64,000 nt of DNA, taken from assembly GCA_003243965.1 (NCBI GenBank), contig QHBO01000016.1, positions 133,076-197,075 on the forward strand, given 5' to 3'. The notes beneath the pieces are model-generated. The model ran no database searches. It saw only the letters and a list, made by a program, of their open reading frames with translations, and was not told the origin of the DNA. Below, one piece after another: positions 1-64,000 of this stretch. Position numbers and translations under genes: made by a program. The DNA is from Chloroflexota bacterium (GTDB lineage Bacteria > Chloroflexota > Limnocylindria > QHBO01). The stretch's first letter is position 1. Every line of letters starts with the position of its first letter.

Positions 1-803
1 GCCTCCGCGAGCTCGAGCCGCGGCGTCACGCCCACGCCCGCCACCACCATGTCGGCGGCCAGGAGCTCCGTGTCGAGCCACACGCCGCGGACGGTCAACG
101 CGCTGGCCCGCGCACGGAACCGAACCTCGACGCCGACCGCCTGGAGCGCGGCCCGGGCCCAGTCGCTCAGCGGCGTACCCAGCGCGCCGCCCCACAGGGC
201 ATCGCCGCCCTCCAACAGGGTGACCTGCAGCCCGAGCGAGGCGAGGGAGCCCGCAGTCTCCACCCCGATGAAGCCGCCGCCGATGATCGCCACCGAGCGC
301 TCGGCGACCGAAGGCCCCGCGGTCGCGCCTTCGGGACCAGTTGCGGCTCCGGCACCGGTGGCGGCTGCGCGAATGCGCTCGGCGTCGGCCAGCGTGCGCA
401 GCAGGTGCGCACGCTCGAAGCCGGGGATCGGCAGGAGGCGCGGGGCGGCGCCGGTCGCCAGCAGGCATCGGTCGAAACGGAGGCGCGTTCCGTCCTCCAG
501 CTCCGCAAGTCGGGCCTGCGGATCGAGCCGCATGACGCGGGCGGAGGCCAGCAGTCCCACCCTGTTCCGGGCGTACCACTCGTGCGGCTCCGCGGCGATC
601 AGATCAGGATCGACCTCGCCCCGAAGCAGCTCCTTGGTGAGCGGCGGCCGGTTGTACGGGATGCCCGGCTCCTCGCCGACCAGCAGGATCGAGCCGGCGA
701 AGCCCCGCCGGCGCAGCGTCCGCGCGCAGCGGACCGATGCGACTCCCCCACCCACGAGCAGCACGTCAACCGATCGGGTTGCAGCGCTCCGCATCGGTCG
801 CAT
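1..803 (-). CDS. FAD-dependent NAD(P)H oxidoreductase (ferredoxin reductase-like), 3' part cut by window edge
   Basis: This is the N-terminal ~267 residues of a pyridine nucleotide-disulphide oxidoreductase of the rubredoxin/ferredoxin-NAD reductase type; the gene runs off the left edge. A first Rossmann motif (VLLVGGGVAS) near residue 15 would bind FAD, followed by the family signature YNRPPLTKELLRGE, an ATGAAPR turn, and a second dinucleotide-binding motif (VAIIGGGFIGVE) near residue 175 for NAD(P)H. By family it passes electrons from NAD(P)H through FAD to a small redox protein. The start at 803 is chosen because TAGCAT lies exactly 7 nt upstream (811-816), the leaderless pattern seen elsewhere here; ATG at 812 is in frame and possible. 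The partner ferredoxin is not visible. Confidence 0.85.
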   Translation of the reverse strand, partial: MRPMRSAATRSVDVLLVGGGVASVRCARTLRRRGFAGSILLVGEEPGIPYNRPPLTKELLRGEVDPDLIAAEPHEWYARNRVGLLASARVMRLDPQARLAELEDGTRLRFDRCLLATGAAPRLLPIPGFERAHLLRTLADAERIRAAATGAGAATGPEGATAGPSVAERSVAIIGGGFIGVETAGSLASLGLQVTLLEGGDALWGGALGTPLSDWARAALQAVGVEVRFRARASALTVRGVWLDTELLAADMVVAGVGVTPRLELAE

Positions 804-827
804 CGGTCTCATGCTACCGGCGATGCG

Positions 828-857
828 TTGACAGGCGGCCGATGGCATCGGTACCGT
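828..857 (+). promoter_or_regulatory. putative promoter, TTGACA-N18-TACCGT
   Basis: TTGACA at 828-833 is a perfect -35 box and TACCGT at 852-857 fits the TANNNT -10 pattern with an 18-nt spacer. It faces the small ORF at 912 and rsgA. Inferred from sequence only. Confidence 0.45.
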
Positions 858-911
858 GCGCCGGACGGCAGAGCGAGCCGCAGAATTCCTCAGGCGAGAG
901 GAGGGAGTGCC

Positions 912-968
912 ATGACCACCGTTGTCACCTCGCGCCCCCGCCTGCACGGAGACGGCATTCGGCCCTGA
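912..968 (+). CDS. putative leader peptide, 18 aa
   Basis: An 18-residue ORF (MTTVVTSRPRLHGDGIRP) begins 7 nt after a perfect AGGAGG at 899-904, a stronger ribosome-binding site than most genes here have. A promoter-like pair lies just upstream and rsgA starts 122 bp downstream. The RLHxD..R spacing loosely recalls the short leader peptides found before sulfur-metabolism genes in actinobacteria, but rsgA is not such a gene. It could be an attenuator leader or chance. No function is claimed. Confidence 0.35.
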   Translation: MTTVVTSRPRLHGDGIRP

Positions 969-1089
969 CCGGCCGTTCAGTTGCCTCTCGCGCGTCGTCG
1001 GGTGCGCTCCACTCACCGACGACCATGACCCCCACCGATGTTTCGCGGGCGTGCCCCACACGACATCGGTCCCACGTGGAGACCCGACC

Positions 1090-2127
1090 GTGCTGACCAA
1101 GCCCAAGACCCTCGCGGGCGCCAACCTGTCCGGTATCGTGCTGCGCGCGCGATCCGGCTTCTACACCGTCCAGACCGATGACGGCCTCGTCGAGTGCCGG
1201 CTTCGCGGCATCCTCAAGAAGGAGCGCCAGGGCTCCGACATCGCGGTCATCGGCGATCGGGTGGGACTCGTCCGGATCGACGAGGCGAGCGGCGTGATCG
1301 AGTCCATCGAGCAGCGACGGAGCCGGTTCAGCCGCAAGCAGCCGGGCCCCCGCGGCACCTGGCGCGAGGATGTCCTGGTCGCCAACCTGGACCAGGCGCT
1401 GGTGGTCTTCGCCTGCGCCGATCCGATGCCGCACCTCCGCATGCTGGACCGCCTGCTGGTGGTCGCCGAGTACAACGACGTCGAGGCTGTGATCGTCGTC
1501 AACAAGCTCGACCTGTGCGGGCCGGGCGCGGCCGAAGCGACCTTTGGCGGCTACCGCCGAATCGGCTACCCCGTCGAGTACATCAGCGCGCGGCAGGGAG
1601 TCGGGGTGGAGGAGCTGCGGCGCCGGCTGGAGGGCAGGGTGAGCGTGGTGGTCGGCCCGTCCGGTGTCGGCAAATCGACGCTCCTCAACGCGATCCAGCC
1701 GGGGCTGCGACTCGACACCGGCTTCGTCAGCGACGCATTGCACAAGGGACGGCACACCACGACAACCTCCGAGCTGCATCCGCTCGAGGCGCGCGGGGAG
1801 GCTTCGGCGGTCGCGGATGGGACACGTCCAGGGGAGGCGAGCGGCCGTGACGATGACGCCGGCGGGAGCGCGGGTGAGGGAGCGCGCCAAGCGAGGGGCT
1901 ACATCGCCGATACCCCAGGACTGCGCGAGCTCGGGCTGTTCCGGATCCCCGATTCCGAGCTGGCATCCTGCTTCCGTGAGATGCGCCCGTACCTCGGCTC
2001 CTGCGGCTTCAACGACTGCGCGCACCTCAACGAGCCCCGCTGCGCGGTGCGGGCAGCGGTCGCCGAGGGAGCCGTTCCGGCGGAACGCTTCGAGAGCTAT
2101 CGGCGGCTGCGGACCGGCGAGGCATGA
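1090..2127 (+). CDS. rsgA: ribosome small subunit-dependent GTPase A
   Basis: RsgA is a circularly permuted GTPase that helps mature the 30S subunit. The permuted motif order is visible: G4 NKLD near residue 138, the P-loop GPSGVGKST near residue 189 and G3 DTPGL near residue 274. An N-terminal OB-fold region precedes it, and a Cys/His zinc cluster (CGFNDCAH) lies near the C terminus. The GTG at 1090 is chosen because GGAGA lies 8 nt upstream and the protein then begins at the usual OB fold; the frame is open further upstream. At 345 aa it is slightly long because about 37 low-complexity residues rich in Gly, Ala, Asp and Arg (about 233-270) are inserted after the GRHTTTTSELHPL switch segment, directly before G3. 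Confidence 0.95.
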   Translation: MLTKPKTLAGANLSGIVLRARSGFYTVQTDDGLVECRLRGILKKERQGSDIAVIGDRVGLVRIDEASGVIESIEQRRSRFSRKQPGPRGTWREDVLVANLDQALVVFACADPMPHLRMLDRLLVVAEYNDVEAVIVVNKLDLCGPGAAEATFGGYRRIGYPVEYISARQGVGVEELRRRLEGRVSVVVGPSGVGKSTLLNAIQPGLRLDTGFVSDALHKGRHTTTTSELHPLEARGEASAVADGTRPGEASGRDDDAGGSAGEGARQARGYIADTPGLRELGLFRIPDSELASCFREMRPYLGSCGFNDCAHLNEPRCAVRAAVAEGAVPAERFESYRRLRTGEA

Positions 2128-2208
2128 GCCATTCAGCTTCAGGATCAGCGGGCCTCGCGAGGGTGGGTCGGTCCCGCGGCGGCATGGACGCTGACTCGGG
2201 GGCCGCGC

Positions 2209-2214
2209 TAGAAT
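2209..2214 (+). promoter_or_regulatory. -10 box of tRNA-Gly gene
   Basis: TAGAAT ends 10 nt before the mature tRNA 5' end. No convincing -35 box is seen. Confidence 0.4.
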
Positions 2215-2224
2215 CGGGCACCGC

Positions 2225-2300
2225 GCGGGAGTAGCTCAGCTGGCAGAGCGCCACCTTCCCAAGGTGGATGTCGCGGGTTCGAATCCCGTCTCCCGCTCCA
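2225..2300 (+). tRNA. tRNA-Gly (anticodon CCC)
   Basis: Full cloverleaf: acceptor GCGGGAG/CTCCCGC, D-arm GCTC..GAGC, anticodon stem CCACC/GGTGG around loop TTCCCAA, T-arm GCGGG-TTCGAAT-CCCGT, and an encoded CCA end. The anticodon is CCC, reading GGG codons. Confidence 0.97.
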
Positions 2301-2331
2301 CGCCTCTACACCGCGCACCCCGCCAACGACC

Positions 2332-2961
2332 TCAGCGCGCCCGGAGCGCGGCGCGTGCCGGTGCCCCATCGGCCCCCACGACGCGCAGCGGGAGGCAGAC
2401 CAGCTCGTACGGCCCGGGCGGGACACTGCGCAGGTCGAGCCCCTCCAGGATCACGATGCCGGCGGCGAGGAGCTCGACGTGCGTCGGTTCCGGCGCACCC
2501 TCCGGCGCGATCGACAGGTAGTCGATCCCCACCAGCCGCACACCTCGGCCAACCAGCGTCGCGGCGGCGGCGCCATCGAGACCGATGAAGTCGGCCGAGA
2601 ATGCGGAGCGCTCCCAGAGGTCTGAGTTCCGCGTCCTGAAGATAAGCCGCGTCTCCCCGTCGGGGATTCCCAGTCGGTGGAGCGCGGCGGCGTCGATCGG
2701 TCCGCGGAGCGAGCGGGCGTCGACCACGTACGCCGGCCCGATCAGCGCGTCCAGCGGCAGCGCGTCGACGCCGGGACCAGCGGGGATGAAGTGCGCCGGC
2801 GCATCGACGTGCGTGCCGGTGTGGGAGCTCATCTCGAGGCGCGAGACATTGGCATTCGCGCCGTCCGCGATCGACGACGCGAGCGCGATGTGGACCGGCG
2901 GATCGCCCGGATAGGTGGGCATCCCCTCGCGGATCGGGACGCTGACGTCGATCCAGTCCAC
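2332..2961 (-). CDS. cyclase family protein (kynurenine formamidase-like metal hydrolase)
   Basis: A ~209-residue member of the cyclase/KynB family, metal-dependent amide or ester hydrolases. The signature HTGTHVDAPAHF holds the expected metal-binding histidines and aspartate, and the N terminus reads IDVSVPIREGMPTYPGDPP as in family members. The GTG at 2961 matches family start positions; GTG at 2979 is an alternative. No Shine-Dalgarno is visible. It is divergent from the ornithine cyclodeaminase homologue at 2983 with almost no intergenic space, so a shared bidirectional promoter is likely. The neighbourhood suggests amino-acid breakdown, but kynurenine as the substrate is not shown. Confidence 0.82.
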   Translation of the reverse strand: MDWIDVSVPIREGMPTYPGDPPVHIALASSIADGANANVSRLEMSSHTGTHVDAPAHFIPAGPGVDALPLDALIGPAYVVDARSLRGPIDAAALHRLGIPDGETRLIFRTRNSDLWERSAFSADFIGLDGAAAATLVGRGVRLVGIDYLSIAPEGAPEPTHVELLAAGIVILEGLDLRSVPPGPYELVCLPLRVVGADGAPARAALRAR

Positions 2962-2982
2962 GGCGGTGCATGATGCCACCTG

Positions 2983-3963
2983 ATGGATGATCGCGAGCTG
3001 CTCGTCATTGGCGCAGCGGAGGTTCGGCAGCTGCTGCCGATGGACCGATGCATCGACCTCATGGAACAGGTGCTGGGCGCGCTCGCGCGCGCACAGGCGG
3101 TCAATCCGCTCCGCACGGTGCTGGCGCTCCGGCAACCGGGCACCGCGTTCGCGGTGATGCCCGCCGCCGTGTCGGAGCCTGCGGTCTTCGGCGTCAAGGC
3201 GATCTCCGTCTTCCCGGGAAACCGCGCGCTTGGGATCGAGTCGCACCAGGGCATGGTGCTGCTGTTCGAGGGCGAGACGGGAGCGCCGGTGGCGGTCGTC
3301 GACGCCGGCGCGATCACCGAGACCCGGACAGCGGCGGTGAGCGCCGTTGCCACCCGACTGCTGGCACGGTCGGATGCGGGGGACCTCGCCATCCTGGGGT
3401 CCGGGACCCAGGCGCGCAGCCATCTGGAGGCCATGGCCGCGGTTCGCACCCTGCGACGTGTCCGCGCCTGGAGCCCGAATGCCGAGCGGCTGGCAGCATT
3501 CGTGGCCACGGCGTCGGAGGGCGGGGGCATCGCCGTCGAGGCGGCGGCCTCCGCACGGGACGCCGTGGAGGGAGCGGATCTGGTCTGCACGGTGACCGCC
3601 TCCCGTGAGCCGGTGCTCGAGGGGGCGTGGCTCAGGCCCGGGGTGCACGTCAACGCCGTCGGGGCCAGCGTGCCGACCGCCCGGGAGCTGGACAGCGAGG
3701 CCGTGCGCCGCTCGCGGCTCTTCGTCGACCGCCGGGAATCTGCCGCCGCTGAGGCCGGGGACTATCTGGTCCCCCTGCGAGCGAGTGCCATCGGACAGGA
3801 TCACATCGTCGGCGAGATCGGGGAGGTGCTGGTCGGCGCCATCGGCGGCCGGCGAGCTGATGACGAGGTGACCGTCTTCAAGTCGCTCGGGCTGGCGGTC
3901 GAAGACGTGGTCGCCGCAGCCGAGGTCGTGCGTGCTGCACGCGCGACCAAAGTGCCGAGGTAG
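2983..3963 (+). CDS. ornithine cyclodeaminase / mu-crystallin family protein
   Basis: This 326-aa protein has the full OCD/mu-crystallin architecture: an N-terminal dimer region with the conserved FGVKAISVFPGN segment (its lysine is a usual active-site residue), the TETRTAAVSAVAT motif, and a Rossmann motif ILGSGTQARSH near residue 140 for NAD(P). Members deaminate ornithine to proline or reduce/oxidise imines and alanine; sequence alone does not tell which. It diverges from the cyclase gene. CATGAT lies 8 nt before the ATG and there is no Shine-Dalgarno, so the start is probably leaderless. Confidence 0.88.
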   Translation: MDDRELLVIGAAEVRQLLPMDRCIDLMEQVLGALARAQAVNPLRTVLALRQPGTAFAVMPAAVSEPAVFGVKAISVFPGNRALGIESHQGMVLLFEGETGAPVAVVDAGAITETRTAAVSAVATRLLARSDAGDLAILGSGTQARSHLEAMAAVRTLRRVRAWSPNAERLAAFVATASEGGGIAVEAAASARDAVEGADLVCTVTASREPVLEGAWLRPGVHVNAVGASVPTARELDSEAVRRSRLFVDRRESAAAEAGDYLVPLRASAIGQDHIVGEIGEVLVGAIGGRRADDEVTVFKSLGLAVEDVVAAAEVVRAARATKVPR

Positions 3964-4176
3964 ACGTCCGAGTCGACGTCCTGCGCGCCCGCGCGACCAA
4001 GCGACCGACATCGGCCGCTGATGCGGCTCGGCCGGATCGGCCATCCATCGGTACCAGGTCGTTGCGCCATCGGAGTTGGTAGGATCTGGTCGAGATTCTG
4101 CCCCGCCACCTACTGACCGGGTGCCCGCTCGACTTCAGTGCGCCCGGTGTCGCCACGAAGGAGACCGCTGACCTCG

Positions 4177-5766
4177 ATGAGTACGCTCGCCGACGCTCGC
4201 CGCGCCAAGGGACCGATGGGCCCCCACGGAACCCGACTCCCCGCCGCCCGCAGCGTCCGCTACAACCCAGCGCCATCGGAGCTGCAGGAGCTGACCAGCC
4301 GGATGCCGCAGGCCCGGCACACCAGCTTCGGCAACTACAACGTGCAGACCCGGGTCACCAGCCGCTCCAAGGGCTCGACGTATCTGGTCACCGACGACCC
4401 GTCGCTGACCACCGGCCAGGCGATCAGCCGCATGGAGGGCGAGCGGGCAGCCCATCTCCAGGACGAGTACATCGCCACCCGTCCGATGCTCGTCATCGAC
4501 GGTTACATCGGCAACGAGCCCGAGCATCGCGCCCGGGCTCGACTCTATATCGAGGAATCCAACGCGAATATCGCCGGCATGCAGGCCCAGCTGTATTTCC
4601 CTCCCGACGCCCCGGCCGACGAGTGGGAGCCCGAGCTGGTGATGATCTATACCCCCAATCTGCCGATGCCGGACTACCCGAGCGATCGGCTGATCGCCGT
4701 CGACCTGGAGGCTGGCGTGACCCGCGTCTTCAACTCCGATTACTTCGGGGAGTCGAAGAAGGGCGGCCTCCGCATGTGGAACGACCGGGTCTTCACCGCC
4801 GGCGGCCTTGCGATGCATGCCGGCTGCAAGGTGATTCCCACCGCCGATGGCGAGAAGACGGTGCTGATCATCGGGCTATCAGGCACTGGGAAGACGACGA
4901 CCACGTTTACGCGCCAGAACGACAGCCAGCCGGTGCAGGACGACTTCGTAGGACTGTTGCCGCAAGGCAAGGTGGTGGGGACGGAGAATGGCTGCTTCGC
5001 GAAGACCTTCGGGCTCGACGCGCGGCACGAGCCGGCGATCCATGGCGCCGTCACCAAGCCGGACGCGTACCTGGAGAATGTCTCCCAGGCCGAGGTGAAC
5101 GGGCCGGTCGACTTCTTCGACACCTCGTACACGCAGAACGGCCGGGCCACCTTCCCAATGTCGTCGCTGGGCATCTGGCGCGACCCGCGCGAGATCGGTC
5201 CGGTCGACTACCTGCTGATCCTCAACCGCAACGACAACATCATCCCGGTCGTCGCTCGCCTGACCGGCCCACAGGCGGCCGCCTACTTCATGCTGGGCGA
5301 GACGCAGGGCACCAGCGCCGGCGGCGCCTCCGAGGAGGGCCGCGCGCTGCGCGTCCCGGGGACGAACCCCTTCTTCCCGCTTCGCGACGAGATGCAGGGC
5401 AACCGATTCCTGGAGCTGCTCGAGACGCGGCCGTTCGAGGTCTACCTGCTGAACACCGGGCGCGTCGGCGGCGCGACCGGCTCCCCGGAATCGATCAAGG
5501 TCGAGATCGAGGACAGCGGCGCGGCCGTCAAGGCCATCGCCGAACGGTCGATTAGCTGGGAGAGCGACCCGGACTTCGGGTACGAGGTCGCCTCCGCGCT
5601 GCCCGGGATCAACGACCCGGAGCTGCTCCAGCCGCGCCGGCTCTACGAGCGCACCGGCCGCGCCGACGAGTATCGAGCATGGGTCGCGCGGTTCAAGCGG
5701 GAGCGCGTCGAGTTCCTGGAGGGCTACCCGGGCCTGGAACCGGCAATCATCGACGCCGTGCGCTGA
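4177..5766 (+). CDS. pckA: phosphoenolpyruvate carboxykinase (ATP)
   Basis: Catalyses oxaloacetate + ATP to phosphoenolpyruvate + CO2 + ADP in gluconeogenesis. The kinase P-loop IIGLSGTGKTTTT sits near residue 230, followed by the acidic DDF segment, the ENGCFAKT strand and the FMLGETQGTSAGG region that corresponds to the nucleotide-binding loop of ATP-type enzymes. The 529-aa length is usual. The ATG at 4177 has AAGGAGA 12 nt upstream; an in-frame ATG at 4138 lies before that site and is rejected. The sequence departs from the common E. coli-like form around the P-loop, suggesting a divergent subfamily. The gene stands alone between OCD and the convergent OsmC gene. Confidence 0.93.
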   Translation: MSTLADARRAKGPMGPHGTRLPAARSVRYNPAPSELQELTSRMPQARHTSFGNYNVQTRVTSRSKGSTYLVTDDPSLTTGQAISRMEGERAAHLQDEYIATRPMLVIDGYIGNEPEHRARARLYIEESNANIAGMQAQLYFPPDAPADEWEPELVMIYTPNLPMPDYPSDRLIAVDLEAGVTRVFNSDYFGESKKGGLRMWNDRVFTAGGLAMHAGCKVIPTADGEKTVLIIGLSGTGKTTTTFTRQNDSQPVQDDFVGLLPQGKVVGTENGCFAKTFGLDARHEPAIHGAVTKPDAYLENVSQAEVNGPVDFFDTSYTQNGRATFPMSSLGIWRDPREIGPVDYLLILNRNDNIIPVVARLTGPQAAAYFMLGETQGTSAGGASEEGRALRVPGTNPFFPLRDEMQGNRFLELLETRPFEVYLLNTGRVGGATGSPESIKVEIEDSGAAVKAIAERSISWESDPDFGYEVASALPGINDPELLQPRRLYERTGRADEYRAWVARFKRERVEFLEGYPGLEPAIIDAVR

Positions 5767-5879
5767 ACCCCGGGTCGGAGCCACGCCCGTCTGCGCGGCT
5801 CACGGGAATCGGGCACCCGAAAGACCCCCGGCGAGCGACTCCGCCGCGGCGTGCGCATCTCCCGAGACACCGCGACGGC

Positions 5880-6323
5880 CTACTGCTCGTAGGTGACATC
5901 CACCGAGAGCTGAACGTTGCCGCGCAGCGCACGCGAGATCGGGCAGTTCTCTTTGGCATCTTCGGCAGCGGTTCGGAACGCCTCTTCCGATGTCCCGGGG
6001 ACGCGGCCCAACAGGGTGAGCGCGGACGAGACCACGGTCCACCCTGCCTCCAGCTCGTCGAAGGTGACCTGCGCCTCCACGTGGAGATGATCGGGGGGCG
6101 TGCCGGCGCGGCTCAGGCTGGCCGTCAGCGCCATGGCGAAGCACGAGGCGTGCGCCGCGGCGAGGAGCTCCTCAGGTGAGGTTCGGCCGTCGGGCGATTC
6201 GGTGCGTGATCCCCAGCTGACGGGGAGGTCGGAGAAGGTCCCGCTGCTCCCCGAGGTGACGGTCCCACCCCCGGTTGCCAGATCCCCGTTCCAGGTGACG
6301 GTGGCGGTGCGGACGGCTGCCAT
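5880..6323 (-). CDS. OsmC/Ohr family peroxiredoxin-like protein
   Basis: A 147-aa OsmC-type protein, a thiol peroxidase family that reduces organic hydroperoxides. Both expected redox cysteines are present, in HASCFAMAL near residue 60 and KENCPISRAL near residue 126. The ATG at 6323 has AAGGA 9 nt upstream; the ATG at 6329 would leave only 3 nt. Divergent from the GNAT gene at 6388 over 64 bp, so the promoters are probably shared. OsmC and Ohr subtypes are not separated here. Confidence 0.88.
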   Translation of the reverse strand: MAAVRTATVTWNGDLATGGGTVTSGSSGTFSDLPVSWGSRTESPDGRTSPEELLAAAHASCFAMALTASLSRAGTPPDHLHVEAQVTFDELEAGWTVVSSALTLLGRVPGTSEEAFRTAAEDAKENCPISRALRGNVQLSVDVTYEQ

Positions 6324-6387
6324 GCGCATCGGTCCTTTCTGTATTCTGCGGACCCCGAGCGTACCTCAGTCGCAGAAGGACTGACCG

Positions 6388-6993
6388 ATGAGCCCGAGCG
6401 AGCCGGAATCGCAGGACAGCCTCCCGCTGCCAACGCTGCGTGGCACGCAGGTCTACCTGCGGCCGGCGGAACGCGGCGACATCGACGCGTTCGTGCGTTG
6501 GTTCGCCGATGCCGAGGTGACGCAGTTCCTGGCGACCATCGCCCCGTTCAGCGCCGCCATGGAGGAGCGCTGGTTCGAACAGATGCTCGAGGCGCAGGGC
6601 AAGCGCAGCTTCCACTTCGTGATCTGCCTGCGGAGCGACGACCGTGCGATCGGGACGGTCGGCTTCCACGAGGTGGACTTCGAGAACGGCAATGCGGCGT
6701 TCGGCATCAGCATCGGCGAGAAGGACGCGTGGAACCACGGCCATGGCACCGACGCGCTGAACACGATCTGCGACTTCGGCTTCGGTACGCTGCGGCTCGA
6801 GCGGATCTGGCTGGACGTGTACGCGGGCAACGCTCGCGCCCGGCGATCGTATGAGAAGGCGGGATTCTCGCAGGAAGGGACCCTGCGCGCGGCGCACTTC
6901 ATGCGCGGCGAGTTCGTCGACGTGTTGCGCATGTCGCTCCTGCGCGACGAGTGGAAGGCGCTCCCGCGCCCGAAGAGCTGGGAGCTGCCCTAG
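6388..6993 (+). CDS. GNAT family N-acetyltransferase (RimJ/RimL type)
   Basis: A 201-aa acetyltransferase of the ribosomal-protein/small-molecule RimJ-RimL branch. The N-terminal strand reads VYLRPAERGDI, the acetyl-CoA loop region GEKDAWNHGHGTDA lies near residue 112, and the family C-terminal motif NARARRSYEKAGF near residue 150. AGAAGGA lies 7 nt before the ATG. The His-Gly-His-Gly loop replaces the more common Q/RxxGxG/A. The acceptor substrate is unknown. Confidence 0.85.
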   Translation: MSPSEPESQDSLPLPTLRGTQVYLRPAERGDIDAFVRWFADAEVTQFLATIAPFSAAMEERWFEQMLEAQGKRSFHFVICLRSDDRAIGTVGFHEVDFENGNAAFGISIGEKDAWNHGHGTDALNTICDFGFGTLRLERIWLDVYAGNARARRSYEKAGFSQEGTLRAAHFMRGEFVDVLRMSLLRDEWKALPRPKSWELP

Positions 6994-7066
6994 CCAGATC
7001 GTCGCTTTGCCGCCAACCTTCGGGCCGGCGTGTCCGCCAATGCGCCGAGGGGGTCATCCGCTCGGC

Positions 7067-7072
7067 TACGAT
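7067..7072 (+). promoter_or_regulatory. -10 box for leaderless galT
   Basis: TACGAT lies exactly 6 nt before the GTG at 7079, so transcription would begin at about the first base of the start codon. The same geometry recurs at other genes in the window. Confidence 0.5.
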
Positions 7073-7078
7073 GCCGGC

Positions 7079-8056
7079 GTGTTCGAGCTTCGTCGCGATC
7101 CCGTCACCGGCTGGTGGTCGGCGATCGTGACCGACCGAGGCTTCGAGCACAGCTCGTTCGCCGTGCAGGCCGCCCCGGTCGAGGGGACCCACTGCCGGCA
7201 CTGCGACGAGGACACCGACGCCGGGGAGGACCATGTCCGACGTGTCACGCTGCGGAGCGATGCATTCCACCGCATCGACTCGTCCAAGGAGACCGCGGCG
7301 CAGCTGTCGATCAGCGAGGTGGAGACTTCCAGCGGCTCGTGGGACATCCTGGTGGCGCCACGTGACCACCACGAGCGTCTGGCCGACGCGCGCCCGCAGC
7401 TCGCGGAGCGACTGTTGCGCTCGATGCGCGACGCGATGCGGGAGCTCGGCAGCCGCGCCGCCCCACCCGATGATCCGATCTACGTGCAGGCCGTGCAGAG
7501 CTACGGACGCCAGGCGGGATCGCGAAGCCAGCACCTCAACATCGAGCTGTACGCCATCCCGCAGGTGCCTCACCGCGTGGCCGAAGAGATCGGCGGCGGC
7601 GCGCGGCACACGATCAAGAGCCGCAACTGCGTGTGGTGCGGGCTGATGGCCACCGAGGAGGAGCTCGGGGAGCGGCTCGTGCTGGCCGACGAGCGCTTCG
7701 TCGTTTTTGCGCCGGCCGCCAGCCGATCCGCGTTCGAGCTGATGGTCGTGCCGCGCCAGCATGCTGCGGACTTCACCGCCGTCGACGACGAGGCGATCGC
7801 CGCCTGCCGGGCGACCCTGCAACGGGCGCTGGCCGCGCTCGACGCGCTGGGAGACCCACCCTACAACCTCTTCCTGCACACCGCGCCGGCCGGCGAGCGG
7901 CTCGACCAGACGTTCCACTGGCACTGGGAGCTCCATCCTCGGCTGCGGGTCATCGCGGGGCTGGAGCGCGCCACCGCGTTGGCGGTCAACCCGGCCGCGC
8001 CGGAGTACGCCGCCGAGGTCCTGCGCCAGCACCTCCATCGGTCTGTGGTCGTCTGA
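7079..8056 (+). CDS. galT: galactose-1-phosphate uridylyltransferase
   Basis: A 325-aa HIT-superfamily nucleotidyltransferase. The N terminus FELRRDPVTGWW is typical of GalT, two Cys pairs (CRHC near residue 42, CVWC near 185) match the zinc sites, and the catalytic triad region appears as HWHWELHP near residue 283, with the nucleophilic histidine in the HxH. It transfers UMP between UDP-glucose and galactose-1-phosphate. The GTG at 7079 is preferred to ATG 7040 because neither has a Shine-Dalgarno and a TACGAT box sits 6 nt upstream. No other Leloir genes are adjacent, so the exact sugar phosphate is open. Confidence 0.87.
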   Translation: MFELRRDPVTGWWSAIVTDRGFEHSSFAVQAAPVEGTHCRHCDEDTDAGEDHVRRVTLRSDAFHRIDSSKETAAQLSISEVETSSGSWDILVAPRDHHERLADARPQLAERLLRSMRDAMRELGSRAAPPDDPIYVQAVQSYGRQAGSRSQHLNIELYAIPQVPHRVAEEIGGGARHTIKSRNCVWCGLMATEEELGERLVLADERFVVFAPAASRSAFELMVVPRQHAADFTAVDDEAIAACRATLQRALAALDALGDPPYNLFLHTAPAGERLDQTFHWHWELHPRLRVIAGLERATALAVNPAAPEYAAEVLRQHLHRSVVV

Positions 8057-8114
8057 GGGTGGAGGCGTAACAGGTGTCCGGGGTGCTGCGTCACAGGGAA
8101 ACGCGAACCCGACC

Positions 8115-8708
8115 ATGTCGGCGGAGGACGAGGTGCAGTCAGTGGCCTTCCTGCAGCGCATGCCGGTGGAGTCTCCATCGGTGAGCGCGCACGCCTCGGC
8201 CAACGAGCGGGAAGCCGCGTTCGATCGGCTCTTCGAAGAGTTCGCTTCTCCGATCTACAACTACGCGCTGCGTATGGTCGGGGACCCGGACCGTGCCGCC
8301 GACGTCGCCCAGGACACGTTCATCAAAGCCTACCGAAAGTTCGACACGCTGACCGATGAGACCTCGGTCCGCTCGTGGATCTATCGGATCGCGACCAACA
8401 CCGCCATCGACCAGATGCGCCGCGGCCGCCACACGGTCCCCCTCGACGAGACCCACGACCAACCCGATTCCCGACCCGGCCCCGAGGCACAGGCGATCGG
8501 CCGCACGCTCGATGGTCGCATCCAGCGCGCTCTGCTGCAGCTGCGGCCGAACCATCGGCAGGCGCTGCTGCTGAGCGACGTCGAGGACATGAGCGAGCGC
8601 CAGATCGGTGAGCTGCTGGGAATGAGCTACGGCGCGGTGCGCACGCTTCTCTGCCGTGCACGCGGCGAGATGCGGCGACACCTCGGCGCGGAAGGACTGA
8701 CCCGATGA
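8115..8708 (+). CDS. RNA polymerase ECF sigma factor
   Basis: A 197-aa extracytoplasmic-function sigma factor. Region 2 is clear (FASPIYNYALRMVGDPDRAADVAQ, then the -10 recognition part AYRKFDTLTDE and RSWIYRIATNTAIDQMRR), and region 4 ends with the helix-turn-helix around SERQIGELLGMSYGAVRTLLCRAR. The ATG at 8115 gives a normal N terminus. Its stop overlaps the start of the next gene (ATGA), a zinc-finger anti-sigma factor, so the two are translationally coupled and form a sigma/anti-sigma module. Confidence 0.93.
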   Translation: MSAEDEVQSVAFLQRMPVESPSVSAHASANEREAAFDRLFEEFASPIYNYALRMVGDPDRAADVAQDTFIKAYRKFDTLTDETSVRSWIYRIATNTAIDQMRRGRHTVPLDETHDQPDSRPGPEAQAIGRTLDGRIQRALLQLRPNHRQALLLSDVEDMSERQIGELLGMSYGAVRTLLCRARGEMRRHLGAEGLTR

Positions 8709-10378
8709 ACCAGCGCGGACCCGGCGAGCACGTCGACGAGCTGATCAGCGCCTCGCTGAGCGGGAACCTGGACGACGCGGAGCGGCGCCTGCTGATCGAC
8801 CACCTGGCCGACTGCGAGCGCTGCCGGGAGACGCTTGCCGCCTTCACCGCCGAGCGCAGGTACCTGTCCGGGCTGCGCCAGGCGCCGGTTCCGCGGGACC
8901 TCGCTGCCCGGGTTCGGGCAGGCATCGAGTCCGGCCGCTTCGCCGCGGTCCCGTGGTGGCGGCGCCCATCGAGGCTTCTGGTCGGGGGCGCGATGGTGGC
9001 CACCGCCGCGGCGGCGGTACTGGTCGGGGTCCTGATCTCCACCAATCTGCGCCCGCCGGTGGCAAGCAGCAATTCGCCGCTGCCGTTCGGATCCGCCACG
9101 CTGAGCGCGTCGGCAACCTCGTCTGCGGCCGCGAGCGGGACTCCCGCTCCCTCGCAGAGCGCGGCGCCCCTGGCGGCCCAGCCGGTCGGGTACCTGGTGC
9201 TGACGCGGGTGAGCGCGACCGATCCGAGCAAGGGGTCGCGCCTGCAGATCGTCGCACCGGCGACCAACCAGGCGATCGTGACGATCACCACGCCCAGCGC
9301 ACAGAACCCGATCAGCGGCGGCATCCTGCACGCCTCGCTCTCTCCGGACGGGCGTTGGGTCGCCTTCGTCAGCCGCGTCGGCGCCAAGGGAACCGCAGCG
9401 GTCTGGGCGGCGCGCCTCTCCGACGGCGTGACCGTCAGTCTCGGAGAGGGAGCCGAGAGCGCGAACCCGTTCTACGACCAGCTCGCCTGGTCGGCCGATG
9501 GATCGGTGCTCGCCTACACGCTGATCTCCGGTCCGGACGCGGCCGGACCCTCCGACGTGTGGCTGTTCAGACCCTCCTCGAGTGACGTCCGGCAGCTGAC
9601 GGCCTCGGGCAGCGCCGTGGCGGCCAGCTTCGAGCCGGGCATCACCGGCGGCAACGCCCAGCTGTGGGTCAGCGTCGCCTCGGCGTCCGGGCCGACCAGC
9701 TACCGCCTGGCGATCCCCACCGCCTCGGGCACATCGCCCGAGAAGATCCAGCCCGCCACGGCCGCCACGGCCACCGTCAGCGGCGCCTTCCTGCCGCTGC
9801 TCGCCCCCGACGGTCGCAGCGCCATCGTCTGGCACGGCCAGATGGCCAAGGGCGCCGGCTGGCAGTTCCAGCGCGGCGGAATGCCCTATCTGGTCACCGG
9901 TGCGGACCCGGCATCGCTCAAGCTCAGCGACATGGGACAGCCGCTCTTCCCGAGCCTGACCTTGGCGCAGGGCGATGGCTTCGGCTCGGCGGCCATCGCC
10001 TGGAGCGCGGGGAGCGATGGCTTCGTGGTCTGGAACACGGCTTGGACCGGGGTGCCGCAGGCGGCCGGCTTCCCGGACCACCAGCGCATCTACCTCGGTC
10101 ACGTCCGCACCCGCGAGCTGATCGGCCCCAACCAGGCGCTGGACGCCAAGGACGTGACCGGCACGGTGGCGGCCATCCAGGACGTCAAGCTGGCTCCGGA
10201 CGGGCTGCACCTGGCGATCACCGTGGCCCGCCCGCTGGCGGGCGACCTCTCGGCGCCGGCGGCCGATCTGATCATCGTCAAGCGCGAGTACGGCACCACG
10301 CCGGACGGCGTCTCCAGCCTGGGGGCGGCCGGAAGCTGGAACGGCCCCGGGCTGTACCCATCGGTCGGGACCCCGTAG
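8705..10378 (+). CDS. anti-sigma factor with zinc finger, one membrane helix and beta-propeller-like extracellular domain
   Basis: The 557-aa product starts with an anti-sigma zinc-finger domain (HLADCERCRE, residues ~34-43, the HxxxCxxC motif), then a positively charged WWRRPSR stretch and one membrane helix at about residues 94-116. The remaining ~440 residues are outside the cell by prediction and look like TolB/WD40-type propeller blades (repeats such as LSPDGRWVAFVSR, WSADGSVLAY, LAPDGRSAIVW, LAPDGLHLAITVA). It would hold the coupled sigma factor at the membrane until an outside signal. The fusion of sensor propeller to the anti-sigma finger is notable. The start overlaps the sigma stop by 4 nt. 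Confidence 0.82.
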   Translation: MNQRGPGEHVDELISASLSGNLDDAERRLLIDHLADCERCRETLAAFTAERRYLSGLRQAPVPRDLAARVRAGIESGRFAAVPWWRRPSRLLVGGAMVATAAAAVLVGVLISTNLRPPVASSNSPLPFGSATLSASATSSAAASGTPAPSQSAAPLAAQPVGYLVLTRVSATDPSKGSRLQIVAPATNQAIVTITTPSAQNPISGGILHASLSPDGRWVAFVSRVGAKGTAAVWAARLSDGVTVSLGEGAESANPFYDQLAWSADGSVLAYTLISGPDAAGPSDVWLFRPSSSDVRQLTASGSAVAASFEPGITGGNAQLWVSVASASGPTSYRLAIPTASGTSPEKIQPATAATATVSGAFLPLLAPDGRSAIVWHGQMAKGAGWQFQRGGMPYLVTGADPASLKLSDMGQPLFPSLTLAQGDGFGSAAIAWSAGSDGFVVWNTAWTGVPQAAGFPDHQRIYLGHVRTRELIGPNQALDAKDVTGTVAAIQDVKLAPDGLHLAITVARPLAGDLSAPAADLIIVKREYGTTPDGVSSLGAAGSWNGPGLYPSVGTP

Positions 10379-10383
10379 GCCGC

Positions 10384-10389
10384 TATACT
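10384..10389 (+). promoter_or_regulatory. -10 box of the pyr operon
   Basis: TATACT lies about 8 nt before the PyrR-binding element, so the transcript would begin almost at the base of that stem. It sits just after the anti-sigma stop. No clear -35 box. Confidence 0.45.
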
Positions 10390-10397
10390 CGGCGCGA

Positions 10398-11926
<1,529 letters not shown>

Positions 11927-11930
<4 letters not shown>

Positions 11931-13324
11931 GCGGAGCAGGGTCGGTGCCCGCCGCTGCCACGTTTGGGCGGCTCTCTGACCCTCGCGCCTCGCTGATCGT
12001 CAGCGACGTGCGAATCATCGATCCGGTTCGCGGCACCGATCGGCGGGGCGACCTGGTGGTCGTCGACGGCCGCCTGTCGCGCGAGGAGCGGCCGCCGGAC
12101 GCTGCGCTCCGGATCGATGGGCGCAGCCTGGTCGCGGCGCCCGGTCTGTGCGACCTGCACACCCACCTCCGGGAGCCCGGCGGCCGCGGCGAGGCGCTCG
12201 GCAGCGGCACTCGCGCGGCTGCGCACGGGGGCTTCACCACGGTGTGCGCCATGCCGAACACCGACCCGGCCCTGGACGAGGCGCTGCGCCTCCGGGGACT
12301 GCTGGCGCACAGCGGCGACCTCGCCGCGCGGGTGAGGGCCATCGCGGCGGCCAGCGTGGGGCGCCGCGGAGAGCGGCTGACCGACTACCGGGCGCTGGCG
12401 GCGGCCGGGGCGGTTGGCTTCAGCGACGATGGCTCCGCGCTCGCCAGCGCGTCTCTGGTGCGTGCGGCACTCGCCTACCTCGCCCCACTGGGGCTGCCGC
12501 TGATCGAGCACGCCGAGGATCCGTCCCTCGCCGGAGCCTCCCAGATGCGCGCCGGCCCGGTCGCCACGCGACTCGGCCTCGCCGGCTGGCCGCCGAGCGC
12601 GGAGCTGACGATCGTCGAGCGGGACATCGCCCTTGCATCCGAGACGGGCGGCTGGGTCCACTTCACGCACCTCTCGACGGCGAGCGCGGTGGCCGCGGTC
12701 CGACGTGCCAAGCAGCTCGGTACGCGGGTCACCTGCGACGTTACGCCGCACCACCTGGCGCTGACCGACCGCTGGGTGGCGGGAGATCGTCGGTTTGCGT
12801 GGGAGGCGGAGGGGGTGACCGCCGACGGGCCGCCCGAGAGCCTCGATCCGCAGCTCGCGTACGACGGCAGCTGCCGCGTCAACCCGCCGCTCCCCTCGCG
12901 TGACGACGCGCTGGCGCTCATCGAGGCGCTCGCCGATGGGACCATCGACGCGATCGCCACCGACCATGCGCCGCATCCGCCGGAGCGCACGCTTGTCGAG
13001 TTTGAGGCGGCCGCTCCGGGGATCATCGGCCTCGAGACCGCGCTTTCCGTCGGCCTGGCGCTGGTCGAGTCCGGGCGCCTCTCGCTCGGCCGGCTGCTGG
13101 AAGCACTGTCCGTCACGCCGGCGGCGACGATCGGGGAGCATCGGTCGATGCAGCCCGGTGACCTTGCCGACCTCGTCGTGTTCGATCCGACCGCTCACTG
13201 GCGGCCGACCGACGCCACACTCGCCTCCGGCTCGCGCAACACGCCGCTCCTCGGTCGCGAGCTTCGTGGCCTGGTGCGTCTGACCCTCGCCGAGGGGCGG
13301 ATCACCTACGCCGACCTGCCGTAG
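11927..13324 (+). CDS. pyrC: dihydroorotase
   Basis: A 465-aa class I dihydroorotase; it closes carbamoyl-aspartate to dihydroorotate with a metal centre. The ligand motif DLHTHLREPG lies near residue 74, further metal-site segments are HAEDPSLAG and CDVTPHHL, then the ATDHAPH loop near residue 344. The C-terminal SRNTPLLGRELRG is typical of the class. An acidic insertion (around AEGVTADGPPESLDPQ) precedes the substrate loop RVNPPL. The GTG at 11927 forms a GTGA overlap with pyrB. Confidence 0.94.
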
Positions 13325-13419
13325 TAGCGGTCCGGCGCCTGGTTGCCCGCGATGTGGGACCATGCGGGACGCCCGCCGGCCGTGTCCGGCTAGGCTGGCC
13401 CACACCTCTCGAGTGCTGA

Positions 13420-13797
13420 ATGTCGATCCGCTACAACGAGGAGCTGGACCCGAACGAGGGACCCGGTTTCGGATGCTTCATCACCCAGGCGATCCTGTTC
13501 GCCGCAATCCTGCTGCTCATCCCGGTCGGCCTCTTCACCTTCGGCTGGCCGGTGTGGGTGCTGGCCGTTCTGCTGGTCATCGACATGCTGCTCCTGTTCC
13601 TGATCAGCATGACCAGCGTCTTTCTGCTGCGCGTCTTCTTCGCCGACCGGCGCCGCGGACGGGGCCGAACACTGGGGGCCGCGGCGCCACCACCGGTCAC
13701 CCGCGTGGTGAGCACGCGGCCGGAGCCATCGGTCAGCCCATCGGTCAGCCCATCGGTCTCCGATGAAAACATGACGGCGCCTGGGGATGGAGACTAG
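13420..13797 (+). CDS. small membrane protein of unknown function
   Basis: A 125-aa protein with two hydrophobic segments (about residues 20-43 and 45-72), then an Arg-rich stretch and a Pro/Ser-rich tail. The tail reads PSVSPSVSPSVSD because three copies of CATCGGT lie in tandem at 12-bp spacing in the DNA. No family is recognised. It lies 95 bp after pyrC and 3 bp before the next gene, so it may be carried on the pyr transcript. Confidence 0.6.
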   Translation: MSIRYNEELDPNEGPGFGCFITQAILFAAILLLIPVGLFTFGWPVWVLAVLLVIDMLLLFLISMTSVFLLRVFFADRRRGRGRTLGAAAPPPVTRVVSTRPEPSVSPSVSPSVSDENMTAPGDGD

Positions 13798-13800
13798 ATC

Positions 13801-14127
13801 GTGCCGCTGATGATGACCTTCTTCAACGTCCGCAAGGGCCGCGATACCCTCTTCAAGCGCGGGATGCGCCACTTCTTTCCGCGCACCGCGCGCCGCTACG
13901 AGGCCGAGTACGGCATCCGGTTCGTGGGCTGGTTCAACGTTACCGAGGGCTCGACCTGGGACAACGTGGTGATCCTGGATCTGCCGAACTACGCGGTCCT
14001 CGATCAGCTGTATGCCGATCCGCAGGCCCGGGGCCTCGGCCACCGGGTGGCGGAGTCCGTCTTCGACCGCAAGCAGACGATCTTCCTCCGGGAACGCATG
14101 GGCCCGGACTTCGTGTACAAGCCGTAG
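13801..14127 (+). CDS. conserved hypothetical protein, 108 aa
   Basis: A compact soluble protein with no signal peptide, rich in aromatic and basic residues (for example FFPRTARRYEAEYGIRFVGWFNV and LPNYAVLDQLYADPQ). The pattern of strands and helices resembles small dimeric alpha/beta-barrel proteins, but no motif is decisive. The GTG start has GGAG 8-9 nt upstream. It sits between the small membrane protein and the duplicated-domain protein within the pyr cluster. Confidence 0.6.
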   Translation: MPLMMTFFNVRKGRDTLFKRGMRHFFPRTARRYEAEYGIRFVGWFNVTEGSTWDNVVILDLPNYAVLDQLYADPQARGLGHRVAESVFDRKQTIFLRERMGPDFVYKP

Positions 14128-14151
14128 GAGCAGGAGCTGCACCCAAGACCG

Positions 14152-14970
14152 ATGTCATCGCCCCGGCTCACCGCGCTCCGTCAGCTTGCCGAGGAGGCAC
14201 AGCTCGAGCGCCGCGACTTCCTGTACGAAGCGACCGAGCAGCTTCGTCGCTTCTTCGACGACCAGCGCGACCGGTTGCGTGAGATCGGGCCGATCCGGCT
14301 GGTCGACGACGAGCAGGATTACCTGGTCTACAACCCGGTGGAGGAGAGCTGGACCACCCGGCTCACCTACCAGGACCCCGCAGACGGCGAGTGGTACGAC
14401 CAGGAGCAGACCGTGGAGACGTTCGCGGAGATCGTCGAGCTCTACAACCCCGCCGACGTGCTGGCCTGGATCGTGGAGGCGGCCCGCAACCCGACCGAGC
14501 ACCTGATGGCGGCCGACGAGCTCGCCAAGGACGAGCAGCTCGTCACCGATGAGGAGGACGACTGGCAGCGGGAGCTGCCAGTCGAGCAGCAGGAGCGGCT
14601 CGCTGCCCAGCGCCTCTGGCAGCTGGCGGACGCCTACCGGACCCAGATCCAGGCACAGCAGAAGCAGGTGCTCGGCGAGTTTGCGTCGAACGCCGAGGAG
14701 GTGCTCCGACGGACCGGCGACCTCCAGCTGCTCGATGAGCACGAGGACCAGCTGTGGCTGCGCGCCGACGGCCGCTTCGAGACGAGCCTGGACGTGACCG
14801 AAGCCGGCCACCCGGCTGGCCACCTGCCCGATCCCGTGCGCCCGGGAATGACGGTCACCGACGCGCGCGTCATCGCCGACTACTACGACGCCTCCGACGT
14901 GCTCGGCTGGGTGACCGACGCGCTCGCCGAACGCTATCCGGCCGTGGATTTCACCGCGGTCTACGAGTAA
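14152..14970 (+). CDS. uncharacterised acidic protein with internally duplicated domain
   Basis: A 272-aa, strongly acidic, cytosolic protein of unknown function. Two halves align: LRRFFDDQRDRLREIGPIRL followed by a strand-rich part and YNPADVLAWIVEAA in the first half, against EEVLRRTGDLQLL, then YYDASDVLGWVTDAL in the second. The linker between them (about residues 125-190) is Gln/Glu-rich and probably helical or coiled coil. It ends 8 bp before pyrE, so it is likely co-expressed with the pyrimidine genes; no direct link is known. Confidence 0.65.
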   Translation: MSSPRLTALRQLAEEAQLERRDFLYEATEQLRRFFDDQRDRLREIGPIRLVDDEQDYLVYNPVEESWTTRLTYQDPADGEWYDQEQTVETFAEIVELYNPADVLAWIVEAARNPTEHLMAADELAKDEQLVTDEEDDWQRELPVEQQERLAAQRLWQLADAYRTQIQAQQKQVLGEFASNAEEVLRRTGDLQLLDEHEDQLWLRADGRFETSLDVTEAGHPAGHLPDPVRPGMTVTDARVIADYYDASDVLGWVTDALAERYPAVDFTAVYE

Positions 14971-14978
14971 CGGCCTCG

Positions 14979-15599
14979 ATGGGTGAGGGCCGGCTTCCGC
15001 GCGGGGAGGCGCTCCGCCGGGCATCGGTGGAGGACCTGTTCGGCGCGGCGGAGGGGCTGCGCGACGGCCACTTCGCGCTGAAGAGCGGACGCCACTCGGC
15101 CCGCTACCTGGAGAAGTTCGCGGTGCTCCAGTACCCGCCGCTGACCGTCGAGCTCTGCCGCCGCCTGGCCGATGCGCTCGTCGGGTACGACCCCGACCTG
15201 GTGGTGGGGCCGACCACGGGCGGCGTGCTGCTCGCCTTCGAGACCGCACGGCAGCTGACCGAGCGAACGGGACGGCCGGTGCGCGGCATCTTCGCCGAGC
15301 CGGTGGGGCGCGGCCGGCGGGCCCTGCGACGCGGCTTCACCGCCTCCGCGGACAACCGGATCGTGCTCGTCGACGACATCCTGACGACCGGCGCGTCACT
15401 GGTCGAGACGATCCAGGCGGTGCGCCGCGCCGGCGGCGAGCCGCTGGCCGCGGCGGTGCTCGTCGACCGCTCCACCGAGCCTATCGAGCTCGGCTTCCTG
15501 CTGCACGCGCTGGCCCGCATCGAGATCGACTCGTGGGCGCTGGCCGACTGCGCCCTGTGCGAAGCCGGCGCGCCGGCCGCCAAGCCGGGGAGCTCCTAG
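14979..15599 (+). CDS. pyrE: orotate phosphoribosyltransferase
   Basis: A 206-aa OPRTase making orotidine monophosphate from orotate and PRPP. The substrate-side GHFALKSGRHSARYLEK lies near residue 29, the family motif DLVVGPTTGGVLLAFE near residue 72, and the PRPP loop IVLVDDILTTGASL near residue 127. The ATG at 14979 gives a typical N terminus. It completes the pyr cluster opened by pyrR; pyrD, pyrF and carAB are not in the window. Its stop abuts the stop of the convergent epimerase gene. Confidence 0.94.
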   Translation: MGEGRLPRGEALRRASVEDLFGAAEGLRDGHFALKSGRHSARYLEKFAVLQYPPLTVELCRRLADALVGYDPDLVVGPTTGGVLLAFETARQLTERTGRPVRGIFAEPVGRGRRALRRGFTASADNRIVLVDDILTTGASLVETIQAVRRAGGEPLAAAVLVDRSTEPIELGFLLHALARIEIDSWALADCALCEAGAPAAKPGSS

Positions 15600-16568
15600 C
15601 TACTCGTCCATCCCCGGCCCTGCTCCCACTCCACCGCCGGGACGGACGAACCCCTGCGCCTCGCGCGGGATCGGCTCCTGCCAGTTGATCTCGGCGATGC
15701 GTGCCGGTGGGAACTCGCCGTCCGGCGGCACGATCCCCGCCTCGGCCTCGAGCGGAATCCCGATCGGCGCCACGAAGTAGCGGCCCGCAAGTCGTCGCGA
15801 CTCTCGGTCGAGCGCGTAGCCGGCCTTCGCGCGGTGAAAGGTCACGGTCAGGTCGGCCTCGACGACCGGCGTGGAACGGGAGCCATCGGTCAGGTCGATG
15901 CGGGTCGGCGTATCGACCGCCACCACACTGCAGGCACGGCCCGCGGCCCTCGCGTGGGTGCGGATGGCGTTGAGCAGGTCGACTGCGGTCGAGATCGGCT
16001 CGCGCAGAGGACCGCTCGCCCCGCTTCCGAGCAACGCATCCACCAGCACCGTCGCGGATGCCAGCCGAGGGCGAAGGCGAAGCAGCAGCTCCGGCGACGG
16101 CGCGACGTACAGCTCCAGGGAATCGGCGGCGGCCATCGCCTGCAGCACGATCCAGTTGTGGCCGCTCGCCCCGGCCCGGATCCCAGCGGCGTCGCCAATG
16201 AGCACGCACATCACCCGCCTGCCGATGGCGGCAAGGCGGCGCGCGGCGACGAAGCCATCGCCGCCGTTGTTCCCGGGTCCGCACAGCACGCCGACCAGCG
16301 GTGGCTCCGCCAGCGGGCCGCCCGGGCCGCCCGGGCCGGTCGCGGACTCAACCATGCGCGCCAGCTCGGCGAGCACCAGCTCGGTGACTGCGGCCCCGGC
16401 GCTCTCCATCAACGCGTCCGCGCTCAGCCCCAGCTTCTGGGCCGCCTCGTCGATCTCGGCCATCTCGGCGCCGCCGATCAGGACCGGCACCCGGCGCCCC
16501 TGGTTCGCCGCGGGATGTATCGGTGAAGGCCCATCGGCCGCTGCCGGCCCATCGGCCGGATCGGTCAT
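15600..16568 (-). CDS. nnrE: NAD(P)H-hydrate epimerase (YjeF N-terminal domain), stand-alone
   Basis: A 322-aa protein carrying only the YjeF N-terminal epimerase domain, which repairs the damaged cofactor NAD(P)HX. The hallmark CGPGNNGGDGFVAARRL lies near residue 95 and an acidic VVAVDTPTRIDL segment near residue 218 stands where the family usually has a DIPSG-type motif, so that site is altered. The kinase (dehydratase) domain normally fused behind it is missing. About 30 extra residues lead the N terminus. It is the last gene of a three-gene minus-strand operon, overlapping the cytochrome c gene by 4 nt. Confidence 0.85.
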   Translation of the reverse strand: MTDPADGPAAADGPSPIHPAANQGRRVPVLIGGAEMAEIDEAAQKLGLSADALMESAGAAVTELVLAELARMVESATGPGGPGGPLAEPPLVGVLCGPGNNGGDGFVAARRLAAIGRRVMCVLIGDAAGIRAGASGHNWIVLQAMAAADSLELYVAPSPELLLRLRPRLASATVLVDALLGSGASGPLREPISTAVDLLNAIRTHARAAGRACSVVAVDTPTRIDLTDGSRSTPVVEADLTVTFHRAKAGYALDRESRRLAGRYFVAPIGIPLEAEAGIVPPDGEFPPARIAEINWQEPIPREAQGFVRPGGGVGAGPGMDE

Positions 16569-17041
16569 TTCAGCGTCTTCAGGTACGCGACCACGGTCGC
16601 GATCTCCTGCTTGCTGAGCTGGCCGTCAAATGCCGGCATGCTCTTTCGATCGATGCCCTTCACCGCCGGGTCGGTGCCGCCGATCCAGAGCTCTATCCAA
16701 TTGGAGGGGTGCGCCTTGCCGAGCTGCTGGAGGTTCGCGACGGTGGGGCCGTTTTGCAGCCCGTGGAGGTTCGGGAAGGCGCCCGATCCGGTGAGGTCCT
16801 GCCCGTGACACGCCTGGCAGCCGGCCTTCTTGATGATCGCCAGCGCCACGCCGGGATTGGCGCCGCCGCTCGGTGCGGCCGAGCCGCTGGCCCCGGGCAC
16901 GATGCCGACCAGCGACGGGTTGGTGCCGCTCAGGTTCGACGCCAGGTAGACGCCGCCGACCAGGAACAGGAAGACCGTCATCCACGCCGCCCAGGCCGGG
17001 ACGCCGGTCGATCGGGTGCCGATCCGCGTCCGAACGGTCAT
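16565..17041 (-). CDS. membrane-anchored c-type cytochrome
   Basis: A 158-aa mono-heme cytochrome c. One membrane helix (about residues 18-36) is followed by a Gly/Ser/Ala linker and a class I cytochrome c domain with the heme motif CQACH (Cys75, Cys78, His79) and a likely distal methionine in RKSMPAFDGQ. It would sit on the outer face of the membrane. It overlaps both neighbours by 4 nt, so the oxidase-like protein, this cytochrome and the epimerase are co-translated. It resembles the cytochrome partner (CcoO/CcoP or CoxB-like role) of cbb3 oxidases, but the partner here lacks heme ligands. Confidence 0.88.
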   Translation of the reverse strand: MTVRTRIGTRSTGVPAWAAWMTVFLFLVGGVYLASNLSGTNPSLVGIVPGASGSAAPSGGANPGVALAIIKKAGCQACHGQDLTGSGAFPNLHGLQNGPTVANLQQLGKAHPSNWIELWIGGTDPAVKGIDRKSMPAFDGQLSKQEIATVVAYLKTLK

Positions 17042-18603
17042 CGGCCGCCCATGGTCGCCGAAGGGGCGGAAATCGGCCCCGGGCTGTTCCCCGACGATAC
17101 GGTGATCGGGTCGTCGGCCGCGGGGCTGACGGTCACCGCCTCCACCGGCCGGCCGCTGGTGTACATCAGGAACAGCTCCACCAGCAGCGTGAGCGGCCCG
17201 AGCGCAGCCAGCGCGATCCCCAGAGCGGCCGCCGCCCGGTACCCGAACAGCTGCGCGGCGAGCTGGTCACCGCTCAAACCCTGGCCGGCCAGCGAAGCGT
17301 GCGCCAGGCCGGCGGCCATCAGCCCCAGCCCGCCGATGGTCACGCCGGCGAACGTGGTCCACAGGCGGACGGAGGCCATCGGTGTCTCCCGCCAGGCTCG
17401 GCGCAGGACACGCGGCAGAGCGTGGTCGGCCGCCGCATAGCCCGCAAAGGTGAAGGCACCATAGGCGGCGAACAGCCAAGCGCCAGCGGTCCACTCGGTC
17501 GGTGTCACGCTGGCCTGCACGCTGCGCAGCGAGCCGACAGCATCGAGTACCGCTCCCGCCAGCAGGAATGCCAGCGAGACGAGCGCGAAGGTGAGCGTCC
17601 CGGGCGTGAGCATCAGAGACCACCGGCCGCTCAGCGTGAAGACCAGGTTACCGATGACCAGGAAGACCGGCAGCACGAGCAGGATGGTCGCCACGTTGCC
17701 GGCGGTGGTGATGAAGTACGGGACCGTCGGATCGAGCAGCGCGCCGAGCGCGGAGCCGCCGGCGAGTACCAGCCACGTGACCAAGGCGAGCAGCGCCAGG
17801 CCGCCGGAGGCGAGCGGGTTGCCGGTGGCGCGCGGGACGACGTAGAAGAGCGTGGCAAACGTGATGCCCAGCAGCCAGTAGGTCGAGATGCCGCGTGCCG
17901 TGAAGGCGTCGACCAGCGCGAGGTTGGTGCCCGACAGCACGATCGGCGCGGCGGAGGCGAGCGCATACAGGCCGAGCAGTGCAAGCAGCCCCACGCCCGC
18001 AAAGAGGAGGCTGACATACGGACGATCTCCGCCGCTGAACTGCGCGCGCGCCGCGATCAGCGTCCGCCAGAAGGCCGCGTTGACGATGAAGATGCCCAGC
18101 AGCGCCAACCCGTCGACCGGGAGCGGGAACGTCGCGAGGCTGCCGCTGCCCGCGATCTTGGGCAGGAAGACGGTGAGCAGCCCGGCCGCCAGCGCCAGGT
18201 TCCAGACCAGCGCCCCGAGGAAGGCGATCCCCTCACCGGGGATCCGCTCGCCGGTCAGCCGCGGCGCGAGGAACAGCGCAACGGCGAATCCGGCATTGGT
18301 CAGCCAGCCGTAGACCAGCGCGTTGATGAAGGCGGCCTGGACGGTGATCGGGCTGATCTCGAAGGGCTGGTTGACGACCGGCAGCTGGAATCCGGCCCGC
18401 AGCTGCGGAAAGAGCAGCTGGGCAGCCCACAGCATCGCGAGCCCCGAGGCGGCCAGGAACCAGAGCGCGCCGAAGACGAAGAACCAGGTCGCCGCGGAGT
18501 CGGGAGCCGCGGGGATCAGGGAGCGTCGTCGCTTGGGCGGTTGGTCGTAGGGCCGCAGTTTCTTGGCGTATCCGGTCATCTGCGGGCGCAGGCCTCCGAG
18601 CAT
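17038..18603 (-). CDS. heme-copper oxidase subunit I (CcoN)-like membrane protein lacking the metal-ligand histidines
   Basis: A 521-aa protein with about 12-14 membrane helices whose layout follows cbb3 oxidase subunit I: NALVYGWLTNAGFAVALFLAPR (residues ~94-115) fits the low-spin heme helix and ISTYWLLGITFATLFYVVPR (~239-258) the Cu-B helix. The expected histidines are absent: no RxxHT in the first, no WYGHN in the second, and no HHxH after WLVLAGGSA (~277-285). The whole protein has only two His (394 and 435). It therefore cannot be a normal oxygen reductase. It is coupled to a cytochrome c gene. The start may be ATG 18603 or ATG 18579 (GGAGG 13 nt upstream). By homology this is a degenerate or repurposed oxidase subunit. 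Confidence 0.75.
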   Translation of the reverse strand: MLGGLRPQMTGYAKKLRPYDQPPKRRRSLIPAAPDSAATWFFVFGALWFLAASGLAMLWAAQLLFPQLRAGFQLPVVNQPFEISPITVQAAFINALVYGWLTNAGFAVALFLAPRLTGERIPGEGIAFLGALVWNLALAAGLLTVFLPKIAGSGSLATFPLPVDGLALLGIFIVNAAFWRTLIAARAQFSGGDRPYVSLLFAGVGLLALLGLYALASAAPIVLSGTNLALVDAFTARGISTYWLLGITFATLFYVVPRATGNPLASGGLALLALVTWLVLAGGSALGALLDPTVPYFITTAGNVATILLVLPVFLVIGNLVFTLSGRWSLMLTPGTLTFALVSLAFLLAGAVLDAVGSLRSVQASVTPTEWTAGAWLFAAYGAFTFAGYAAADHALPRVLRRAWRETPMASVRLWTTFAGVTIGGLGLMAAGLAHASLAGQGLSGDQLAAQLFGYRAAAALGIALAALGPLTLLVELFLMYTSGRPVEAVTVSPAADDPITVSSGNSPGPISAPSATMGGR

Positions 18604-18623
18604 CGCTGAGCCGGGACGGCGGC

Positions 18624-18629
18624 ATTGTA
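18624..18629 (-). promoter_or_regulatory. -10 box of the oxidase-like/cytochrome c/epimerase operon
   Basis: TACAAT read on the minus strand, 20 nt before the first ATG (18603). No good -35 match was found at 16-18 nt. Confidence 0.4.
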
Positions 18630-18704
18630 GCGAACGACCGGGAAGCCGCTGCCCGGCAGGACCGCACTCCCGTGGTGGAAGACTGGGCCGGCCGGAGTAT
18701 CTCA

Positions 18705-18776
18705 GCTGCTGGTGGCCGTCTGCCGGCTGCTGGCGGTGCCGCTGCTGGTGGCCGGTTGTCGGCTGCTGGCGGTCGT
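18705..18776 (+). repeat. 36-bp tandem repeat, two copies
   Basis: Two adjacent 36-bp units (18705-18740 and 18741-18776), each built of GCTGCTGGTGGCC followed by CGGCTGCTGGCGGT, differ at only a few positions, and degenerate copies continue to about 18795. The unit length is a multiple of three, but no credible gene covers it. Confidence 0.6.
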
Positions 18777-19027
18777 CGGCTGCGGGCGGTTGGTTGTCCC
18801 ATCAGCTGAGCGTCCGGTCACCCGAGGCGGCTTGCAGGCTGGCTTTTCCGGTCGGCTGCCCACCACATGGGCGCACGGGCCAGCGAATCGGACGCCAGAT
18901 GGACGTCATCGGTCATTCTGCCCAGCCGGCGGGTGAACGACCGACGGACGCGCCATCCGGGCCGGTTCGCCGGTCAGCTGCGCGGCACACGGGCGGCATT
19001 GGACTGCAACGGCTGATGGCGGACTGT

Positions 19028-19056
19028 TTGACCGATGCTCGCGCCACCTCTACCAT
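19028..19056 (+). promoter_or_regulatory. promoter of initiator tRNA, TTGACC-N17-TACCAT
   Basis: TTGACC (19028-19033) and TACCAT (19051-19056) with a 17-nt spacer, ending 7 nt before the mature tRNA. It is the best full promoter match in the window. Confidence 0.6.
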
Positions 19057-19063
19057 TGGCCGC

Positions 19064-19138
<75 letters not shown>

Positions 19139-19155
19139 CGAATCCACGCGCCGAG

Positions 19156-19179
19156 AGCCCCTCGACCGAGGGGCTTTTT
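19156..19179 (+). terminator. Rho-independent terminator of tRNA-fMet
   Basis: Stem AGCCCCTC/GAGGGGCT with a short loop, directly followed by TTTTT. It lies 17 nt after the tRNA end. Confidence 0.85.
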
Positions 19180-19225
19180 GCATGCTCGCTCCATTGCGCA
19201 CGCCGGGCGCCAGCACCGCGGCCGT

Positions 19226-19231
19226 TAGACT
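19226..19231 (+). promoter_or_regulatory. -10 box for leaderless AAC(2')-like gene
   Basis: TAGACT exactly 6 nt before GTG 19238; no Shine-Dalgarno is present. Confidence 0.5.
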
Positions 19232-19237
19232 CCGCGA

Positions 19238-19813
19238 GTGGCCAGCAGCTTCGAAACAGCGTCCGTCCCTCCCCGCCTGCGCCGGGTTTCGACGGAGTCA
19301 CTCACGCCGCGCGAGATCTCTGCCATCCGCGACCTGCTGGCCGCCGCATTCGGGTCCGATGACGAGGAACGGTTCGGCGAGGACGACTGGCAGCATGCGC
19401 TCGGCGGCACGCACTTCCTGCTGGAGGTGGGCGACGAGATCCTGACGCACGCCGCGGTCGTGGAGCGCACGCTCGAGATCGACGGCCGCCCACTCCACAC
19501 CGGCTACGTGGAGGCGGTTGCCACCGCGCCGAACCGACAGGCGACCGGCTTCGGGTCATCGGTCATGGCCGAGGTGACCGCCCACATACGGGACCGATTC
19601 GAGCTCGGAGCGCTCGGCACCGGCCGCCATCGGTTCTACGAACGGCTCGGCTGGCAGAAGTGGGCTGGGCCGTCGTTCGTCCGCACCGCCGGCGGCCTGC
19701 GCCGGACGCCTGACGAGGACGGCTACATCCTGGTCCTCGCGACGCGCTCGTCGCGGCCGCTCGATCTGGCCGCTCCGATCAGTTGCGAGTGGCGTCCCGG
19801 CGACGTCTGGTAG
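19238..19813 (+). CDS. aminoglycoside 2'-N-acetyltransferase family protein
   Basis: A 191-aa GNAT enzyme that lines up along its length with chromosomal AAC(2') enzymes of mycobacteria: DWQHALGGTHFLL, ILTHAAVVERTLEIDGRPL, HTGYVEAVA, LGALGTGRHRFYERLGW, RRTPDEDGYILVL and the closing CEWRPGDVW all match the family pattern. AAC(2') acetylates the 2'-amino group of gentamicin-type drugs, though chromosomal copies may have a cell-wall or other native role. The family acetyl-CoA loop RxxGxG is less well kept here (RQATGFGSS). The gene is single, between tRNA-fMet and a convergent membrane protein. Resistance is an inference, not shown. Confidence 0.8.
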   Translation: MASSFETASVPPRLRRVSTESLTPREISAIRDLLAAAFGSDDEERFGEDDWQHALGGTHFLLEVGDEILTHAAVVERTLEIDGRPLHTGYVEAVATAPNRQATGFGSSVMAEVTAHIRDRFELGALGTGRHRFYERLGWQKWAGPSFVRTAGGLRRTPDEDGYILVLATRSSRPLDLAAPISCEWRPGDVW

Positions 19814-19828
19814 CGCCCGACCGCGCCC

Positions 19829-20269
19829 TCACTGGGGGGTGAGCAGAAAGCCGAGGGTCAGTGCGCCGGCTGCCGCCAGGAGGAGGAGCAGCGCCCATCC
19901 GACCACGGCCAGCGGTCCGACGCCCGCCTCTTCGGCTGCCAGCAGCGCCTGAATCGCGGCGATCAGTGTCACCACCATCATCGGCACACCGATGGAGAAG
20001 AGGCCCACCACACCCAACACGCCGAACGCGCTGGCGGCGACCGCGAACAGGACTGATCGGCGCAGGGCGTGGCGGGTGAACGCCGCCACCAGAGCGCAGC
20101 CCGCGAAGGCGGCAATCCAGCCGGCGACGAACAGCACGCGGGGCACCAATCCGTCGCCCTGCCGTGCCATCGCCCAGAGGTAGACCGCATCCACGCCGAG
20201 GGCGCCGAGCGGCGCCGCAAGGAGGATGGGGTGGATCCGGCGCACATGCGCCTCAGCGTCGGCGGGCAT
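19829..20269 (-). CDS. four-helix membrane protein of unknown function
   Basis: A 146-aa, Ala/Leu/Val-rich protein with about four membrane helices (near residues 12-32, 42-65, 70-105 and 118-144). No family motif is recognised. It follows the acyltransferase gene on the same strand after 24 bp and converges on the AAC(2')-like gene. Confidence 0.6.
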   Translation of the reverse strand: MPADAEAHVRRIHPILLAAPLGALGVDAVYLWAMARQGDGLVPRVLFVAGWIAAFAGCALVAAFTRHALRRSVLFAVAASAFGVLGVVGLFSIGVPMMVVTLIAAIQALLAAEEAGVGPLAVVGWALLLLLAAAGALTLGFLLTPQ

Positions 20270-20293
20270 GGCTCGGCAACGTTCGGGCGAACA

Positions 20294-21430
20294 TCACAGA
20301 CCGATGCTGCGGCGCAGCAGCGGCACTCGAGCGATGGCGGCGCACAGCGCGAACGAGCTGACCAGCACCAGCAGATACAGCAGCCCGGAGTGCGCGACCG
20401 AGCGGTACGTCACGTTGTCGGCGAACACCGGCAGGGTCTGCGCGGCGAGCAGGACGGCGAGATGCACGACGAAGACTCCCAGCGTGAGGTCGCCCAGGCG
20501 CCGCATCGGTTTCGCCAGCCGAGGAGCTGCGAGCCTGGAGGCGGGACGGACCACCCCGCGCCCGATCAGGAAGATGCTGACTGCGGTCGCCGCCACCGGC
20601 AGGCCCCAGTAGCCGCCACCGAGCAGCACGCTCACCGGCGGGCCGGGCCGGGCAGCGTAGACGGCAACGACGAGGGCATCGGCGGCCAGGAAGACCGCGC
20701 CGGCAGCCACCAGCGCTCGCCGCGACAGGACCACCTCCCGGAGCGCGTAGCCGAGCAGGAAGTACCCGATGTACGGCAGGAAGATGGTCAGCAGCGAGGG
20801 CGTCCACGGCGCTCCGGAGCCGCCGACCTGGTTCAGCAGGCCGACGCCCGCGACCACCAGCCACATCCAGATCACGACGCCGGCCCCAAAGAGCAGCACG
20901 TCGCGCCGCGAGTGCGCCTCGACGAAGCTGCGCAGCACCGGCGCCACGAGATAGAGGCCGAGGATGATCCAGAAGAAGTAGAGCTGGACGTAGACGCGCG
21001 TGTCGAGCAGGTTGCGGACGACCAGCGGCAGCGTCAGATCCTCGTGGAGCGCCGTCGCCCGCAGCACGAGGTACAGGACGTGCGCCGCCACCAGCGGCAC
21101 GACGATGCGTCGCAGCCGGCGGCGGTAGAAGGCACCGAGCGACCCGCGCCGACCGTCGGCGACGCCGCCCGGATCCGGCGCCAGGACCAGCGCTCCGCTG
21201 ACCATGACGAAGAGCGGCACCGCCCACGACGAGCCGAGATCGATCGCCGTCGCCGCCCACCACGTGGGCGTGCCGCGAATCTCCTGGTTCAGCACCATCC
21301 GACCGAAGGTGTGGATCGCCACCACCGCGGCAATGGCGAGCACGCGCAGGTACGAGGTGAAGGCCAGCGCCGGTTCCGCATCGGGCGCAGACCGCGATTC
21401 CTCGCGTCGGGCGTCGCGTGGAAGCGCCAC
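20294..21430 (-). CDS. membrane acyltransferase (acyltransferase 3 / OafA-like)
   Basis: A 378-aa integral membrane protein of the acyltransferase 3 family, which O-acylates sugars, lipids or glycans. The N-terminal helix carries the expected catalytic-type histidine in AIAAVVAIHTFGR and the arginine-containing YRRRLRRIVVPL segment follows a PLFVMVSGALV helix. About ten membrane helices are predicted. The start is GTG at 21430. Substrate and acyl donor cannot be told from sequence. Confidence 0.85.
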   Translation of the reverse strand: MALPRDARREESRSAPDAEPALAFTSYLRVLAIAAVVAIHTFGRMVLNQEIRGTPTWWAATAIDLGSSWAVPLFVMVSGALVLAPDPGGVADGRRGSLGAFYRRRLRRIVVPLVAAHVLYLVLRATALHEDLTLPLVVRNLLDTRVYVQLYFFWIILGLYLVAPVLRSFVEAHSRRDVLLFGAGVVIWMWLVVAGVGLLNQVGGSGAPWTPSLLTIFLPYIGYFLLGYALREVVLSRRALVAAGAVFLAADALVVAVYAARPGPPVSVLLGGGYWGLPVAATAVSIFLIGRGVVRPASRLAAPRLAKPMRRLGDLTLGVFVVHLAVLLAAQTLPVFADNVTYRSVAHSGLLYLLVLVSSFALCAAIARVPLLRRSIGL

Positions 21431-21456
21431 TCCGCTGAGGCGCCGGCGTCCGCGTT

Positions 21457-21786
21457 CTAGCGGCGCGCCCCCAGCGTCTTGAAGATCGAGCGGATGACCA
21501 GGAAGAGGACGATGCCCGCGACCTGCGCCCCGATCACGATCCGGTTGACATCGATCGCCGGCACCCAGCTCACGTCGCCGCCCTTGACGACGTAGGCGCC
21601 GGCGGGGCTGGCGCTCAGGCCGAAGCCGCCTCCGCCGTTCTGCTGGTTGTCTCCGCCCCCGCCCCCGCCACCGCGGACCTTGGCGGCAGGGATGACGAGC
21701 ACTCCGTCGCGCTCGATCGGGTCGCCGTACACGCGGCGGCTGGTGAGGGCGTCGTTGACGCCCTGGACCATCTGGTCAACGTTCAT
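21457..21786 (-). CDS. GerW/YtfJ family protein
   Basis: A 109-aa protein with the GerW (YtfJ) domain: VYGDPIERDGVLVIPAAKVRGG, a Gly/Asn-rich loop, GGFGLSASPAGAYVVKGGDVSW, then a C-terminal hydrophobic segment (about residues 85-102). In Firmicutes the family is linked to spore germination, but it is widespread in non-sporulating bacteria. The ATG at 21786 has AGGAGA 7 nt upstream; a longer frame to 21831 has no such site. No other sporulation genes are here. Confidence 0.85.
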   Translation of the reverse strand: MNVDQMVQGVNDALTSRRVYGDPIERDGVLVIPAAKVRGGGGGGGDNQQNGGGGFGLSASPAGAYVVKGGDVSWVPAIDVNRIVIGAQVAGIVLFLVIRSIFKTLGARR

Positions 21787-21894
21787 CGGTCTTCTCCTGT
21801 GCGAGTCGGACGCTCCGCTGGCGGGCGACAAGCATGCTCGCTCCGAGCAACCGTCGGCGCAACCAGTTCTCCGCGCCCCCGCGAGCGCTGCGGC

Positions 21895-23121
21895 TCAGGT
21901 CGGGCGGTGCGCCCCGGGCTCCATCTCGACCATCGCGTGGTGGATGCCGTGCGCGTCGAGCAGGGCGAGGTACGGGTCAGGATCGAGCGCCTCCGGCGTC
22001 AGCACCCCGCTCCCTGACCATGTCCCGTTGGCAAGCAGCTGCATGGCGATCACCGGGTTGAAGCCGGTCTGCCAGGCAACCGCCTGCAGACCGAGGTCGC
22101 CCCACGTGCGGGAGGCATCGGTCATCTGGTACAGGAACACCTCGCGAGGCTTTCCGTCCCTGCGGCCGATGACCCAGGTGCCGACGATGGCGCGCCCGAC
22201 CATCTTGTCGCCGAGCCTGGCGGGGTCCGGGGTGATCGCGGCCAGGACATCCCGCGGCGCCACGTCGACACCCTTGACGCTCACCTTGCGGGTCGAATCC
22301 ATGCCGAGCGCGTGGATGGTGCGCAGCTTCTCGATGAAGTCGGAGCCGAGCGCGTACTTGAACGTGACGCGCTTGGCATCCACGGCCCGGGGGACCATGA
22401 CGACCTCCTCGTGCTCCACGTTCACGCACTCGACCGGACCGATGCCTTCCGGAAAGGGGAACATCTCCGGCGCGCTGAACGGCTCGGTGGTGCGCCAGCC
22501 GCCGTCGCTCCAGATGATCGGCGGGTTGAGGCACTCCTCGATCGTGGTCCAGATGCTGAACACCGGTGCGAAGGCGTAGCCCTCGATCCGCAGGTCCCCG
22601 CCGTCGCGGATGTGGACCTCGTCGATCTCGTCGAAGAGATGCCTGGCCGCGTACGCGGCCAAGACATCGGTCAGGCCGGGGTCCATCCCCATCCCGAGCA
22701 GGGCGAGGCGCCCGGCTGCCCGCCACTCCGCGTCCCGAGCGAACTGCTCCTCGCCGAGCTTGACGCCGGGGGTCCGGAACGGGTCGTCGGGATGAGGCTT
22801 GGACAGGCTGACCGCCATATCCATGTAGTTGGTGCGTGCCGCCAGGGCGCCCTCGAAAATCGGCATCACGAACGACGGGTCGACCGCGTTCATCACCAGG
22901 TCGACCCCATGGCGCCGCGCGAGGTCGGCGATCGCCGCGGGGTCGCGCGCGTCGATGCGCTCCGCGGGGAAGCGGGCGGCGCTGCCCACCCGCCGCTGGA
23001 TGGTCTCCGCCCGGGAGAGGTCGTAATCGGCGAGCACCATCAGCTCGCACCAGTCCTGTGGAGCGGCGAGGACGGCGATCGCCTCACCCACCGTTCCGAC
23101 GCCGATCAGCAGGATTCGCAT
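21895..23121 (-). CDS. saccharopine dehydrogenase family protein
   Basis: A 408-aa NAD(P)-binding oxidoreductase of the saccharopine dehydrogenase/Lys9 superfamily. The N-terminal Rossmann motif is MRILLIGVGTVGEA; AVDPSFVMPIFEGALAARTNYMDMA is the typical catalytic-domain entry and GMGMDPGLTDVLAAYAARHLFD the family signature. It could act in lysine metabolism or as a carboxynorspermidine-type enzyme. ATG 23121 has GGAG 9 nt upstream and places the Rossmann motif at residue 2, so the longer frame to 23223 is rejected. The next gene on this strand is GerW. Confidence 0.85.
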   Translation of the reverse strand: MRILLIGVGTVGEAIAVLAAPQDWCELMVLADYDLSRAETIQRRVGSAARFPAERIDARDPAAIADLARRHGVDLVMNAVDPSFVMPIFEGALAARTNYMDMAVSLSKPHPDDPFRTPGVKLGEEQFARDAEWRAAGRLALLGMGMDPGLTDVLAAYAARHLFDEIDEVHIRDGGDLRIEGYAFAPVFSIWTTIEECLNPPIIWSDGGWRTTEPFSAPEMFPFPEGIGPVECVNVEHEEVVMVPRAVDAKRVTFKYALGSDFIEKLRTIHALGMDSTRKVSVKGVDVAPRDVLAAITPDPARLGDKMVGRAIVGTWVIGRRDGKPREVFLYQMTDASRTWGDLGLQAVAWQTGFNPVIAMQLLANGTWSGSGVLTPEALDPDPYLALLDAHGIHHAMVEMEPGAHRPT

Positions 23122-23414
23122 GGTGAGCTCCGCGTGCGTGTTCCGACGAGGTGGCACGCGTCTGCGCAACAGGATCTCGGTGCCGTCTGCCAGCCGGCGG
23201 AAAGCGGGCGCTTCCAAGCCCAAAGCTCACGTCTCGATGGCCGACGTCACGGATGTTACCCGAATCCGTATCCGAGCGAGCCACCGGCTTGACCGCCGCT
23301 TGATGCCTCCTTGACCCGGCCGGGTTACGATGGGCGTGCCCTGGCATCCGAAAGCGGGTATCGCCCGACCCAGATGGGCTGGCCCGCGCCGCAACACTCT
23401 CGGAGGGAGACCCG

Positions 23415-26400
23415 GTGCGCCACATGCGTGTTCGACGACTCTTCAGCCTGCCGCTGGTCCTCGCGCTGCTTGCCGGCGCCCCGGCGGTCAGCCAGTCGGC
23501 TGCGGCAAAGGGCAATCCCCCGCCGGCGCGCGCCCAGAGTGCCATCTTCTTTGCCTCCGACGGCATGCGACAAGACCTGGTGGAGCGCTACGTGGCGTCC
23601 AACCCGAGGCAGTTCTCCACCTTTGCCGCCCTGCTCAAGCGCGGGGTGAAGAGCGCCACGGGGATGATCAGCCAGGCGCCCCCGAACACGGGCGCGGGCT
23701 GGAACACGATGGCCACCGGCGCCTGGGTCTCGGAGACTGGCACCACCAACAACACCTTCCACAAGAGCGGCACCGACTTTTCGCAGGGCACGTCCGCGTT
23801 CGGGACCGGCAGCCTGCTGGCCGAGACGGCCGCGCAGGCGTGGGAAAAGGCCGGCAAGAAGGTCGCGCTGGTGGAGTGGCCCGGCGGGCGCGACGCTCCG
23901 ATCAACGGCCCGGTGGTCGACTTCCGCAGCTTCTTCTCCGGTCGGGGGGTGACCACCAACTACGTCCAGCCCGCGCCGCTCGACGACGCGTCGTTCATCA
24001 GCGGCCTCGGGCTGCAGTTCGATTCCAACGTCGACCATCCGGGTCTCAACAACACCAGCTACCCGCCCAACCCGGCATACGCGGGGACCACGCTGGCCAC
24101 CGCCGACGGATGGACGAACCTGCCCGCCAGCACGCTGCCGCCGATCTCGGTGCGGATGCGAGTCCTGGACTTCGGGGTAGACCGATACGGCCTGAACGCG
24201 CTGATCTACAGCGGCCGCGGGGCGGGACGCACCTACACCCGCGTCCTGTTCGACACCGACAAGAACCCCGGCAACGGCATCGTGGCCGACCTGGCGGCCG
24301 GCGGCTGGGGGCAGACCAAGGTCACCGTCGCCGCCGGACCCAAGGCGGGCAAGACGGCCGGCTTCCTGTTCAAGGTCGAGCGCCTCCAGACCGATGCGGC
24401 CGGCCACCCGGTGTATCGCCTGTTCCACACGTCGGTCGCCCGCTCCAACGCCTCGTGGACGACATGGCCCGGCGAGCCCGGCTTCACCGGCGACTTCGAG
24501 GACTTCATCGCGGCGCGCTTCCCGGTCTCGACCGCAGCCGACTTCGCGGTCGTGGAGGGGGGCATCGTCAGCGAGGAGACCTACGCCCAGCAGGGACTCG
24601 CCTGGGAGACCGCCCATCGGCCGGTGGTCGACTACATCGCCAGGAAGTACAACCCGGACATCTTCTTCGCCGGCTACCCAGTGACCGATGAATTCCAGCA
24701 CCAGTTCCTGTCGCTGGTCACGCCGACCGTGCCCAACGGGGATCCGAACCCGGCGTATGACGATTTCGATCTCAACGGCGTGCGCGACGGGCGGGTCGCG
24801 GTCCGCGAGGGCTTCATCCGCCGCGCGTACCAGGGGGCCAACGACTGGCTGCGCCTGGTGCAGCAGACGATGGATCGCGCGCACCGCGACCCGATCACCT
24901 TCGTCGGCGCGGACCACGGCTTCGCGCCGCAGTTCCTCGCGCTGGATGGGGCCCTGCCGCTCTACCGCCTGGGCCTGCAGTCCGCGGAGCAGACCAGCAA
25001 CTGCCGCCCAAAGTCGGGGCTGGACGTCGCCAAGGCGTGCTGGGCCGGCGGCGCGCTGCAGATCTATCTGCAGCTCATCGATCGTGATCCCGATCCGCGG
25101 ACCCCGGCCCAGAAGGCCGCCAATGTGCCGGATCCACGCCTCACAAGCGCGCAGTACGCAACGGTCCGTTCGCAGATCATCAATGCCTACCGCGCGCTGA
25201 GCGACCCGGCGCACCCCGGCTGGAAGGTGATTGACGCGGCGTACACCAAGGAGCAGACCCGCTACATCGACGACGGGGTCGGCGGCTCGATCAACATGCT
25301 GCATCCGACCCGGACCGGCGACGTGGTCGTCTTCGCTTACCCGCCTTACCAGTGGGACGCCCAGACCCCGGGCCAGCAGATCGCTCCGTCCCACTTCTTC
25401 GGCCAGCACGGCTACCAGCCGAGCGTCCAGAACCTGGCCGCCAACGTGAACATGCGGGCCGCCTTCATGGCCGAGGGCCCCGGGATCCGACGTGGCAGCG
25501 TTGAGAACGTCCGCGCGGTCGATCTCGCCCCCACCCTGGCCTTCGCGCTCGGCCTGCCCGCTCCGGCGAACGCGAGCGGCAGGATCCGCTTCGACCTGTT
25601 CTCGAACGGCGACGGCCTGCGAGAGGTGACGCTGCTGAACATCAGCGACTTTCACGGCCAGCTCGAGCCGCTCAGCGAGCGGGTCGACGGGGTCAGCAAC
25701 AAGATCGGTGGCCTCGCCTACCTGGACAAGCTGTTCAACGAGGCCGGAGCCGCGGCCAACGGCGACCTGTTCCGCTTCGCCGGCGGCGACTCGGTGGGCG
25801 CCTCACCGCCGATCTCCGGGTTCTTCGAGGACATGCCGACCATCGACGCCATGAACCTGGCGCGCTTCAATGCCGACGGCATCGGCAACCACAACTTCGA
25901 CGCCGGGGTCTCCCGGCTCGAGGCCCAGGCGGCACGCGCGCAGTTCCCGTACGTGACTGCCAACGTCTTCGTCAAGGGCACCAACACGCGCCCCGCGTGG
26001 GCCAAGCCGTACCTGATGCAGACCCTGTCCGGCGTGAAGGTCGCGTTCATCGGTTTCACGAATACCGATGTGCCGAACCTGGTCAAGCCCACCAACGTGG
26101 CCAACCTCGAGTTCCGTGATCCCGCGCCGATCATCAACGCGCTGGCCGCGCAGCTGCGACGCAAGGGCGCGAGCGCGGTGGTCGCCTTCGGCCATGCCGG
26201 CGCCCTGTCGTGCACGGATCGCTTTGGTCGAGCGTGCAGCGGGCCGCTGCAGACCCTGGCCGGTCGGCTGTCCGGCGTGGACGTCCTAGCCGGCGACCAC
26301 ACCGGTGTGCAGGTCGATCAGATGGTCACCGGCGCGGATCGCCTGCCGATCCTGGTCACCGAGAACCTTTCCAAGGGAGCGCGCTTCACGGAGATCAAGC

Positions 26401-27275
26401 TGGTCTTCGGCAGCGCCTCGGACGTGGAGCAGGAAGGGGACCGCGACATGGCGGCCCGGGGCGACGGGCGCGGCGACGGCCTGCGGCTGCTGTACGCGAC
26501 CGCCCGCTGGCACCTGCCGTGGAACATGGGTGTGACGCCGAACCCCGACATCACCCAGATCATCACCGACCGCAAGGCGGCGCTGGTGCCGGTCCTGGGC
26601 GAGCGCCTGGGCGTCTCCACGGTTGAGATCGCGCGCGCGGACCCGTGCGGCAATGCCGAGGGCCGCACCTGCGAGTCGCTGGAGGGGAACCTCGTGACCG
26701 ATGCGCTGCGCGCCACCTACGGGGTGGACTTTGCGTTCCAGAACTCCGGCGGCCTGCGCGCCAACGTGACCTGCCTGGCCGGCGAGTCAACCGATTCCCT
26801 TGGCCTCCCCTGCCGCGACGGCGCCAACTTCATCGTGCGCAAGAACGGCATCCTCTCGATGCTGCCGTTCAACAACGCGGCGGTGACCCTCACCGTCTCG
26901 GGCAGTGAGCTGAAGCAGATCCTGGAGAACGGCGTGGCCCAGATCGGTGGCGGGCGATTCCTCCAGGTTTCGGGGCTTCGGGTGAAGTTCAACCCGGCGG
27001 CAGCGGTTGGCAGCCGGGTGCAGGGTGCATGGCTGTTCGACGGAACCACGCTGGGGGCGGCGATCTCGCTGACCGGCGCCGATACGACCCAGTACTCGAT
27101 CGCGATGAACGACTTCATGGCCGTCGGCGGCGACTTCTACCCGAACTTCTCGGGCCGCTACACCACGCGCAACATCCTGGCCGACGACGTGATGGCCTAT
27201 GTCAGCGCCCTGGGGACCATCTCGCCGGCGATCCAGGACCGGCTGGTGGGCGACGGGTTCGGGCCTCTGGGCTGA
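23415..27275 (+). CDS. secreted bifunctional phosphodiesterase/alkaline phosphatase - 5'-nucleotidase fusion
   Basis: A 1286-aa exported protein. A signal peptide (RLFSLPLVLALLAGAPAVSQSA) leads a type I phosphodiesterase/nucleotide pyrophosphatase domain: SAIFFASDGMRQDLVERY with the metal-binding Asp, a GAGWNTMATG nucleophile-region Thr, and later FVGADHGFAPQF and HFFGQHGY. From about residue 735 a calcineurin-type 5'-nucleotidase domain follows, with DFHG, GGDS, GNHNFD and GDHTG metal-site motifs, then the C-terminal substrate domain (NSGGLRANV, KNGILSMLPFNN). The two would strip phosphate from nucleotides outside the cell. GTG 23415 has GGAGGGAG 7 nt upstream. Joining both enzymes in one chain is unusual; phosphate genes lie 30 kb away. 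Confidence 0.85.
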   Translation: MRHMRVRRLFSLPLVLALLAGAPAVSQSAAAKGNPPPARAQSAIFFASDGMRQDLVERYVASNPRQFSTFAALLKRGVKSATGMISQAPPNTGAGWNTMATGAWVSETGTTNNTFHKSGTDFSQGTSAFGTGSLLAETAAQAWEKAGKKVALVEWPGGRDAPINGPVVDFRSFFSGRGVTTNYVQPAPLDDASFISGLGLQFDSNVDHPGLNNTSYPPNPAYAGTTLATADGWTNLPASTLPPISVRMRVLDFGVDRYGLNALIYSGRGAGRTYTRVLFDTDKNPGNGIVADLAAGGWGQTKVTVAAGPKAGKTAGFLFKVERLQTDAAGHPVYRLFHTSVARSNASWTTWPGEPGFTGDFEDFIAARFPVSTAADFAVVEGGIVSEETYAQQGLAWETAHRPVVDYIARKYNPDIFFAGYPVTDEFQHQFLSLVTPTVPNGDPNPAYDDFDLNGVRDGRVAVREGFIRRAYQGANDWLRLVQQTMDRAHRDPITFVGADHGFAPQFLALDGALPLYRLGLQSAEQTSNCRPKSGLDVAKACWAGGALQIYLQLIDRDPDPRTPAQKAANVPDPRLTSAQYATVRSQIINAYRALSDPAHPGWKVIDAAYTKEQTRYIDDGVGGSINMLHPTRTGDVVVFAYPPYQWDAQTPGQQIAPSHFFGQHGYQPSVQNLAANVNMRAAFMAEGPGIRRGSVENVRAVDLAPTLAFALGLPAPANASGRIRFDLFSNGDGLREVTLLNISDFHGQLEPLSERVDGVSNKIGGLAYLDKLFNEAGAAANGDLFRFAGGDSVGASPPISGFFEDMPTIDAMNLARFNADGIGNHNFDAGVSRLEAQAARAQFPYVTANVFVKGTNTRPAWAKPYLMQTLSGVKVAFIGFTNTDVPNLVKPTNVANLEFRDPAPIINALAAQLRRKGASAVVAFGHAGALSCTDRFGRACSGPLQTLAGRLSGVDVLAGDHTGVQVDQMVTGADRLPILVTENLSKGARFTEIKLVFGSASDVEQEGDRDMAARGDGRGDGLRLLYATARWHLPWNMGVTPNPDITQIITDRKAALVPVLGERLGVSTVEIARADPCGNAEGRTCESLEGNLVTDALRATYGVDFAFQNSGGLRANVTCLAGESTDSLGLPCRDGANFIVRKNGILSMLPFNNAAVTLTVSGSELKQILENGVAQIGGGRFLQVSGLRVKFNPAAAVGSRVQGAWLFDGTTLGAAISLTGADTTQYSIAMNDFMAVGGDFYPNFSGRYTTRNILADDVMAYVSALGTISPAIQDRLVGDGFGPLG

Positions 27276-27412
27276 TCCCGCGCCGCATCGGTGGCTCCAG
27301 GTGGGCTAGCTGTTCGCGTGTCGCGGCTCTCCCACCGGCTGCGCATCCGGCGGCTGAGAACGCTCCGCTGAGGGCGCGCGGGATCCGCAGGGCCGAGGAA
27401 GTGCGGCGACCC

Positions 27413-28240
27413 TCAGCCGCGGGTGCGGGCGACGCGCAGCTCGGTCAGGTAGCGCTTGGTGATCCGGCCGCCAAAGCGCGCGTCGATCAGGTCGGTGATG
27501 CAGGCCAACAGACCCGCCTGAGCATCCCGCTCCAGCGCGATATGGCCGGAGTAGGTGAGCAGTAGGTCCCGATACTCCTCCGTCGAGTACGTCATCTCCC
27601 ACTCGTAGCGGCGAAAGACGGCGCGACCGAAGCGGCCGGAGCGGTCCAACTCCTCGGTGCTCGGGGCGATGTCGGCGATGCGTGGCAGACGGAGGCCGCG
27701 CGGCGTCGATGGGTCCCATCGCTCGTAGCACCGCTGCACCTCGGCAAAGAACTGGGTCGTGCCACCTGCGACGTGCTGCGTGTCAATCGTGACAAGTGCC
27801 CCGCCATTGCGGAGCGCGTCCGCCGCCTTCGCAACCCGCACGGCTGGATCGATCCAGTGGAAGGCCGTCGCCGCGACGACGGTGTCGAACGGTTCGGTCG
27901 GCAGCGGCCAGTCCTCGAAGGCCCCGACGACAACGCTCGCGGCATGGAATCGCGCCAGCTTGCGCCGGGCGATGGCGGCCAAGTCCGGGCTGATCTCCAC
28001 GCCGACGAGTCGGCAGCCTCGCTCGCCCAGCGGTACCGATGCCTGGCCGGTGCCAATGCCGACCTCGAGCACTCGGCAGCCGGGACCGATGCAGGCCAGC
28101 TTCGCCAGGTCATCGAACAGCTGCGCGGGGTAGCCGGGGCGCATGCGATCGTACCCAGCGGCGTCGGAACCGAATGTCAGCCGCAGCCGCTCCCGATCCG
28201 CCGCCGACGTTGGCGACTCTCCCGACTCCGATCCGCTCAC
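27413..28240 (-). CDS. class I SAM-dependent methyltransferase
   Basis: A 275-aa methyltransferase. Motif I for S-adenosylmethionine is VLEVGIGTGQAS near residue 57, the acidic motif II VGVEISPDL near residue 79, and motif IV FDTVVAATAFHWID near residue 120. The C-terminal part (SGHIALERDAQAGLL and the ITKRYLTEL end) matches small-molecule methyltransferases of the UbiE-like superfamily. GTG start at 28240. Divergent from the deaminase gene at 28346. The substrate is unknown. Confidence 0.85.
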   Translation of the reverse strand: MSGSESGESPTSAADRERLRLTFGSDAAGYDRMRPGYPAQLFDDLAKLACIGPGCRVLEVGIGTGQASVPLGERGCRLVGVEISPDLAAIARRKLARFHAASVVVGAFEDWPLPTEPFDTVVAATAFHWIDPAVRVAKAADALRNGGALVTIDTQHVAGGTTQFFAEVQRCYERWDPSTPRGLRLPRIADIAPSTEELDRSGRFGRAVFRRYEWEMTYSTEEYRDLLLTYSGHIALERDAQAGLLACITDLIDARFGGRITKRYLTELRVARTRG

Positions 28241-28333
28241 GGTCGCACCGCGGGGTCGTGGCGAATCGAGAGCCTCGAGTGCATCGTCCGATGATGCGCG
28301 TTACCGGGCAATCGGGGAAAGTCTGATGACGCG

Positions 28334-28339
28334 TATGGT
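28334..28339 (+). promoter_or_regulatory. -10 box for leaderless deaminase gene
   Basis: TATGGT exactly 6 nt before ATG 28346. This favours the second of two consecutive ATG codons. Confidence 0.45.
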
Positions 28340-28345
28340 TCGATG

Positions 28346-28828
28346 ATGCAGACCGATTCCCTGAGCGACCAGGACCGGGAGCTGATCGAGGCCGCGAAGG
28401 ACGTCGTTCGGCGCCAGTACGTCCCTGATTGGAACAGCGTCGGGGCCGCGCTCAGGACGGCGGGCGGCACGATCCACGCGGCAATCCACCTCGACGCCGA
28501 TGTGGGCCGCGTGGCGGTATGCGCAGAAGCGATCGCGCTGGGAATGGCCGTGTCAGCCGGTGAGCGCGAGATCGCATGCGTGGTGGCCGTCATCCCCGAC
28601 GGCGACGACGGTTGGGCCATTCTGCCGCCGTGTGGGATGTGCCGCGAGATGCTCAGTGACTACGCACCCGACGCCGAGGTGATCGTGCCCGGCGGCACCG
28701 GCGATACCCGCGGCACCGGCGGTGCCACGAAGCGGCGGGTATCCGAGCTGCTGCCCGAGAAGTGGACCCGAGCCGCGCGCTATCCACCGCGGGACCACCC
28801 TGACTCCGTCGGCCGATCCGGCCGATGA
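28346..28828 (+). CDS. cytidine/blasticidin-S deaminase-like protein
   Basis: A 160-aa zinc deaminase of the cytidine deaminase fold. The catalytic VCAEAIALG (zinc Cys and proton-shuttle Glu near residue 54) and PPCGMCREML (two zinc Cys near residue 92) are both intact. It is longer at the C terminus than usual, where a Gly/Thr-rich GGTGDTRGTGG segment is encoded by a 34-bp sequence repeated at 29512. Start ATG 28346 is chosen from the leaderless promoter pattern. It overlaps the methyltransferase gene by 4 nt. Cytidine, deoxycytidine or a nucleoside antibiotic could be the substrate. Confidence 0.82.
   Translation: MQTDSLSDQDRELIEAAKDVVRRQYVPDWNSVGAALRTAGGTIHAAIHLDADVGRVAVCAEAIALGMAVSAGEREIACVVAVIPDGDDGWAILPPCGMCREMLSDYAPDAEVIVPGGTGDTRGTGGATKRRVSELLPEKWTRAARYPPRDHPDSVGRSGR
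28689..28722 (+). repeat. 34-bp dispersed repeat, copy 1 (inside deaminase gene)
   Basis: Identical to 29512-29545. It is made of two GGCACCGGCG direct repeats around ATACCCGC and codes GGTGDTRGTGG in the reading frame used by the gene. Confidence 0.8.
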
Positions 28829-29496
28829 CGCGCCCGCCCAGGCCTGCCGCACGCTACGACGGATTCGCCGAGTGGTACGACGCGAACATCGGTCCATACG
28901 CGGAGGCCGCCGGCCGGGAGATGCTGGAGCTGCTCGGCCCCGGCCCAGGTCGGTGCCTTGACCTGGGGTGCGGGACCGGCATCAACCTGAATCGGCTGAC
29001 CGATGCGGACTGGTCGGTCACCGGCGTCGACCTGTCCGCCGATCAGCTGCGGCTTGCGCGCCAGCGTGCGGCCCAGGGCATCGAGCTCATCCAGGCCGAC
29101 GCCACCGACCTCCCCTTCCAGGCCGGCACCTTCGACGCGGTCGCCTGCTCGCTGCTGCATACCGATGTCGAGGACTTCGGGGCGGTCTGCCGCGAGGCGG
29201 CGCGCGTTCTGCGTCCCGGCGGCCGCCTGGCGTACGTGGGCGTTCATCCGTGCTTCATCGGACCGTTTGCGCGCAATCCGCCCGGGGAACCGCCGGAACT
29301 CCATCCGGGTTATCGGAACACCGCCTGGACGACCGATGGATTCAGCGACGGAATTCGCCGCCGCGCCGGCGCCCGCCACGTACCGCTCGCCGAGCTGCTC
29401 AACGCATTCCTCGGCGCGGGTCTGCGCCTCACGAAGTTCGTGGAATCGGGGGACGAGGACTTCCCGGTGCGCATCGGGATCGTCGCCACGCAATGA
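28825..29496 (+). CDS. class I SAM-dependent methyltransferase
   Basis: A 223-aa methyltransferase beginning YDGFAEWYDANIGPY, typical of the Methyltransf_11 group. Motif I is CLDLGCGTGINLNRL near residue 40, motif II VTGVDLSADQ near residue 62, then DLPFQAGTFDAVAC and the VLRPGGRLAYVG post-motif. ATGA overlap with the deaminase upstream and with a tiny membrane-protein gene downstream suggests one operon. Substrate unknown. Confidence 0.86.
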   Translation: MTRPPRPAARYDGFAEWYDANIGPYAEAAGREMLELLGPGPGRCLDLGCGTGINLNRLTDADWSVTGVDLSADQLRLARQRAAQGIELIQADATDLPFQAGTFDAVACSLLHTDVEDFGAVCREAARVLRPGGRLAYVGVHPCFIGPFARNPPGEPPELHPGYRNTAWTTDGFSDGIRRRAGARHVPLAELLNAFLGAGLRLTKFVESGDEDFPVRIGIVATQ

Positions 29497-29705
29497 GCGA
29501 GACCCTCGCCGCCGGCGGCACCGGCGATACCCGCGGCACCGGCGGGGTCATCCAGCTTTGGGGCGCGGTCCAAGGCCCCTTCCAGCCCCAGTGGGACGAC
29601 AGCTGGCGGGAGCGGGTGCCAGTCGCGCTCGCGTACCTGCTCCTGGGTGCTGGCACGCTTGGCGGCTTGGCCGTGGCTTGGCGCGTGAGCCGATCCGTCC
29701 GATAA
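29493..29705 (+). CDS. small membrane protein, 70 aa
   Basis: The ORF starts in the methyltransferase stop (ATGA overlap). Residues ~8-18 are GGTGDTRGTGG from the 34-bp repeat; residues ~45-65 form one hydrophobic helix (VALAYLLLGAGTLGGLAVAW) followed by Arg residues. No family is recognised. Supported only by overlap and by the shared reading frame of the repeat. Confidence 0.45.
   Translation: MSETLAAGGTGDTRGTGGVIQLWGAVQGPFQPQWDDSWRERVPVALAYLLLGAGTLGGLAVAWRVSRSVR
29512..29545 (+). repeat. 34-bp dispersed repeat, copy 2
   Basis: Identical to 28689-28722 and read in the same frame (GGTGDTRGTGG) within the 70-aa ORF at 29493. The flanks differ. Confidence 0.8.
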
Positions 29706-30052
29706 GCCGTCTGACAGACTCGCCCTGCATGACGGAGCACCGGAGCCGGAACATCCCGCCACCGCCGTGCCTCGTCCAGCGGGGTCGACCATCGTGAGCC
29801 GCCTTCTTGGGCGCGGGGTGTCAAGGGCCAGTAGAAAGTCCCCGTTCGCGGTCAGTGGAAGTCCCCGCCAGCGGTCATCAAAGCTCTCCACCGCGCCGTG
29901 AAGAGCGCAAGCTCACGCCGCTTGGAACGGTCGATGGTCTTTTGGCAGCCGCAGTCGGGTGCGGGTGCCTCACACTAAGGGCGAGTACCACGCGCCGAGG
30001 ATATCCGGGCATGTCCGTAGCGCCTTGGCGCTGAGCAGTCGATCCCGGCGGG
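29706..30052 (+). other. non-coding stretch with possible transposon-end remnant
   Basis: No gene with a credible start or family was found. The middle part carries the IS21-like terminal repeats described separately; the rest shows nothing recognised. Confidence 0.5.
29819..29878 (+). mobile_element. possible IS21-family end remnant
   Basis: The stretch opens TGTCAAGGGCCAGTAGAAAG and holds two tandem ~25-bp units of the form CAGTRGAA(A)GTCCCCG..GCGGTCA. IS21-family ends typically start with TGT and carry such repeated transposase-binding units with a CCCCG core. No istA or istB gene is nearby, so only an end would remain. Confidence 0.35.
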
Positions 30053-30511
30053 CTATTCGTCCGTCGTCAGCGACTGGACCATGGCTTGCCGAATCAAGTC
30101 GGCTCCGAGGTAATGGTTAGCGAGAGCCGAGCGGACTGCCGGCCGCTCGAGGACGCTAAGCCAAAGATGCACGGGGCGAACGGTTGGGTGACCGAGAGCG
30201 GTCGCTTCCGCACGAGCAGCAGCGACCGCCTCCAGAGCGTCAGCCGCGAAGGCGCCAGGCGGGCCCTCCCCGGAGAGAACGGTCCCAACCGCCCGGGCGA
30301 TGTCGTCCGGATCGAAGCCCGCACGCACGTGCCGCGCCCGGACACTTCCCGCGCTGCTGACAGCGAGTGCAAGGTCGCTCAGCGCAATGCCGAGGCTGCC
30401 TCGTGCCTTCGCCCGCTCCATCGCATCAGTGATGATCCGGCGGGCGGCTTCGCTCCAGTCAGCGAAGAGGTCTTGTCCATGTGTCTCAGCGGTCCAGCTG
30501 GTCCATGACAC
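30053..30511 (-). CDS. stand-alone Clp N-terminal (Clp R) domain protein
   Basis: A 152-aa protein with the double-repeat Clp N-terminal fold: first repeat ARRIITDAMERAKARGSLGI..SDLALAV, second AFAADALEAVAAARAEATALGHPTVRPVHLWLSVL. In ClpA/ClpC this domain binds adaptors and substrates; no AAA+ ATPase domain follows here. It may act as an adaptor or sensor. The start is GTG 30511, with GAGGAGG 14 nt upstream. No partner gene is adjacent. Confidence 0.7.
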   Translation of the reverse strand: MSWTSWTAETHGQDLFADWSEAARRIITDAMERAKARGSLGIALSDLALAVSSAGSVRARHVRAGFDPDDIARAVGTVLSGEGPPGAFAADALEAVAAARAEATALGHPTVRPVHLWLSVLERPAVRSALANHYLGADLIRQAMVQSLTTDE

Positions 30512-30803
30512 GACCGTCCGCTTCGCCTCCTCAGGGCCCTGGCCACCCGCCCCATTACCCTACTCGATCCAGGTCGTATCGGACGGGACGAGGCCACGCA
30601 CGCGTGGCCCCCTCGGCTGCGGCGAGACGACGCTGGGTCAGCCCGCCTGGTTGCCGTCTCCTCCGAGCGCACCGATTGCTCCGCGACCCGAATTCGTGCT
30701 CTCGTTTGGTCATCAGGCGGCCTGACGGCGGCGTTGGGCGCTGCACACCCCGCCGCAATCGTGCTCGAGGTTCCGAAGGATGAGACCGCGAGGGCGAAAC
30801 CCG
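30512..30803 (+). other. intergenic region without recognised gene
   Basis: Between the Clp-N gene and the end of the duplicated anti-sigma gene nothing recognisable is seen on either strand. The open frames are low-complexity Arg-rich shadows. Confidence 0.5.
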
Positions 30804-32009
30804 CTAACCTCCTGGCGAGCTGCTGGCAGGCGCGGGCCAATCGCCCTTGACCCACACGACGTACGACAGCTCGGCGCCACGGTAGTGCCCGGTGATCCGC
30901 CAGCAGCCCGCGCTGGGGATCGTGATGCCGGTCAGCATCATGTCTCCGTACTCGGCGTTTCCAGCGTTCGTGCCGCGTGGGCCGGACGAGAACGTGCCGC
31001 CGCCATCAAGCCTTGTTCCATCCACGGTGATGGCTGGTTCGGACTCGCGACCGGATCCTAGCCAGTTCACGCTATCCCAGAAGGTTTTCTGGCCCCCGCT
31101 ACCCTGGCTCAGATCCCAGATCTCGCCGTTGCGATCCAGCACGGTCCACAGGGCAGCCGAGCCGTACCACAGCTGATTACTGGCCGATGGTGGAGATGCC
31201 GGGTTCGGCGAGGGAGCGGTGAACGGTGGGATCGGCCGCGTCACCGGACAGGGCCCCGCGGAGCCCACCTGACGAGGCGGTGATCCGCTGGGAGATGCGG
31301 CCCGATCGGCCTTGATCCATACGACGTAGGAAAGTGCGGCGCCGCGATAGTGCCCCGTGATCCGCCAGCAACCTGCGCTCGGGATGGCGATGTCGACCAG
31401 CATCATGTCTCCCCACTCGGCGTTTCCGGTATTCGCGCCGAACGGGCCGGATCTGAAGCTGCCCTGGCCGTCGAGCCTCGTTCCATCCACGGTGATGGCC
31501 GGGTCAGCCTCGCGCCCGGACCCGGGCGAATAGGCACTCCCCCAGAAGATCTTCTGGGAGATGCCGCCCGTGTCGACGGGGAAGTCACTGAGCTTCCAAA
31601 CCTCTCCATTGCGACCGAGCGCGGTCCACAGGGCAGCCGAGCCGTACCACAGCTGATTACTGGCCGATGGTGGAGATGCGGGGTTCGGCGAGGGGGCGAT
31701 GAACGGTGGGTCCGGCCGCGTCACCGGACAGGCACCCGAGAAGCCCGAGCCCGCCTGACGAGTCGGCGAGAACAGTCCGGCGAGTACCCCCGCACCGAGG
31801 CTGCCGGTGATGACAATCAAGACCAGGCCGACAACCATCACGAGCCGCAGACGAGCAGCGGGCAACTCCGGCCTCCAACGGTGCCGGCCCCGCAACGCCA
31901 GCCGCGCTCGCACCGTGCTGCCATCCACGGTGGGCCTGCGACCATGCAGCTCGGCCCGAAGCCGTTGACGGACGCGTGCCTCCAGATCCGGGTCCCGGTC
32001 GGGGTTCAT
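30804..32009 (-). CDS. membrane anti-sigma-like protein with tandemly duplicated extracellular domain
   Basis: A 401-aa protein. The N-terminal ~55 residues are charged (DPDLEARVRQRLRAELHGRRP), followed by one membrane helix (about residues 54-80). Outside lie two copies of a ~160-residue domain, each starting CPVTRP.PPF.APSPNPASPP, with SNQLWYGSAALWT, PAITVDGTRLDG and IPSAGCWRITGHYRG. The repeat period is 480 bp and a 58-bp core is identical in DNA, so the copy event is recent or kept by conversion. The start at 32009 lies 7 nt after the ECF sigma stop, with GGTGAG upstream, supporting a role as its regulator. Confidence 0.7.
   Translation of the reverse strand: MNPDRDPDLEARVRQRLRAELHGRRPTVDGSTVRARLALRGRHRWRPELPAARLRLVMVVGLVLIVITGSLGAGVLAGLFSPTRQAGSGFSGACPVTRPDPPFIAPSPNPASPPSASNQLWYGSAALWTALGRNGEVWKLSDFPVDTGGISQKIFWGSAYSPGSGREADPAITVDGTRLDGQGSFRSGPFGANTGNAEWGDMMLVDIAIPSAGCWRITGHYRGAALSYVVWIKADRAASPSGSPPRQVGSAGPCPVTRPIPPFTAPSPNPASPPSASNQLWYGSAALWTVLDRNGEIWDLSQGSGGQKTFWDSVNWLGSGRESEPAITVDGTRLDGGGTFSSGPRGTNAGNAEYGDMMLTGITIPSAGCWRITGHYRGAELSYVVWVKGDWPAPASSSPGG
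31142..31199 (+). repeat. 58-bp identical segment of 480-bp tandem duplication, copy 1
   Basis: Matches 31622-31679 base for base; it encodes part of the duplicated extracellular domain (SPPSASNQLWYGSAALWT on the minus strand). Confidence 0.75.
31622..31679 (+). repeat. 58-bp identical segment of 480-bp tandem duplication, copy 2
   Basis: Identical to 31142-31199 at exactly 480 bp distance. Confidence 0.75.
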
Positions 32010-32016
32010 CGGTGTC

Positions 32017-32448
32017 TCACCGATTTGCATCCATAGCGACTCGCAACCGCCTCAATGCGAGGCGGAGCTCCGTCTTGACCGTATTTCGGCTGCTCCCCAG
32101 TGCAGCAGCCACGTCGTCGATGGTGAGATCGGAGAAGTAATGAAGCGCGACTGCTGCCCGCATGCGCGGCGGCAAGTCACTGACGGCCGCTGTTAACGAA
32201 AGACGGTCCGACAGGACGTCAGCACCCCCGGTGGCCGACGCCGCTTGGAAGGTGGGCAGCAGAGGTAGCGGATCGATGCCGCGCGCGCGCCGGACCCGCT
32301 GCAAGGCATGCCGTGCCGCGACGCGCAGGAGCCAGGCGCGCAGCGCTGACGCGTCGCGCAGGGTCGCCGCTTTGTCCCAGGCGGTCATTGCCGTGTCGAT
32401 CACGACCTCCTCTGCGTCGCTTCGGCTGTGCAGGATCAGGTAGGCCAC
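32017..32448 (-). CDS. RNA polymerase ECF sigma factor, start uncertain
   Basis: The frame codes sigma region 2 (ILHSRSDAEEVVIDTAMTAWDKAATL, then RAWLLRVAARHALQRVRR) and region 4 (SDLTIDDVAAALGSSRNTVKTELRLALRRL). GTG 32448 is the only usual start, but it leaves region 2.1 cut. Homology-like sequence (RLVDELRAQRPEALDELLAAFGAEIEG) continues upstream in the same frame with no ATG, GTG or TTG before the stop of the preceding gene. A CTG at 32541 with GAGG 6 nt upstream could be the true start, giving 174 aa. It is coupled to the duplicated anti-sigma gene. Confidence 0.78.
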   Translation of the reverse strand: MAYLILHSRSDAEEVVIDTAMTAWDKAATLRDASALRAWLLRVAARHALQRVRRARGIDPLPLLPTFQAASATGGADVLSDRLSLTAAVSDLPPRMRAAVALHYFSDLTIDDVAAALGSSRNTVKTELRLALRRLRVAMDANR

Positions 32449-32646
32449 CCCTTCGATCTCGGCGCCGAAGGCGGCAAGCAGCTCGTCGAGGGCCTCGGGT
32501 CGCTGAGCGCGGAGTTCGTCGACCAGACGTCCTGCGTTCAGTTCGTGCCTCGCCTTCGCAACGCTACCTTTCAGATGCCGCCAGGGGTCATCATCGGGTG
32601 AATGCGGCTCAACTTGTCTTCGACTCAGCCCGACCCCCGTGCCTCG

Positions 32647-34260
32647 TCAGGATTCGATCTTGAAGGTCGCCTTGGCGGCCGGTCCACTCTTACCGAGTTG
32701 CCAGACCAGCGTTGCGGTACCGGGTGGGGCGTCCGCGGGAATCTTGAGTCGCATCTCGAAGGTGGCGGTCGCGCCCCTCGGTATGGACGCTCCGCTCGGC
32801 CAGTTGAGCGCTAACCGCGTCTCGAGGCTGGTCCCGGACCCCGGCAGGAAGAGCCGTTCGGTGTAGCTCGGGCAGAAGGCGCCCGGGTCCAAGGTCTTGT
32901 CGTACGCCGACCGGTTGGTGAGCGTGACGGTGTAGATCAGCGTGCCGCCCGGACGGACCGACGGCAGCGCGGAGAGCCCGACCGAAAGCGGCAGCGCCGG
33001 GTCGCAGCTGTCGGGCGTGGGCGGGGTGGTCCCGGGGAGGGTCATCGGGTTGCCGTACGCGAATATCGGCGGCGGAGTCTGAGATCCGCTCATGCACGCT
33101 GGCACGTAAATCGTCGAGCGCGCGATGACGTCAACCCGCGAGCCACTGACCACGAGGTTCAGGTGCAGCGGGAGGCTCGGCGGGGCGGAGCACCAGTTCG
33201 CGAAGCCGATCTGGGTAACCGCCGCCCAGCCAGGGGGGAGGACGACGCTCGCACCAGCGGGAGGCATCGGCTCGGCCGTCGCCAGCAGACGTCCCCGCGC
33301 ATCGCGAAGCTCCAGCACAGGTGACGTCGGCAGCCGGCAGTCGAACCCGCCAGGGCCGCCGCCGAAGTTGACGATCACCAGGTTCGCCCACGACGTTCCC
33401 CCGTTGCTCAGCCACTTGCCCGCAAAGGCGGTCAGCTGTGCCGGCGCGCACGCCCGCGGCTGATAGCCGCCTGCCGATGGCTCCGGTGGGGCAAACGGGA
33501 TCGGCACCCCGATGGTCGACGCGGCGCCCGGCGCGTCGCAGCGCGGCACGCTCCCGCCACCGATCGGGCCGATGGCACGCAGCGGCGCGCTCAACTGTCC
33601 CCCACCGTTCGGCAGATCGAGACGGAGGCTGAGCGGCGAAGGCGGGGCCGCAGCGCACCAGTTCGTCCAGACGATCGCGGCGACCGCCACGCCGCCGGGC
33701 GGCAGCGCGACCGCTTCGGCCGCGGTCCCCGGCTCGGCGGCTCCGCCGCGGGCGACCACCGCACCCGTCGCATCCAGCAGCCCGACCGCGGGCTTGCCCG
33801 CGACTCGGCACGGCTCGGATGAGACGTTCACGACCAGCGCTCCGCCAGCCAGCGACCCGGTCGCACCGCTCCAACCACTCGCCACCAGGGCCAGGGCCCG
33901 CGCGGAGCAGGAGGGAAGGGAATCTGGCCGCGCTGTGGCGCCGGGGGTCGGCGATGGCGCGGGCGTCGCATCGATCCAGGGGATGACCCCGGCTGGCAGG
34001 GAAGCGTGCGGCGTGGCGGACGCGGCCCCCGCCATCGACGACGAAGGCTCGGAGCGGTTCGAAGCAAGCCGGCCGGCGGTCAGACCGATGACCACGGCCA
34101 GCATCGCCGTCGCACCGATCGCGGCGACGACGGCGCCGCGGCGAACACGCGTCGCACCCGGCCGATCCAACGGCTCCCGGTCGAGATCGAGCGCACCGCG
34201 GTAGTCGGGCTCATCGGGAGGCTGGGAGCGCAGCAGCGTCTCGATGCGACCCCGCTTCAC
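32647..34260 (-). CDS. membrane anti-sigma-like protein with DUF4232-type extracellular domains
   Basis: A 537-aa protein: short cytosolic N terminus, one membrane helix (about residues 42-65), a Ser/Pro/Ala linker, then two related Cys-containing domains (CSARALALVASGWSGATGSLAGGALVVN and CAPAQLTAFAGKWLSNGGTSWANLVIVN) each ending in a W.NWC segment, as in DUF4232. A third beta-rich region ends the chain (GGTLIYTVTLTNRSAYDKTLDP). Its GTG start abuts the stop of the sigma gene at 34261, with GAGGAGG upstream, so it is likely the cognate regulator. Confidence 0.7.
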   Translation of the reverse strand: MKRGRIETLLRSQPPDEPDYRGALDLDREPLDRPGATRVRRGAVVAAIGATAMLAVVIGLTAGRLASNRSEPSSSMAGAASATPHASLPAGVIPWIDATPAPSPTPGATARPDSLPSCSARALALVASGWSGATGSLAGGALVVNVSSEPCRVAGKPAVGLLDATGAVVARGGAAEPGTAAEAVALPPGGVAVAAIVWTNWCAAAPPSPLSLRLDLPNGGGQLSAPLRAIGPIGGGSVPRCDAPGAASTIGVPIPFAPPEPSAGGYQPRACAPAQLTAFAGKWLSNGGTSWANLVIVNFGGGPGGFDCRLPTSPVLELRDARGRLLATAEPMPPAGASVVLPPGWAAVTQIGFANWCSAPPSLPLHLNLVVSGSRVDVIARSTIYVPACMSGSQTPPPIFAYGNPMTLPGTTPPTPDSCDPALPLSVGLSALPSVRPGGTLIYTVTLTNRSAYDKTLDPGAFCPSYTERLFLPGSGTSLETRLALNWPSGASIPRGATATFEMRLKIPADAPPGTATLVWQLGKSGPAAKATFKIES

Positions 34261-34815
34261 CTACCCCTCCTCCTCGCCAAGCCGCTCGCGCAACCGCGCG
34301 ATGCCGCGCGCCGCGTTGCTGCGAGCCGACGCGGGGTCGATGCCGAGCACCTCGCCGATCGCCTCGAACGCAAGATCGGTTCGGTAGCGCAGATAGAGGA
34401 CCTGGCGCTGCCGAGCCGGCAGGCGATCCACCTCGCTCCAGGTGGCGAGAAGCTCGTCCCGAAGGTCGGCCTCATTGCCCGCCGGTGCAAAGCGATCGGT
34501 GAAGGCCTGCCAGCGCCGCCGCAGCCGATGCCGATCCATGGCCAGGCGGTACGCCGTGCGGAACAGCCAGGCGGCCGGGCGCTCCACGGGCCGCCCGCGC
34601 AGGAGTTCCCGCCACAGTCGCAGCATGGATTCCTGGACGATCTCATCCGCTTCACCATCTTGGAGCCCCAGCCGACGGGCAAACCCCCACAGCGACTGGC
34701 CGAGCTGCGCATGCAGGTCCTCGACGATCTGGCGGTTGGCGGCATCGGAAATGACGAGATCACCTGCGGCAAGCTCGCGCGCAACCCTCGTCACACCCGA
34801 CTGACGCTCAGCCAT
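34261..34815 (-). CDS. RNA polymerase ECF sigma factor
   Basis: A 184-aa sigma factor. Region 2: LGQSLWGFARRLGLQDGEADEIVQESMLRLWRE and the aromatic AAWLFRTAYRLAMDRHR; region 4: PARQRQVLYLRYRTDLAFEAIGEVLGIDPASARSNAARGIARL. ATG 34815 is preferred over the frame's upstream end at 34908, which adds non-family Arg-rich residues. It heads a minus-strand run sigma, anti-sigma, sigma, anti-sigma. Confidence 0.88.
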   Translation of the reverse strand: MAERQSGVTRVARELAAGDLVISDAANRQIVEDLHAQLGQSLWGFARRLGLQDGEADEIVQESMLRLWRELLRGRPVERPAAWLFRTAYRLAMDRHRLRRRWQAFTDRFAPAGNEADLRDELLATWSEVDRLPARQRQVLYLRYRTDLAFEAIGEVLGIDPASARSNAARGIARLRERLGEEEG

Positions 34816-34971
34816 CGCAGAACGCTGCACTCCTCGACGCGGCTGACGCGAGGGTGCGCCACTGCTCCGGCAATGTCGAGCCAGGGCCGCAACTCGGCGT
34901 CGGTGCATGCCGTGAATGCAGACAGCGCACGCGCCGGCCGGTCATCGGTTAACCGCACCGCATGGCTGGCT

Positions 34972-34977
34972 TACTCT
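34972..34977 (+). promoter_or_regulatory. -10 box for leaderless methyltransferase gene
   Basis: TACTCT lies 7 nt before GTG 34985; no Shine-Dalgarno. Confidence 0.45.
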
Positions 34978-34984
34978 GCTCGCC

Positions 34985-35716
34985 GTGACACCGAAGCCGG
35001 AGGACCGCGTGACCCTCCGCGATGCCTGGGAGTCGGAGGCGCGGAACTGGGTGGCCTGGGCACGTGCCCCCGGTCACGACAGCTACTGGGTCTTCCACCG
35101 CGACCGCTTCCTCGATCTGCTGCCTCCGCCAGCGGGCCTGACGCTGGACATCGGCTGCGGTGAGGGCCGCTTCCCGCGGGACCTGAAAGAGCGCGGATAC
35201 GAGGTCATCGGTGTCGATGCGTCGCGCACGCTGATCGAGCATGCACGCGAAGCGGACCCGCGCGGCGACTACCGGGTGGCCGATGCGGCCAAGCTGCCGC
35301 TGGCGGATGCATCGGTCCAACTGGTGACCGCGCTGCTGTCGCTGCACGACATGGACGACATGCCCGGCGCGGTGGCCGAATCCGCGAGGGCGCTTGCGCC
35401 CGGCGGCCGGCTCTGTGCCGCGATCGTGCACCCCATCAACTCGGCGGGGAAGTTCGCCTCGCGGACTCCCGATGCGCCGTTCGTCATTCGCGACTCGTAC
35501 TTCGAGGGCCGCCCTTACGCGGATTCGATCGAGCGCGACGGTCTGCGCATGACGTTCATCAGCCGGCATCGGCCGCTCGAGGCGTACTTCGCCGCGCTGG
35601 AGTCCGCGGGATTCCTCGTTGAGCGCCTGGCGGAGATGGGGGATAGCACCGATCCACCCGGCGACCGATGGCAGCGCCTTCCGCTCTTTCTCCATCTCCG
35701 CGCCGTCAGGCCATGA
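34985..35716 (+). CDS. class I SAM-dependent methyltransferase
   Basis: A 243-aa methyltransferase. Motif I LTLDIGCGEGRF is near residue 52, motif II VIGVDASRTL near residue 75, then ADAAKLPLADASVQLVTALLSLHDMDDM and the ALAPGGRLCAAIVHP post-motif. The N terminus (AWESEARNWVAWAR) matches the ubiquinone/menaquinone-like methyltransferase group. GTG 34985 follows a TACTCT box. Its stop overlaps the start of the damaged acetyltransferase gene (ATGA). Confidence 0.86.
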   Translation: MTPKPEDRVTLRDAWESEARNWVAWARAPGHDSYWVFHRDRFLDLLPPPAGLTLDIGCGEGRFPRDLKERGYEVIGVDASRTLIEHAREADPRGDYRVADAAKLPLADASVQLVTALLSLHDMDDMPGAVAESARALAPGGRLCAAIVHPINSAGKFASRTPDAPFVIRDSYFEGRPYADSIERDGLRMTFISRHRPLEAYFAALESAGFLVERLAEMGDSTDPPGDRWQRLPLFLHLRAVRP

Positions 35717-36042
35717 CGGCCCGTCAGGTGTTCCCCGAAGCGACGCTCGAGACCGCACGGCTCCTGCTGCGGCCCTATCGAGCGGAGGATGCGCCCGATG
35801 TGGCACTCGCCTGCCGCGACTCGCTGACGCAGCGTTGGCTTCCATTGCCGAATCCGTACACCGATGCCGATGCGCTCGCGTGGTGTGCCGCGCCGGGCAA
35901 CGTGGCCTCACAGCGGGTCGCGGAGAAGGCGGGCTTCACACGCGAAGGGGTCGCCCGCAACGCCGGGTTCACGAACCACGGCCGCGTCGACCTCGTGGTC
36001 TTCAGCATCATCCGATCGGACCTTGCGAGCGCCGATGCCTGA
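35713..36042 (+). pseudogene. GNAT acetyltransferase with internal in-frame deletion
   Basis: The 109-codon frame begins like a RimJ/RimL acetyltransferase (LETARLLLRPYRAEDAPDVA..PNPYTDADALAWCA) and then jumps straight to the C-terminal motif NVASQRVAEKAGFTREGVARNAGF. The ~60-70 residues that hold the central sheet and the acetyl-CoA loop are missing, with the frame kept. It is probably inactive, unless it serves a new role. It overlaps the genes on both sides. Confidence 0.65.
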
Positions 36043-36562
36043 GGTCGGGATACGTCGCCTGCGCGCTTCGGGGTGGCCCCAGCTCCGCGAGCTGCGACTC
36101 CAGGCGCTGCGCGATGCTCCGCTGGCGTTCGGCTCGACCTACCAGCGCGAGGCCGCTCATCCCGATGAGCGCTGGCAGCAACAGGCGAAATCTGCGGAGT
36201 TGGGCGGAGAGCAGGTCGCCTTCGTCGCGGTCGCCAACGACGGGAGCGGCGATCGCCACGTCGGCGTGGCGCGCGGCTACCTCGACGCCGGCGATGGCCC
36301 GGATCACCGGCCGGTCGTCTGGCTGGTCGGCGTGTACGTCGATCCGCGGTGGCGCGGCAGAGGGTTGGCTCGCGGCCTGAGCGCCGAGGTCATCGCCTGG
36401 GCGCAAGAGCGTGGCGCGGGCGAGGTGCTGCTGCACGTCGCGGAGTGGAACGCCACGGCTCGCCGCGTCTATGACTCGCTCGGGTTCACGCCGACCGGCG
36501 CCACCGCCACGCTCGACCACGACGCCACGGTGTCGGAGGCGGAGATGAAACTCGGGCTCTGA
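36035..36562 (+). CDS. GNAT family N-acetyltransferase
   Basis: A 175-aa acetyltransferase. The acetyl-CoA loop is intact: VDPRWRGRGLARGLSAEVIAWA near residue 107, then EVLLHVAEWNATARRVYDSLGF near residue 131. The N terminus (LRELRLQALRDAPLAFGSTYQREAAHP) is typical of the group acting on small amines or antibiotics. It starts 8 nt inside the preceding damaged GNAT frame. Confidence 0.87.
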   Translation: MPEVGIRRLRASGWPQLRELRLQALRDAPLAFGSTYQREAAHPDERWQQQAKSAELGGEQVAFVAVANDGSGDRHVGVARGYLDAGDGPDHRPVVWLVGVYVDPRWRGRGLARGLSAEVIAWAQERGAGEVLLHVAEWNATARRVYDSLGFTPTGATATLDHDATVSEAEMKLGL

Positions 36563-36701
36563 TGCCCGGTGCCGCTGATCGACGTCGGCCAGCCCATCGG
36601 TCAGGTGGCCACCCGGCCATCGGCGCGGGATTCCAGCCGGTGGAACGACAACCGCAGCACGAGGTCGCGGGAGCAGCTTCGGCGACCCGAGCAATGTGGT
36701 G

Positions 36702-36707
36702 CATAGT
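36702..36707 (+). promoter_or_regulatory. -10 box for leaderless DinB gene
   Basis: CATAGT lies exactly 6 nt before ATG 36714. Confidence 0.4.
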
Positions 36708-36713
36708 GCGGCC

Positions 36714-37220
36714 ATGACGAACCACAACGCGATCCTCGTCGAGCTCTTCCGCCACAACGTCTGGGCGAACGACGAGATGCTCGCCGCCTGCCGCGACCTG
36801 ACCGCCGAGCAGCTGGAGACGGACGTGCCGGGCACCTATGGTCGGCTCAGCCAGACGCTGGTCCACCTCGCCCGCTCGCAGGGCGGGTATCTCCGCCACC
36901 TGACCGAATGGCAGCCCGGCCCCGAACAGCAACTGGAGTACGACCAGCCATTCCCCGGCGTCGACCGGCTGGCCGATCACCTGCGCTTCACCGGTGAGCA
37001 CCTGATCAGCGTCGCGCAGGAGCTCGCGCCCGACCGCGTCCTGGAGCTCGAGGAGGACGGCGAGACGGAGCGGATCGCAGCGTGGGTCGTGCTGCTCCAG
37101 GCCGCCTATCACGCCACGGAGCACCGCCAGCAGGTGGCCACCGCGCTGACCAACATCGGTATCCAGCCGCCCGAGCCGGACCTGTGGTCCTACTGGGAAG
37201 AGATCCGGAGCCCGCAGTAA
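36714..37220 (+). CDS. DinB family protein (putative metal-dependent thiol transferase fold)
   Basis: A 168-aa four-helix DinB/YfiT-type protein. The three metal-binding histidines are in place: LFRHNVWAND near residue 13 or LSQTLVHLAR near residue 50, and AAYHATEHRQQ near residue 140. Members use bacillithiol, mycothiol or related thiols as co-substrate, or have unknown roles. ATG 36714 follows a CATAGT box at leaderless distance; ATG 36696 is less likely. Confidence 0.83.
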   Translation: MTNHNAILVELFRHNVWANDEMLAACRDLTAEQLETDVPGTYGRLSQTLVHLARSQGGYLRHLTEWQPGPEQQLEYDQPFPGVDRLADHLRFTGEHLISVAQELAPDRVLELEEDGETERIAAWVVLLQAAYHATEHRQQVATALTNIGIQPPEPDLWSYWEEIRSPQ

Positions 37221-37275
37221 GCCCTCCCCGACATGGCGCGCCGTTGCAACGGCAGCACGCTGTCCGTGCCGCGGG

Positions 37276-37941
37276 TCAGCGACGGCGGCGCGACCTGCTC
37301 GAGGCGGCACCCAGCGCAGCGATACCGATGACCGCCACCGCCACGGCCGCCACGACGGTCGCCACGGCCAACACGCCGGCGGCGATGGCCAACAGGCGCC
37401 GAGCGGCACTGGGATGGTGGTGGGCCAGCCACTCGTATCCGATTCCCACCATCGCAGCGAGTCCGCCCGACAGCAGCGCACCCCCGGGGGTGACCGCCTT
37501 GATCCCGAGGAGAAAAAGGCCCAGACCGATGCCGACCGCGACGGCCACGGCGTAGTCCCGCGCGCTTGCGGGGCTGGTGCGCGGCGCGGTTCCCGGTGCC
37601 GCCGCGGGCGACGTCTCGCTCAGCGCCGAGTTCATCGGCCCGCTCAGTGACTCGCTCGCCGGCCCGTTCACCGGCGGGTCGAGTGGCTCGATCAGCGGAG
37701 GGCTCGCCGGATCCTGCATCGGTGCCGTGGCCGAAGCCGGCTTGGCCCGGCCACCCAGCGTGCGCGTCGCAAAGATCCCGGTACCCGGGATGCCGAGCGT
37801 CCGCCGAACCCCGCGTCGGCCGACGGTCACCTGCGCGCCGCGAGGCCCGATCGAGACGCTCGGCCCCGACTTGGACAAATTGATTCGAACGCCGGGCGCG
37901 ATTCGCACCCGACGCCAGAGACGGACATGCCAGCCGGCCAT
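37276..37941 (-). CDS. DUF4236 domain membrane protein
   Basis: A 221-aa protein. The N-terminal DUF4236 domain reads RIAPGVRINLSKSGPSVSIG, GAQVTVGRRGVRRTLGIPGTG near residues 12-55. A long Pro/Ser/Ala linker follows, then three hydrophobic segments (about residues 128-150, 152-168 and 182-212) and an Arg-rich end. Function unknown. ATG 37941 is chosen because TACTGT lies 7 nt upstream and the domain then starts at its usual place; the open frame to 38187 is rejected. Confidence 0.75.
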   Translation of the reverse strand: MAGWHVRLWRRVRIAPGVRINLSKSGPSVSIGPRGAQVTVGRRGVRRTLGIPGTGIFATRTLGGRAKPASATAPMQDPASPPLIEPLDPPVNGPASESLSGPMNSALSETSPAAAPGTAPRTSPASARDYAVAVAVGIGLGLFLLGIKAVTPGGALLSGGLAAMVGIGYEWLAHHHPSAARRLLAIAAGVLAVATVVAAVAVAVIGIAALGAASSRSRRRR

Positions 37942-37948
37942 CACGCTG

Positions 37949-37954
37949 ACAGTA
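37949..37954 (-). promoter_or_regulatory. -10 box for leaderless DUF4236 gene
   Basis: TACTGT on the minus strand, 7 nt before ATG 37941. Confidence 0.45.
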
Positions 37955-38212
37955 CGGTGTCGTTGCAAGTGCTGGGACCGATGAAATCGGCCGACGATCC
38001 GGCCCGGCCGTCCAGTGCCCACGTTGTGCTGGAGGCGATGGCCGCATACCTTACCTCGACCGAACTGCAGTGGGAGTACGCCGATCCCACCTAAGCGGAT
38101 CTGTTCGGTTCCGAGTAGCTGCGAACTCGGTGCGAGACTCTGCGGCAGCTTCCGCTTCAGCTCCGAGAACCTGTAGTGGAACGTCAACCGGCCGATTGCC
38201 GGCAGTCAGGGT

Positions 38213-38246
38213 TGATGTATGTAAGTCGAGAGGTGTACATATGTCA
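38213..38246 (+). promoter_or_regulatory. imperfect inverted repeat, candidate operator of MNT gene
   Basis: Arms TGATGTATGTA (38213-38223) and TACATATGTCA (38236-38246) pair at 9 of 11 positions and end 5 nt before the start codon. The product has a winged-helix domain, so self-repression is plausible. Confidence 0.45.
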
Positions 38247-38251
38247 ATGTC

Positions 38252-38827
38252 ATGGCTGACATTGCACTCTTCGGCGAATCTGCGGTCAGGCGGCAAATCC
38301 TGCGGACATTCTTCGCCCGCCCCGGGATCGTGCGGCATGTCCGCGAGCTGGCGCGCGAGCTTGGCTGGTCGGCGACGATCGTAGGCCAAGAGCTCGATCG
38401 CCTCGAGCGAACGGGCATCCTGACGTCCGAGCGGATCGGGCGCGCGCGCCGGTATCGGATCGATGAGCAATCGCCTATCGCCTCTGAGATCCGCTCGCTG
38501 GTTCAGAAGACGATCGGCATCGAGGCCCGCATCCGAGACACGATCGCCGATCTACCGGGGATCGACGAGGCGTTCCTGTACGGCTCGTACGCGCGAGGCG
38601 ACGAGCGGTCAACCAGCGATCTGGACCTCTTCGTCATCGGCCCCGTCGACCAGGAGCTGCTGAGCGAACGGCTGACCGAGGCCGAGCGCGAACTCGGTCG
38701 TGACATCAACGTTGCCAGCTACGAGCGCGGCGAACTGGAGCGGTTGCGCACGGAAGGCGACCTCTTCATCGAGCAGGTCTTCGACGGGGCGCGCGTCCCG
38801 CTGATCAGCCGCCAGGCCACGACCTGA
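38252..38827 (+). CDS. winged-helix + minimal nucleotidyltransferase (MNT) protein, antitoxin-like
   Basis: A 191-aa protein: winged helix-turn-helix (about residues 10-72: VRRQILRTFF, RHVRELARELGWSATIVGQEL, GRARRYRID) joined to a minimal nucleotidyltransferase domain. The catalytic motif is LYGSYARGDERSTSDLDLFVIG near residue 108, with both aspartates. In MNT/HEPN modules such enzymes AMPylate the toxin HEPN partner. A HEPN-like frame follows directly but is broken. An inverted repeat sits just upstream. Confidence 0.83.
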   Translation: MADIALFGESAVRRQILRTFFARPGIVRHVRELARELGWSATIVGQELDRLERTGILTSERIGRARRYRIDEQSPIASEIRSLVQKTIGIEARIRDTIADLPGIDEAFLYGSYARGDERSTSDLDLFVIGPVDQELLSERLTEAERELGRDINVASYERGELERLRTEGDLFIEQVFDGARVPLISRQATT

Positions 38828-38829
38828 GC

Positions 38830-39260
38830 ATGGCCGCCGAACCATCGACGACCTCGTTGCCGCCGGTCTGCTCCAGGCGAAGCCGGCCGATCGGCGACGG
38901 GTAAGCCGCTGGCAGGTGCGCTCGCGCAAGGATCTGGACCTAGCGGCAAACCTTCTCGCCGATGTGGACCGCGATCGAGCAATGGCAGTGGCGTACGAGG
39001 CCGGGTATCGAGCGTGCGCCGGGGTTCTGGATCTCGCCGGCTACCGCGTCACCAGCCAGCCGGGTCACCACCGCGCTGCGATCGACGCTGCCACGTTGAT
39101 CCTTGGGGACGAGCGCCGGGCGCTGCTGCGCCGCCTTGACCGGGCCCGGCGCTTCCGCAATGACGCACTCTACGGCGACGTCGCGTCGGCCGGCGAAGGA
39201 GTTCGAACAGCTGGTGAGGGACGTGGCGTGGCTGCTCGATGACCTCGCGCGAAGCCGTCC
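38830..39260 (+). pseudogene. HEPN-domain protein, broken by two apparent frameshifts
   Basis: The piece TIDDLVAAGLLQAKPADRRR continues in frame with RKDLDLAANLLADVDRDRAMAVAYEAGYRACAGVLDLAGYR and RRFRNDALYGDV, typical HEPN helices with a closing R-N-D motif. But the only nearby ATG (38830) is one frame off, and after about 39180 the expected end (RPAKEFEQLVRDVAWLLDDLAR) lies in the next frame. A GTG at 38916 would lose the N terminus. Either the toxin half has decayed or the assembly has errors. It abuts the MNT gene by 2 bp. Confidence 0.6.
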
Positions 39261-39454
39261 TCGAGGATGCGAAGGGCGCGCTCGCGGTCGCCCAGGAGGG
39301 CGTACAGGCAGGCGACCCAGTAGGCCGTCTTGTCAGCGCGGTCGGGGAATTCGATGGCCGCTTCCTCCGCAATCCGCAGGGCGGACTGATAGTCCGCCTG
39401 CCGATGCGCTCCGACGACCTTGCGTCTGGCTTCGCTGAAGGCGCGCTCACTCAT
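39237..39454 (-). pseudogene. truncated TPR-type protein (N-terminal fragment)
   Basis: From ATG 39454 the frame gives ~72 residues of a helical repeat (SEARRKVVGAHRQADYQSAL, RADKTAYWVACLYALLGDRERALRILEDGFARG), as in TPR-containing hydrolases. It then runs into the end of the HEPN gene on the other strand and loses sense. The break at about 39240 is best read as the junction where the MNT/HEPN cassette landed. Confidence 0.5.
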
Positions 39455-39494
39455 CCGGGCTCAGTCTAGAGTCGACTCAAGACGCTGAAATGGA

Positions 39495-40025
39495 CTATCC
39501 CCCGTCAGCCCGGAGCGACCGGCGGTAGCGGACCTCGTGGAGTGTCCCGCCCGGCCGCTCTTCCTCCTTGGTGGCGCCATCGGTGCGCCAGCCGGCCGCA
39601 TTGTAGAAGTGACGCGCCCGCCGGTTCTCGCGCAGCACCCAGAGCATGGCATCCGTGAACCCCCGCTCGCCCAGGTCCGCCACCGCCTGATCGAGCAGCG
39701 CGCGTCCGATGCCGCGGCCCATCGCCTCTGGAGCGAGGTAGATCGCCTCCAGCTCGCCGGTGGTCGGACCCGCCTCCGGATCGCGGCTCGGGCCGACGAC
39801 CGCCATGCCGACAATGCTGACGCCATCGACAGCCACCCATACGCGCGGCGGGCTCTCCTCGTCACTCAGCAGCGCACGGAAGCGCTCGGCACGCGCCTGT
39901 CGGCCGGCGACCATCTCCTCGATCACCTCATCGGGCAGCAGCCCGCGGTAGGCCACCTGCCAGGAGCGGACGTGCACGTCGGCGATCTCCTTGGCGTCGT
40001 CCGGCGTCGCTCGACGGATGGTCAC
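39495..40025 (-). CDS. GNAT family N-acetyltransferase
   Basis: A 176-aa acetyltransferase: MTIRRATPDDAKEIADVHVRSWQVAYRGLLP, the acetyl-CoA loop LAPEAMGRGIGRALLDQA near residue 98, and VLRENRRARHFYNAAGWRTDG. The TIRRAT..DA..I..V....W..AY.G..P start is a common family pattern. GTG start at 40025, 10 bp after the HAD gene on the same strand. Acceptor unknown. Confidence 0.87.
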   Translation of the reverse strand: MTIRRATPDDAKEIADVHVRSWQVAYRGLLPDEVIEEMVAGRQARAERFRALLSDEESPPRVWVAVDGVSIVGMAVVGPSRDPEAGPTTGELEAIYLAPEAMGRGIGRALLDQAVADLGERGFTDAMLWVLRENRRARHFYNAAGWRTDGATKEEERPGGTLHEVRYRRSLRADGG

Positions 40026-40035
40026 GCCCGTCGAG

Positions 40036-40770
40036 TCACGACGCGCGGCCCGCGTCCAGCCAGGCTTCGATGATGGGCGGGGCCTCGGCCCATCGGCTCA
40101 CTTCGGCGTCGGGCTCAGGCTCGGGTAAACCGATGAACTCCGGCGGACGCATCCAGATCACACGCATGCCCACCGCTCGGGCGCCCGCGATGTCGCGCTC
40201 CCGCCGGTCACCGATGATGGCGGCCTGCGAGGCCTCGGCTCCGACCACCGCCAGGGCGCGCTCGAAGATGGCCGGATGCGGCTTCCCGACGCCGGTGTCG
40301 TGCGAGGTGACGTACGCGTCGAAGCAGTCGCCGAAGCCGAGCTCTTCCCAGTCCCGAAGGCTGTCGGCATCATTGCGCCACAGGGTGTTCGAGCAGATGA
40401 CCATCCGCACGCCGAGGGCGCGGATGGCACGCACCGCCTCGTGAGCACCGTCGGCCAGCTCGACCACCTGGCTCAACGGCGCCGCGCAGGCGCGGCAGAT
40501 GCGCTCGACCTCCTCGGCCGATGCCTCGACGCCGTGCTCGGCCAGCGTGGTCGTCACCAGCTCCGCGGTTCGTTGCTCCCAACCAGGCGCATCAGACTCG
40601 GTCCAGCGATAGTTCGAGAGGAGCGCGAACCACGGGAGATCGGTGCCGAACGCTTCCCGCAGCCGGGCGACCATCAGTGCTTCGTACCGCTCGCCCTCGA
40701 TCCAGGTCGCGTCGTCGACCAGGGTCCCGCCGACATCGACCAGCAGCGCCTTGAGAGGCTCAGGTGCCAT
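40036..40770 (-). CDS. HAD family hydrolase
   Basis: A 244-aa haloacid-dehalogenase-type phosphatase. Motif I is modified: LLVDVGGTLVDD has the first Asp, but the second Asp position is Gly, which is unusual for a phosphatase. Motif II is MVICSNTLW, motif III the Lys in GVGKPHPAIF, and motif IV IIGDRRERDIAGARAVGM. CAGGAT lies 6 nt before the ATG, so it may be leaderless. It is followed by the GNAT gene after 10 bp. Confidence 0.85.
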   Translation of the reverse strand: MAPEPLKALLVDVGGTLVDDATWIEGERYEALMVARLREAFGTDLPWFALLSNYRWTESDAPGWEQRTAELVTTTLAEHGVEASAEEVERICRACAAPLSQVVELADGAHEAVRAIRALGVRMVICSNTLWRNDADSLRDWEELGFGDCFDAYVTSHDTGVGKPHPAIFERALAVVGAEASQAAIIGDRRERDIAGARAVGMRVIWMRPPEFIGLPEPEPDAEVSRWAEAPPIIEAWLDAGRAS

Positions 40771-40918
40771 GCCCCAATCCTGCCAGATCGGCCCGCGCTC
40801 ATGAATCCGTGGAGCAACCGCTCAATCCTGGGCATGACTTTGAACTGAGCCGGCCTCGCTCAGTGAAGCAGTTCAGTCGGCGAGGTCCGACTCTCGTGGC
40901 TGTGCGACGGCGGGTTGT

Positions 40919-41530
40919 TCATAGCCCGGCGGGTCTGGTGAAAGCAAGGCCGATCAGCGCGTCGTATGCCTCGAGGTCATACCGGGGTCGAACGCTATGG
41001 ACTGGCTGACCAACCCCCTCATCTGGGAAACCCCAGCGTACGGAGCCCGGGCGCACCTCCTCAAGGGCGGCATACCACTCGCGCAGCGGCTCGCCAAGTC
41101 GGGCATGCAGCGCGAAGTTTCGGCGCCGGCGCTTCGGGTCTCCAGTCCTGCGAAGCTCCAGCACCTCCGGATCCGGGATCGAGACGAAGTAGGCGTCGGC
41201 AAAGCCGATGCGACGGCCGTCCATCAATTCGCGGTAGGCGTCCACCTGACGCTGGAACACCTGACGGCTGCCAGCACCGATGCGCCACAACGACCAGCTG
41301 TAGTGCAGCTTGAGCGGATCCGTATCGCACACCGCAATGCCGACTCGCTGCTCCGTGGCGATCGCCTGCTCCCAACGCCGTGCGCCGTTCTCGGCCCAGA
41401 ACCGAGCCGCTGCGCTGGCGTCCTCTGGCGGATCGGCGGGCGCACTTTCGGCCACCACCACGTCAGGAGCATGGGCCTGACCCCAGGTCGTCTTTCCGGA
41501 CGCACTCGGTCCTTCGACAACGATGATCAC
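40919..41530 (-). CDS. P-loop NTPase (kinase-like)
   Basis: A ~203-aa nucleotide-binding protein. The Walker A motif IIVVEGPSASGKTTW lies at the start of the chain, CDTDPLKLHYSWSLWRIG could hold the Walker B-like Asp, and the Arg-rich DPKRRRRNFALHARLGE resembles a lid. It looks like a thymidylate/adenylylsulfate-type small kinase but the substrate is not clear. GTG 41530 is preferred since the Walker motif then begins at residue 7; the open frame extends to 41665 over the VOC gene. Confidence 0.68.
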   Translation of the reverse strand: MIIVVEGPSASGKTTWGQAHAPDVVVAESAPADPPEDASAAARFWAENGARRWEQAIATEQRVGIAVCDTDPLKLHYSWSLWRIGAGSRQVFQRQVDAYRELMDGRRIGFADAYFVSIPDPEVLELRRTGDPKRRRRNFALHARLGEPLREWYAALEEVRPGSVRWGFPDEGVGQPVHSVRPRYDLEAYDALIGLAFTRPAGL

Positions 41531-41576
41531 GCCATCGTCATTGCCGTCGACCCCGATCGTCTGGCGAAGTCGGGGC

Positions 41577-41963
41577 TCATCGGCGCTCTGTAAAGCCGCG
41601 ATCGGCGTCCTCGATGAATTCGAGGCGGTTGCCGAACGGATCGGAGGCATAGAAGCCGCGGACACTGGGCACCGCGTCGTCCTCGATGACAGAGACGCCC
41701 GCTTCTATGAACCGATCGCGAAGCGCCGGCAGATTGGCCACGCTGAAGGCGGGATGGGCCTTGCGCGCGGGTTGGAAGTCATCGGCTACCCCGAGGTGGA
41801 GGTGAATGCCCAGGCCCACGAACCAGCAGCCGCCGCGCGACGCAAGCGGATCCGGCTTGGCGACCTCGCGCAGCCCCAGGAGTTCACCGTAGAAGGCTCT
41901 CGCCGTCGCCTCGCCGTTCGGCGGGATGGTGAGCTGGATGTGGTCCATGCCGGTCAGGCGCAT
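41577..41963 (-). CDS. VOC (glyoxalase/bleomycin-resistance) family protein
   Basis: A 128-aa VOC fold: MDHIQLTIPPNGEATARAFYGELLGLREV, then GGCWFVGLGIHLHLGV and VPSVRGFYASDPFGNRLEFIE. The H, H/L and E positions used for metal binding are present (His8, His55 region, Glu at the end). ATG 41963 is the likely start; the same frame runs on into the 3' part of a broken hydrolase upstream, so it might be read as a fusion. Function could be lyase, dioxygenase or resistance. Confidence 0.82.
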   Translation of the reverse strand: MRLTGMDHIQLTIPPNGEATARAFYGELLGLREVAKPDPLASRGGCWFVGLGIHLHLGVADDFQPARKAHPAFSVANLPALRDRFIEAGVSVIEDDAVPSVRGFYASDPFGNRLEFIEDADRGFTERR

Positions 41964-42607
41964 CCCCGACTGATCGTCCCCGGCCATCGGCCCAGCGATA
42001 AAGGTGGCCACAGCTGACACGACCCGATCCAGCGCGTCGACCGAACCAGCCACGTCGCCGGGGACCTGGAGGAGATGATCGGCGTCGCTGATCTCGAGCA
42101 CCTCGGCTCTCGGGACCGATCGAGCGATCACCGCGTCCCAAGTCTGATCGGCCGACCCGCCCACCAGCAGGCACGGCGCCGATGCCGCGGCCAGGCCGTC
42201 AAGCACGAGTTGGGACACCGACGCTCCACTTGCATTGATGAGCGGCGTCAGCCACACCGCCGACAGGCCCAGCCGGCGGCGAGCGGAGCGGCCAGGGAGG
42301 TCAGCGACTTGGCAATGAGGAGCGGCGGGGTGGGGCCATCGACGTGCTGGATCGCAGCCTCCGCACGCTCCTCGACCCAGCGCAGCGGATCATCGGTGCC
42401 ATTGAAGGTGTCCGAGACGGCGAGTACGTTCCAGCCACCGGCAAGGGCAGCCTCGCGCGCGAACCACAGCAGTGGGGAAGTGACCGTGTAGCCCGCCCCG
42501 GGCAGCAGGATGGCCCATCGTTCGGCCCCGACGTCGAATGCCTGGCCGTGACAGGGGCCGAGGTCCACGTCCGTCAGGTGTATTTTCCCGGGAGTTCTCG
42601 CTGTCAT
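41964..42607 (-). pseudogene. alpha/beta hydrolase with frameshift
   Basis: From ATG 42607 (GGAGG 6 nt upstream) the frame codes an alpha/beta hydrolase N terminus: RWAILLPGAGYTVTSPLLWFAREAAL and the probable nucleophile region PPLLIAKSLTSLAAPLAAG. At about 42250-42260 the frame ends, and the continuation (VWLTPLINASGASVSQLVLDG, CLLVGGSADQTWD, ISDADHLLQVPGD, with the acid and His) is in another frame. One base in GGCTGGGCCTGTCGG would restore it. Real mutation and sequencing error are both possible. It runs in frame into the VOC gene. Confidence 0.68.
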
Positions 42608-42726
42608 CGGCCTCCTCCACTCTTGCCGCGGGCTCCGATGGTGCCATGCGCAGCCTTTGCACCTGACTCATCATGAACGCAGCAAGACTGTGAATCAGGA
42701 TGATCACGTGAAGCGGGGACGCGGGA

Positions 42727-43437
42727 GTGTTCGATAAGAGCGCCGAGCTGTACGACCTGTTCTATGACTGGAAACACTATCGCGCCGAGGCTGAGAAGGT
42801 CCGCGAGCTCGTGGCGGCTCGCAATTCCCACGCCCGGACACTCCTGGACGTTGCCTGCGGCACTGGCTCGCATCTCTTCCACCTGCGCGACTGGTACGCG
42901 GTCGAGGGCCTTGACCTGGATCCGGGCCTCCTGACGGTTGCAGCTAGGCGCCTGCCGGAAGCGCAGCTCCACGAGGCCGATATGCGCAACTTCGACCTCG
43001 GCCGCACCTTCGACGTCGTGACCTGCCTGTTCAGCAGCATCGGCTACGCCGAGACCACCGACGGGCTGTCGCGCGCGATGGAGGCGATGGCACGCCACCT
43101 GGCGCCATCGGGCGTGCTGATCGTCGAGCCATGGTTCTCGCCAACCAACTTCGATCCGTCACACCTCGGGCGGGCGATCGTGGTTGAACAACCCGACCTG
43201 CAGGCAGTGCGCATGAACGGCAGCCGGGTGGCGAACAACGTGTCGGTCATGGATTTTCACTACCTCGTCGCCCGGCCAGGCACAGTGGAGCATTTGACGG
43301 AGTCCCACTCCCTCGGACTCTTCACCGATGACCAGTATCGGTCGGCATTCAAGCGTGCCGGGCTCTCAGTCGAGCACGATGCCGATGGCCTGATGGGGCG
43401 TGGCCTCTGGATCGGGACGAGGGCCAAAGGCGCGTGA
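42727..43437 (+). CDS. class I SAM-dependent methyltransferase
   Basis: A 236-aa methyltransferase starting AELYDLFYDWKHYRAEAEKV, typical of glycine/sarcosine-like or sugar methyltransferases. Motif I LLDVACGTGSHLFHL is near residue 39, motif II VEGLDLDPGLL near residue 59, then DMRNFDLGRTFDVVTCLFSSIGY. GTG 42727 with GGGGA about 8 nt upstream. Its stop overlaps the Nudix GTG start. Confidence 0.87.
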   Translation: MFDKSAELYDLFYDWKHYRAEAEKVRELVAARNSHARTLLDVACGTGSHLFHLRDWYAVEGLDLDPGLLTVAARRLPEAQLHEADMRNFDLGRTFDVVTCLFSSIGYAETTDGLSRAMEAMARHLAPSGVLIVEPWFSPTNFDPSHLGRAIVVEQPDLQAVRMNGSRVANNVSVMDFHYLVARPGTVEHLTESHSLGLFTDDQYRSAFKRAGLSVEHDADGLMGRGLWIGTRAKGA

Positions 43438-43895
43438 GTAGCCGGAAGGCCGTCCGGGTTCTCCTCTTCGACGAGGCGGACCGAGTTCTGCTCGTCCGCT
43501 TCTGGGACGGCGATCGGTCGTGGTGGTGCACGCCCGGGGGCGGGATCGAGCCGGGCGAGACCGACGAGGCGACAGCGCTGCGCGAGATCCGCGAGGAGCT
43601 CGGAAGCGAGTCGGTCGAGCTCGGTGCGCGCATCTGGACGCGCCGACACATCGGTGTCTTTCGTGGTCGGCCCTTCGACCAGCGCGAGCGCATCTATCTC
43701 GGTCGGGTCGCGGCCTTCGAGCCCCGCCCGACCCCGATGGCTCTCTGTGAGCACGGTCTCGACGACTTCCGCTGGTGGACGCTGGACGAATTGGCGGGCG
43801 GCGCCGACGAGTTCGCGCCACGACGCCTGGCCACGCTGGCCCGCGACATCGTCCGGGCCGGTCCACCGAAGAGACCGATCGATGTCGGCGTCTAG
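43434..43895 (+). CDS. Nudix hydrolase
   Basis: A 153-aa Nudix enzyme that cleaves nucleoside diphosphates linked to another group. The Nudix box is complete: GGGIEPGETDEATALREIREELG near residue 33-55, followed by WTRRHIGVFRGRPFDQRERIYLGRV. GTG start in a GTGA overlap with the methyltransferase. The substrate is unknown. Confidence 0.9.
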   Translation: MSSRKAVRVLLFDEADRVLLVRFWDGDRSWWCTPGGGIEPGETDEATALREIREELGSESVELGARIWTRRHIGVFRGRPFDQRERIYLGRVAAFEPRPTPMALCEHGLDDFRWWTLDELAGGADEFAPRRLATLARDIVRAGPPKRPIDVGV

Positions 43896-44008
43896 CAGGC
43901 CGTCGCCATCAGCGGCCTTGAGCCTGCGGTACGCCTGGGAAGCCGAGGCGCGGAAGTTCTCCTCACTTCTGGTCGCCTGGCCGCAATACCCCACTGCGGC
44001 TCGTAGGG

Positions 44009-44014
44009 TAACCT
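44009..44014 (+). promoter_or_regulatory. -10 box for leaderless ABC transporter operon
   Basis: TAACCT, 7 nt before GTG 44022; no Shine-Dalgarno. Confidence 0.45.
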
Positions 44015-44021
44015 GATTTTC

Positions 44022-44909
44022 GTGCGCACCCTGGCGGACGCCGCGTCGATCGACTCGGCGCCCGCCCTGGAAGCCGCACGCCTGTCGAAGCGCTACAGTC
44101 GCGGCGTCTGGGCGCTGCGAGGGATTGACATTGCGTTGCCCGCGGGCGCAATCATCGGTCTCGTAGGTCCCAACGCGGCTGGCAAGTCCACGCTTATCAG
44201 GACGTGGGTCGGCTTCGAACGACCCACGAGTGGGATGGTCAGAGTCGATGGCTTTGATCCGTTTCGCCAGCGGCACGAGGTCATCCAACGGCTGGCATAT
44301 ATCTCCCAGCGGACGCCGCTCTACCGCCAGCTAACTGTCGGCGAACATGTCGAGTTCGCGCGGAGCCTGCGACCCGGCTTCGACGACGGTTTCGCGTACA
44401 CGCGCCTCGATGCCGTGGGCATTCCCCACCGCGCCTCGGCAGGAGAGGTGTCCGGTGGTCAAGCTGCCCAACTTGCCCTGACCATCGCTCTCGCGACAAG
44501 GGCCCGCATAATCCTGCTGGATGAACCGCTGGCCAGTCTTGATCCGCTCGCGCGCCGCGAATTCCTCACTGCTCTCCGCCTGGCGGTGCGGACGCAAGGA
44601 CTCACGGCCCTGCTGTCAAGCCACATCGTCACCGACGTCGAGCAAGTAGCCGATCGCATCGTTGTGCTTGGCGTGGGACGCAAGCTGCTCGATGAGTCTG
44701 TTGAGGCCGTCGTCAAGAACCACGCCATAGCCAGAGACGGAGTCGCATCGCCATCTGGCACGTCCGAAGTCGCAGCCATCACTGACTCGAGCGGACAGCC
44801 GATACGTGTTCTCCGGACCCAGGGCAGCCTCGGTGACCTTGAGACTGCGCGGGTTGAGGACGTAGTCATGGCCTATCTGGCCGCAGGGCGCACCGATCGG
44901 CTCACATGA
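44022..44909 (+). CDS. ABC transporter ATP-binding protein
   Basis: A 295-aa ABC-2 type ATPase. Walker A GLVGPNAAGKSTLIRT near residue 46, Q-loop YISQRTPLYRQLTV, signature EVSGGQAAQLALTIALATRA (VSGGQ in place of LSGGQ), Walker B RIILLDEPLASLDP near residue 164 and the H-loop SSHIVTDVEQVADRI. The C-terminal ~70 residues after VLGVGRKLLDES are a domain common in drug/bacteriocin exporters. It overlaps the permease gene by 4 nt. Codon and base use look slightly less G+C-rich than the core genes. Confidence 0.9.
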   Translation: MRTLADAASIDSAPALEAARLSKRYSRGVWALRGIDIALPAGAIIGLVGPNAAGKSTLIRTWVGFERPTSGMVRVDGFDPFRQRHEVIQRLAYISQRTPLYRQLTVGEHVEFARSLRPGFDDGFAYTRLDAVGIPHRASAGEVSGGQAAQLALTIALATRARIILLDEPLASLDPLARREFLTALRLAVRTQGLTALLSSHIVTDVEQVADRIVVLGVGRKLLDESVEAVVKNHAIARDGVASPSGTSEVAAITDSSGQPIRVLRTQGSLGDLETARVEDVVMAYLAAGRTDRLT

Positions 44910-45880
44910 TGGCTCGCTTGCTCGCCGGACTACGAATCTCGGTGAAGCTTGATCGTTTTGAACTGCTAATCGTCTTGCTCGTAACGGTGTTTGGGCTCGC
45001 CGCCCTGCTGCTTATCGGAATGCGCCTCCAGTCCTTCGCGCCGACTCCCCACTGCCAAGAGCTCGTTTGGCGCGGCTACTCTTCGGAGGATCTGCGGGGC
45101 TGTCCGGGCCTCTTGGAATTCGTCCAGTTCGACACGTCGTTCACCAGCAACGCCATGGTTGCCATGAGCGTCGCCCCGTTCGCGATCGGAACGCTCCTTG
45201 GATCGCCCGTGGTCGCTCGCGAGATAGATACCGGCACATCCGAGCTTGCCTGGTCACTCACCGTGTCCCGCACGCGCTGGCTGGTGGGTCGCCTCTTGCC
45301 GCTGTTGTCCGCGGTGCTCTTGGCGTCTCTCCTCCTTGGCTTCGGGGCGGAATGGTTGGAGCATGTGCGGTTCTCGGTCGTTCCGGCGGCCGAGAGCTTT
45401 CGCGACTACGGCAGCCGTGGGCCTCTCTTGGCTGCCCGGGCTGTAACAGCATTCAGCATCGGGATCCTCGTCGGAACGGTGATGGGCCGGACGGTGCCCG
45501 CCCTAGTGTTGACGGCGATCGCCAGTGTTGTCGTCTACTTCGCACTTTCGACAGCCGCGCTCGCACTACAACCTCTGGATCCGGTGTCGACCTCCCAGGC
45601 ACAAGGAGATATCGGTGTCCTCAATGTACGACTCGCGTGGCGAACGCCTGGTGGCCAAGTGCTGAGCGACGAACAGGCACGGCAGACGATTCCTGCGAGC
45701 TCGTCCGATCCGGAAGCCGCCATCCTCTGGCTGAACGAGCACTACCAAGGCGTATCGATGATTATTCCGGGCACGCGTATGCCGCGTATGGCGTGGACGG
45801 AGTCCGTCCTCCACGGGGCGGTCGTGCTGCTGACCTTCGGAGCGTCGCTAATCCTGGTGCAGCGCAGACGACCGTTCTAA
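44906..45880 (+). CDS. ABC-2 type transporter permease
   Basis: A 324-aa membrane protein with about six helices: residues ~20-43, 83-103, 122-145, 167-190, 196-218 and 295-315. Between the first two lies a ~40-residue outside loop with two Cys (PHCQELVWRG.. RGCPGLLEF), and a second long loop precedes the last helix. The ISVKLDRFELLIVLLVTVFG start and SPVVAREIDTGTSELAWSLTVSRTRWLVGR segment are typical of ABC-2 permeases. It pairs with the ATPase upstream; the cargo is unknown. Confidence 0.85.
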   Translation: MMARLLAGLRISVKLDRFELLIVLLVTVFGLAALLLIGMRLQSFAPTPHCQELVWRGYSSEDLRGCPGLLEFVQFDTSFTSNAMVAMSVAPFAIGTLLGSPVVAREIDTGTSELAWSLTVSRTRWLVGRLLPLLSAVLLASLLLGFGAEWLEHVRFSVVPAAESFRDYGSRGPLLAARAVTAFSIGILVGTVMGRTVPALVLTAIASVVVYFALSTAALALQPLDPVSTSQAQGDIGVLNVRLAWRTPGGQVLSDEQARQTIPASSSDPEAAILWLNEHYQGVSMIIPGTRMPRMAWTESVLHGAVVLLTFGASLILVQRRRPF

Positions 45881-45911
45881 TCGGGAGATCAGAATAGCGC
45901 CGGTTCCACCT

Positions 45912-45928
45912 CCCCGGTAGTACCGGGG
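45912..45928 (+). terminator. palindromic hairpin after the ABC permease gene
   Basis: CCCCGGTA/TACCGGGG separated by one base, 32 nt after the permease stop. It lacks a U-tract, so it may be a weak terminator or RNA-end stabiliser. Confidence 0.4.
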
Positions 45929-45979
45929 GTCCTTCGATTCGGTCGGTGATGTCCAGCTCTCCCACCCTCCGTGCGGCGA

Positions 45980-45985
45980 TAGGAT
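45980..45985 (+). promoter_or_regulatory. -10 box for leaderless gene at 45992
   Basis: TAGGAT exactly 6 nt before GTG 45992. Confidence 0.45.
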
Positions 45986-45991
45986 CTCAAT

Positions 45992-46627
45992 GTGTGGGGA
46001 ACCGAATGCACGCTGGCGTCCGCCAGCTGCACGACCGGCTGGACGGATTGGATCCACGGCGAGCTCTGGGTCTGCCCCGATGGCCTGTTCCGCAGGCCAC
46101 TTGGCCTCAGGGCAACCTTAGCCCATGGCAGCGGCCCAACGGTGGATCCGGTCGCTCGCGTCACCACGTCACTCTCGCCAGCCGACCTCGCAGAAGCCAA
46201 GGCAGGTCGTAAGCGCCATGTCTGGGTGGCCTGGGACTCGATCGCCAACGCCGAGCTTCGACATGGATTCCTGACCGATTCACTGCATTTCCGCCTCCGC
46301 GACGGTCGGAAAGGTAAGTTCCTGTGGCTGGCGGTCGATCGAGCCGATGTCCATCTAGCCGAGGCTCTGGATCGCGCAATCGCCGGCCGATTCGTCGCAA
46401 GAAGACGAACCAGGTGGGATGCCATCTCTGGGCGGGGCCCGGAGCAAGTCGAAGATGACGCGGCGGAGGATTGGCCGGTGACGGTCACGGCGTCCTGGCT
46501 CGACCACGGCATCGATCTGCTTGAACTTCGCAGCGCGATCGTCGCGCTGGCAGATCGCAAATGCCCGATTGGTCCGGTCATACTCGACAACGATCTCACC
46601 AAAGCCCGGCAGCGCGTCGAGGCCTAG
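45992..46627 (+). CDS. uncharacterised PH-like beta-rich protein; 3' end runs over an antisense gene remnant
   Basis: The 211-aa frame starts with GTG 6 nt after a TAGGAT box. The first ~135 residues (HGELWVCPDGLFRRPLGL, RHVWVAWDSIANAELRHGFL, DSLHFRLRDGRKGKFLWLAV, LAEALDRAIAGRFV) resemble a bacterial PH-type domain: repeated strands then one helix. The last ~75 residues have no such pattern and are antisense to the truncated ATPase gene on the minus strand, so the natural end was probably lost at a junction. Function unknown. Confidence 0.55.
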   Translation: MWGTECTLASASCTTGWTDWIHGELWVCPDGLFRRPLGLRATLAHGSGPTVDPVARVTTSLSPADLAEAKAGRKRHVWVAWDSIANAELRHGFLTDSLHFRLRDGRKGKFLWLAVDRADVHLAEALDRAIAGRFVARRRTRWDAISGRGPEQVEDDAAEDWPVTVTASWLDHGIDLLELRSAIVALADRKCPIGPVILDNDLTKARQRVEA

Positions 46628-46762
46628 CGCCTTCAGCCGCTCGTAGCTGTCGTCGCTGTTCGTCATGGGCTCAGTAAGGACCTTCACGACGCTACGTCCG
46701 ACCGCCTTCTCGAATTGCCGGCGAATGTAGTTCTTGTCGAACGTGATGTCGTATTCGGGCAT
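46355..46762 (-). pseudogene. truncated Bergerat-fold (GHKL/HSP90-like) ATPase, N-terminal fragment
   Basis: From ATG 46762 about 75 residues are coherent: MPEYDITFDKNYIRRQFEKA, then VVKVLTEPMTNSDDSYERL, where ExxxNxxD fits the N-box of GHKL ATPases, then EIVVEYDRTNRAFAICQ. The sequence should go on to the DxGxG box, but after about 46545 it becomes unrelated Arg-rich sequence antisense to the gene at 45992. So only the N-terminal piece remains. It is followed upstream on the same strand by two unknown genes and looks like the stump of a multi-gene, possibly defensive, cassette. Confidence 0.55.
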
Positions 46763-46778
46763 AGCCTCGTGATCTCCC

Positions 46779-47420
46779 CTACTTCTGCTTCTGTTCGAAT
46801 TGCTTGCGCAGAGCGTCGAGGAAAGCGAGAGCATCGGTGTCCCCCGCCGCCGCTGCAATCGACTTGAGTGAGACGAACCTCTCCCGAATTGCTTCCTTCG
46901 GGGTGTATCGGAACGCCCCGAGCGCGTGCCAGACGTCATCGATACTCAGACGAGCCGTTCCAGCGTCGCTGAAGCGTTCGTAAGCTTCGGTCTTCTTCAG
47001 GTCGCTGATCTCGCCTGCGGGATCCCATGTGTATCCGGCAGATTCCGGTTTCGCGAACGGCTCCCTAGCCCCACCTGCGACCCGCTGGCCGGCTTCTCTA
47101 AGAATCGCTTCCCCGAGCGGCGTCAGGCTGAAGCCGGTCCCAGTTGATCCCACCGCCCAGTTCCGATACTTGGGGCCGAGTTGGAGGAGGGCGCGATTCA
47201 CTCGATTGCTGTCAGGATGGTCATAGCCGCGGAGCGCGAACTTCAAGGGGAACAATCGGAACGCCGCTACGGATACGTTCTCGAAGGTCGGCGGGAGACC
47301 TTGGTTCCTGAGCCAACCCAGCGTGAAGACGACCAGACGGTTGAGGTCTAGCCCTTCGTATCTTGAAGGCTCGAATGCTGGTGCATGGTCAGCGCTCTCT
47401 GCTCGTGTGCTCGCGCTCAT
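46779..47420 (-). CDS. uncharacterised winged-helix-like protein, 213 aa
   Basis: Unknown protein. YEGLDLNRLVVFTLGWLRNQGLPPTFENVSVAAFRLFPLKF reads as helices of a winged-helix domain, and WAVGSTGTGFSLTPLGEAILREAG as the wing and end helix (residues ~20-105). The C-terminal ~100 residues are helical and charged and end in KQFEQKQK. It lies 16 bp before the truncated ATPase gene and overlaps the zinc-ribbon gene by 4 nt, so the three form one operon. Confidence 0.62.
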   Translation of the reverse strand: MSASTRAESADHAPAFEPSRYEGLDLNRLVVFTLGWLRNQGLPPTFENVSVAAFRLFPLKFALRGYDHPDSNRVNRALLQLGPKYRNWAVGSTGTGFSLTPLGEAILREAGQRVAGGAREPFAKPESAGYTWDPAGEISDLKKTEAYERFSDAGTARLSIDDVWHALGAFRYTPKEAIRERFVSLKSIAAAAGDTDALAFLDALRKQFEQKQK

Positions 47421-47647
47421 GTCCCTCTACTCCAGGCCCTTCCAATCGGCTCGAAGAACGTCGTAATGTCAAAGATCGCGCGGTCAAGGTTTCCGCAGGC
47501 TTCGCACTTCACGACAAGCGCGTCATACCAGCGCCGGTGGATCGGAGCGACCTCCTCCGCAACGAGGTGCCATGGGCCACCGCAGTCACATCGCCCAAGA
47601 AGCGCGTCTTCCTCCGCGATTGAACTGACTGGAAGTGGAGCAAGCAC
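47417..47647 (-). CDS. small zinc-ribbon protein, 76 aa
   Basis: Two Cys pairs, CDCGGPW near residue 20 and CEACGN near residue 48, fit a zinc ribbon. No known family is recognised. It overlaps the winged-helix gene by 4 nt and lies 5 bp from the HARE-HTH gene on the same strand. The operon setting is the main support. Confidence 0.58.
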   Translation of the reverse strand: MLAPLPVSSIAEEDALLGRCDCGGPWHLVAEEVAPIHRRWYDALVVKCEACGNLDRAIFDITTFFEPIGRAWSRGT

Positions 47648-47652
47648 GGCGG

Positions 47653-48132
47653 TCAGTGCTCAGCTACGCGGCGACGCGGACGGGAACTGCGGCTCGGCCG
47701 ACTTGCCGCTCGTACAGCGGGCCAATCGGACAAGCCGTACATCCCACGGCTGCGAGTTCGGCCGAAGCGGCCATCTCGACTCATGTGGGCCAATAGATTC
47801 GCAGCAGGATCCTGACCCGGGATAAACACGTGATCCCGCGCGAGTAGGTCTGCGAGTTCCCGGTAATGCATTGGCTTCGCGGCCTCCGAGAGCAGTCGAT
47901 GAGCATGCTCGATGAACTTCGAGCCGGACGGCACTGAGTCAGGCGAACCAGCGCCGTCCGACTGCGCGGCTTCGCCCTCCAGAGCCAGCAAGTCGTCGAT
48001 GTTCTTCAACTGGTTCTCCTTGCTGGCGATAGCCGCGTTGAGCTCAGACAACTCGGTCCGAAGCGTCCGGACTTCGGCGAGCACTTCGTCACGCTTCTTC
48101 TGAAGTGTCTGGATGTACGTCGATTGCGCCAT
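47653..48132 (-). CDS. coiled-coil protein with HARE-HTH domain
   Basis: A 159-aa protein. Residues ~5-50 form a coiled coil (TLQKKRDEVLAEVRTLRTEL, SELNAAIASKENQLKNIDDLL). Residues ~72-140 fit the HARE-HTH (HB1/ASXL) winged helix: KFIEHAHRLLSEAAKPMHYRELADLL, PAANLLAHMSRDGRFGRT, RGMYGLSDW. HARE-HTH domains occur in restriction and other DNA-linked systems. The basic tail is Arg/Ser-rich. It starts 6 bp before an inverted repeat and heads the cassette operon. Confidence 0.72.
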   Translation of the reverse strand: MAQSTYIQTLQKKRDEVLAEVRTLRTELSELNAAIASKENQLKNIDDLLALEGEAAQSDGAGSPDSVPSGSKFIEHAHRLLSEAAKPMHYRELADLLARDHVFIPGQDPAANLLAHMSRDGRFGRTRSRGMYGLSDWPAVRAASRPSRSSRPRRRVAEH

Positions 48133-48137
48133 TGCTC

Positions 48138-48194
48138 ATTGTCTTCTACGGTGTTGCTACATCGTAGGATACACACTCTGAGACGGAAGACAAT
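48138..48194 (+). promoter_or_regulatory. inverted repeat upstream of HARE-HTH operon
   Basis: ATTGTCTTC (48138-48146) and GAAGACAAT (48186-48194) are perfect inverted repeats, with a second inner pair CTACG/CGTAG (48146-48150/48163-48167). The stretch is more A+T-rich than its surroundings. Candidate operator or promoter of the minus-strand operon. Confidence 0.45.
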
Positions 48195-48325
48195 ACGCGT
48201 ACGCAAAATCGCGTGCAGCCTTGCACCGCGTCGACACGTGCCCGCTCCATGCATAGCGTGTGGCCATCTACCGTGCATCCGCCACATCTGCCCGGCGCTA
48301 AATCCCTCTCTCGCAGTTCCGCTCG

Positions 48326-49240
48326 CTATGAACGCAACCGCCGATACGCCTCCTGGGCTCGCTCGTCGGCGGCCGAGGCGCCGTAGCGGCTAAGCATCTC
48401 GCGGCTCTTCCAGCCGGCCAGGCGCATGAGGTCGCCCTCGGTGCCGCCGTCGGACAGCCACTGGTGGGCGAAGGTGTGGCGGAACAGGTGCGGGTGCAGC
48501 TTCGGCATGCCGGCGGCGGCGCCGCGGCGGCGGAGAACCTGGGCCAGGCCGGTATCGGTCAAGCGTCCTCGCTTGCCGACCCAGAGCCAGGGCGAGTCGG
48601 CGTCGAAATGCAGTTTTCGGACGCGGAGGTATCGGTCCAAGGCGCGGCTGGTCTGGCGGTCGAAGGGGCAGGCGCGCGGGCGGCGGCCCTTACCGAGCAC
48701 CAGCGCCACCTCGTGGTCGAAGTCGACGTCCTCGACCCGCAGCCCGATGCACTCGCCGCGGCGCATGCCGGTCGATGCCAGCAGGCGGATGATGGCGGTA
48801 TCGCGGCGGTCCTCGAACGACGTGCCGGCGCAGACCGCCAGTAGGCGCTCGAGCTCCTCGACGCGCAGCACCGGCGGCGGCTCGTCGGGCACGGCTGGCG
48901 GGCGCATGCGGGCCATCGGCGAGTCGCGGATCTCGTCCTCCCCGGCCAGCCAGCGGAAGACCTGCTGGAGCGACCGATAGCGGTTCGCCACCGTCGCCGG
49001 CCGGTTGCCGGAGTCAGACAGCGCCACCAGGAAGGCCTCGATGTGCTCGCGGCGGATGGCCGCGACATCGGTCGGCATACCCTGCTGTACCAGGAACGAA
49101 TTGAGCTGATTGAGCGCCTTCACGTAGGTAGCCACCGTGGAGGCGGCAAGATTCTCTGCTCTAAGATGGCGCGTGAAGGAGCCGACCGCATCGGCCAGAT
49201 CGAGGTTCGCGTGAGCGTGGGAAACGGTCTTCGATGGCAT
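48326..49240 (-). CDS. tyrosine recombinase (XerC/D-like integrase)
   Basis: A 304-aa site-specific recombinase. The N-terminal SAM-like domain runs to about residue 110 (HLRAENLAASTVATYVKALNQL..ANRYRSLQQVFRWL). The catalytic domain shows the first Arg in LASTGMRRGECIGLR, the Lys-containing beta hairpin (VLGKGRRPRACPF), HxxR as HLFRHTFAHQWL, the W/H of LAGWKSREML and the Tyr of SRYG. It is next to tRNA-Lys and repeats, and probably belongs to the island to its left. ATG 49240. Confidence 0.9.
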   Translation of the reverse strand: MPSKTVSHAHANLDLADAVGSFTRHLRAENLAASTVATYVKALNQLNSFLVQQGMPTDVAAIRREHIEAFLVALSDSGNRPATVANRYRSLQQVFRWLAGEDEIRDSPMARMRPPAVPDEPPPVLRVEELERLLAVCAGTSFEDRRDTAIIRLLASTGMRRGECIGLRVEDVDFDHEVALVLGKGRRPRACPFDRQTSRALDRYLRVRKLHFDADSPWLWVGKRGRLTDTGLAQVLRRRGAAAGMPKLHPHLFRHTFAHQWLSDGGTEGDLMRLAGWKSREMLSRYGASAADERAQEAYRRLRS

Positions 49241-49284
49241 CTGACAGCAGGAGATTCGGCGGGTTTGGTCGTCGGAAAACTCAC

Positions 49285-49342
49285 CGAATCATGTGCTGTA
49301 ACAGCGCTGTGGTCAAGCCTCTTTCGAATCATGTGCTCTAAC
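49285..49342 (+). repeat. direct repeats CGAATCATGTGCTSTAAC, 40-bp period
   Basis: Two 18-bp copies at 49285-49302 and 49325-49342 differ only at one base (G or C). They lie between the recombinase gene and tRNA-Lys, where recombinase binding or operator sites would be expected. Confidence 0.6.
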
Positions 49343-49356
49343 TGAGCACGAAACGC

Positions 49357-49431
49357 GGGCCGTTAGCTCAGTGGCAGAGCAGGGGACTTTTAATCCTCGT
49401 GTCGTGGGTTCGAATCCCACACGGCCCTCCA
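49357..49431 (+). tRNA. tRNA-Lys (anticodon TTT)
   Basis: Cloverleaf with acceptor GGGCCGT/ACGGCCC, anticodon stem GGGGA/TCCTC with loop CTTTTAA, T-arm GTGGG-TTCGAAT-CCCAC and encoded CCA. It lies 116 bp from the recombinase start with its 5' end toward it. Confidence 0.96.
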
Positions 49432-49577
49432 TGACGACAACGACTTGAAGAACGGTGCCGCCTGCGTCCACTCGAGCCCGGTCATCCCCGTCTATCGGTT
49501 GGCTGCCACCGGGCCGATGAGCCGCGGTTCGGCCGATGGTCTAACCATCACAAACCCGATGCGAAGGAGCGATGACC

Positions 49578-50186
49578 ATGAAGCTGACCGCAATGATGTT
49601 TCTGACCGTGGACGGCGTGTACCAGGGTCCCGGGGCACCCGACGAGGACCGACGCGGCGGGTTCGAGCGCGGGGGATGGCTGGGGCCGTACGCCAACCAG
49701 GAAACCTGGCGGTTCATCACCTCGGTCTATGAGCGCGCGGATGCGCTCCTTCTCGGCCGCGTGACGTGGGAGATCTGGGAGGCGTACTGGCCGCACCACG
49801 ACGAGGGCGATCCGGTCTCCCACGGCATCAACGTCCTGCCCAAGTACGTGCCCTCGACCACGCTCACGGACCCCACGTGGCAGAACACCCATGTCATCGA
49901 GGGCGACGTCGAGGCGGCGGTGCGCGAGCTCAAGGCGAAGCCCGGGCGCGAGCTCCAGGTCCATGGCAGCGGCGGCCTGCTCCGTTGGCTGCTCGAGCGC
50001 GACCTCGTCGACGAGCTCAACCTGCTGCTCTACCCCGTCGTGCTGGGCGACGGGCTGCGGCTCTTCCCGGAGCGCGGCCAGACGCACGACTTGACGCTGG
50101 TCGAGTCGCGATCGATGCCGTCCGGCGTGACGATCCAGACCTATCGACCGGGCGGGCGGGCGACGTTCGGCAACGTCGCGGAGTGA
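49578..50186 (+). CDS. dihydrofolate reductase-like (RibD C-terminal) family protein
   Basis: A 202-aa protein of the RibD C-terminal/DHFR-like fold: KLTAMMFLTVDGVYQGPG, ADALLLGRVTWEIWEAYW near residue 55 and the dinucleotide region LQVHGSGGLLRWLLERDLVDELNLLLYPVVLGDGLRLFP near residue 130. By family an NADPH-dependent reductase of unknown substrate. ATG 49578 has AAGGAG 8 nt upstream; ATG 49572 would leave only 2 nt. It follows tRNA-Lys by 146 bp. Confidence 0.87.
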   Translation: MKLTAMMFLTVDGVYQGPGAPDEDRRGGFERGGWLGPYANQETWRFITSVYERADALLLGRVTWEIWEAYWPHHDEGDPVSHGINVLPKYVPSTTLTDPTWQNTHVIEGDVEAAVRELKAKPGRELQVHGSGGLLRWLLERDLVDELNLLLYPVVLGDGLRLFPERGQTHDLTLVESRSMPSGVTIQTYRPGGRATFGNVAE

Positions 50187-50303
50187 CCCGGAGCCGCCAG
50201 CTGTAGAAGACCGTCGGCAGGGCCGGCGCGGCTGCCGGCGGCTGCTCCCAGTCCTGTCAGGACATCGCCTCGCGCACCGCCGCCTCCCCGCCGCCTGCCT
50301 GCC

Positions 50304-52079
50304 TCAGGGCGCCTGGCGTCGCGCCCTGAAGTCCCGTACCGCCTCGAGAAGCGTGGTGCCGTACGAGGCATGCGCATAGCCCTGGGTGTAGGTCGCGGGA
50401 GTGGTGCTGGCCGGCGCCGGGGCGGTGGGCTCGATCTGCGTGTCCTCGTGCCACTCGTTGAACGAGGTGATGGTCAGCGTCTGCAGCGCAGGATCGAGGT
50501 AGCCGCCGGCCAGGTCCAGGAACGCGCGGAACAGACTCGAGCCGCTGGCCGCGGCGTTGAGCTCGCGCGGCAGGACGTAGTGGTTGGCCGACAGCCGCAC
50601 GCCCCGATCGTTGAATCCGGGCAGCGTCCCGGGGATGAAGCGCACGCCCTCGGCCGCCGCGGCCGAACGGTACGCGTCATACGTCCGACGCACGGTGGCC
50701 AAGAAGCCGGTGTCATCGGGCCATCCGGGACGCTGGAGATCGCTGTACATCGTGTACGGCGTGATCGCGTCGAAGACGCGGATGCGGGCAGGGTCCGGGG
50801 TGCCGACGGGGTCGACCTCATCGGCGACAAGGAACACGTCGTAGCCGTACCGCTGCAGCATGTGCGCGCGCAGGGCCGCGAACGCCTGGGCATAGGCGCC
50901 GCGGTAGATGCGCGTCACGTACAGGTAGACCACCGGCCTGCCGTCGATCCGCTGGTAGCTGGGGTTCGCAAAGTATGTGCCCGCCAGGTAGTCGAAATCG
51001 GCAATCAGCTTCTGCTGCGTCGCCGCGTCGAAGTTGATGACGCCGTTCGTCAGCCCCAGCCGCGCGATTGACTCGTACAGGAGCGTGATCCTGGTGGCGC
51101 CGATCCGCGGTGAGCGCAGCAGCAAATCGCGGACCGTGACGTCCTCGTAGCCGTTCGGACCCCACCAGCTGCAGATCAGGAAGTCGATCCCGTACTGCTG
51201 CGCCCACGCAAGGTGGCTGGCGATGAGCCCCGGGTCGCGGCTGTCGTACTCGCCGAAGGATGGCGCCTGCGGCGTGCTGAGCACTCGCCGCACGTAGCCG
51301 TCCTGCCAGTGACGGCGGGCGGTCCCGTACCAGGCGTAGTAGTAGGCACCGATCTGCAGGCCGCTCGCCGGCGGGGGCGGCGAAGGGGGCGGCGAAGGCG
51401 GAGACGGAGATGGAGATGGCGACGGCGACGGCGGAGGCACGCCGCTCGCGGTGGTCACCACCAGCTGCGGCGGGTTGGCTGCCTGCCGGGACGCGAAGGT
51501 CGCCCCGTCAGCCGATGCGTCCCCGAGCACCAGGCCCAGACTCCCGTTCCCGGTCACCAGGCGCGTGACGTCGAACTCGACCCAGGCCTTTGCACCGATG
51601 GCGCCCTTGTTGTCGGACGCGGCGCTCGTCCGCGCAGGGCGGTTCTGCCAGCTGATCCCCGTCTCGCTCCAGCCCGACGCGGTGGCGTACACCGCCGGAC
51701 CGTCCCGCGTGCCATCAATCGAGTACAGGCGCAGCCGGGCGCTCACCACAGACCCGCTGAGCCCCAGGAGCGTGAATCGCAGATTGGCCTCGACCCGCGC
51801 TCGCGGATCGCCATCGGCCCGCAGCGTGGTCGTCAGGCCGTAGTTGGCGGTAGGGTGAGCCTCGTCGACGCGGGCATCCGCATCGGGCGCGAAGGAGACC
51901 GATGTCGTCGCGGCGGCCGGGCTGGCGGCCTGACTGGCGACTTGCCCGCGAGGCTGCACCCCTTCGACAGTGCCGGCGCCGGCGCCCGCGGCTTCGACCG
52001 TGCCGGCGCCGGCCAGCAGGACGCACATGGCCGTGACCAGGACGAGGCTCCAGGGCCTGCGCGCCGATGCTCGCTCCAC
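50304..52079 (-). CDS. secreted GH99-like glycosidase with N-terminal carbohydrate-binding-type domain
   Basis: A 591-aa exported protein. Signal peptide near residues 8-31 (WSLVLVTAMCVLLAGAGTVEA); a DNRLRE/CBM96-type beta domain at ~57-212 (ADARVDEAHPTANYGLTTTLRADG, RLRLYSIDGTRDGPAVY); a Pro/Ser linker (PSPSPSP, PPSPPPSPPPP); then a GH99/GH71-like catalytic domain from ~245 (IGAYYYAWYGTARRHW, LICSWWGPNGYED, ITSFNEWHEDTQIEP). The last motif carries likely catalytic Glu residues. GH99 enzymes cut alpha-1,2-mannans. GTG start at 52079 with GGGAGGGA upstream. Confidence 0.82.
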   Translation of the reverse strand: MERASARRPWSLVLVTAMCVLLAGAGTVEAAGAGAGTVEGVQPRGQVASQAASPAAATTSVSFAPDADARVDEAHPTANYGLTTTLRADGDPRARVEANLRFTLLGLSGSVVSARLRLYSIDGTRDGPAVYATASGWSETGISWQNRPARTSAASDNKGAIGAKAWVEFDVTRLVTGNGSLGLVLGDASADGATFASRQAANPPQLVVTTASGVPPPSPSPSPSPSPPSPPPSPPPPASGLQIGAYYYAWYGTARRHWQDGYVRRVLSTPQAPSFGEYDSRDPGLIASHLAWAQQYGIDFLICSWWGPNGYEDVTVRDLLLRSPRIGATRITLLYESIARLGLTNGVINFDAATQQKLIADFDYLAGTYFANPSYQRIDGRPVVYLYVTRIYRGAYAQAFAALRAHMLQRYGYDVFLVADEVDPVGTPDPARIRVFDAITPYTMYSDLQRPGWPDDTGFLATVRRTYDAYRSAAAAEGVRFIPGTLPGFNDRGVRLSANHYVLPRELNAAASGSSLFRAFLDLAGGYLDPALQTLTITSFNEWHEDTQIEPTAPAPASTTPATYTQGYAHASYGTTLLEAVRDFRARRQAP

Positions 52080-52225
52080 CGTCCCTCCCCGCTGGCGGCG
52101 CCCACGCGTCGCGAGGGGGAGATCCTAGGCGCCGTTGTGCGCGCAGGCAACACCCAAGCACACTCCGGAATCGGGTCCAGCCGGCACCCACGATGGACGC
52201 CGATCCTGCCGGGGAGGTAGTCCGG

Positions 52226-52620
52226 CTAGACCCGGGCCGGCTCGGCCCGATCGGGCGCAGACCCCATGAAGCCGAGGGCCAGCCGAACGATCCCGGTGCC
52301 AAGGTGCAGGAAGATGTCGAAGCCGCCCAGCGGCAGGAGGCCCAGACCGTTCGGCGCAACGACGCCGAGCAGTCCGACCAGCACGTAGATCACGCCCACG
52401 CCGCGGCCACCAGGATCGCGGTGGCCGTTGCGGTCGCCCCGTACAGGAGCGCGGCGCCGATCGCCAGGTGCACGACGTTGTGCAACGCGTTGATCGGGAA
52501 GATGCCCAGCAGGCTTCCGGTGGCCGACGGCAGGGAAGCCGTTGACCCGGAGGTCACGAAGATCGGCAGGAAGCCCACGATCCCGACGATGACGTAGACG
52601 ACGCCCAGTGCGAGCGCCAC
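52226..52620 (-). pseudogene. DUF4383 membrane protein with frameshift
   Basis: The first part (ALALGVVYVIVGIVGFLPIF, GLL-like IFPINALHNVVHLAIGAALLYG) stops at a TGA near 52390, while the expected second half (GVIYVLVGLLGVV, GLLPLGGFDIFLHLGTGIVRLALG) continues in the next frame to TAG 52226. Together they make a full DUF4383 protein of four helices. One extra or missing base at about 52390-52400 explains the break. It could be a sequencing error. Confidence 0.68.
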
Positions 52621-52830
52621 GGTTCGAGTGAGTGCACAGAATTGTTCCTGGATTATGAAGCGGGCGGACTCACAGCTCGTACGCCCGCGATCTCAGTACG
52701 CGGCCTTGCCATCGGCGCATCACCTTCATCACGATTCAGGGGTCGACGCCCGGGTGGCCTCTGCTACGCTCCGCCCGAATTGGGGCCAACCGGCCCTCCG
52801 ACGCACCGTGGAGGATGGCTCGCCCAACCG

Positions 52831-53440
52831 ATGCGACTGCCGCTCATCCCCCGGGAGGAGAAGTTCTACGACCTGTTCGTGCAGGACGTCTCCAACGTCC
52901 TCGCCGGCGCGCGGCTGCTCGAGCAGCTGTTCCGCAACTACGACCAGCGCGAGCGGCTCGCCAGCCTTCTGCGGGATACGGAGCACCGCGGCGACGAGAT
53001 CAGCCACGACATCGGTCATCGGCTGGAGTCGACCTTCGTCACTCCATTCGACCGAGAGGACATCCACGGCCTGATCAGCCGCCTCGACGACATCATCGAC
53101 CTGATCGAGGAGATCGCCGACACCTGCATCCTGTACGGCATCACCGAGCCGACCCCGGTGGCGGTCCAGCAGGCGCAGATCATTGTCCAGCAGTGCGAGC
53201 AGCTTCAGGCCGGGCTCGGCAAACTGCGCAGCTTCCGGCAGCTGGACAAATACTGGATCGAGATCCATCGGCTCGAAAACGAGGGCGACCGTATCGTGCG
53301 CAGCGCGATCGCGGAGCTCTTCAAACAGGACCAGAACCCGATCGACGTCATCAAGTGGAAGGACGTCTACGGCCTGCTGGAGGACACCATCGACGCCTGC
53401 GAGGACGCGGCCGACATCCTCGAGCGGATCGTCGTCAAGC

Positions 53441-53448
<8 letters not shown>
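52831..53448 (+). CDS. DUF47/PhoU-like phosphate transport regulator
   Basis: A 205-aa helical protein of the DUF47 (TIGR00153) group, which pairs with Pit transporters. Family pattern: IPREEKFYDLFVQDVSNVL, TEHRGDEISHDIGHRLESTFVTPFDREDIHGLISRLDDIIDLIE near residue 50, and KWKDVYGLLEDTIDACEDAADILE at the end. The metal-binding acidic residues are kept. ATG 52831 is in the standard place. It overlaps the Pit gene by 8 nt. Confidence 0.92.
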
Positions 53449-54454
<1,006 letters not shown>

Positions 54455-54899
54455 CACCGGCTGAGGAGCTCGGGCGGCCCGGGAGGCTGATCGACCGCTG
54501 ATTGCCCGCGATCACCCGCACCCTGAGCAGCCGGAGGGTGAAGTCGCCTTGGACGGGCCCCCAGCGGCGGACTCCCGCCTGCTGCGCACCAAGGCGGCTG
54601 AAGCCCGCCCGCACGGCATCCCCCCGGTTGTTTCGCGCGCTCGGCGGGAAGCAAGCAGCTAGAAGGCACCTGCAGCCGCCTTCCGAGATCTGGCTGCCCA
54701 CTCCACGGGAAGAAAGTCGGACGGTTTCCGCCCGCCCGACCCCGCTCCAGCGCTGAGAAAAGGGGCCGGGGCCTCTTTACATGTTGTTGAGGAACCGATG
54801 ACGGCGTGTTATCCGCCACGCCACAGGATGCGAGCGTGCCGCGATCTCCGCGGGCGCACAAGAACTCATCTCAATCATCAAGTCCACGTGAGGAACAAG
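54455..54899 (+). other. 445-bp gap with inverted repeat before pstS
   Basis: No gene is recognised. AAGGCGGCT (54592-54600) and AGCCGCCTT (54674-54682) form a perfect 9-bp inverted repeat around 73 bp. A GC-rich near-palindrome (AGGGGCCGGGGCCTCT, about 54761-54776) flanked by A- and T-runs could end transcription. The last ~100 bp should hold the pstS promoter; no clear Pho box was found. Confidence 0.45.
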
Positions 54900-55814
54900 T
54901 TGACCAAGTCACATTCCACTCTCTCCGCGCTGACGCTGACCGCAGCGGCGAGCCTGCTGCTGGCGGCGTGCTCGGGCGGCGCGGGCGCATCAGGCTCAGC
55001 TTCCGGCTCGTCATCGGGTTCCGCCGCAGCCGGCGGCGTCACCTGCGCCAGCGGGAGCATCACGGCCGTCGGCTCGACCGCGCTTCAGCCGCTCATCGAG
55101 CAGGCAGCCAAGCAATACCAGGATGCGTGCAGCGGCGCCACGGTCAACGTCCAGGGTGGCGGCTCAGGAACGGGCCTTAGCCAGGTCCTGAGCGGCGGCG
55201 CCAACATCGGTAACTCGGACATCTTCGCCGAGGAGAAGCTCAAGCCGGCGGACGCCACGCAGCTCGTCGACCACAAGGTCGTGAAGCAGGGCTGGGTGAT
55301 GGTCGTCAATCCGAGCGTCACGGGTGTGACCAACCTGACCAAGGACCAGGCCACGCAGATCTGGACCGGCAAGATCACCAACTGGAAGGACGTCGGCGGC
55401 TCGGACGCCCCGATCGTGCTCGTCATCCGGCCGGAGTCGTCCGGGACGCGTGCCACCTTCAAGAAGCTGATCCTTGGCGGCGCCACCGAGGCCTCCGGCA
55501 AGGCACTCACCGAGGACTCCAACGGGGCCGTCACCAAGGCAGTCGAGTCCACCCCCGGCGCGACCAGCATCATCGGCTTCGCGTACTTCCAGCAGAACAA
55601 GCAGAGCCTCACCGGGTTGCAGCTGGATGGCGTGGAGGCCACGGTCAAGAACATGGCCGATGGGAGCTACAAGCTGGCCGCCTTCGGGCACATGTACACC
55701 AAGGGACAGCCGAGCGGAGTGGCCAAGGCGTTTCTGGACTACATGCTCTCCGACCCGATCCAGAAGACGCTCGTCCCCAAGCTGTTCTACGCGCCGGTCC
55801 AGCCGGGTTCCTGA
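54900..55814 (+). CDS. pstS: phosphate ABC transporter substrate-binding lipoprotein
   Basis: A 304-aa lipoprotein that binds phosphate outside the membrane. The lipobox is LLLAAC after a short hydrophobic signal; a Gly/Ser-rich linker follows. The phosphate-binding PstS segments are present: GSTALQPLIEQAAKQY, VQGGGSGTGLSQVLSG, VVNPSVTGVTNLTKDQATQIWTGKITNW and RPESSGTRATFKKLIL. TTG 54900 has GAGGAA 5-6 nt upstream and gives a normal signal; GTG 54888 is an alternative. First gene of pstSCAB-phoU-phoB-phoR. Confidence 0.93.
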   Translation: MTKSHSTLSALTLTAAASLLLAACSGGAGASGSASGSSSGSAAAGGVTCASGSITAVGSTALQPLIEQAAKQYQDACSGATVNVQGGGSGTGLSQVLSGGANIGNSDIFAEEKLKPADATQLVDHKVVKQGWVMVVNPSVTGVTNLTKDQATQIWTGKITNWKDVGGSDAPIVLVIRPESSGTRATFKKLILGGATEASGKALTEDSNGAVTKAVESTPGATSIIGFAYFQQNKQSLTGLQLDGVEATVKNMADGSYKLAAFGHMYTKGQPSGVAKAFLDYMLSDPIQKTLVPKLFYAPVQPGS

Positions 55815-55886
55815 GGAGGGCAACCGCGCAGCGCGCGGTTGTGCCACCATCTGACCGATGGGGCTCTCCACAGGCCGGCATTCCCG

Positions 55887-56816
55887 ATGAGCACCAGCAC
55901 CTTGACCGCGGCGTCCCGACTCCTGGGACGGCCGCGGTTCCTCGATCGCCTCGACCTGCCACGACGGCTGGTCACCGCCGCGGCAGGATCGATGGTCCTG
56001 ATCGTGACCCTGATGCTCGGCTTCGTCGCCTGGAACGGCATCCAGATCTTCCTCACTCCGGGGTCGAACGCCGGCTCCGTCTTCTCCACCGCCTGGCAGC
56101 CCCTGGCCAACCCGGCCAGCTTTGGCCTCCTGCCGTTCGTGACGGGAACCCTGGCCGTGACCATGCTGGCGGTGGCCATCTCGACTCCCCTGTCCGTGGG
56201 CCTCGCCCTCTTCCTCGCCGAGGTGGCGCCGGTCTGGGCGCGCGCGGTGGTGCAGCCGGCACTCGAGATCTTCGTGGGCATCCCGAGCGTGGTGTACGGC
56301 TGGCTGGGCATCACCATCCTGGTCCCCTGGCTGCGCGAGAATTTCAGCGGCGTCGGGTTCACGGTCGGATTCAGCTGGCTGGCCGGATCGCTGGTGCTGA
56401 CGGTCATGATCCTGCCGACCATCACCAGCATCGCCTATGACGCGTTTCGAGCCGTGCCAGGCGACCTGCGCGCCGCCTCCCTGGCGCTGGGCACCACCCG
56501 CTGGCAGACGATCCGCCACGTCCTGCTGCCGGCCAGCGCGGCCGGCGTGCTGACCGCGGTGATCCTGGGCATGACCCGCGCTGCGGGCGAGGCGCTGGCG
56601 GTGCAGATGGTGATCGGCAATCGCCCCACCATGCCGACCGGCCTCACCCAGCCGCTCTCCACGCTCACCAGCCAGATCACCCTCGACATGGGCAACACGG
56701 TTGCCGGCGAGCCGTGGAACCAGGCGCTGTGGACCATGAGCCTGGTGCTGCTGTTGATCGCCGTCGGGTTCGTGCTGCTCGTGCGCTGGCTGAACGGCCG
56801 GCGGCAGACGTTCTGA
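55887..56816 (+). CDS. pstC: phosphate ABC transporter permease
   Basis: A 309-aa permease with six helices. The EAA-type loop appears as DAFRAVPGDLRAASLALGTTRWQTIRHVLLP near residue 195, and GIPSVVYGWLGI is the usual PstC segment. It pairs with PstA. ATG 55887; its stop overlaps the pstA start (TGATG). Confidence 0.94.
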   Translation: MSTSTLTAASRLLGRPRFLDRLDLPRRLVTAAAGSMVLIVTLMLGFVAWNGIQIFLTPGSNAGSVFSTAWQPLANPASFGLLPFVTGTLAVTMLAVAISTPLSVGLALFLAEVAPVWARAVVQPALEIFVGIPSVVYGWLGITILVPWLRENFSGVGFTVGFSWLAGSLVLTVMILPTITSIAYDAFRAVPGDLRAASLALGTTRWQTIRHVLLPASAAGVLTAVILGMTRAAGEALAVQMVIGNRPTMPTGLTQPLSTLTSQITLDMGNTVAGEPWNQALWTMSLVLLLIAVGFVLLVRWLNGRRQTF

Positions 56817-57703
56817 TGCGACGCGTACTGGTCGCCGACCGGGTGGCGACCGCCACCCTGTGGGCCATCGCGCTCGCGGCCCTGCTGCTGCTGGCCGCCA
56901 TGATCGTCCATCTGGTGTGGGCCGCCGTCGGGACGCTGTCGGCATCCTTCGTGCTCGGCGATCCGGAGTTCCTCGGCCTCGGCGGGGTGGGGCCGGTCCT
57001 GTGGAACTCGTTCTACATGCTCTTCCTGACCGCGCTGATCACCGTTCCGGCGGGCATCGCCGCGGGGATCTACATGGCCGAGTATGCGGCCGAAGGGCGC
57101 CTCACCAGCGCCATCCGCTTCGCGCAGGAGGCGATCAGCTCCATCCCGTCGATCGTGGTCGGCCTGTTCGGCCTGGTGGCATTCGTCAATCTCACCGGCT
57201 GGGGCTTCAGCGCGCTGGCGGGATCGCTCGCCCTGTCGGTCTTCAACCTGCCGCTGATGGCGCGCCTCACCGAGCAGGCGCTGCGGGCCGTGCCCGCCGA
57301 CGAGCGGTATGCCAGCCTCGCGCTGGGGAGCACCAAGTGGCAGATGATCCGCCACGTGGTGGTCCCTCTCGCGATTCCGGGGATCGTGACCGGCATCATC
57401 CTCACCGCCGGCCGCATATTCGGCGAGGCCGCGGCGCTCCTCTTCACCGCCGGGCTCACCACGCCGAGCAACTATCACTTCGAGAACCTGAACGTACTTG
57501 ACCCGAAATCGCCATGGAGCCCGTTCCGGCCCGCGACGACACTGGCCGTGTACATCTGGAAGGTCCAGTCCGAGGGGCTCGGGAGCAGCGTCAAGCAGAT
57601 CGCGGATGGCGCATCGGCCCTGCTGCTACTCTGCGTCCTCGGCTTCAACGTGGGGGCGCGGATGATCAGCCGCGTACTCGTCTACCGCATCACGAGAGCC
57701 TGA
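56816..57703 (+). CDS. pstA: phosphate ABC transporter permease
   Basis: A 295-aa permease. The PstA segment [14 protein letters not shown] lies near residue 105 and the EAA-like loop [38 protein letters not shown] near residue 155. [23 protein letters not shown] is the outside loop before the last helices. It starts on the pstC stop; pstB follows 1 bp later. Confidence 0.94.
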
Positions 57704-57704
57704 C

Positions 57705-58589
57705 ATGACCGCCGATCTCGGGGGTGTGGCCGCCCCGCTCAAGGCCAGTGGATCCAGGTCCTCGCTCGGCCAGCTGGCCGCCGCCCGTCGCGCCACCCTC
57801 GCCGAGGACGAAGCGCTCGTCACCAAGATGGAGGCGACCAGCCTCAATGTGAGCTACGCGGGACGCACCGTGGTGCGCGACGTGAGCTTTCCGGTGATCT
57901 CCAACCAGGTGACCGCCATCATCGGTCCATCCGGCTCCGGCAAGAGCTCGGTGCTCCGCTGCTTCAATCGGATGAACGAGCTGATCCCCAAGGCCGTGGT
58001 GAGCGGCAGCGTGCGGCTCGACGACGAGGACATCTACGCGTCGGGTGTCCAGGTGGTCGAGGTGCGGCGGCGAGTCGGACTCGTCTTCCAGCGACCCAAT
58101 CCGTTCCCGATGTCGATCTACGAGAACGTGGCCTACGGACCGCGACGGCTGGGCGAGCGCAATCGAGCCCGGCTGGACGAGATCGTGGAGCGCAGCATCC
58201 GGCAGGCGGCGCTGTGGGAGGAGGTCAGCGACGACCTGCGGCGCAAGTCCGGCCTGGCGCTCTCGGGCGGCCAGCAGCAGCGGCTGTGCATCGCGCGCGT
58301 GCTGGCCACCGAACCCGAGGTGATCCTGATGGACGAGCCCGCATCGGCCCTCGACCCAATCGCCACGCTGCAGATCGAGGAGCTGATGCGCGAGCTGATC
58401 GAGAAGTACACGATCGTGATCGTCACCCACAACATGCAGGAGGCGGCGCGCGCCTCGGACCACACCGTCTTCATGAGCATGGGCACCGACCGGGCGGGGT
58501 ATCTCGTTGAACGCGGCCCGACGCGCCAGCTGTTCAGCATGCCGACCCATAAGCTCACCGAGGATTACATCACCGGGAGGTTCGGCTGA
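57705..58589 (+). CDS. pstB: phosphate ABC transporter ATP-binding protein
   Basis: A 294-aa ATPase. Walker [21 protein letters not shown] (the FNRMN after the P-loop is typical of PstB) near residue 74, Q-loop [19 protein letters not shown], signature [16 protein letters not shown], Walker [14 protein letters not shown] and H-loop [12 protein letters not shown]. The N-terminal ~40 residues are an extra basic/Ala-rich extension. Stop and phoU start overlap (TGATG). Confidence 0.95.
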
Positions 58590-59320
58590 TGGCGGTCGAG
58601 CGGCCGCGGGGCGGCGGCGATCCCGATGATTTGGGCGACCCCGCCGCGGCGCGTGGTCATCGGTCATTGCGGGCGACCTTCGACGAGGAGATCGAGGCGC
58701 TGCGCGACGACGTCCTCCGTCTCGGAGCGCGCGTCGAGGATGCGCTGGCGCGCGCCGCACGGGCCCTGACCGAGCGCGACGTGGATCTCGCCGACGCGGT
58801 CCGCTGGGACGACGAGGGAACCAACGAGCTGCAGCGACGGATCAACGCCGAGATCACCACCATGATCGCCACGCAGCAGCCGATGGCGCGTGACGTCCGG
58901 ATCGTCTTGGGGCTGCACCATGCCGCCGCCGAGCTGGAGCGCATGGGCGACTACGCGGTAAACATCGCCAAGCTCGCCCAGCAGATGGCCGGCGAGGCGG
59001 AGACGCCCGTCTTCCCGCAGATCACGCAGATGGCGCGCGTCTGCCGCGAGCAGCTGCACGCCGCCATGCGCGCGCTGGTCGACGTCTCCGAGGAGGCGGC
59101 GCGCGCCGTGTGCGAGCGCGACGACGAGCTCGATCACCTGTACAACGAGGTCTACGAGGCGGCGATGCGCTTCATGGAGCAGCATCCCGACCGGGTCCGC
59201 CAGGCCACGCACATGCTCTTCGCCGCGCACCATCTCGAGCGCCTCGGCGATCGGGTGACGAACATCGGAGAGGACGTCGTGTACCTGGCAACCGGCCGCG
59301 TCGAGGATCTCAACCCATAG
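58589..59320 (+). CDS. phoU: phosphate signalling regulator
   Basis: A 243-aa PhoU with two three-helix repeats. The metal-binding ExxxD motifs appear in the first (EGTNELQRRINAEI, HHAAAELERMGDYAVNIAKLA) and second repeat (ERDDELDHLYNEVYEA, HHLERLGDRVTNIGEDVVYL). It links Pst transport state to the PhoR kinase. The N-terminal ~28 residues are extra and disordered-looking. Confidence 0.94.
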   Translation: MAVERPRGGGDPDDLGDPAAARGHRSLRATFDEEIEALRDDVLRLGARVEDALARAARALTERDVDLADAVRWDDEGTNELQRRINAEITTMIATQQPMARDVRIVLGLHHAAAELERMGDYAVNIAKLAQQMAGEAETPVFPQITQMARVCREQLHAAMRALVDVSEEAARAVCERDDELDHLYNEVYEAAMRFMEQHPDRVRQATHMLFAAHHLERLGDRVTNIGEDVVYLATGRVEDLNP

Positions 59321-59335
59321 CGCGGACGGGCTGAC

Positions 59336-60037
59336 GTGCGACGACGCATCCTGGTCGTCGAGGACGATCGGACCCTCAGGCAGGCGCTTGCCTTCAACCT
59401 CGGCCGCGAGGGCTACGAGGTACTGTCAGCAACCGATGGCCAGATGGCGCTCGACACCGCCCGGAACCAGCGGCTGGACCTCATCCTCCTCGACGTGATG
59501 CTGCCCGGCATGAGCGGCGTCGAGGTGCTGCGCGTCCTGCGCCGGGACGGGATCGGTACCCCGGTGATCATCGTCTCGGCGAAGGCCGATGAGATCGATC
59601 GGGTCGTCGGCCTCAAGGTGGGGGCCGACGATTACGTCACCAAGCCCTTCAGTCGTCCCGAGCTGCTGGCACGCATCGAGGCGATCCTGCGTCGCAACGC
59701 CCAGGCGGCGGCCGACCCGACGCAACCAGAGGACCGCGTGGAGGTCGGGGCGATCGCCATCGACCGCGGCCGCCGAGAGGTGGAGCTGGGCGGCGTCCCG
59801 ATCCATCTGACCGCCAAGGAGTTCGACCTGCTTGCCCTGCTGGCCAGTCACCCGGGGCGCATCTACACCCGCGAGCAGATCCTGGAACGCGTCTGGGGGT
59901 GGGATTACGCCGGGGAGAGCCGCACCGTCGACGTCCACATCAGCTGGCTGCGGGCCAAGCTGCGCGACAGCGGCAGCCACGACTACTTCCGCACCGTGCG
60001 GGGCATCGGCTACGCATTCTCGCCCCCGACCGGCTGA
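59336..60037 (+). CDS. phoB: phosphate regulon response regulator
   Basis: A 233-aa OmpR/PhoB-type regulator. Receiver domain: ILVVEDDRTLRQAL with the acidic pair, the phosphoacceptor Asp in LDLILLDVMLPGMSG near residue 54, and the Lys in VTKPFSRPELLARI. C-terminal winged helix: LTAKEFDLLALLASHPGRIYTREQILERVWG and RTVDVHISWLRAKL. GTG start 59336; stop overlaps phoR (TGATG). Confidence 0.93.
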   Translation: MRRRILVVEDDRTLRQALAFNLGREGYEVLSATDGQMALDTARNQRLDLILLDVMLPGMSGVEVLRVLRRDGIGTPVIIVSAKADEIDRVVGLKVGADDYVTKPFSRPELLARIEAILRRNAQAAADPTQPEDRVEVGAIAIDRGRREVELGGVPIHLTAKEFDLLALLASHPGRIYTREQILERVWGWDYAGESRTVDVHISWLRAKLRDSGSHDYFRTVRGIGYAFSPPTG

Positions 60038-61224
60038 TGGCTCATCTGCCGCGCGGCCTCAGCCCGAGAAGCCTGCTGCGAGGCAGGCGGGAGGCATCGG
60101 CGTCCGAGGCGACCCCGAGACGCGACCCCGCCGCAGGCGACGAGCCGGAGGTCGCGAGCCGCGCGGCGTTTGAGGCGTACCTGTCGCTGACCGTGGAGGA
60201 CGTCCCGATCGTGCTCGACGATCGGCTGCGCATCGTGCGGGCCGGCGCCGGGGCAGCGCGCCTCGCGCAACGCACCACCGCGGAGCTGACGGGGATGACC
60301 CTGATTGCGGCCTTTGGCTCGGTCGCGCTGGACGCCCTCGGTCGAGAGGCCCGCGAGCATGGGCAGCCGGTGTCCGGGGAGATCCAGCTCGGCCAGTTGG
60401 GGAGCCGTACGTTCCGGGTCGAGCTGCTGCCGACCCACGTCGGAGGGCTGCTCATCCTGCTGCACGATGTGACCGCCATGCGGCGCATGGAGCGCATCCG
60501 CCGGGACTTCGTGGCGAACATCAGTCACGAGCTGCGCACCCCGCTCTCCTCGATCAAGCTGATCGCCGAGACGCTGTCCAGCGGCGCGGTCGAGGACGAG
60601 GTGACCGCCCGCGACTTTGCCGAGCAGATCCAGCGAGAGGTCGACCACCTCGCGCAGCTGGTCGACGAGCTGCTCGAGCTGTCGATGATCGAGTCCGGCG
60701 AGCTGAAGCTGGCCGTCGAACCGGTCGATCCCCAGCGGGCGCTGGAGGCAGTCCGCGACCGCATGCGCGCTGTCGCCGAGCGGCGTCGCATCAGCCTCCG
60801 AATCCTCCCGGCGCCGGCGCTCGAGGTCGAGCAGTACGCCGCCGCGGATCCCTCGCGGCTGAGCCAGGCGCTGGTCAACCTGGTGCACAACGCGATCAAG
60901 TTCAGCCGCCCCGGCGGCGAGGTCCGGCTCGAGTGGCAACCGCGCCCCGGCGCGGTGCGGTTCGTGGTCGCCGACGACGGGGTCGGGATCCCCGCCAGCC
61001 ACCTGCCGCGGATCTTCGAGCGCTTCTACAAGGTCGATCGGTCGCGCATCAGAGAGGAAGAGGCGGAGAGCGAGCCGCAGCCGGGAGGCGTGAGGACCGG
61101 CAGCGCCGGGCTCGGGCTGGCGATCGTGCGCCACCTGGCGGAAGCCCATGGCGGTGCGGCGGGAGCGGAAAGCGAGGAGGGGATCGGGTCGCGGTTCTGG
61201 CTGGAGCTGCCGGCGAGCAGCTGA
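60037..61224 (+). CDS. phoR: phosphate regulon-type sensor histidine kinase without membrane helices
   Basis: A 395-aa kinase. PAS-like domain (~46-140: VPIVLDDRLRIVRAGAGAARL), HisKA with the phosphoacceptor FVANISHELRTPLSSIKLIAETLSS near residue 163, and the HATPase domain (N-box LVNLVHNAIKFS, G1 VADDGVGIP, F-box IFERFYKVD, G2 GSAGLGLAIV). No hydrophobic membrane segment is present, unlike E. coli PhoR, so it is likely soluble or recruited through PhoU/Pst. An insertion of ~15 residues (IREEEAESEPQPGGV) lies in the ATP lid. It ends the operon. Confidence 0.88.
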   Translation: MAHLPRGLSPRSLLRGRREASASEATPRRDPAAGDEPEVASRAAFEAYLSLTVEDVPIVLDDRLRIVRAGAGAARLAQRTTAELTGMTLIAAFGSVALDALGREAREHGQPVSGEIQLGQLGSRTFRVELLPTHVGGLLILLHDVTAMRRMERIRRDFVANISHELRTPLSSIKLIAETLSSGAVEDEVTARDFAEQIQREVDHLAQLVDELLELSMIESGELKLAVEPVDPQRALEAVRDRMRAVAERRRISLRILPAPALEVEQYAAADPSRLSQALVNLVHNAIKFSRPGGEVRLEWQPRPGAVRFVVADDGVGIPASHLPRIFERFYKVDRSRIREEEAESEPQPGGVRTGSAGLGLAIVRHLAEAHGGAAGAESEEGIGSRFWLELPASS

Positions 61225-61235
61225 CCCGGCCGGCC

Positions 61236-61260
61236 AAGACAAGACAGACAAGACAAGACG
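61236..61260 (+). repeat. short AAGAC tandem repeat
   Basis: AAGACAAGAC is followed by AG and then ACAAGACAAGAC: an array of AAGAC-type pentamers between phoR and the small gene at 61276, directly before its AAAGGAG site. Confidence 0.6.
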
Positions 61261-61275
61261 GAAAGGAGCGCAAGG

Positions 61276-61482
61276 GTGGCCAAGGGCAAGAAGGCGAAGC
61301 GGGCGAGCGGTCCTGCCGAGCTGCTCGTGATCGAAGCGGAGCAGTATCCGGTCGCGGTGATCGTCGAGCTCTGGCACAAGGGATCGGGGGGAAAGCGGGA
61401 GTTCCTCGACAGCCGCCGATACGAGGCCAAGGAGCCCGATTCGGCAGACGACGAGCCTGCGCGCCTGGCTCCAGTCCCCTGA
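61276..61482 (+). CDS. small hypothetical protein, 68 aa
   Basis: A basic-then-acidic protein: GKKAKRASG at the start, a hydrophobic strand-like ELLVIEAEQYPVAVIVELW in the middle and an Asp/Glu/Pro-rich end. GTG start with AAAGGAG 8 nt upstream. It follows phoR by 51 bp. No family is recognised. Confidence 0.55.
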   Translation: MAKGKKAKRASGPAELLVIEAEQYPVAVIVELWHKGSGGKREFLDSRRYEAKEPDSADDEPARLAPVP

Positions 61483-61513
61483 TCGCTGCGGCTCGGGCAC
61501 TGCCCCCCAGCGA

Positions 61514-62251
61514 TCAATCGATGGCGGTCTCCACCAGCAGTGCCTCCGCGCCGCCCTCGCCGGCGGTCAGCGCCGCGCTCGTCTCGCCCCGGATCTTGGC
61601 CGCACCCGCCTCCGCCAGTGGTCCCGCACTTCCGACATGCACCGACCCGTGAACCACGAACAGGTAGCCACCGAACCCCGCACGGAACCGATGCGTCACG
61701 CTCGCACCGGGGTCGAGCAGGGTGGCGTGCACGGCCGCATCCTGGTGAACCGTGACGGCACCCTCGGAAATCGGGGCGTCGGGGCCGCCGAAGCCGGGAG
61801 CCGGAACCAGGACGGGCAGCAGGCGGTTGCGTCGCTCCGCCTCGCTGAACGAGCGCTGTTCGACCGAGGGCGGCAGCCCTCGCTGCGCCGGCATGATCCA
61901 CATCTGGATGAAGCGCATCGGCTCGGTGGCGGAGCCGTTCTGCTCGGAGTGCATCATCCCCGAGCCCAGGGTCGCGCGCTGCACCGAGCCGGGAAACAGG
62001 ATGCCGCCGTTGCCCATCGAGTCCGCGTGGCGGAAGGTGCCCTCAGCCACGTAGGTGATGCCCTCGATGTCCCGATGCGGATGCATCGGCCAGATCGCAC
62101 CGGGGATCAGCCGGTCGTCGTTGAAGACCCGCAGGGCGCCGAACTCGGTATTCGCCGCGTCGAAGTATCGGTCGAAGCTGAAGTGCCAGTTCGCGCTGAA
62201 CCAGCCACCGTCGGCGTGGAACAGCGACTCCGGCGGACGCAGCTCGATCAT
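61514..62251 (-). CDS. pirin family protein
   Basis: A 245-aa bicupin of the pirin/YhhW group, some of which are quercetin 2,3-dioxygenases. The N-terminal cupin has the metal motif HPHRDIEGITYVAEG near residue 57, then HADSMGNGGILFPGSVQRATLGSGMMHSEQN with the second His and Glu. The C-terminal cupin is degenerate as usual. Convergent with the small gene at 61276. Redox or regulatory role unknown. Confidence 0.9.
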   Translation of the reverse strand: MIELRPPESLFHADGGWFSANWHFSFDRYFDAANTEFGALRVFNDDRLIPGAIWPMHPHRDIEGITYVAEGTFRHADSMGNGGILFPGSVQRATLGSGMMHSEQNGSATEPMRFIQMWIMPAQRGLPPSVEQRSFSEAERRNRLLPVLVPAPGFGGPDAPISEGAVTVHQDAAVHATLLDPGASVTHRFRAGFGGYLFVVHGSVHVGSAGPLAEAGAAKIRGETSAALTAGEGGAEALLVETAID

Positions 62252-62284
62252 CGGGCGTTCACCGGCTGCGCGGCCTTCCCTCGC

Positions 62285-62830
62285 TCAGGCTGCACCAGAG
62301 GCGGACTGCTCGACCTGCACCGCGGCGAGCTCGACTTCGACCTTGATCTCCTTGCTCACCAGCCAGCCGCCCTGCTCCAACGCGACGTTCCAGGTCAGGC
62401 CAAAGTCGTCACGGTTGATGGTCGCCGTCGCGCTGAAGCCGGCGCGGCGTCCCCCCTGCGGGTTCGGCACCACGCCCTCGAGCCGAGTGTCGAGCGTCAC
62501 CGGCCGCGTGACGTCGCGGATGGTGAGATCGCCGCGGAGCCGGAACCGGCCGCGCCCCGCCGGCTCGATGGCCGTGCTCCGGAAGGTGATCCGCGGATAG
62601 CGGTCGGCCTCCAGGAAGTCGGCCGATCGGAGGTGGCTGTCACGCGCCGCGGAACCGGTGTCGACGGAGGCGGTGTCCAGCTGCACCTCGACGCGCGACC
62701 GCGTCGGGTCCTGCTCGTCGAACTCGAGGCTGCCGTCGGCGAGGGCCAGCCAGCCGCGTACAGTGGTGATCATCATGTGCTTGGTCGCAAAGCCGATCCT
62801 CGAGCGGGCCGGATCGATCTTCCAGGTCAT
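62285..62830 (-). CDS. YceI family protein
   Basis: A 181-aa YceI/lipocalin-like protein that in the family binds polyisoprenoids. MTWKIDPARSRIGFATKHMMITTVRG, then DSHLRSADFLEADRYPRITFRS and LTIRDVTRPVTLDTRLEG match well. No signal peptide is seen, so it is a cytosolic form. ATG 62830 has GGAGA 8-10 nt upstream; the open frame to 62962 is rejected. Divergent from the MarR gene, which likely controls it. Confidence 0.92.
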   Translation of the reverse strand: MTWKIDPARSRIGFATKHMMITTVRGWLALADGSLEFDEQDPTRSRVEVQLDTASVDTGSAARDSHLRSADFLEADRYPRITFRSTAIEPAGRGRFRLRGDLTIRDVTRPVTLDTRLEGVVPNPQGGRRAGFSATATINRDDFGLTWNVALEQGGWLVSKEIKVEVELAAVQVEQSASGAA

Positions 62831-62871
62831 GGTCGTGAGTCTCCGGAAACGCCCAGTGGCGTGGTGTATGA

Positions 62872-62910
62872 TTGACTTCGCAACTATACCACGAATATTT
62901 GACGATGCAA
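62872..62910 (+). promoter_or_regulatory. divergent promoters with TTGACNNNGCAA direct repeats between yceI-like and marR-like genes
   Basis: TTGACTTCGCAA (62872-62883) and TTGACGATGCAA (62899-62910) are direct repeats 27 bp apart. The first carries a TTGACT -35 for the MarR gene (A/T-rich -10 at about 62894-62900). The second overlaps the MarR start codon and carries, on the other strand, TTGCAT, spaced 16 bp from TATAGT (62883-62888) for the YceI gene. A repressor on these repeats would block both. Confidence 0.55.
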
Positions 62911-63390
62911 CCACCACCTCGTACCGATAGCCTGGCGGGCGCCCCACGACCACCCGATGCACGGATGGCCGCGTGGCGGGCGTTCCTGATGGCGCATGCG
63001 CGAATCGCGCGCGCGCTCGAGGCCGAGCTGCAGGCCGAGCAGGGGATGTCGCTGGCTGACTACGAGGTCCTCCTCCAGCTGGCGAGGGCGGATGAGCGAC
63101 GGATGCGGATGAGCGAGATCGCCGACCGCATGATCCTCTCGCGCAGCGGCGCCACCCGGGTCGTCGACCGACTGGAGCGCTCGGAGCTGGTGCGCCGGAT
63201 CAGCTGCGAGTCGGACCGCCGCGGCGCGTGGGCGCAGCTCACCGACGCCGGCTACCGGCGCCTTCGCGGCGCCTCCCCCACCCACCTGCGTGGGGTCGCC
63301 CGCCACTTCTGGGACAAGATCCCCGCCGATGAGCTCGACCGCCTGCGGGAAAGCTTGGAATCGGTCGCGGAGGAGTGCCCTAGGGACTGA
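62905..63390 (+). CDS. MarR family transcriptional regulator
   Basis: A 161-aa winged-helix repressor: MSLADYEVLLQLARADERRMRMSEIADRMILSRSGATRVVDRLERSELVRRISCESDRRGAWAQLTDAGYRRL shows the full MarR HTH and wing. ATG 62905 sits at leaderless distance from an A/T-rich -10; ATG 62872 is rejected because it lies inside the promoter. Probably controls itself and the divergent YceI gene. Convergent, with 11 bp overlap, to the TPR gene. Confidence 0.9.
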   Translation: MQPPPRTDSLAGAPRPPDARMAAWRAFLMAHARIARALEAELQAEQGMSLADYEVLLQLARADERRMRMSEIADRMILSRSGATRVVDRLERSELVRRISCESDRRGAWAQLTDAGYRRLRGASPTHLRGVARHFWDKIPADELDRLRESLESVAEECPRD

Positions 63391-64000
63391 CCGATGGGCT
63401 CGGCGCGGCTGTCGCGAGCGCCTCGCTGCGCAGCGTGCGGATCATCGTCGCCCGCGGGTCGTCCGGCGCGACTTTGAGGAATGCGTCGAACTGGCGGATC
63501 GCCGCCTGCCGGTCTCCGGTGCCGCGCAGCGCGATCAGCCCGCGGAAGAACGGGACGTCCGTCGATCCCGGATCGATCTTCGCCAGCGAGTCGGTGGCGG
63601 CGCTCGCGTCGGTCCAGTCGCCATTGTTGGCGTAGGCGGTGATCAGCCGCCGGTACGCGGCCGCGTCGTTGGGATGGAGCCCGATCAGGGCGATCAGTGC
63701 CAGCGCCCCGCGTTGCTGGTCCGCCGGCGAGTTGCCGGCCAGGTAGGCATCGGCGAGCTGCGAGAGCGCGGCTGCGTTTCGCGGATCGGCGCTCAGCACC
63801 TTGAGCGCCCGCGTGATCGCCGCCTGGCGCTGCGCCTCGCGTGCCATCGCCTCGGCGAGGGCGCGGTTCTGGACGCTTGGGTTGGCCAGCGAGATCGGCG
63901 CCGGCAGCAGGTAGCCGACCAGCAGCAGCGCCGCCAGCGCGACCCCGATGCCGGCGCCGAGCTGCCCGACCGATGGACGGCGTCCTGCTGGTTGCGCGGC
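63380..64000 (-). CDS. membrane-anchored TPR protein, 5' part cut by window edge
   Basis: The open frame runs past the right edge. It starts inside the window with Pro/Arg-rich residues, one membrane helix (LGAGIGVALAALLLVGYLLP), then SLANPSVQNRALAEAMAREA and two or more TPR units (ADPRNAAALSQLADAYLAGN, HPNDAAAYRRLITAYANNGDW, PGSTDVPFFRGLIALRGTGDRQAAIRQFDAFLKVAP). The layout resembles the TPR part of cytochrome c biogenesis proteins (CcmH/CcmI), but no heme-lyase motif is in view. Not certain. Confidence 0.72.
   Translation of the reverse strand, partial: AAQPAGRRPSVGQLGAGIGVALAALLLVGYLLPAPISLANPSVQNRALAEAMAREAQRQAAITRALKVLSADPRNAAALSQLADAYLAGNSPADQQRGALALIALIGLHPNDAAAYRRLITAYANNGDWTDASAATDSLAKIDPGSTDVPFFRGLIALRGTGDRQAAIRQFDAFLKVAPDDPRATMIRTLRSEALATAAPSPSVSP

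Follow-up and report, generated by a model that had tools for sequence, protein, structure and literature searches.

A conserved Chloroflexota protein with a predicted CcoN fold, no metal-ligand residues and an overlapping cytochrome c gene

The window, a 64,000-nucleotide stretch of a Chloroflexota contig, carries the following genes and motif.

17038..18603, minus strand, protein of the COX1 family with a CcoN-like fold and no metal ligands, 521 aa
16565..17041, minus strand, membrane-anchored monohaem cytochrome c, 158 aa, one N-terminal transmembrane segment
16805..16819, minus strand, CQACH haem c attachment motif, as read from the sequence
15600..16568, minus strand, YjeF_N/NnrE (NAD(P)HX epimerase) gene, Pfam YjeF_N at 103 bits, third in a conserved run

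The initial annotation gave the coordinates of the COX1-like gene and the cytochrome c gene correctly, and the overlap that it described with a normal CQACH cytochrome c gene was found as an ATGA in which the stop of the COX1-like frame shares 4 bases with the ATG of the cytochrome c. The same kind of overlap joins the cytochrome c gene to the YjeF_N/NnrE gene, which may just be a co-transcribed neighbour of the pair. The axial Met of the cytochrome c is probably that in SMPAF. The homologues of the 521-aa protein begin near the motif KKLRPYD, so the true start of the open reading frame is likely Met9, at base 18579. Across the CcoN-like gene there is also an antisense open frame of 578 codons (window 16873-18609, plus strand); there is no evidence that it is a gene, and long antisense frames are common in this GC-rich sequence.

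As the initial annotation had proposed, the 521-aa protein can be placed in the heme-copper oxidase superfamily as a homologue of subunit I. First, its score of 79.3 bits exceeded the cut-off of Pfam COX1 (PF00115), 34.8 bits, it matched no second Pfam family, and its best sequence matches in the PDB were CcoN chains. Second, using a joint profile of the window's family and its Verrucomicrobia relatives, CcoN was found first, followed by A-type oxidases, NorB and ba3. Third, the AlphaFold2 model built on the 20-member alignment (pLDDT 84, pTM 0.85) returned CcoN structures at the top of the Foldseek search, with TM scores of 0.79 by query and 0.88 by target. A profile placement outside the superfamily was looked for and did not appear. 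From this model, the protein is predicted to have the subunit I fold of the superfamily with 12 helices, nearest to the C-type. Against the NCBIfam ccoN equivalog, it scored 51.1 bits where the cut-off is 583, and thus it is not CcoN by the NCBIfam standard.

Compared with CcoN, the subunit I of cbb3 oxidases (PDB 3mk7, 9g6b and 8smr), the window protein has the same fold and helix order, shares N-side loop motifs such as YxxPRxxxxPLxS as well as T[DE]W before helix X, and is likewise adjoined by a cytochrome c gene. In contrast, the two are only about 19% identical, and the ligands of heme b, heme b3 and CuB are missing from the window protein together with the cross-linked Tyr. Neither CcoO nor CcoP lies alongside: the neighbouring protein matches Cytochrom_C and Cytochrome_CBB3, not FixO (CcoO), and the next is YjeF_N. 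NorB also shares the fold of the superfamily (3o0r, TM 0.71 by query), but its structural score is lower than that of CcoN, and it needs the same His ligands for two hemes and FeB, at columns where the 521-aa protein has no His. A catalytic heme-copper subunit I carries two His for the low-spin heme, one for the high-spin heme and three for CuB, and this set is absent here.

The ligand columns were read by MAFFT and independently by hhalign profile-profile alignment (E 6.7e-42), in the numbering of 3mk7, and we take the ligand roles of the CcoN residues to be as in that structure. The columns fall on these codons of the window gene, listed together with one further His.

18328..18330, minus strand, F92, column of the low-spin heme b ligand CcoN His60, Phe in 18/18
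17893..17895, minus strand, R237, column of the CuB ligand CcoN His207, Arg in 18/20
17761..17763, minus strand, A281, column of the cross-linked Tyr251 (CcoN helix VII)
17740..17745, minus strand, G287-A288, column of the CuB ligand pair His257-His258
17479..17481, minus strand, A375, column of the high-spin heme ligand His345
17473..17475, minus strand, L377, column of the low-spin heme ligand His347
17422..17424, minus strand, H394, in the motif [DE]HAxPR, the sole invariant His of the family, at no CcoN ligand column

Both methods gave the same pairing with CcoN, and a misalignment that hides the ligands was therefore rejected; neither alignment recovered a ligand residue. The earlier statements that the low-spin heme His, the His/Tyr and the copper/heme ligands are all absent and that the 521 residues hold only two His (H394 and H435) are thus both borne out. 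Among the 20 family homologues, no His occurs at any of the six ligand columns. Apart from the columns of F92 and R237, these positions hold small or aliphatic residues in the family alignment, with few exceptions, and the fixation of Phe and Arg at two ligand sites argues for a reworked pocket, not drift. With the usual metal-binding residues gone, the reduction of O2 or NO by the heme-copper mechanism is not expected of this protein. The initial annotation overlooked that H394 is invariant (20/20); it sits near the end of helix X, aligned to no CcoN metal ligand.

This residue bears on one alternative, in which a heme, a quinone or another ligand is bound in some non-canonical fashion, for example by His394 or in a pocket around Arg237, and the protein acts either as a sensor or as a quinol:cytochrome c oxidoreductase. 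The invariance of His394 and the strong conservation of the N-side loops in the family would fit such binding. However, the six canonical columns conserve no typical haem or copper ligand, and the end of helix X is far from the canonical heme level, and we consider this alternative unlikely. A different use of the pocket is that of a cofactor-free ion or proton conductor, in which the old proton-channel scaffold would serve in a conducting or gating role, perhaps through the buried Arg237 with the nearby Asp291 and Glu370, and would be adjusted according to whether the cytochrome c is oxidised or reduced. Here the conservation is favourable, with Arg237 at the former CuB site, Asp291 in 18/20 homologues and an acid at position 370 in 19/20, but Tyr251 is lost and no driving redox centre lies inside the protein; the conductor is in our judgement a rather improbable reading.

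The gene is present in 20/22 genomes of the window's own family and was not found in the other 79 relatives searched. Among 400 genomes drawn from the phylum, ligand-less relatives occurred in the window's family only; seven other genomes of the phylum gave weak matches, of which six are CcoN proteins with the ligand motifs kept and the seventh (L094) is short. The copies in the family are open-framed and 36-51% identical to the window protein, and close pairs have dN/dS values of 0.14-0.19, in agreement with the earlier view that the frame is intact and under selection. A pseudogene or an artefact was rejected on these grounds, namely the open frame kept in 20 genomes, the conserved neighbours and the low dN/dS. 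The related proposal that an oxidase gene is decaying and being lost could appeal to the loss of all catalytic residues and to the very long branch leading to the group (about 1.7 changes per site). It is contradicted by the selection data, with the frame open in 20 genomes at such levels of identity, dN/dS far below 1 and both the new residues and the neighbours conserved, and we regard it as highly improbable.

The coupling to a cytochrome c is equally constant. A single-TM, monohaem CxxCH cytochrome c lies downstream in all 20 copies with a readable flank, and none of these copies has a ligand His. In these 20 copies, the cytochrome c starts at -59 to +9 bases from the stop of the CcoN-like gene, the more negative distances being due to the use of the earliest possible cytochrome c start. 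NnrE follows the cytochrome c in the 17/17 copies that extend far enough. This YjeF_N gene thus comes after the cytochrome c in every readable genome of the family, often with an ATGA overlap, and a functional link is not evident.

A parallel case was found in Verrucomicrobia, where 47 loci encode CcoN-like proteins, nearly all of them 22-28% identical to the window protein. Both helix-X His are missing from every protein that covers the region, and the His257-His258 pair is complete in none; some still have a single His at 60, 207, 257 or 258. In the clusters that were read, the CcoN-like gene has on one side the genes of alternative complex III (ACIII), for NrfD, ActD and a monohaem cytochrome, and on the other that of an intact aa3 subunit I. 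After it come genes for CcoO- and CcoP-like cytochromes with intact CxxCH motifs.

L026 390-10665, cluster of ACIII, CcoN/CcoO/CcoP-like and aa3 genes; also at L045, L054, L060 and L065

The protein of L026 scored 121 bits against the ccoN model with the ligands missing, and each of the four Verrucomicrobia genomes checked has ordinary A-type subunits I too. Like the window protein, the Verrucomicrobia proteins (Prosthecobacter, Brevifollis, Akkermansiaceae, Spartobacteria LR76) have the CcoN fold by profile, retain neither the helix-X His nor the His257-His258 pair, and are coupled to haem-c proteins. They differ from it in the CcoO- and CcoP-like partners, in the ACIII-aa3 cluster and in the single His kept by some of them.

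Relatives of the Verrucomicrobia type with all ligands kept are carried on plasmids of Azoarcus, Cupriavidus, Paraburkholderia, Paracoccus and Indioceanicola. These proteobacterial proteins are a distinct C-type subgroup, and in the LG tree the Verrucomicrobia proteins group with them (99.9/82), apart from the window's family. Under a mixture model, joining both ligand-less groups gave a p-AU of 0.497, by which their union is neither shown nor rejected. The plasmid genes (L095 8806-13921, L096 8743-15605 and L097-L099) lie beside genes for a CcoO-like protein and c-type cytochromes, and near them are SCO and msrBA genes in Azoarcus and genes for a P-type ATPase and a molybdopterin oxidoreductase in Paraburkholderia.

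The genome of the window encodes two intact A-type subunits I, a QcrB/QcrC complex with both proteins above the NCBIfam cut-offs, and a second cytochrome b complex, which includes a diheme cytochrome. The latter (L116 8319-13063, contig 16 of the genome) is near NCBIfam ExtP at 302 bits, above the cut-off, and its diheme cytochrome c is accompanied by what looks like a large glutamate-synthase-type oxidoreductase gene. NrfD was not found in this genome, which thus gives no sign of ACIII. Only four c-type cytochrome proteins exceeded the cut-offs of two Pfam models, the window's cytochrome c included. A frame of 826 codons on contig 17 (L117 3953-6433) looks like a fusion of a CopC/CopD-like membrane protein with a cytochrome c domain.

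Based on these results, we propose that the window protein may descend from subunit I of a C-type (cbb3-like) oxidase and be free of cofactors. The 12-helix CcoN fold would have been kept, and the low-spin heme b, the high-spin heme and CuB could not be bound through the usual residues. Together with the membrane-anchored cytochrome c, to which it appears to be translationally coupled, the protein would most likely assemble into a small complex in the membrane, with the CcoN fold as the structural platform that docks and positions the cytochrome. Electrons would then pass via the cytochrome c between complex III, for which the QcrABC-type bcc complex and the second cytochrome b complex are the candidates here, and an aa3 oxidase. 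The evidence for complex formation is the gene coupling, from which we infer the physical association; the electron-relay role and the partner complexes are likewise putative. We give an even chance to this reading, in which a CcoN-fold scaffold without cofactors tethers c-type cytochromes between complex III and complex IV.

Besides the fold, the ligand loss, the conservation and the gene coupling described above, two further points speak for the scaffold. First, c-haems are kept while the redox centres of CcoN go, in two groups of bacteria, and a membrane platform is the simplest reading of this pattern. Second, the window's genome has aa3 oxidases and a bcc complex that such a relay could serve. 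For comparison, direct electron transfer was reported in ACIII-oxidase supercomplexes of Rhodothermus and Flavobacterium (PMC5928083). The NrfD-like ActC/ActF of ACIII can be compared in function only: each is a multi-helix membrane subunit without cofactors and bears redox subunits on its periplasmic side, but the fold is unrelated and quinol-binding. Several points stand against the scaffold. The window's genome is without ACIII, and its QcrC-type complex might pass electrons to an aa3 oxidase with no additional cytochrome. In the window, no genes of complex III or IV adjoin the gene pair, and the window's family has no separate CcoO or CcoP partner. Among the functions suggested in the initial annotation, the electron-transfer scaffold is the best match, chiefly in view of the parallel gene cluster in Verrucomicrobia, and a new complex, also suggested there, is possible; for a quinol or ion-handling module, positive evidence was not obtained here.

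Alternatively, the protein could help to assemble or stabilise the aa3 oxidases or the cytochrome c, for instance as a chaperone that imitates subunit I while partners are inserted. In favour of this, it mimics the subunit I fold, the genome encodes two catalytic subunits I, and its gene is coupled to that of a cytochrome c. However, its fold is nearest to the C-type and the oxidases of the genome are A-type, and in Verrucomicrobia the retention of CcoO/CcoP-like partners alongside the analogue points to a structural complex; there is little likelihood, in our opinion, of an assembly role.

In the open-access literature, with most subscription journals outside the search, no published description of a ligand-less CcoN or subunit I was found. 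In verrucomicrobial methanotrophs and Opitutaceae, genes for C-type oxidases next to ACIII were treated as oxidases, and in the part of that paper covered here missing ligands go unmentioned (PMC8498564). For acidobacterial cbb3 oxidases, no contribution was detectable at low oxygen (PMC8407424). Returning to the scaffold, we tentatively suggest, from sequence, gene order and selection, a recurring and undescribed respiratory class, which might consist of CcoN-fold proteins that have lost their redox centres in two phyla, possibly independently, and that would be the membrane core of cytochrome c complexes wiring complex III to aa3 oxidases, with cofactor-free ion handling as a further possibility.

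Heme-copper oxidase subunit I is defined by its metal ligands, and a conserved family without any ligand but with the fold and a cytochrome partner points to a second, non-catalytic use of the fold. Matches to COX1 or to 'cbb3 subunit I' are therefore not all terminal oxidases and should be counted with caution; for example, the CcoN-like protein of the Verrucomicrobia cluster, which lacks the helix-X His, would be taken for a cbb3 oxidase by most annotation. Should the scaffold reading hold, the electron path from complex III to complex IV can be directly tested in cultivable Verrucomicrobia. Elsewhere in the window (23415-27275, plus strand), an open reading frame of 1286 aa resembles, as judged by eye, a fusion of a phosphodiesterase/phosphatase with a 5'-nucleotidase-like part.
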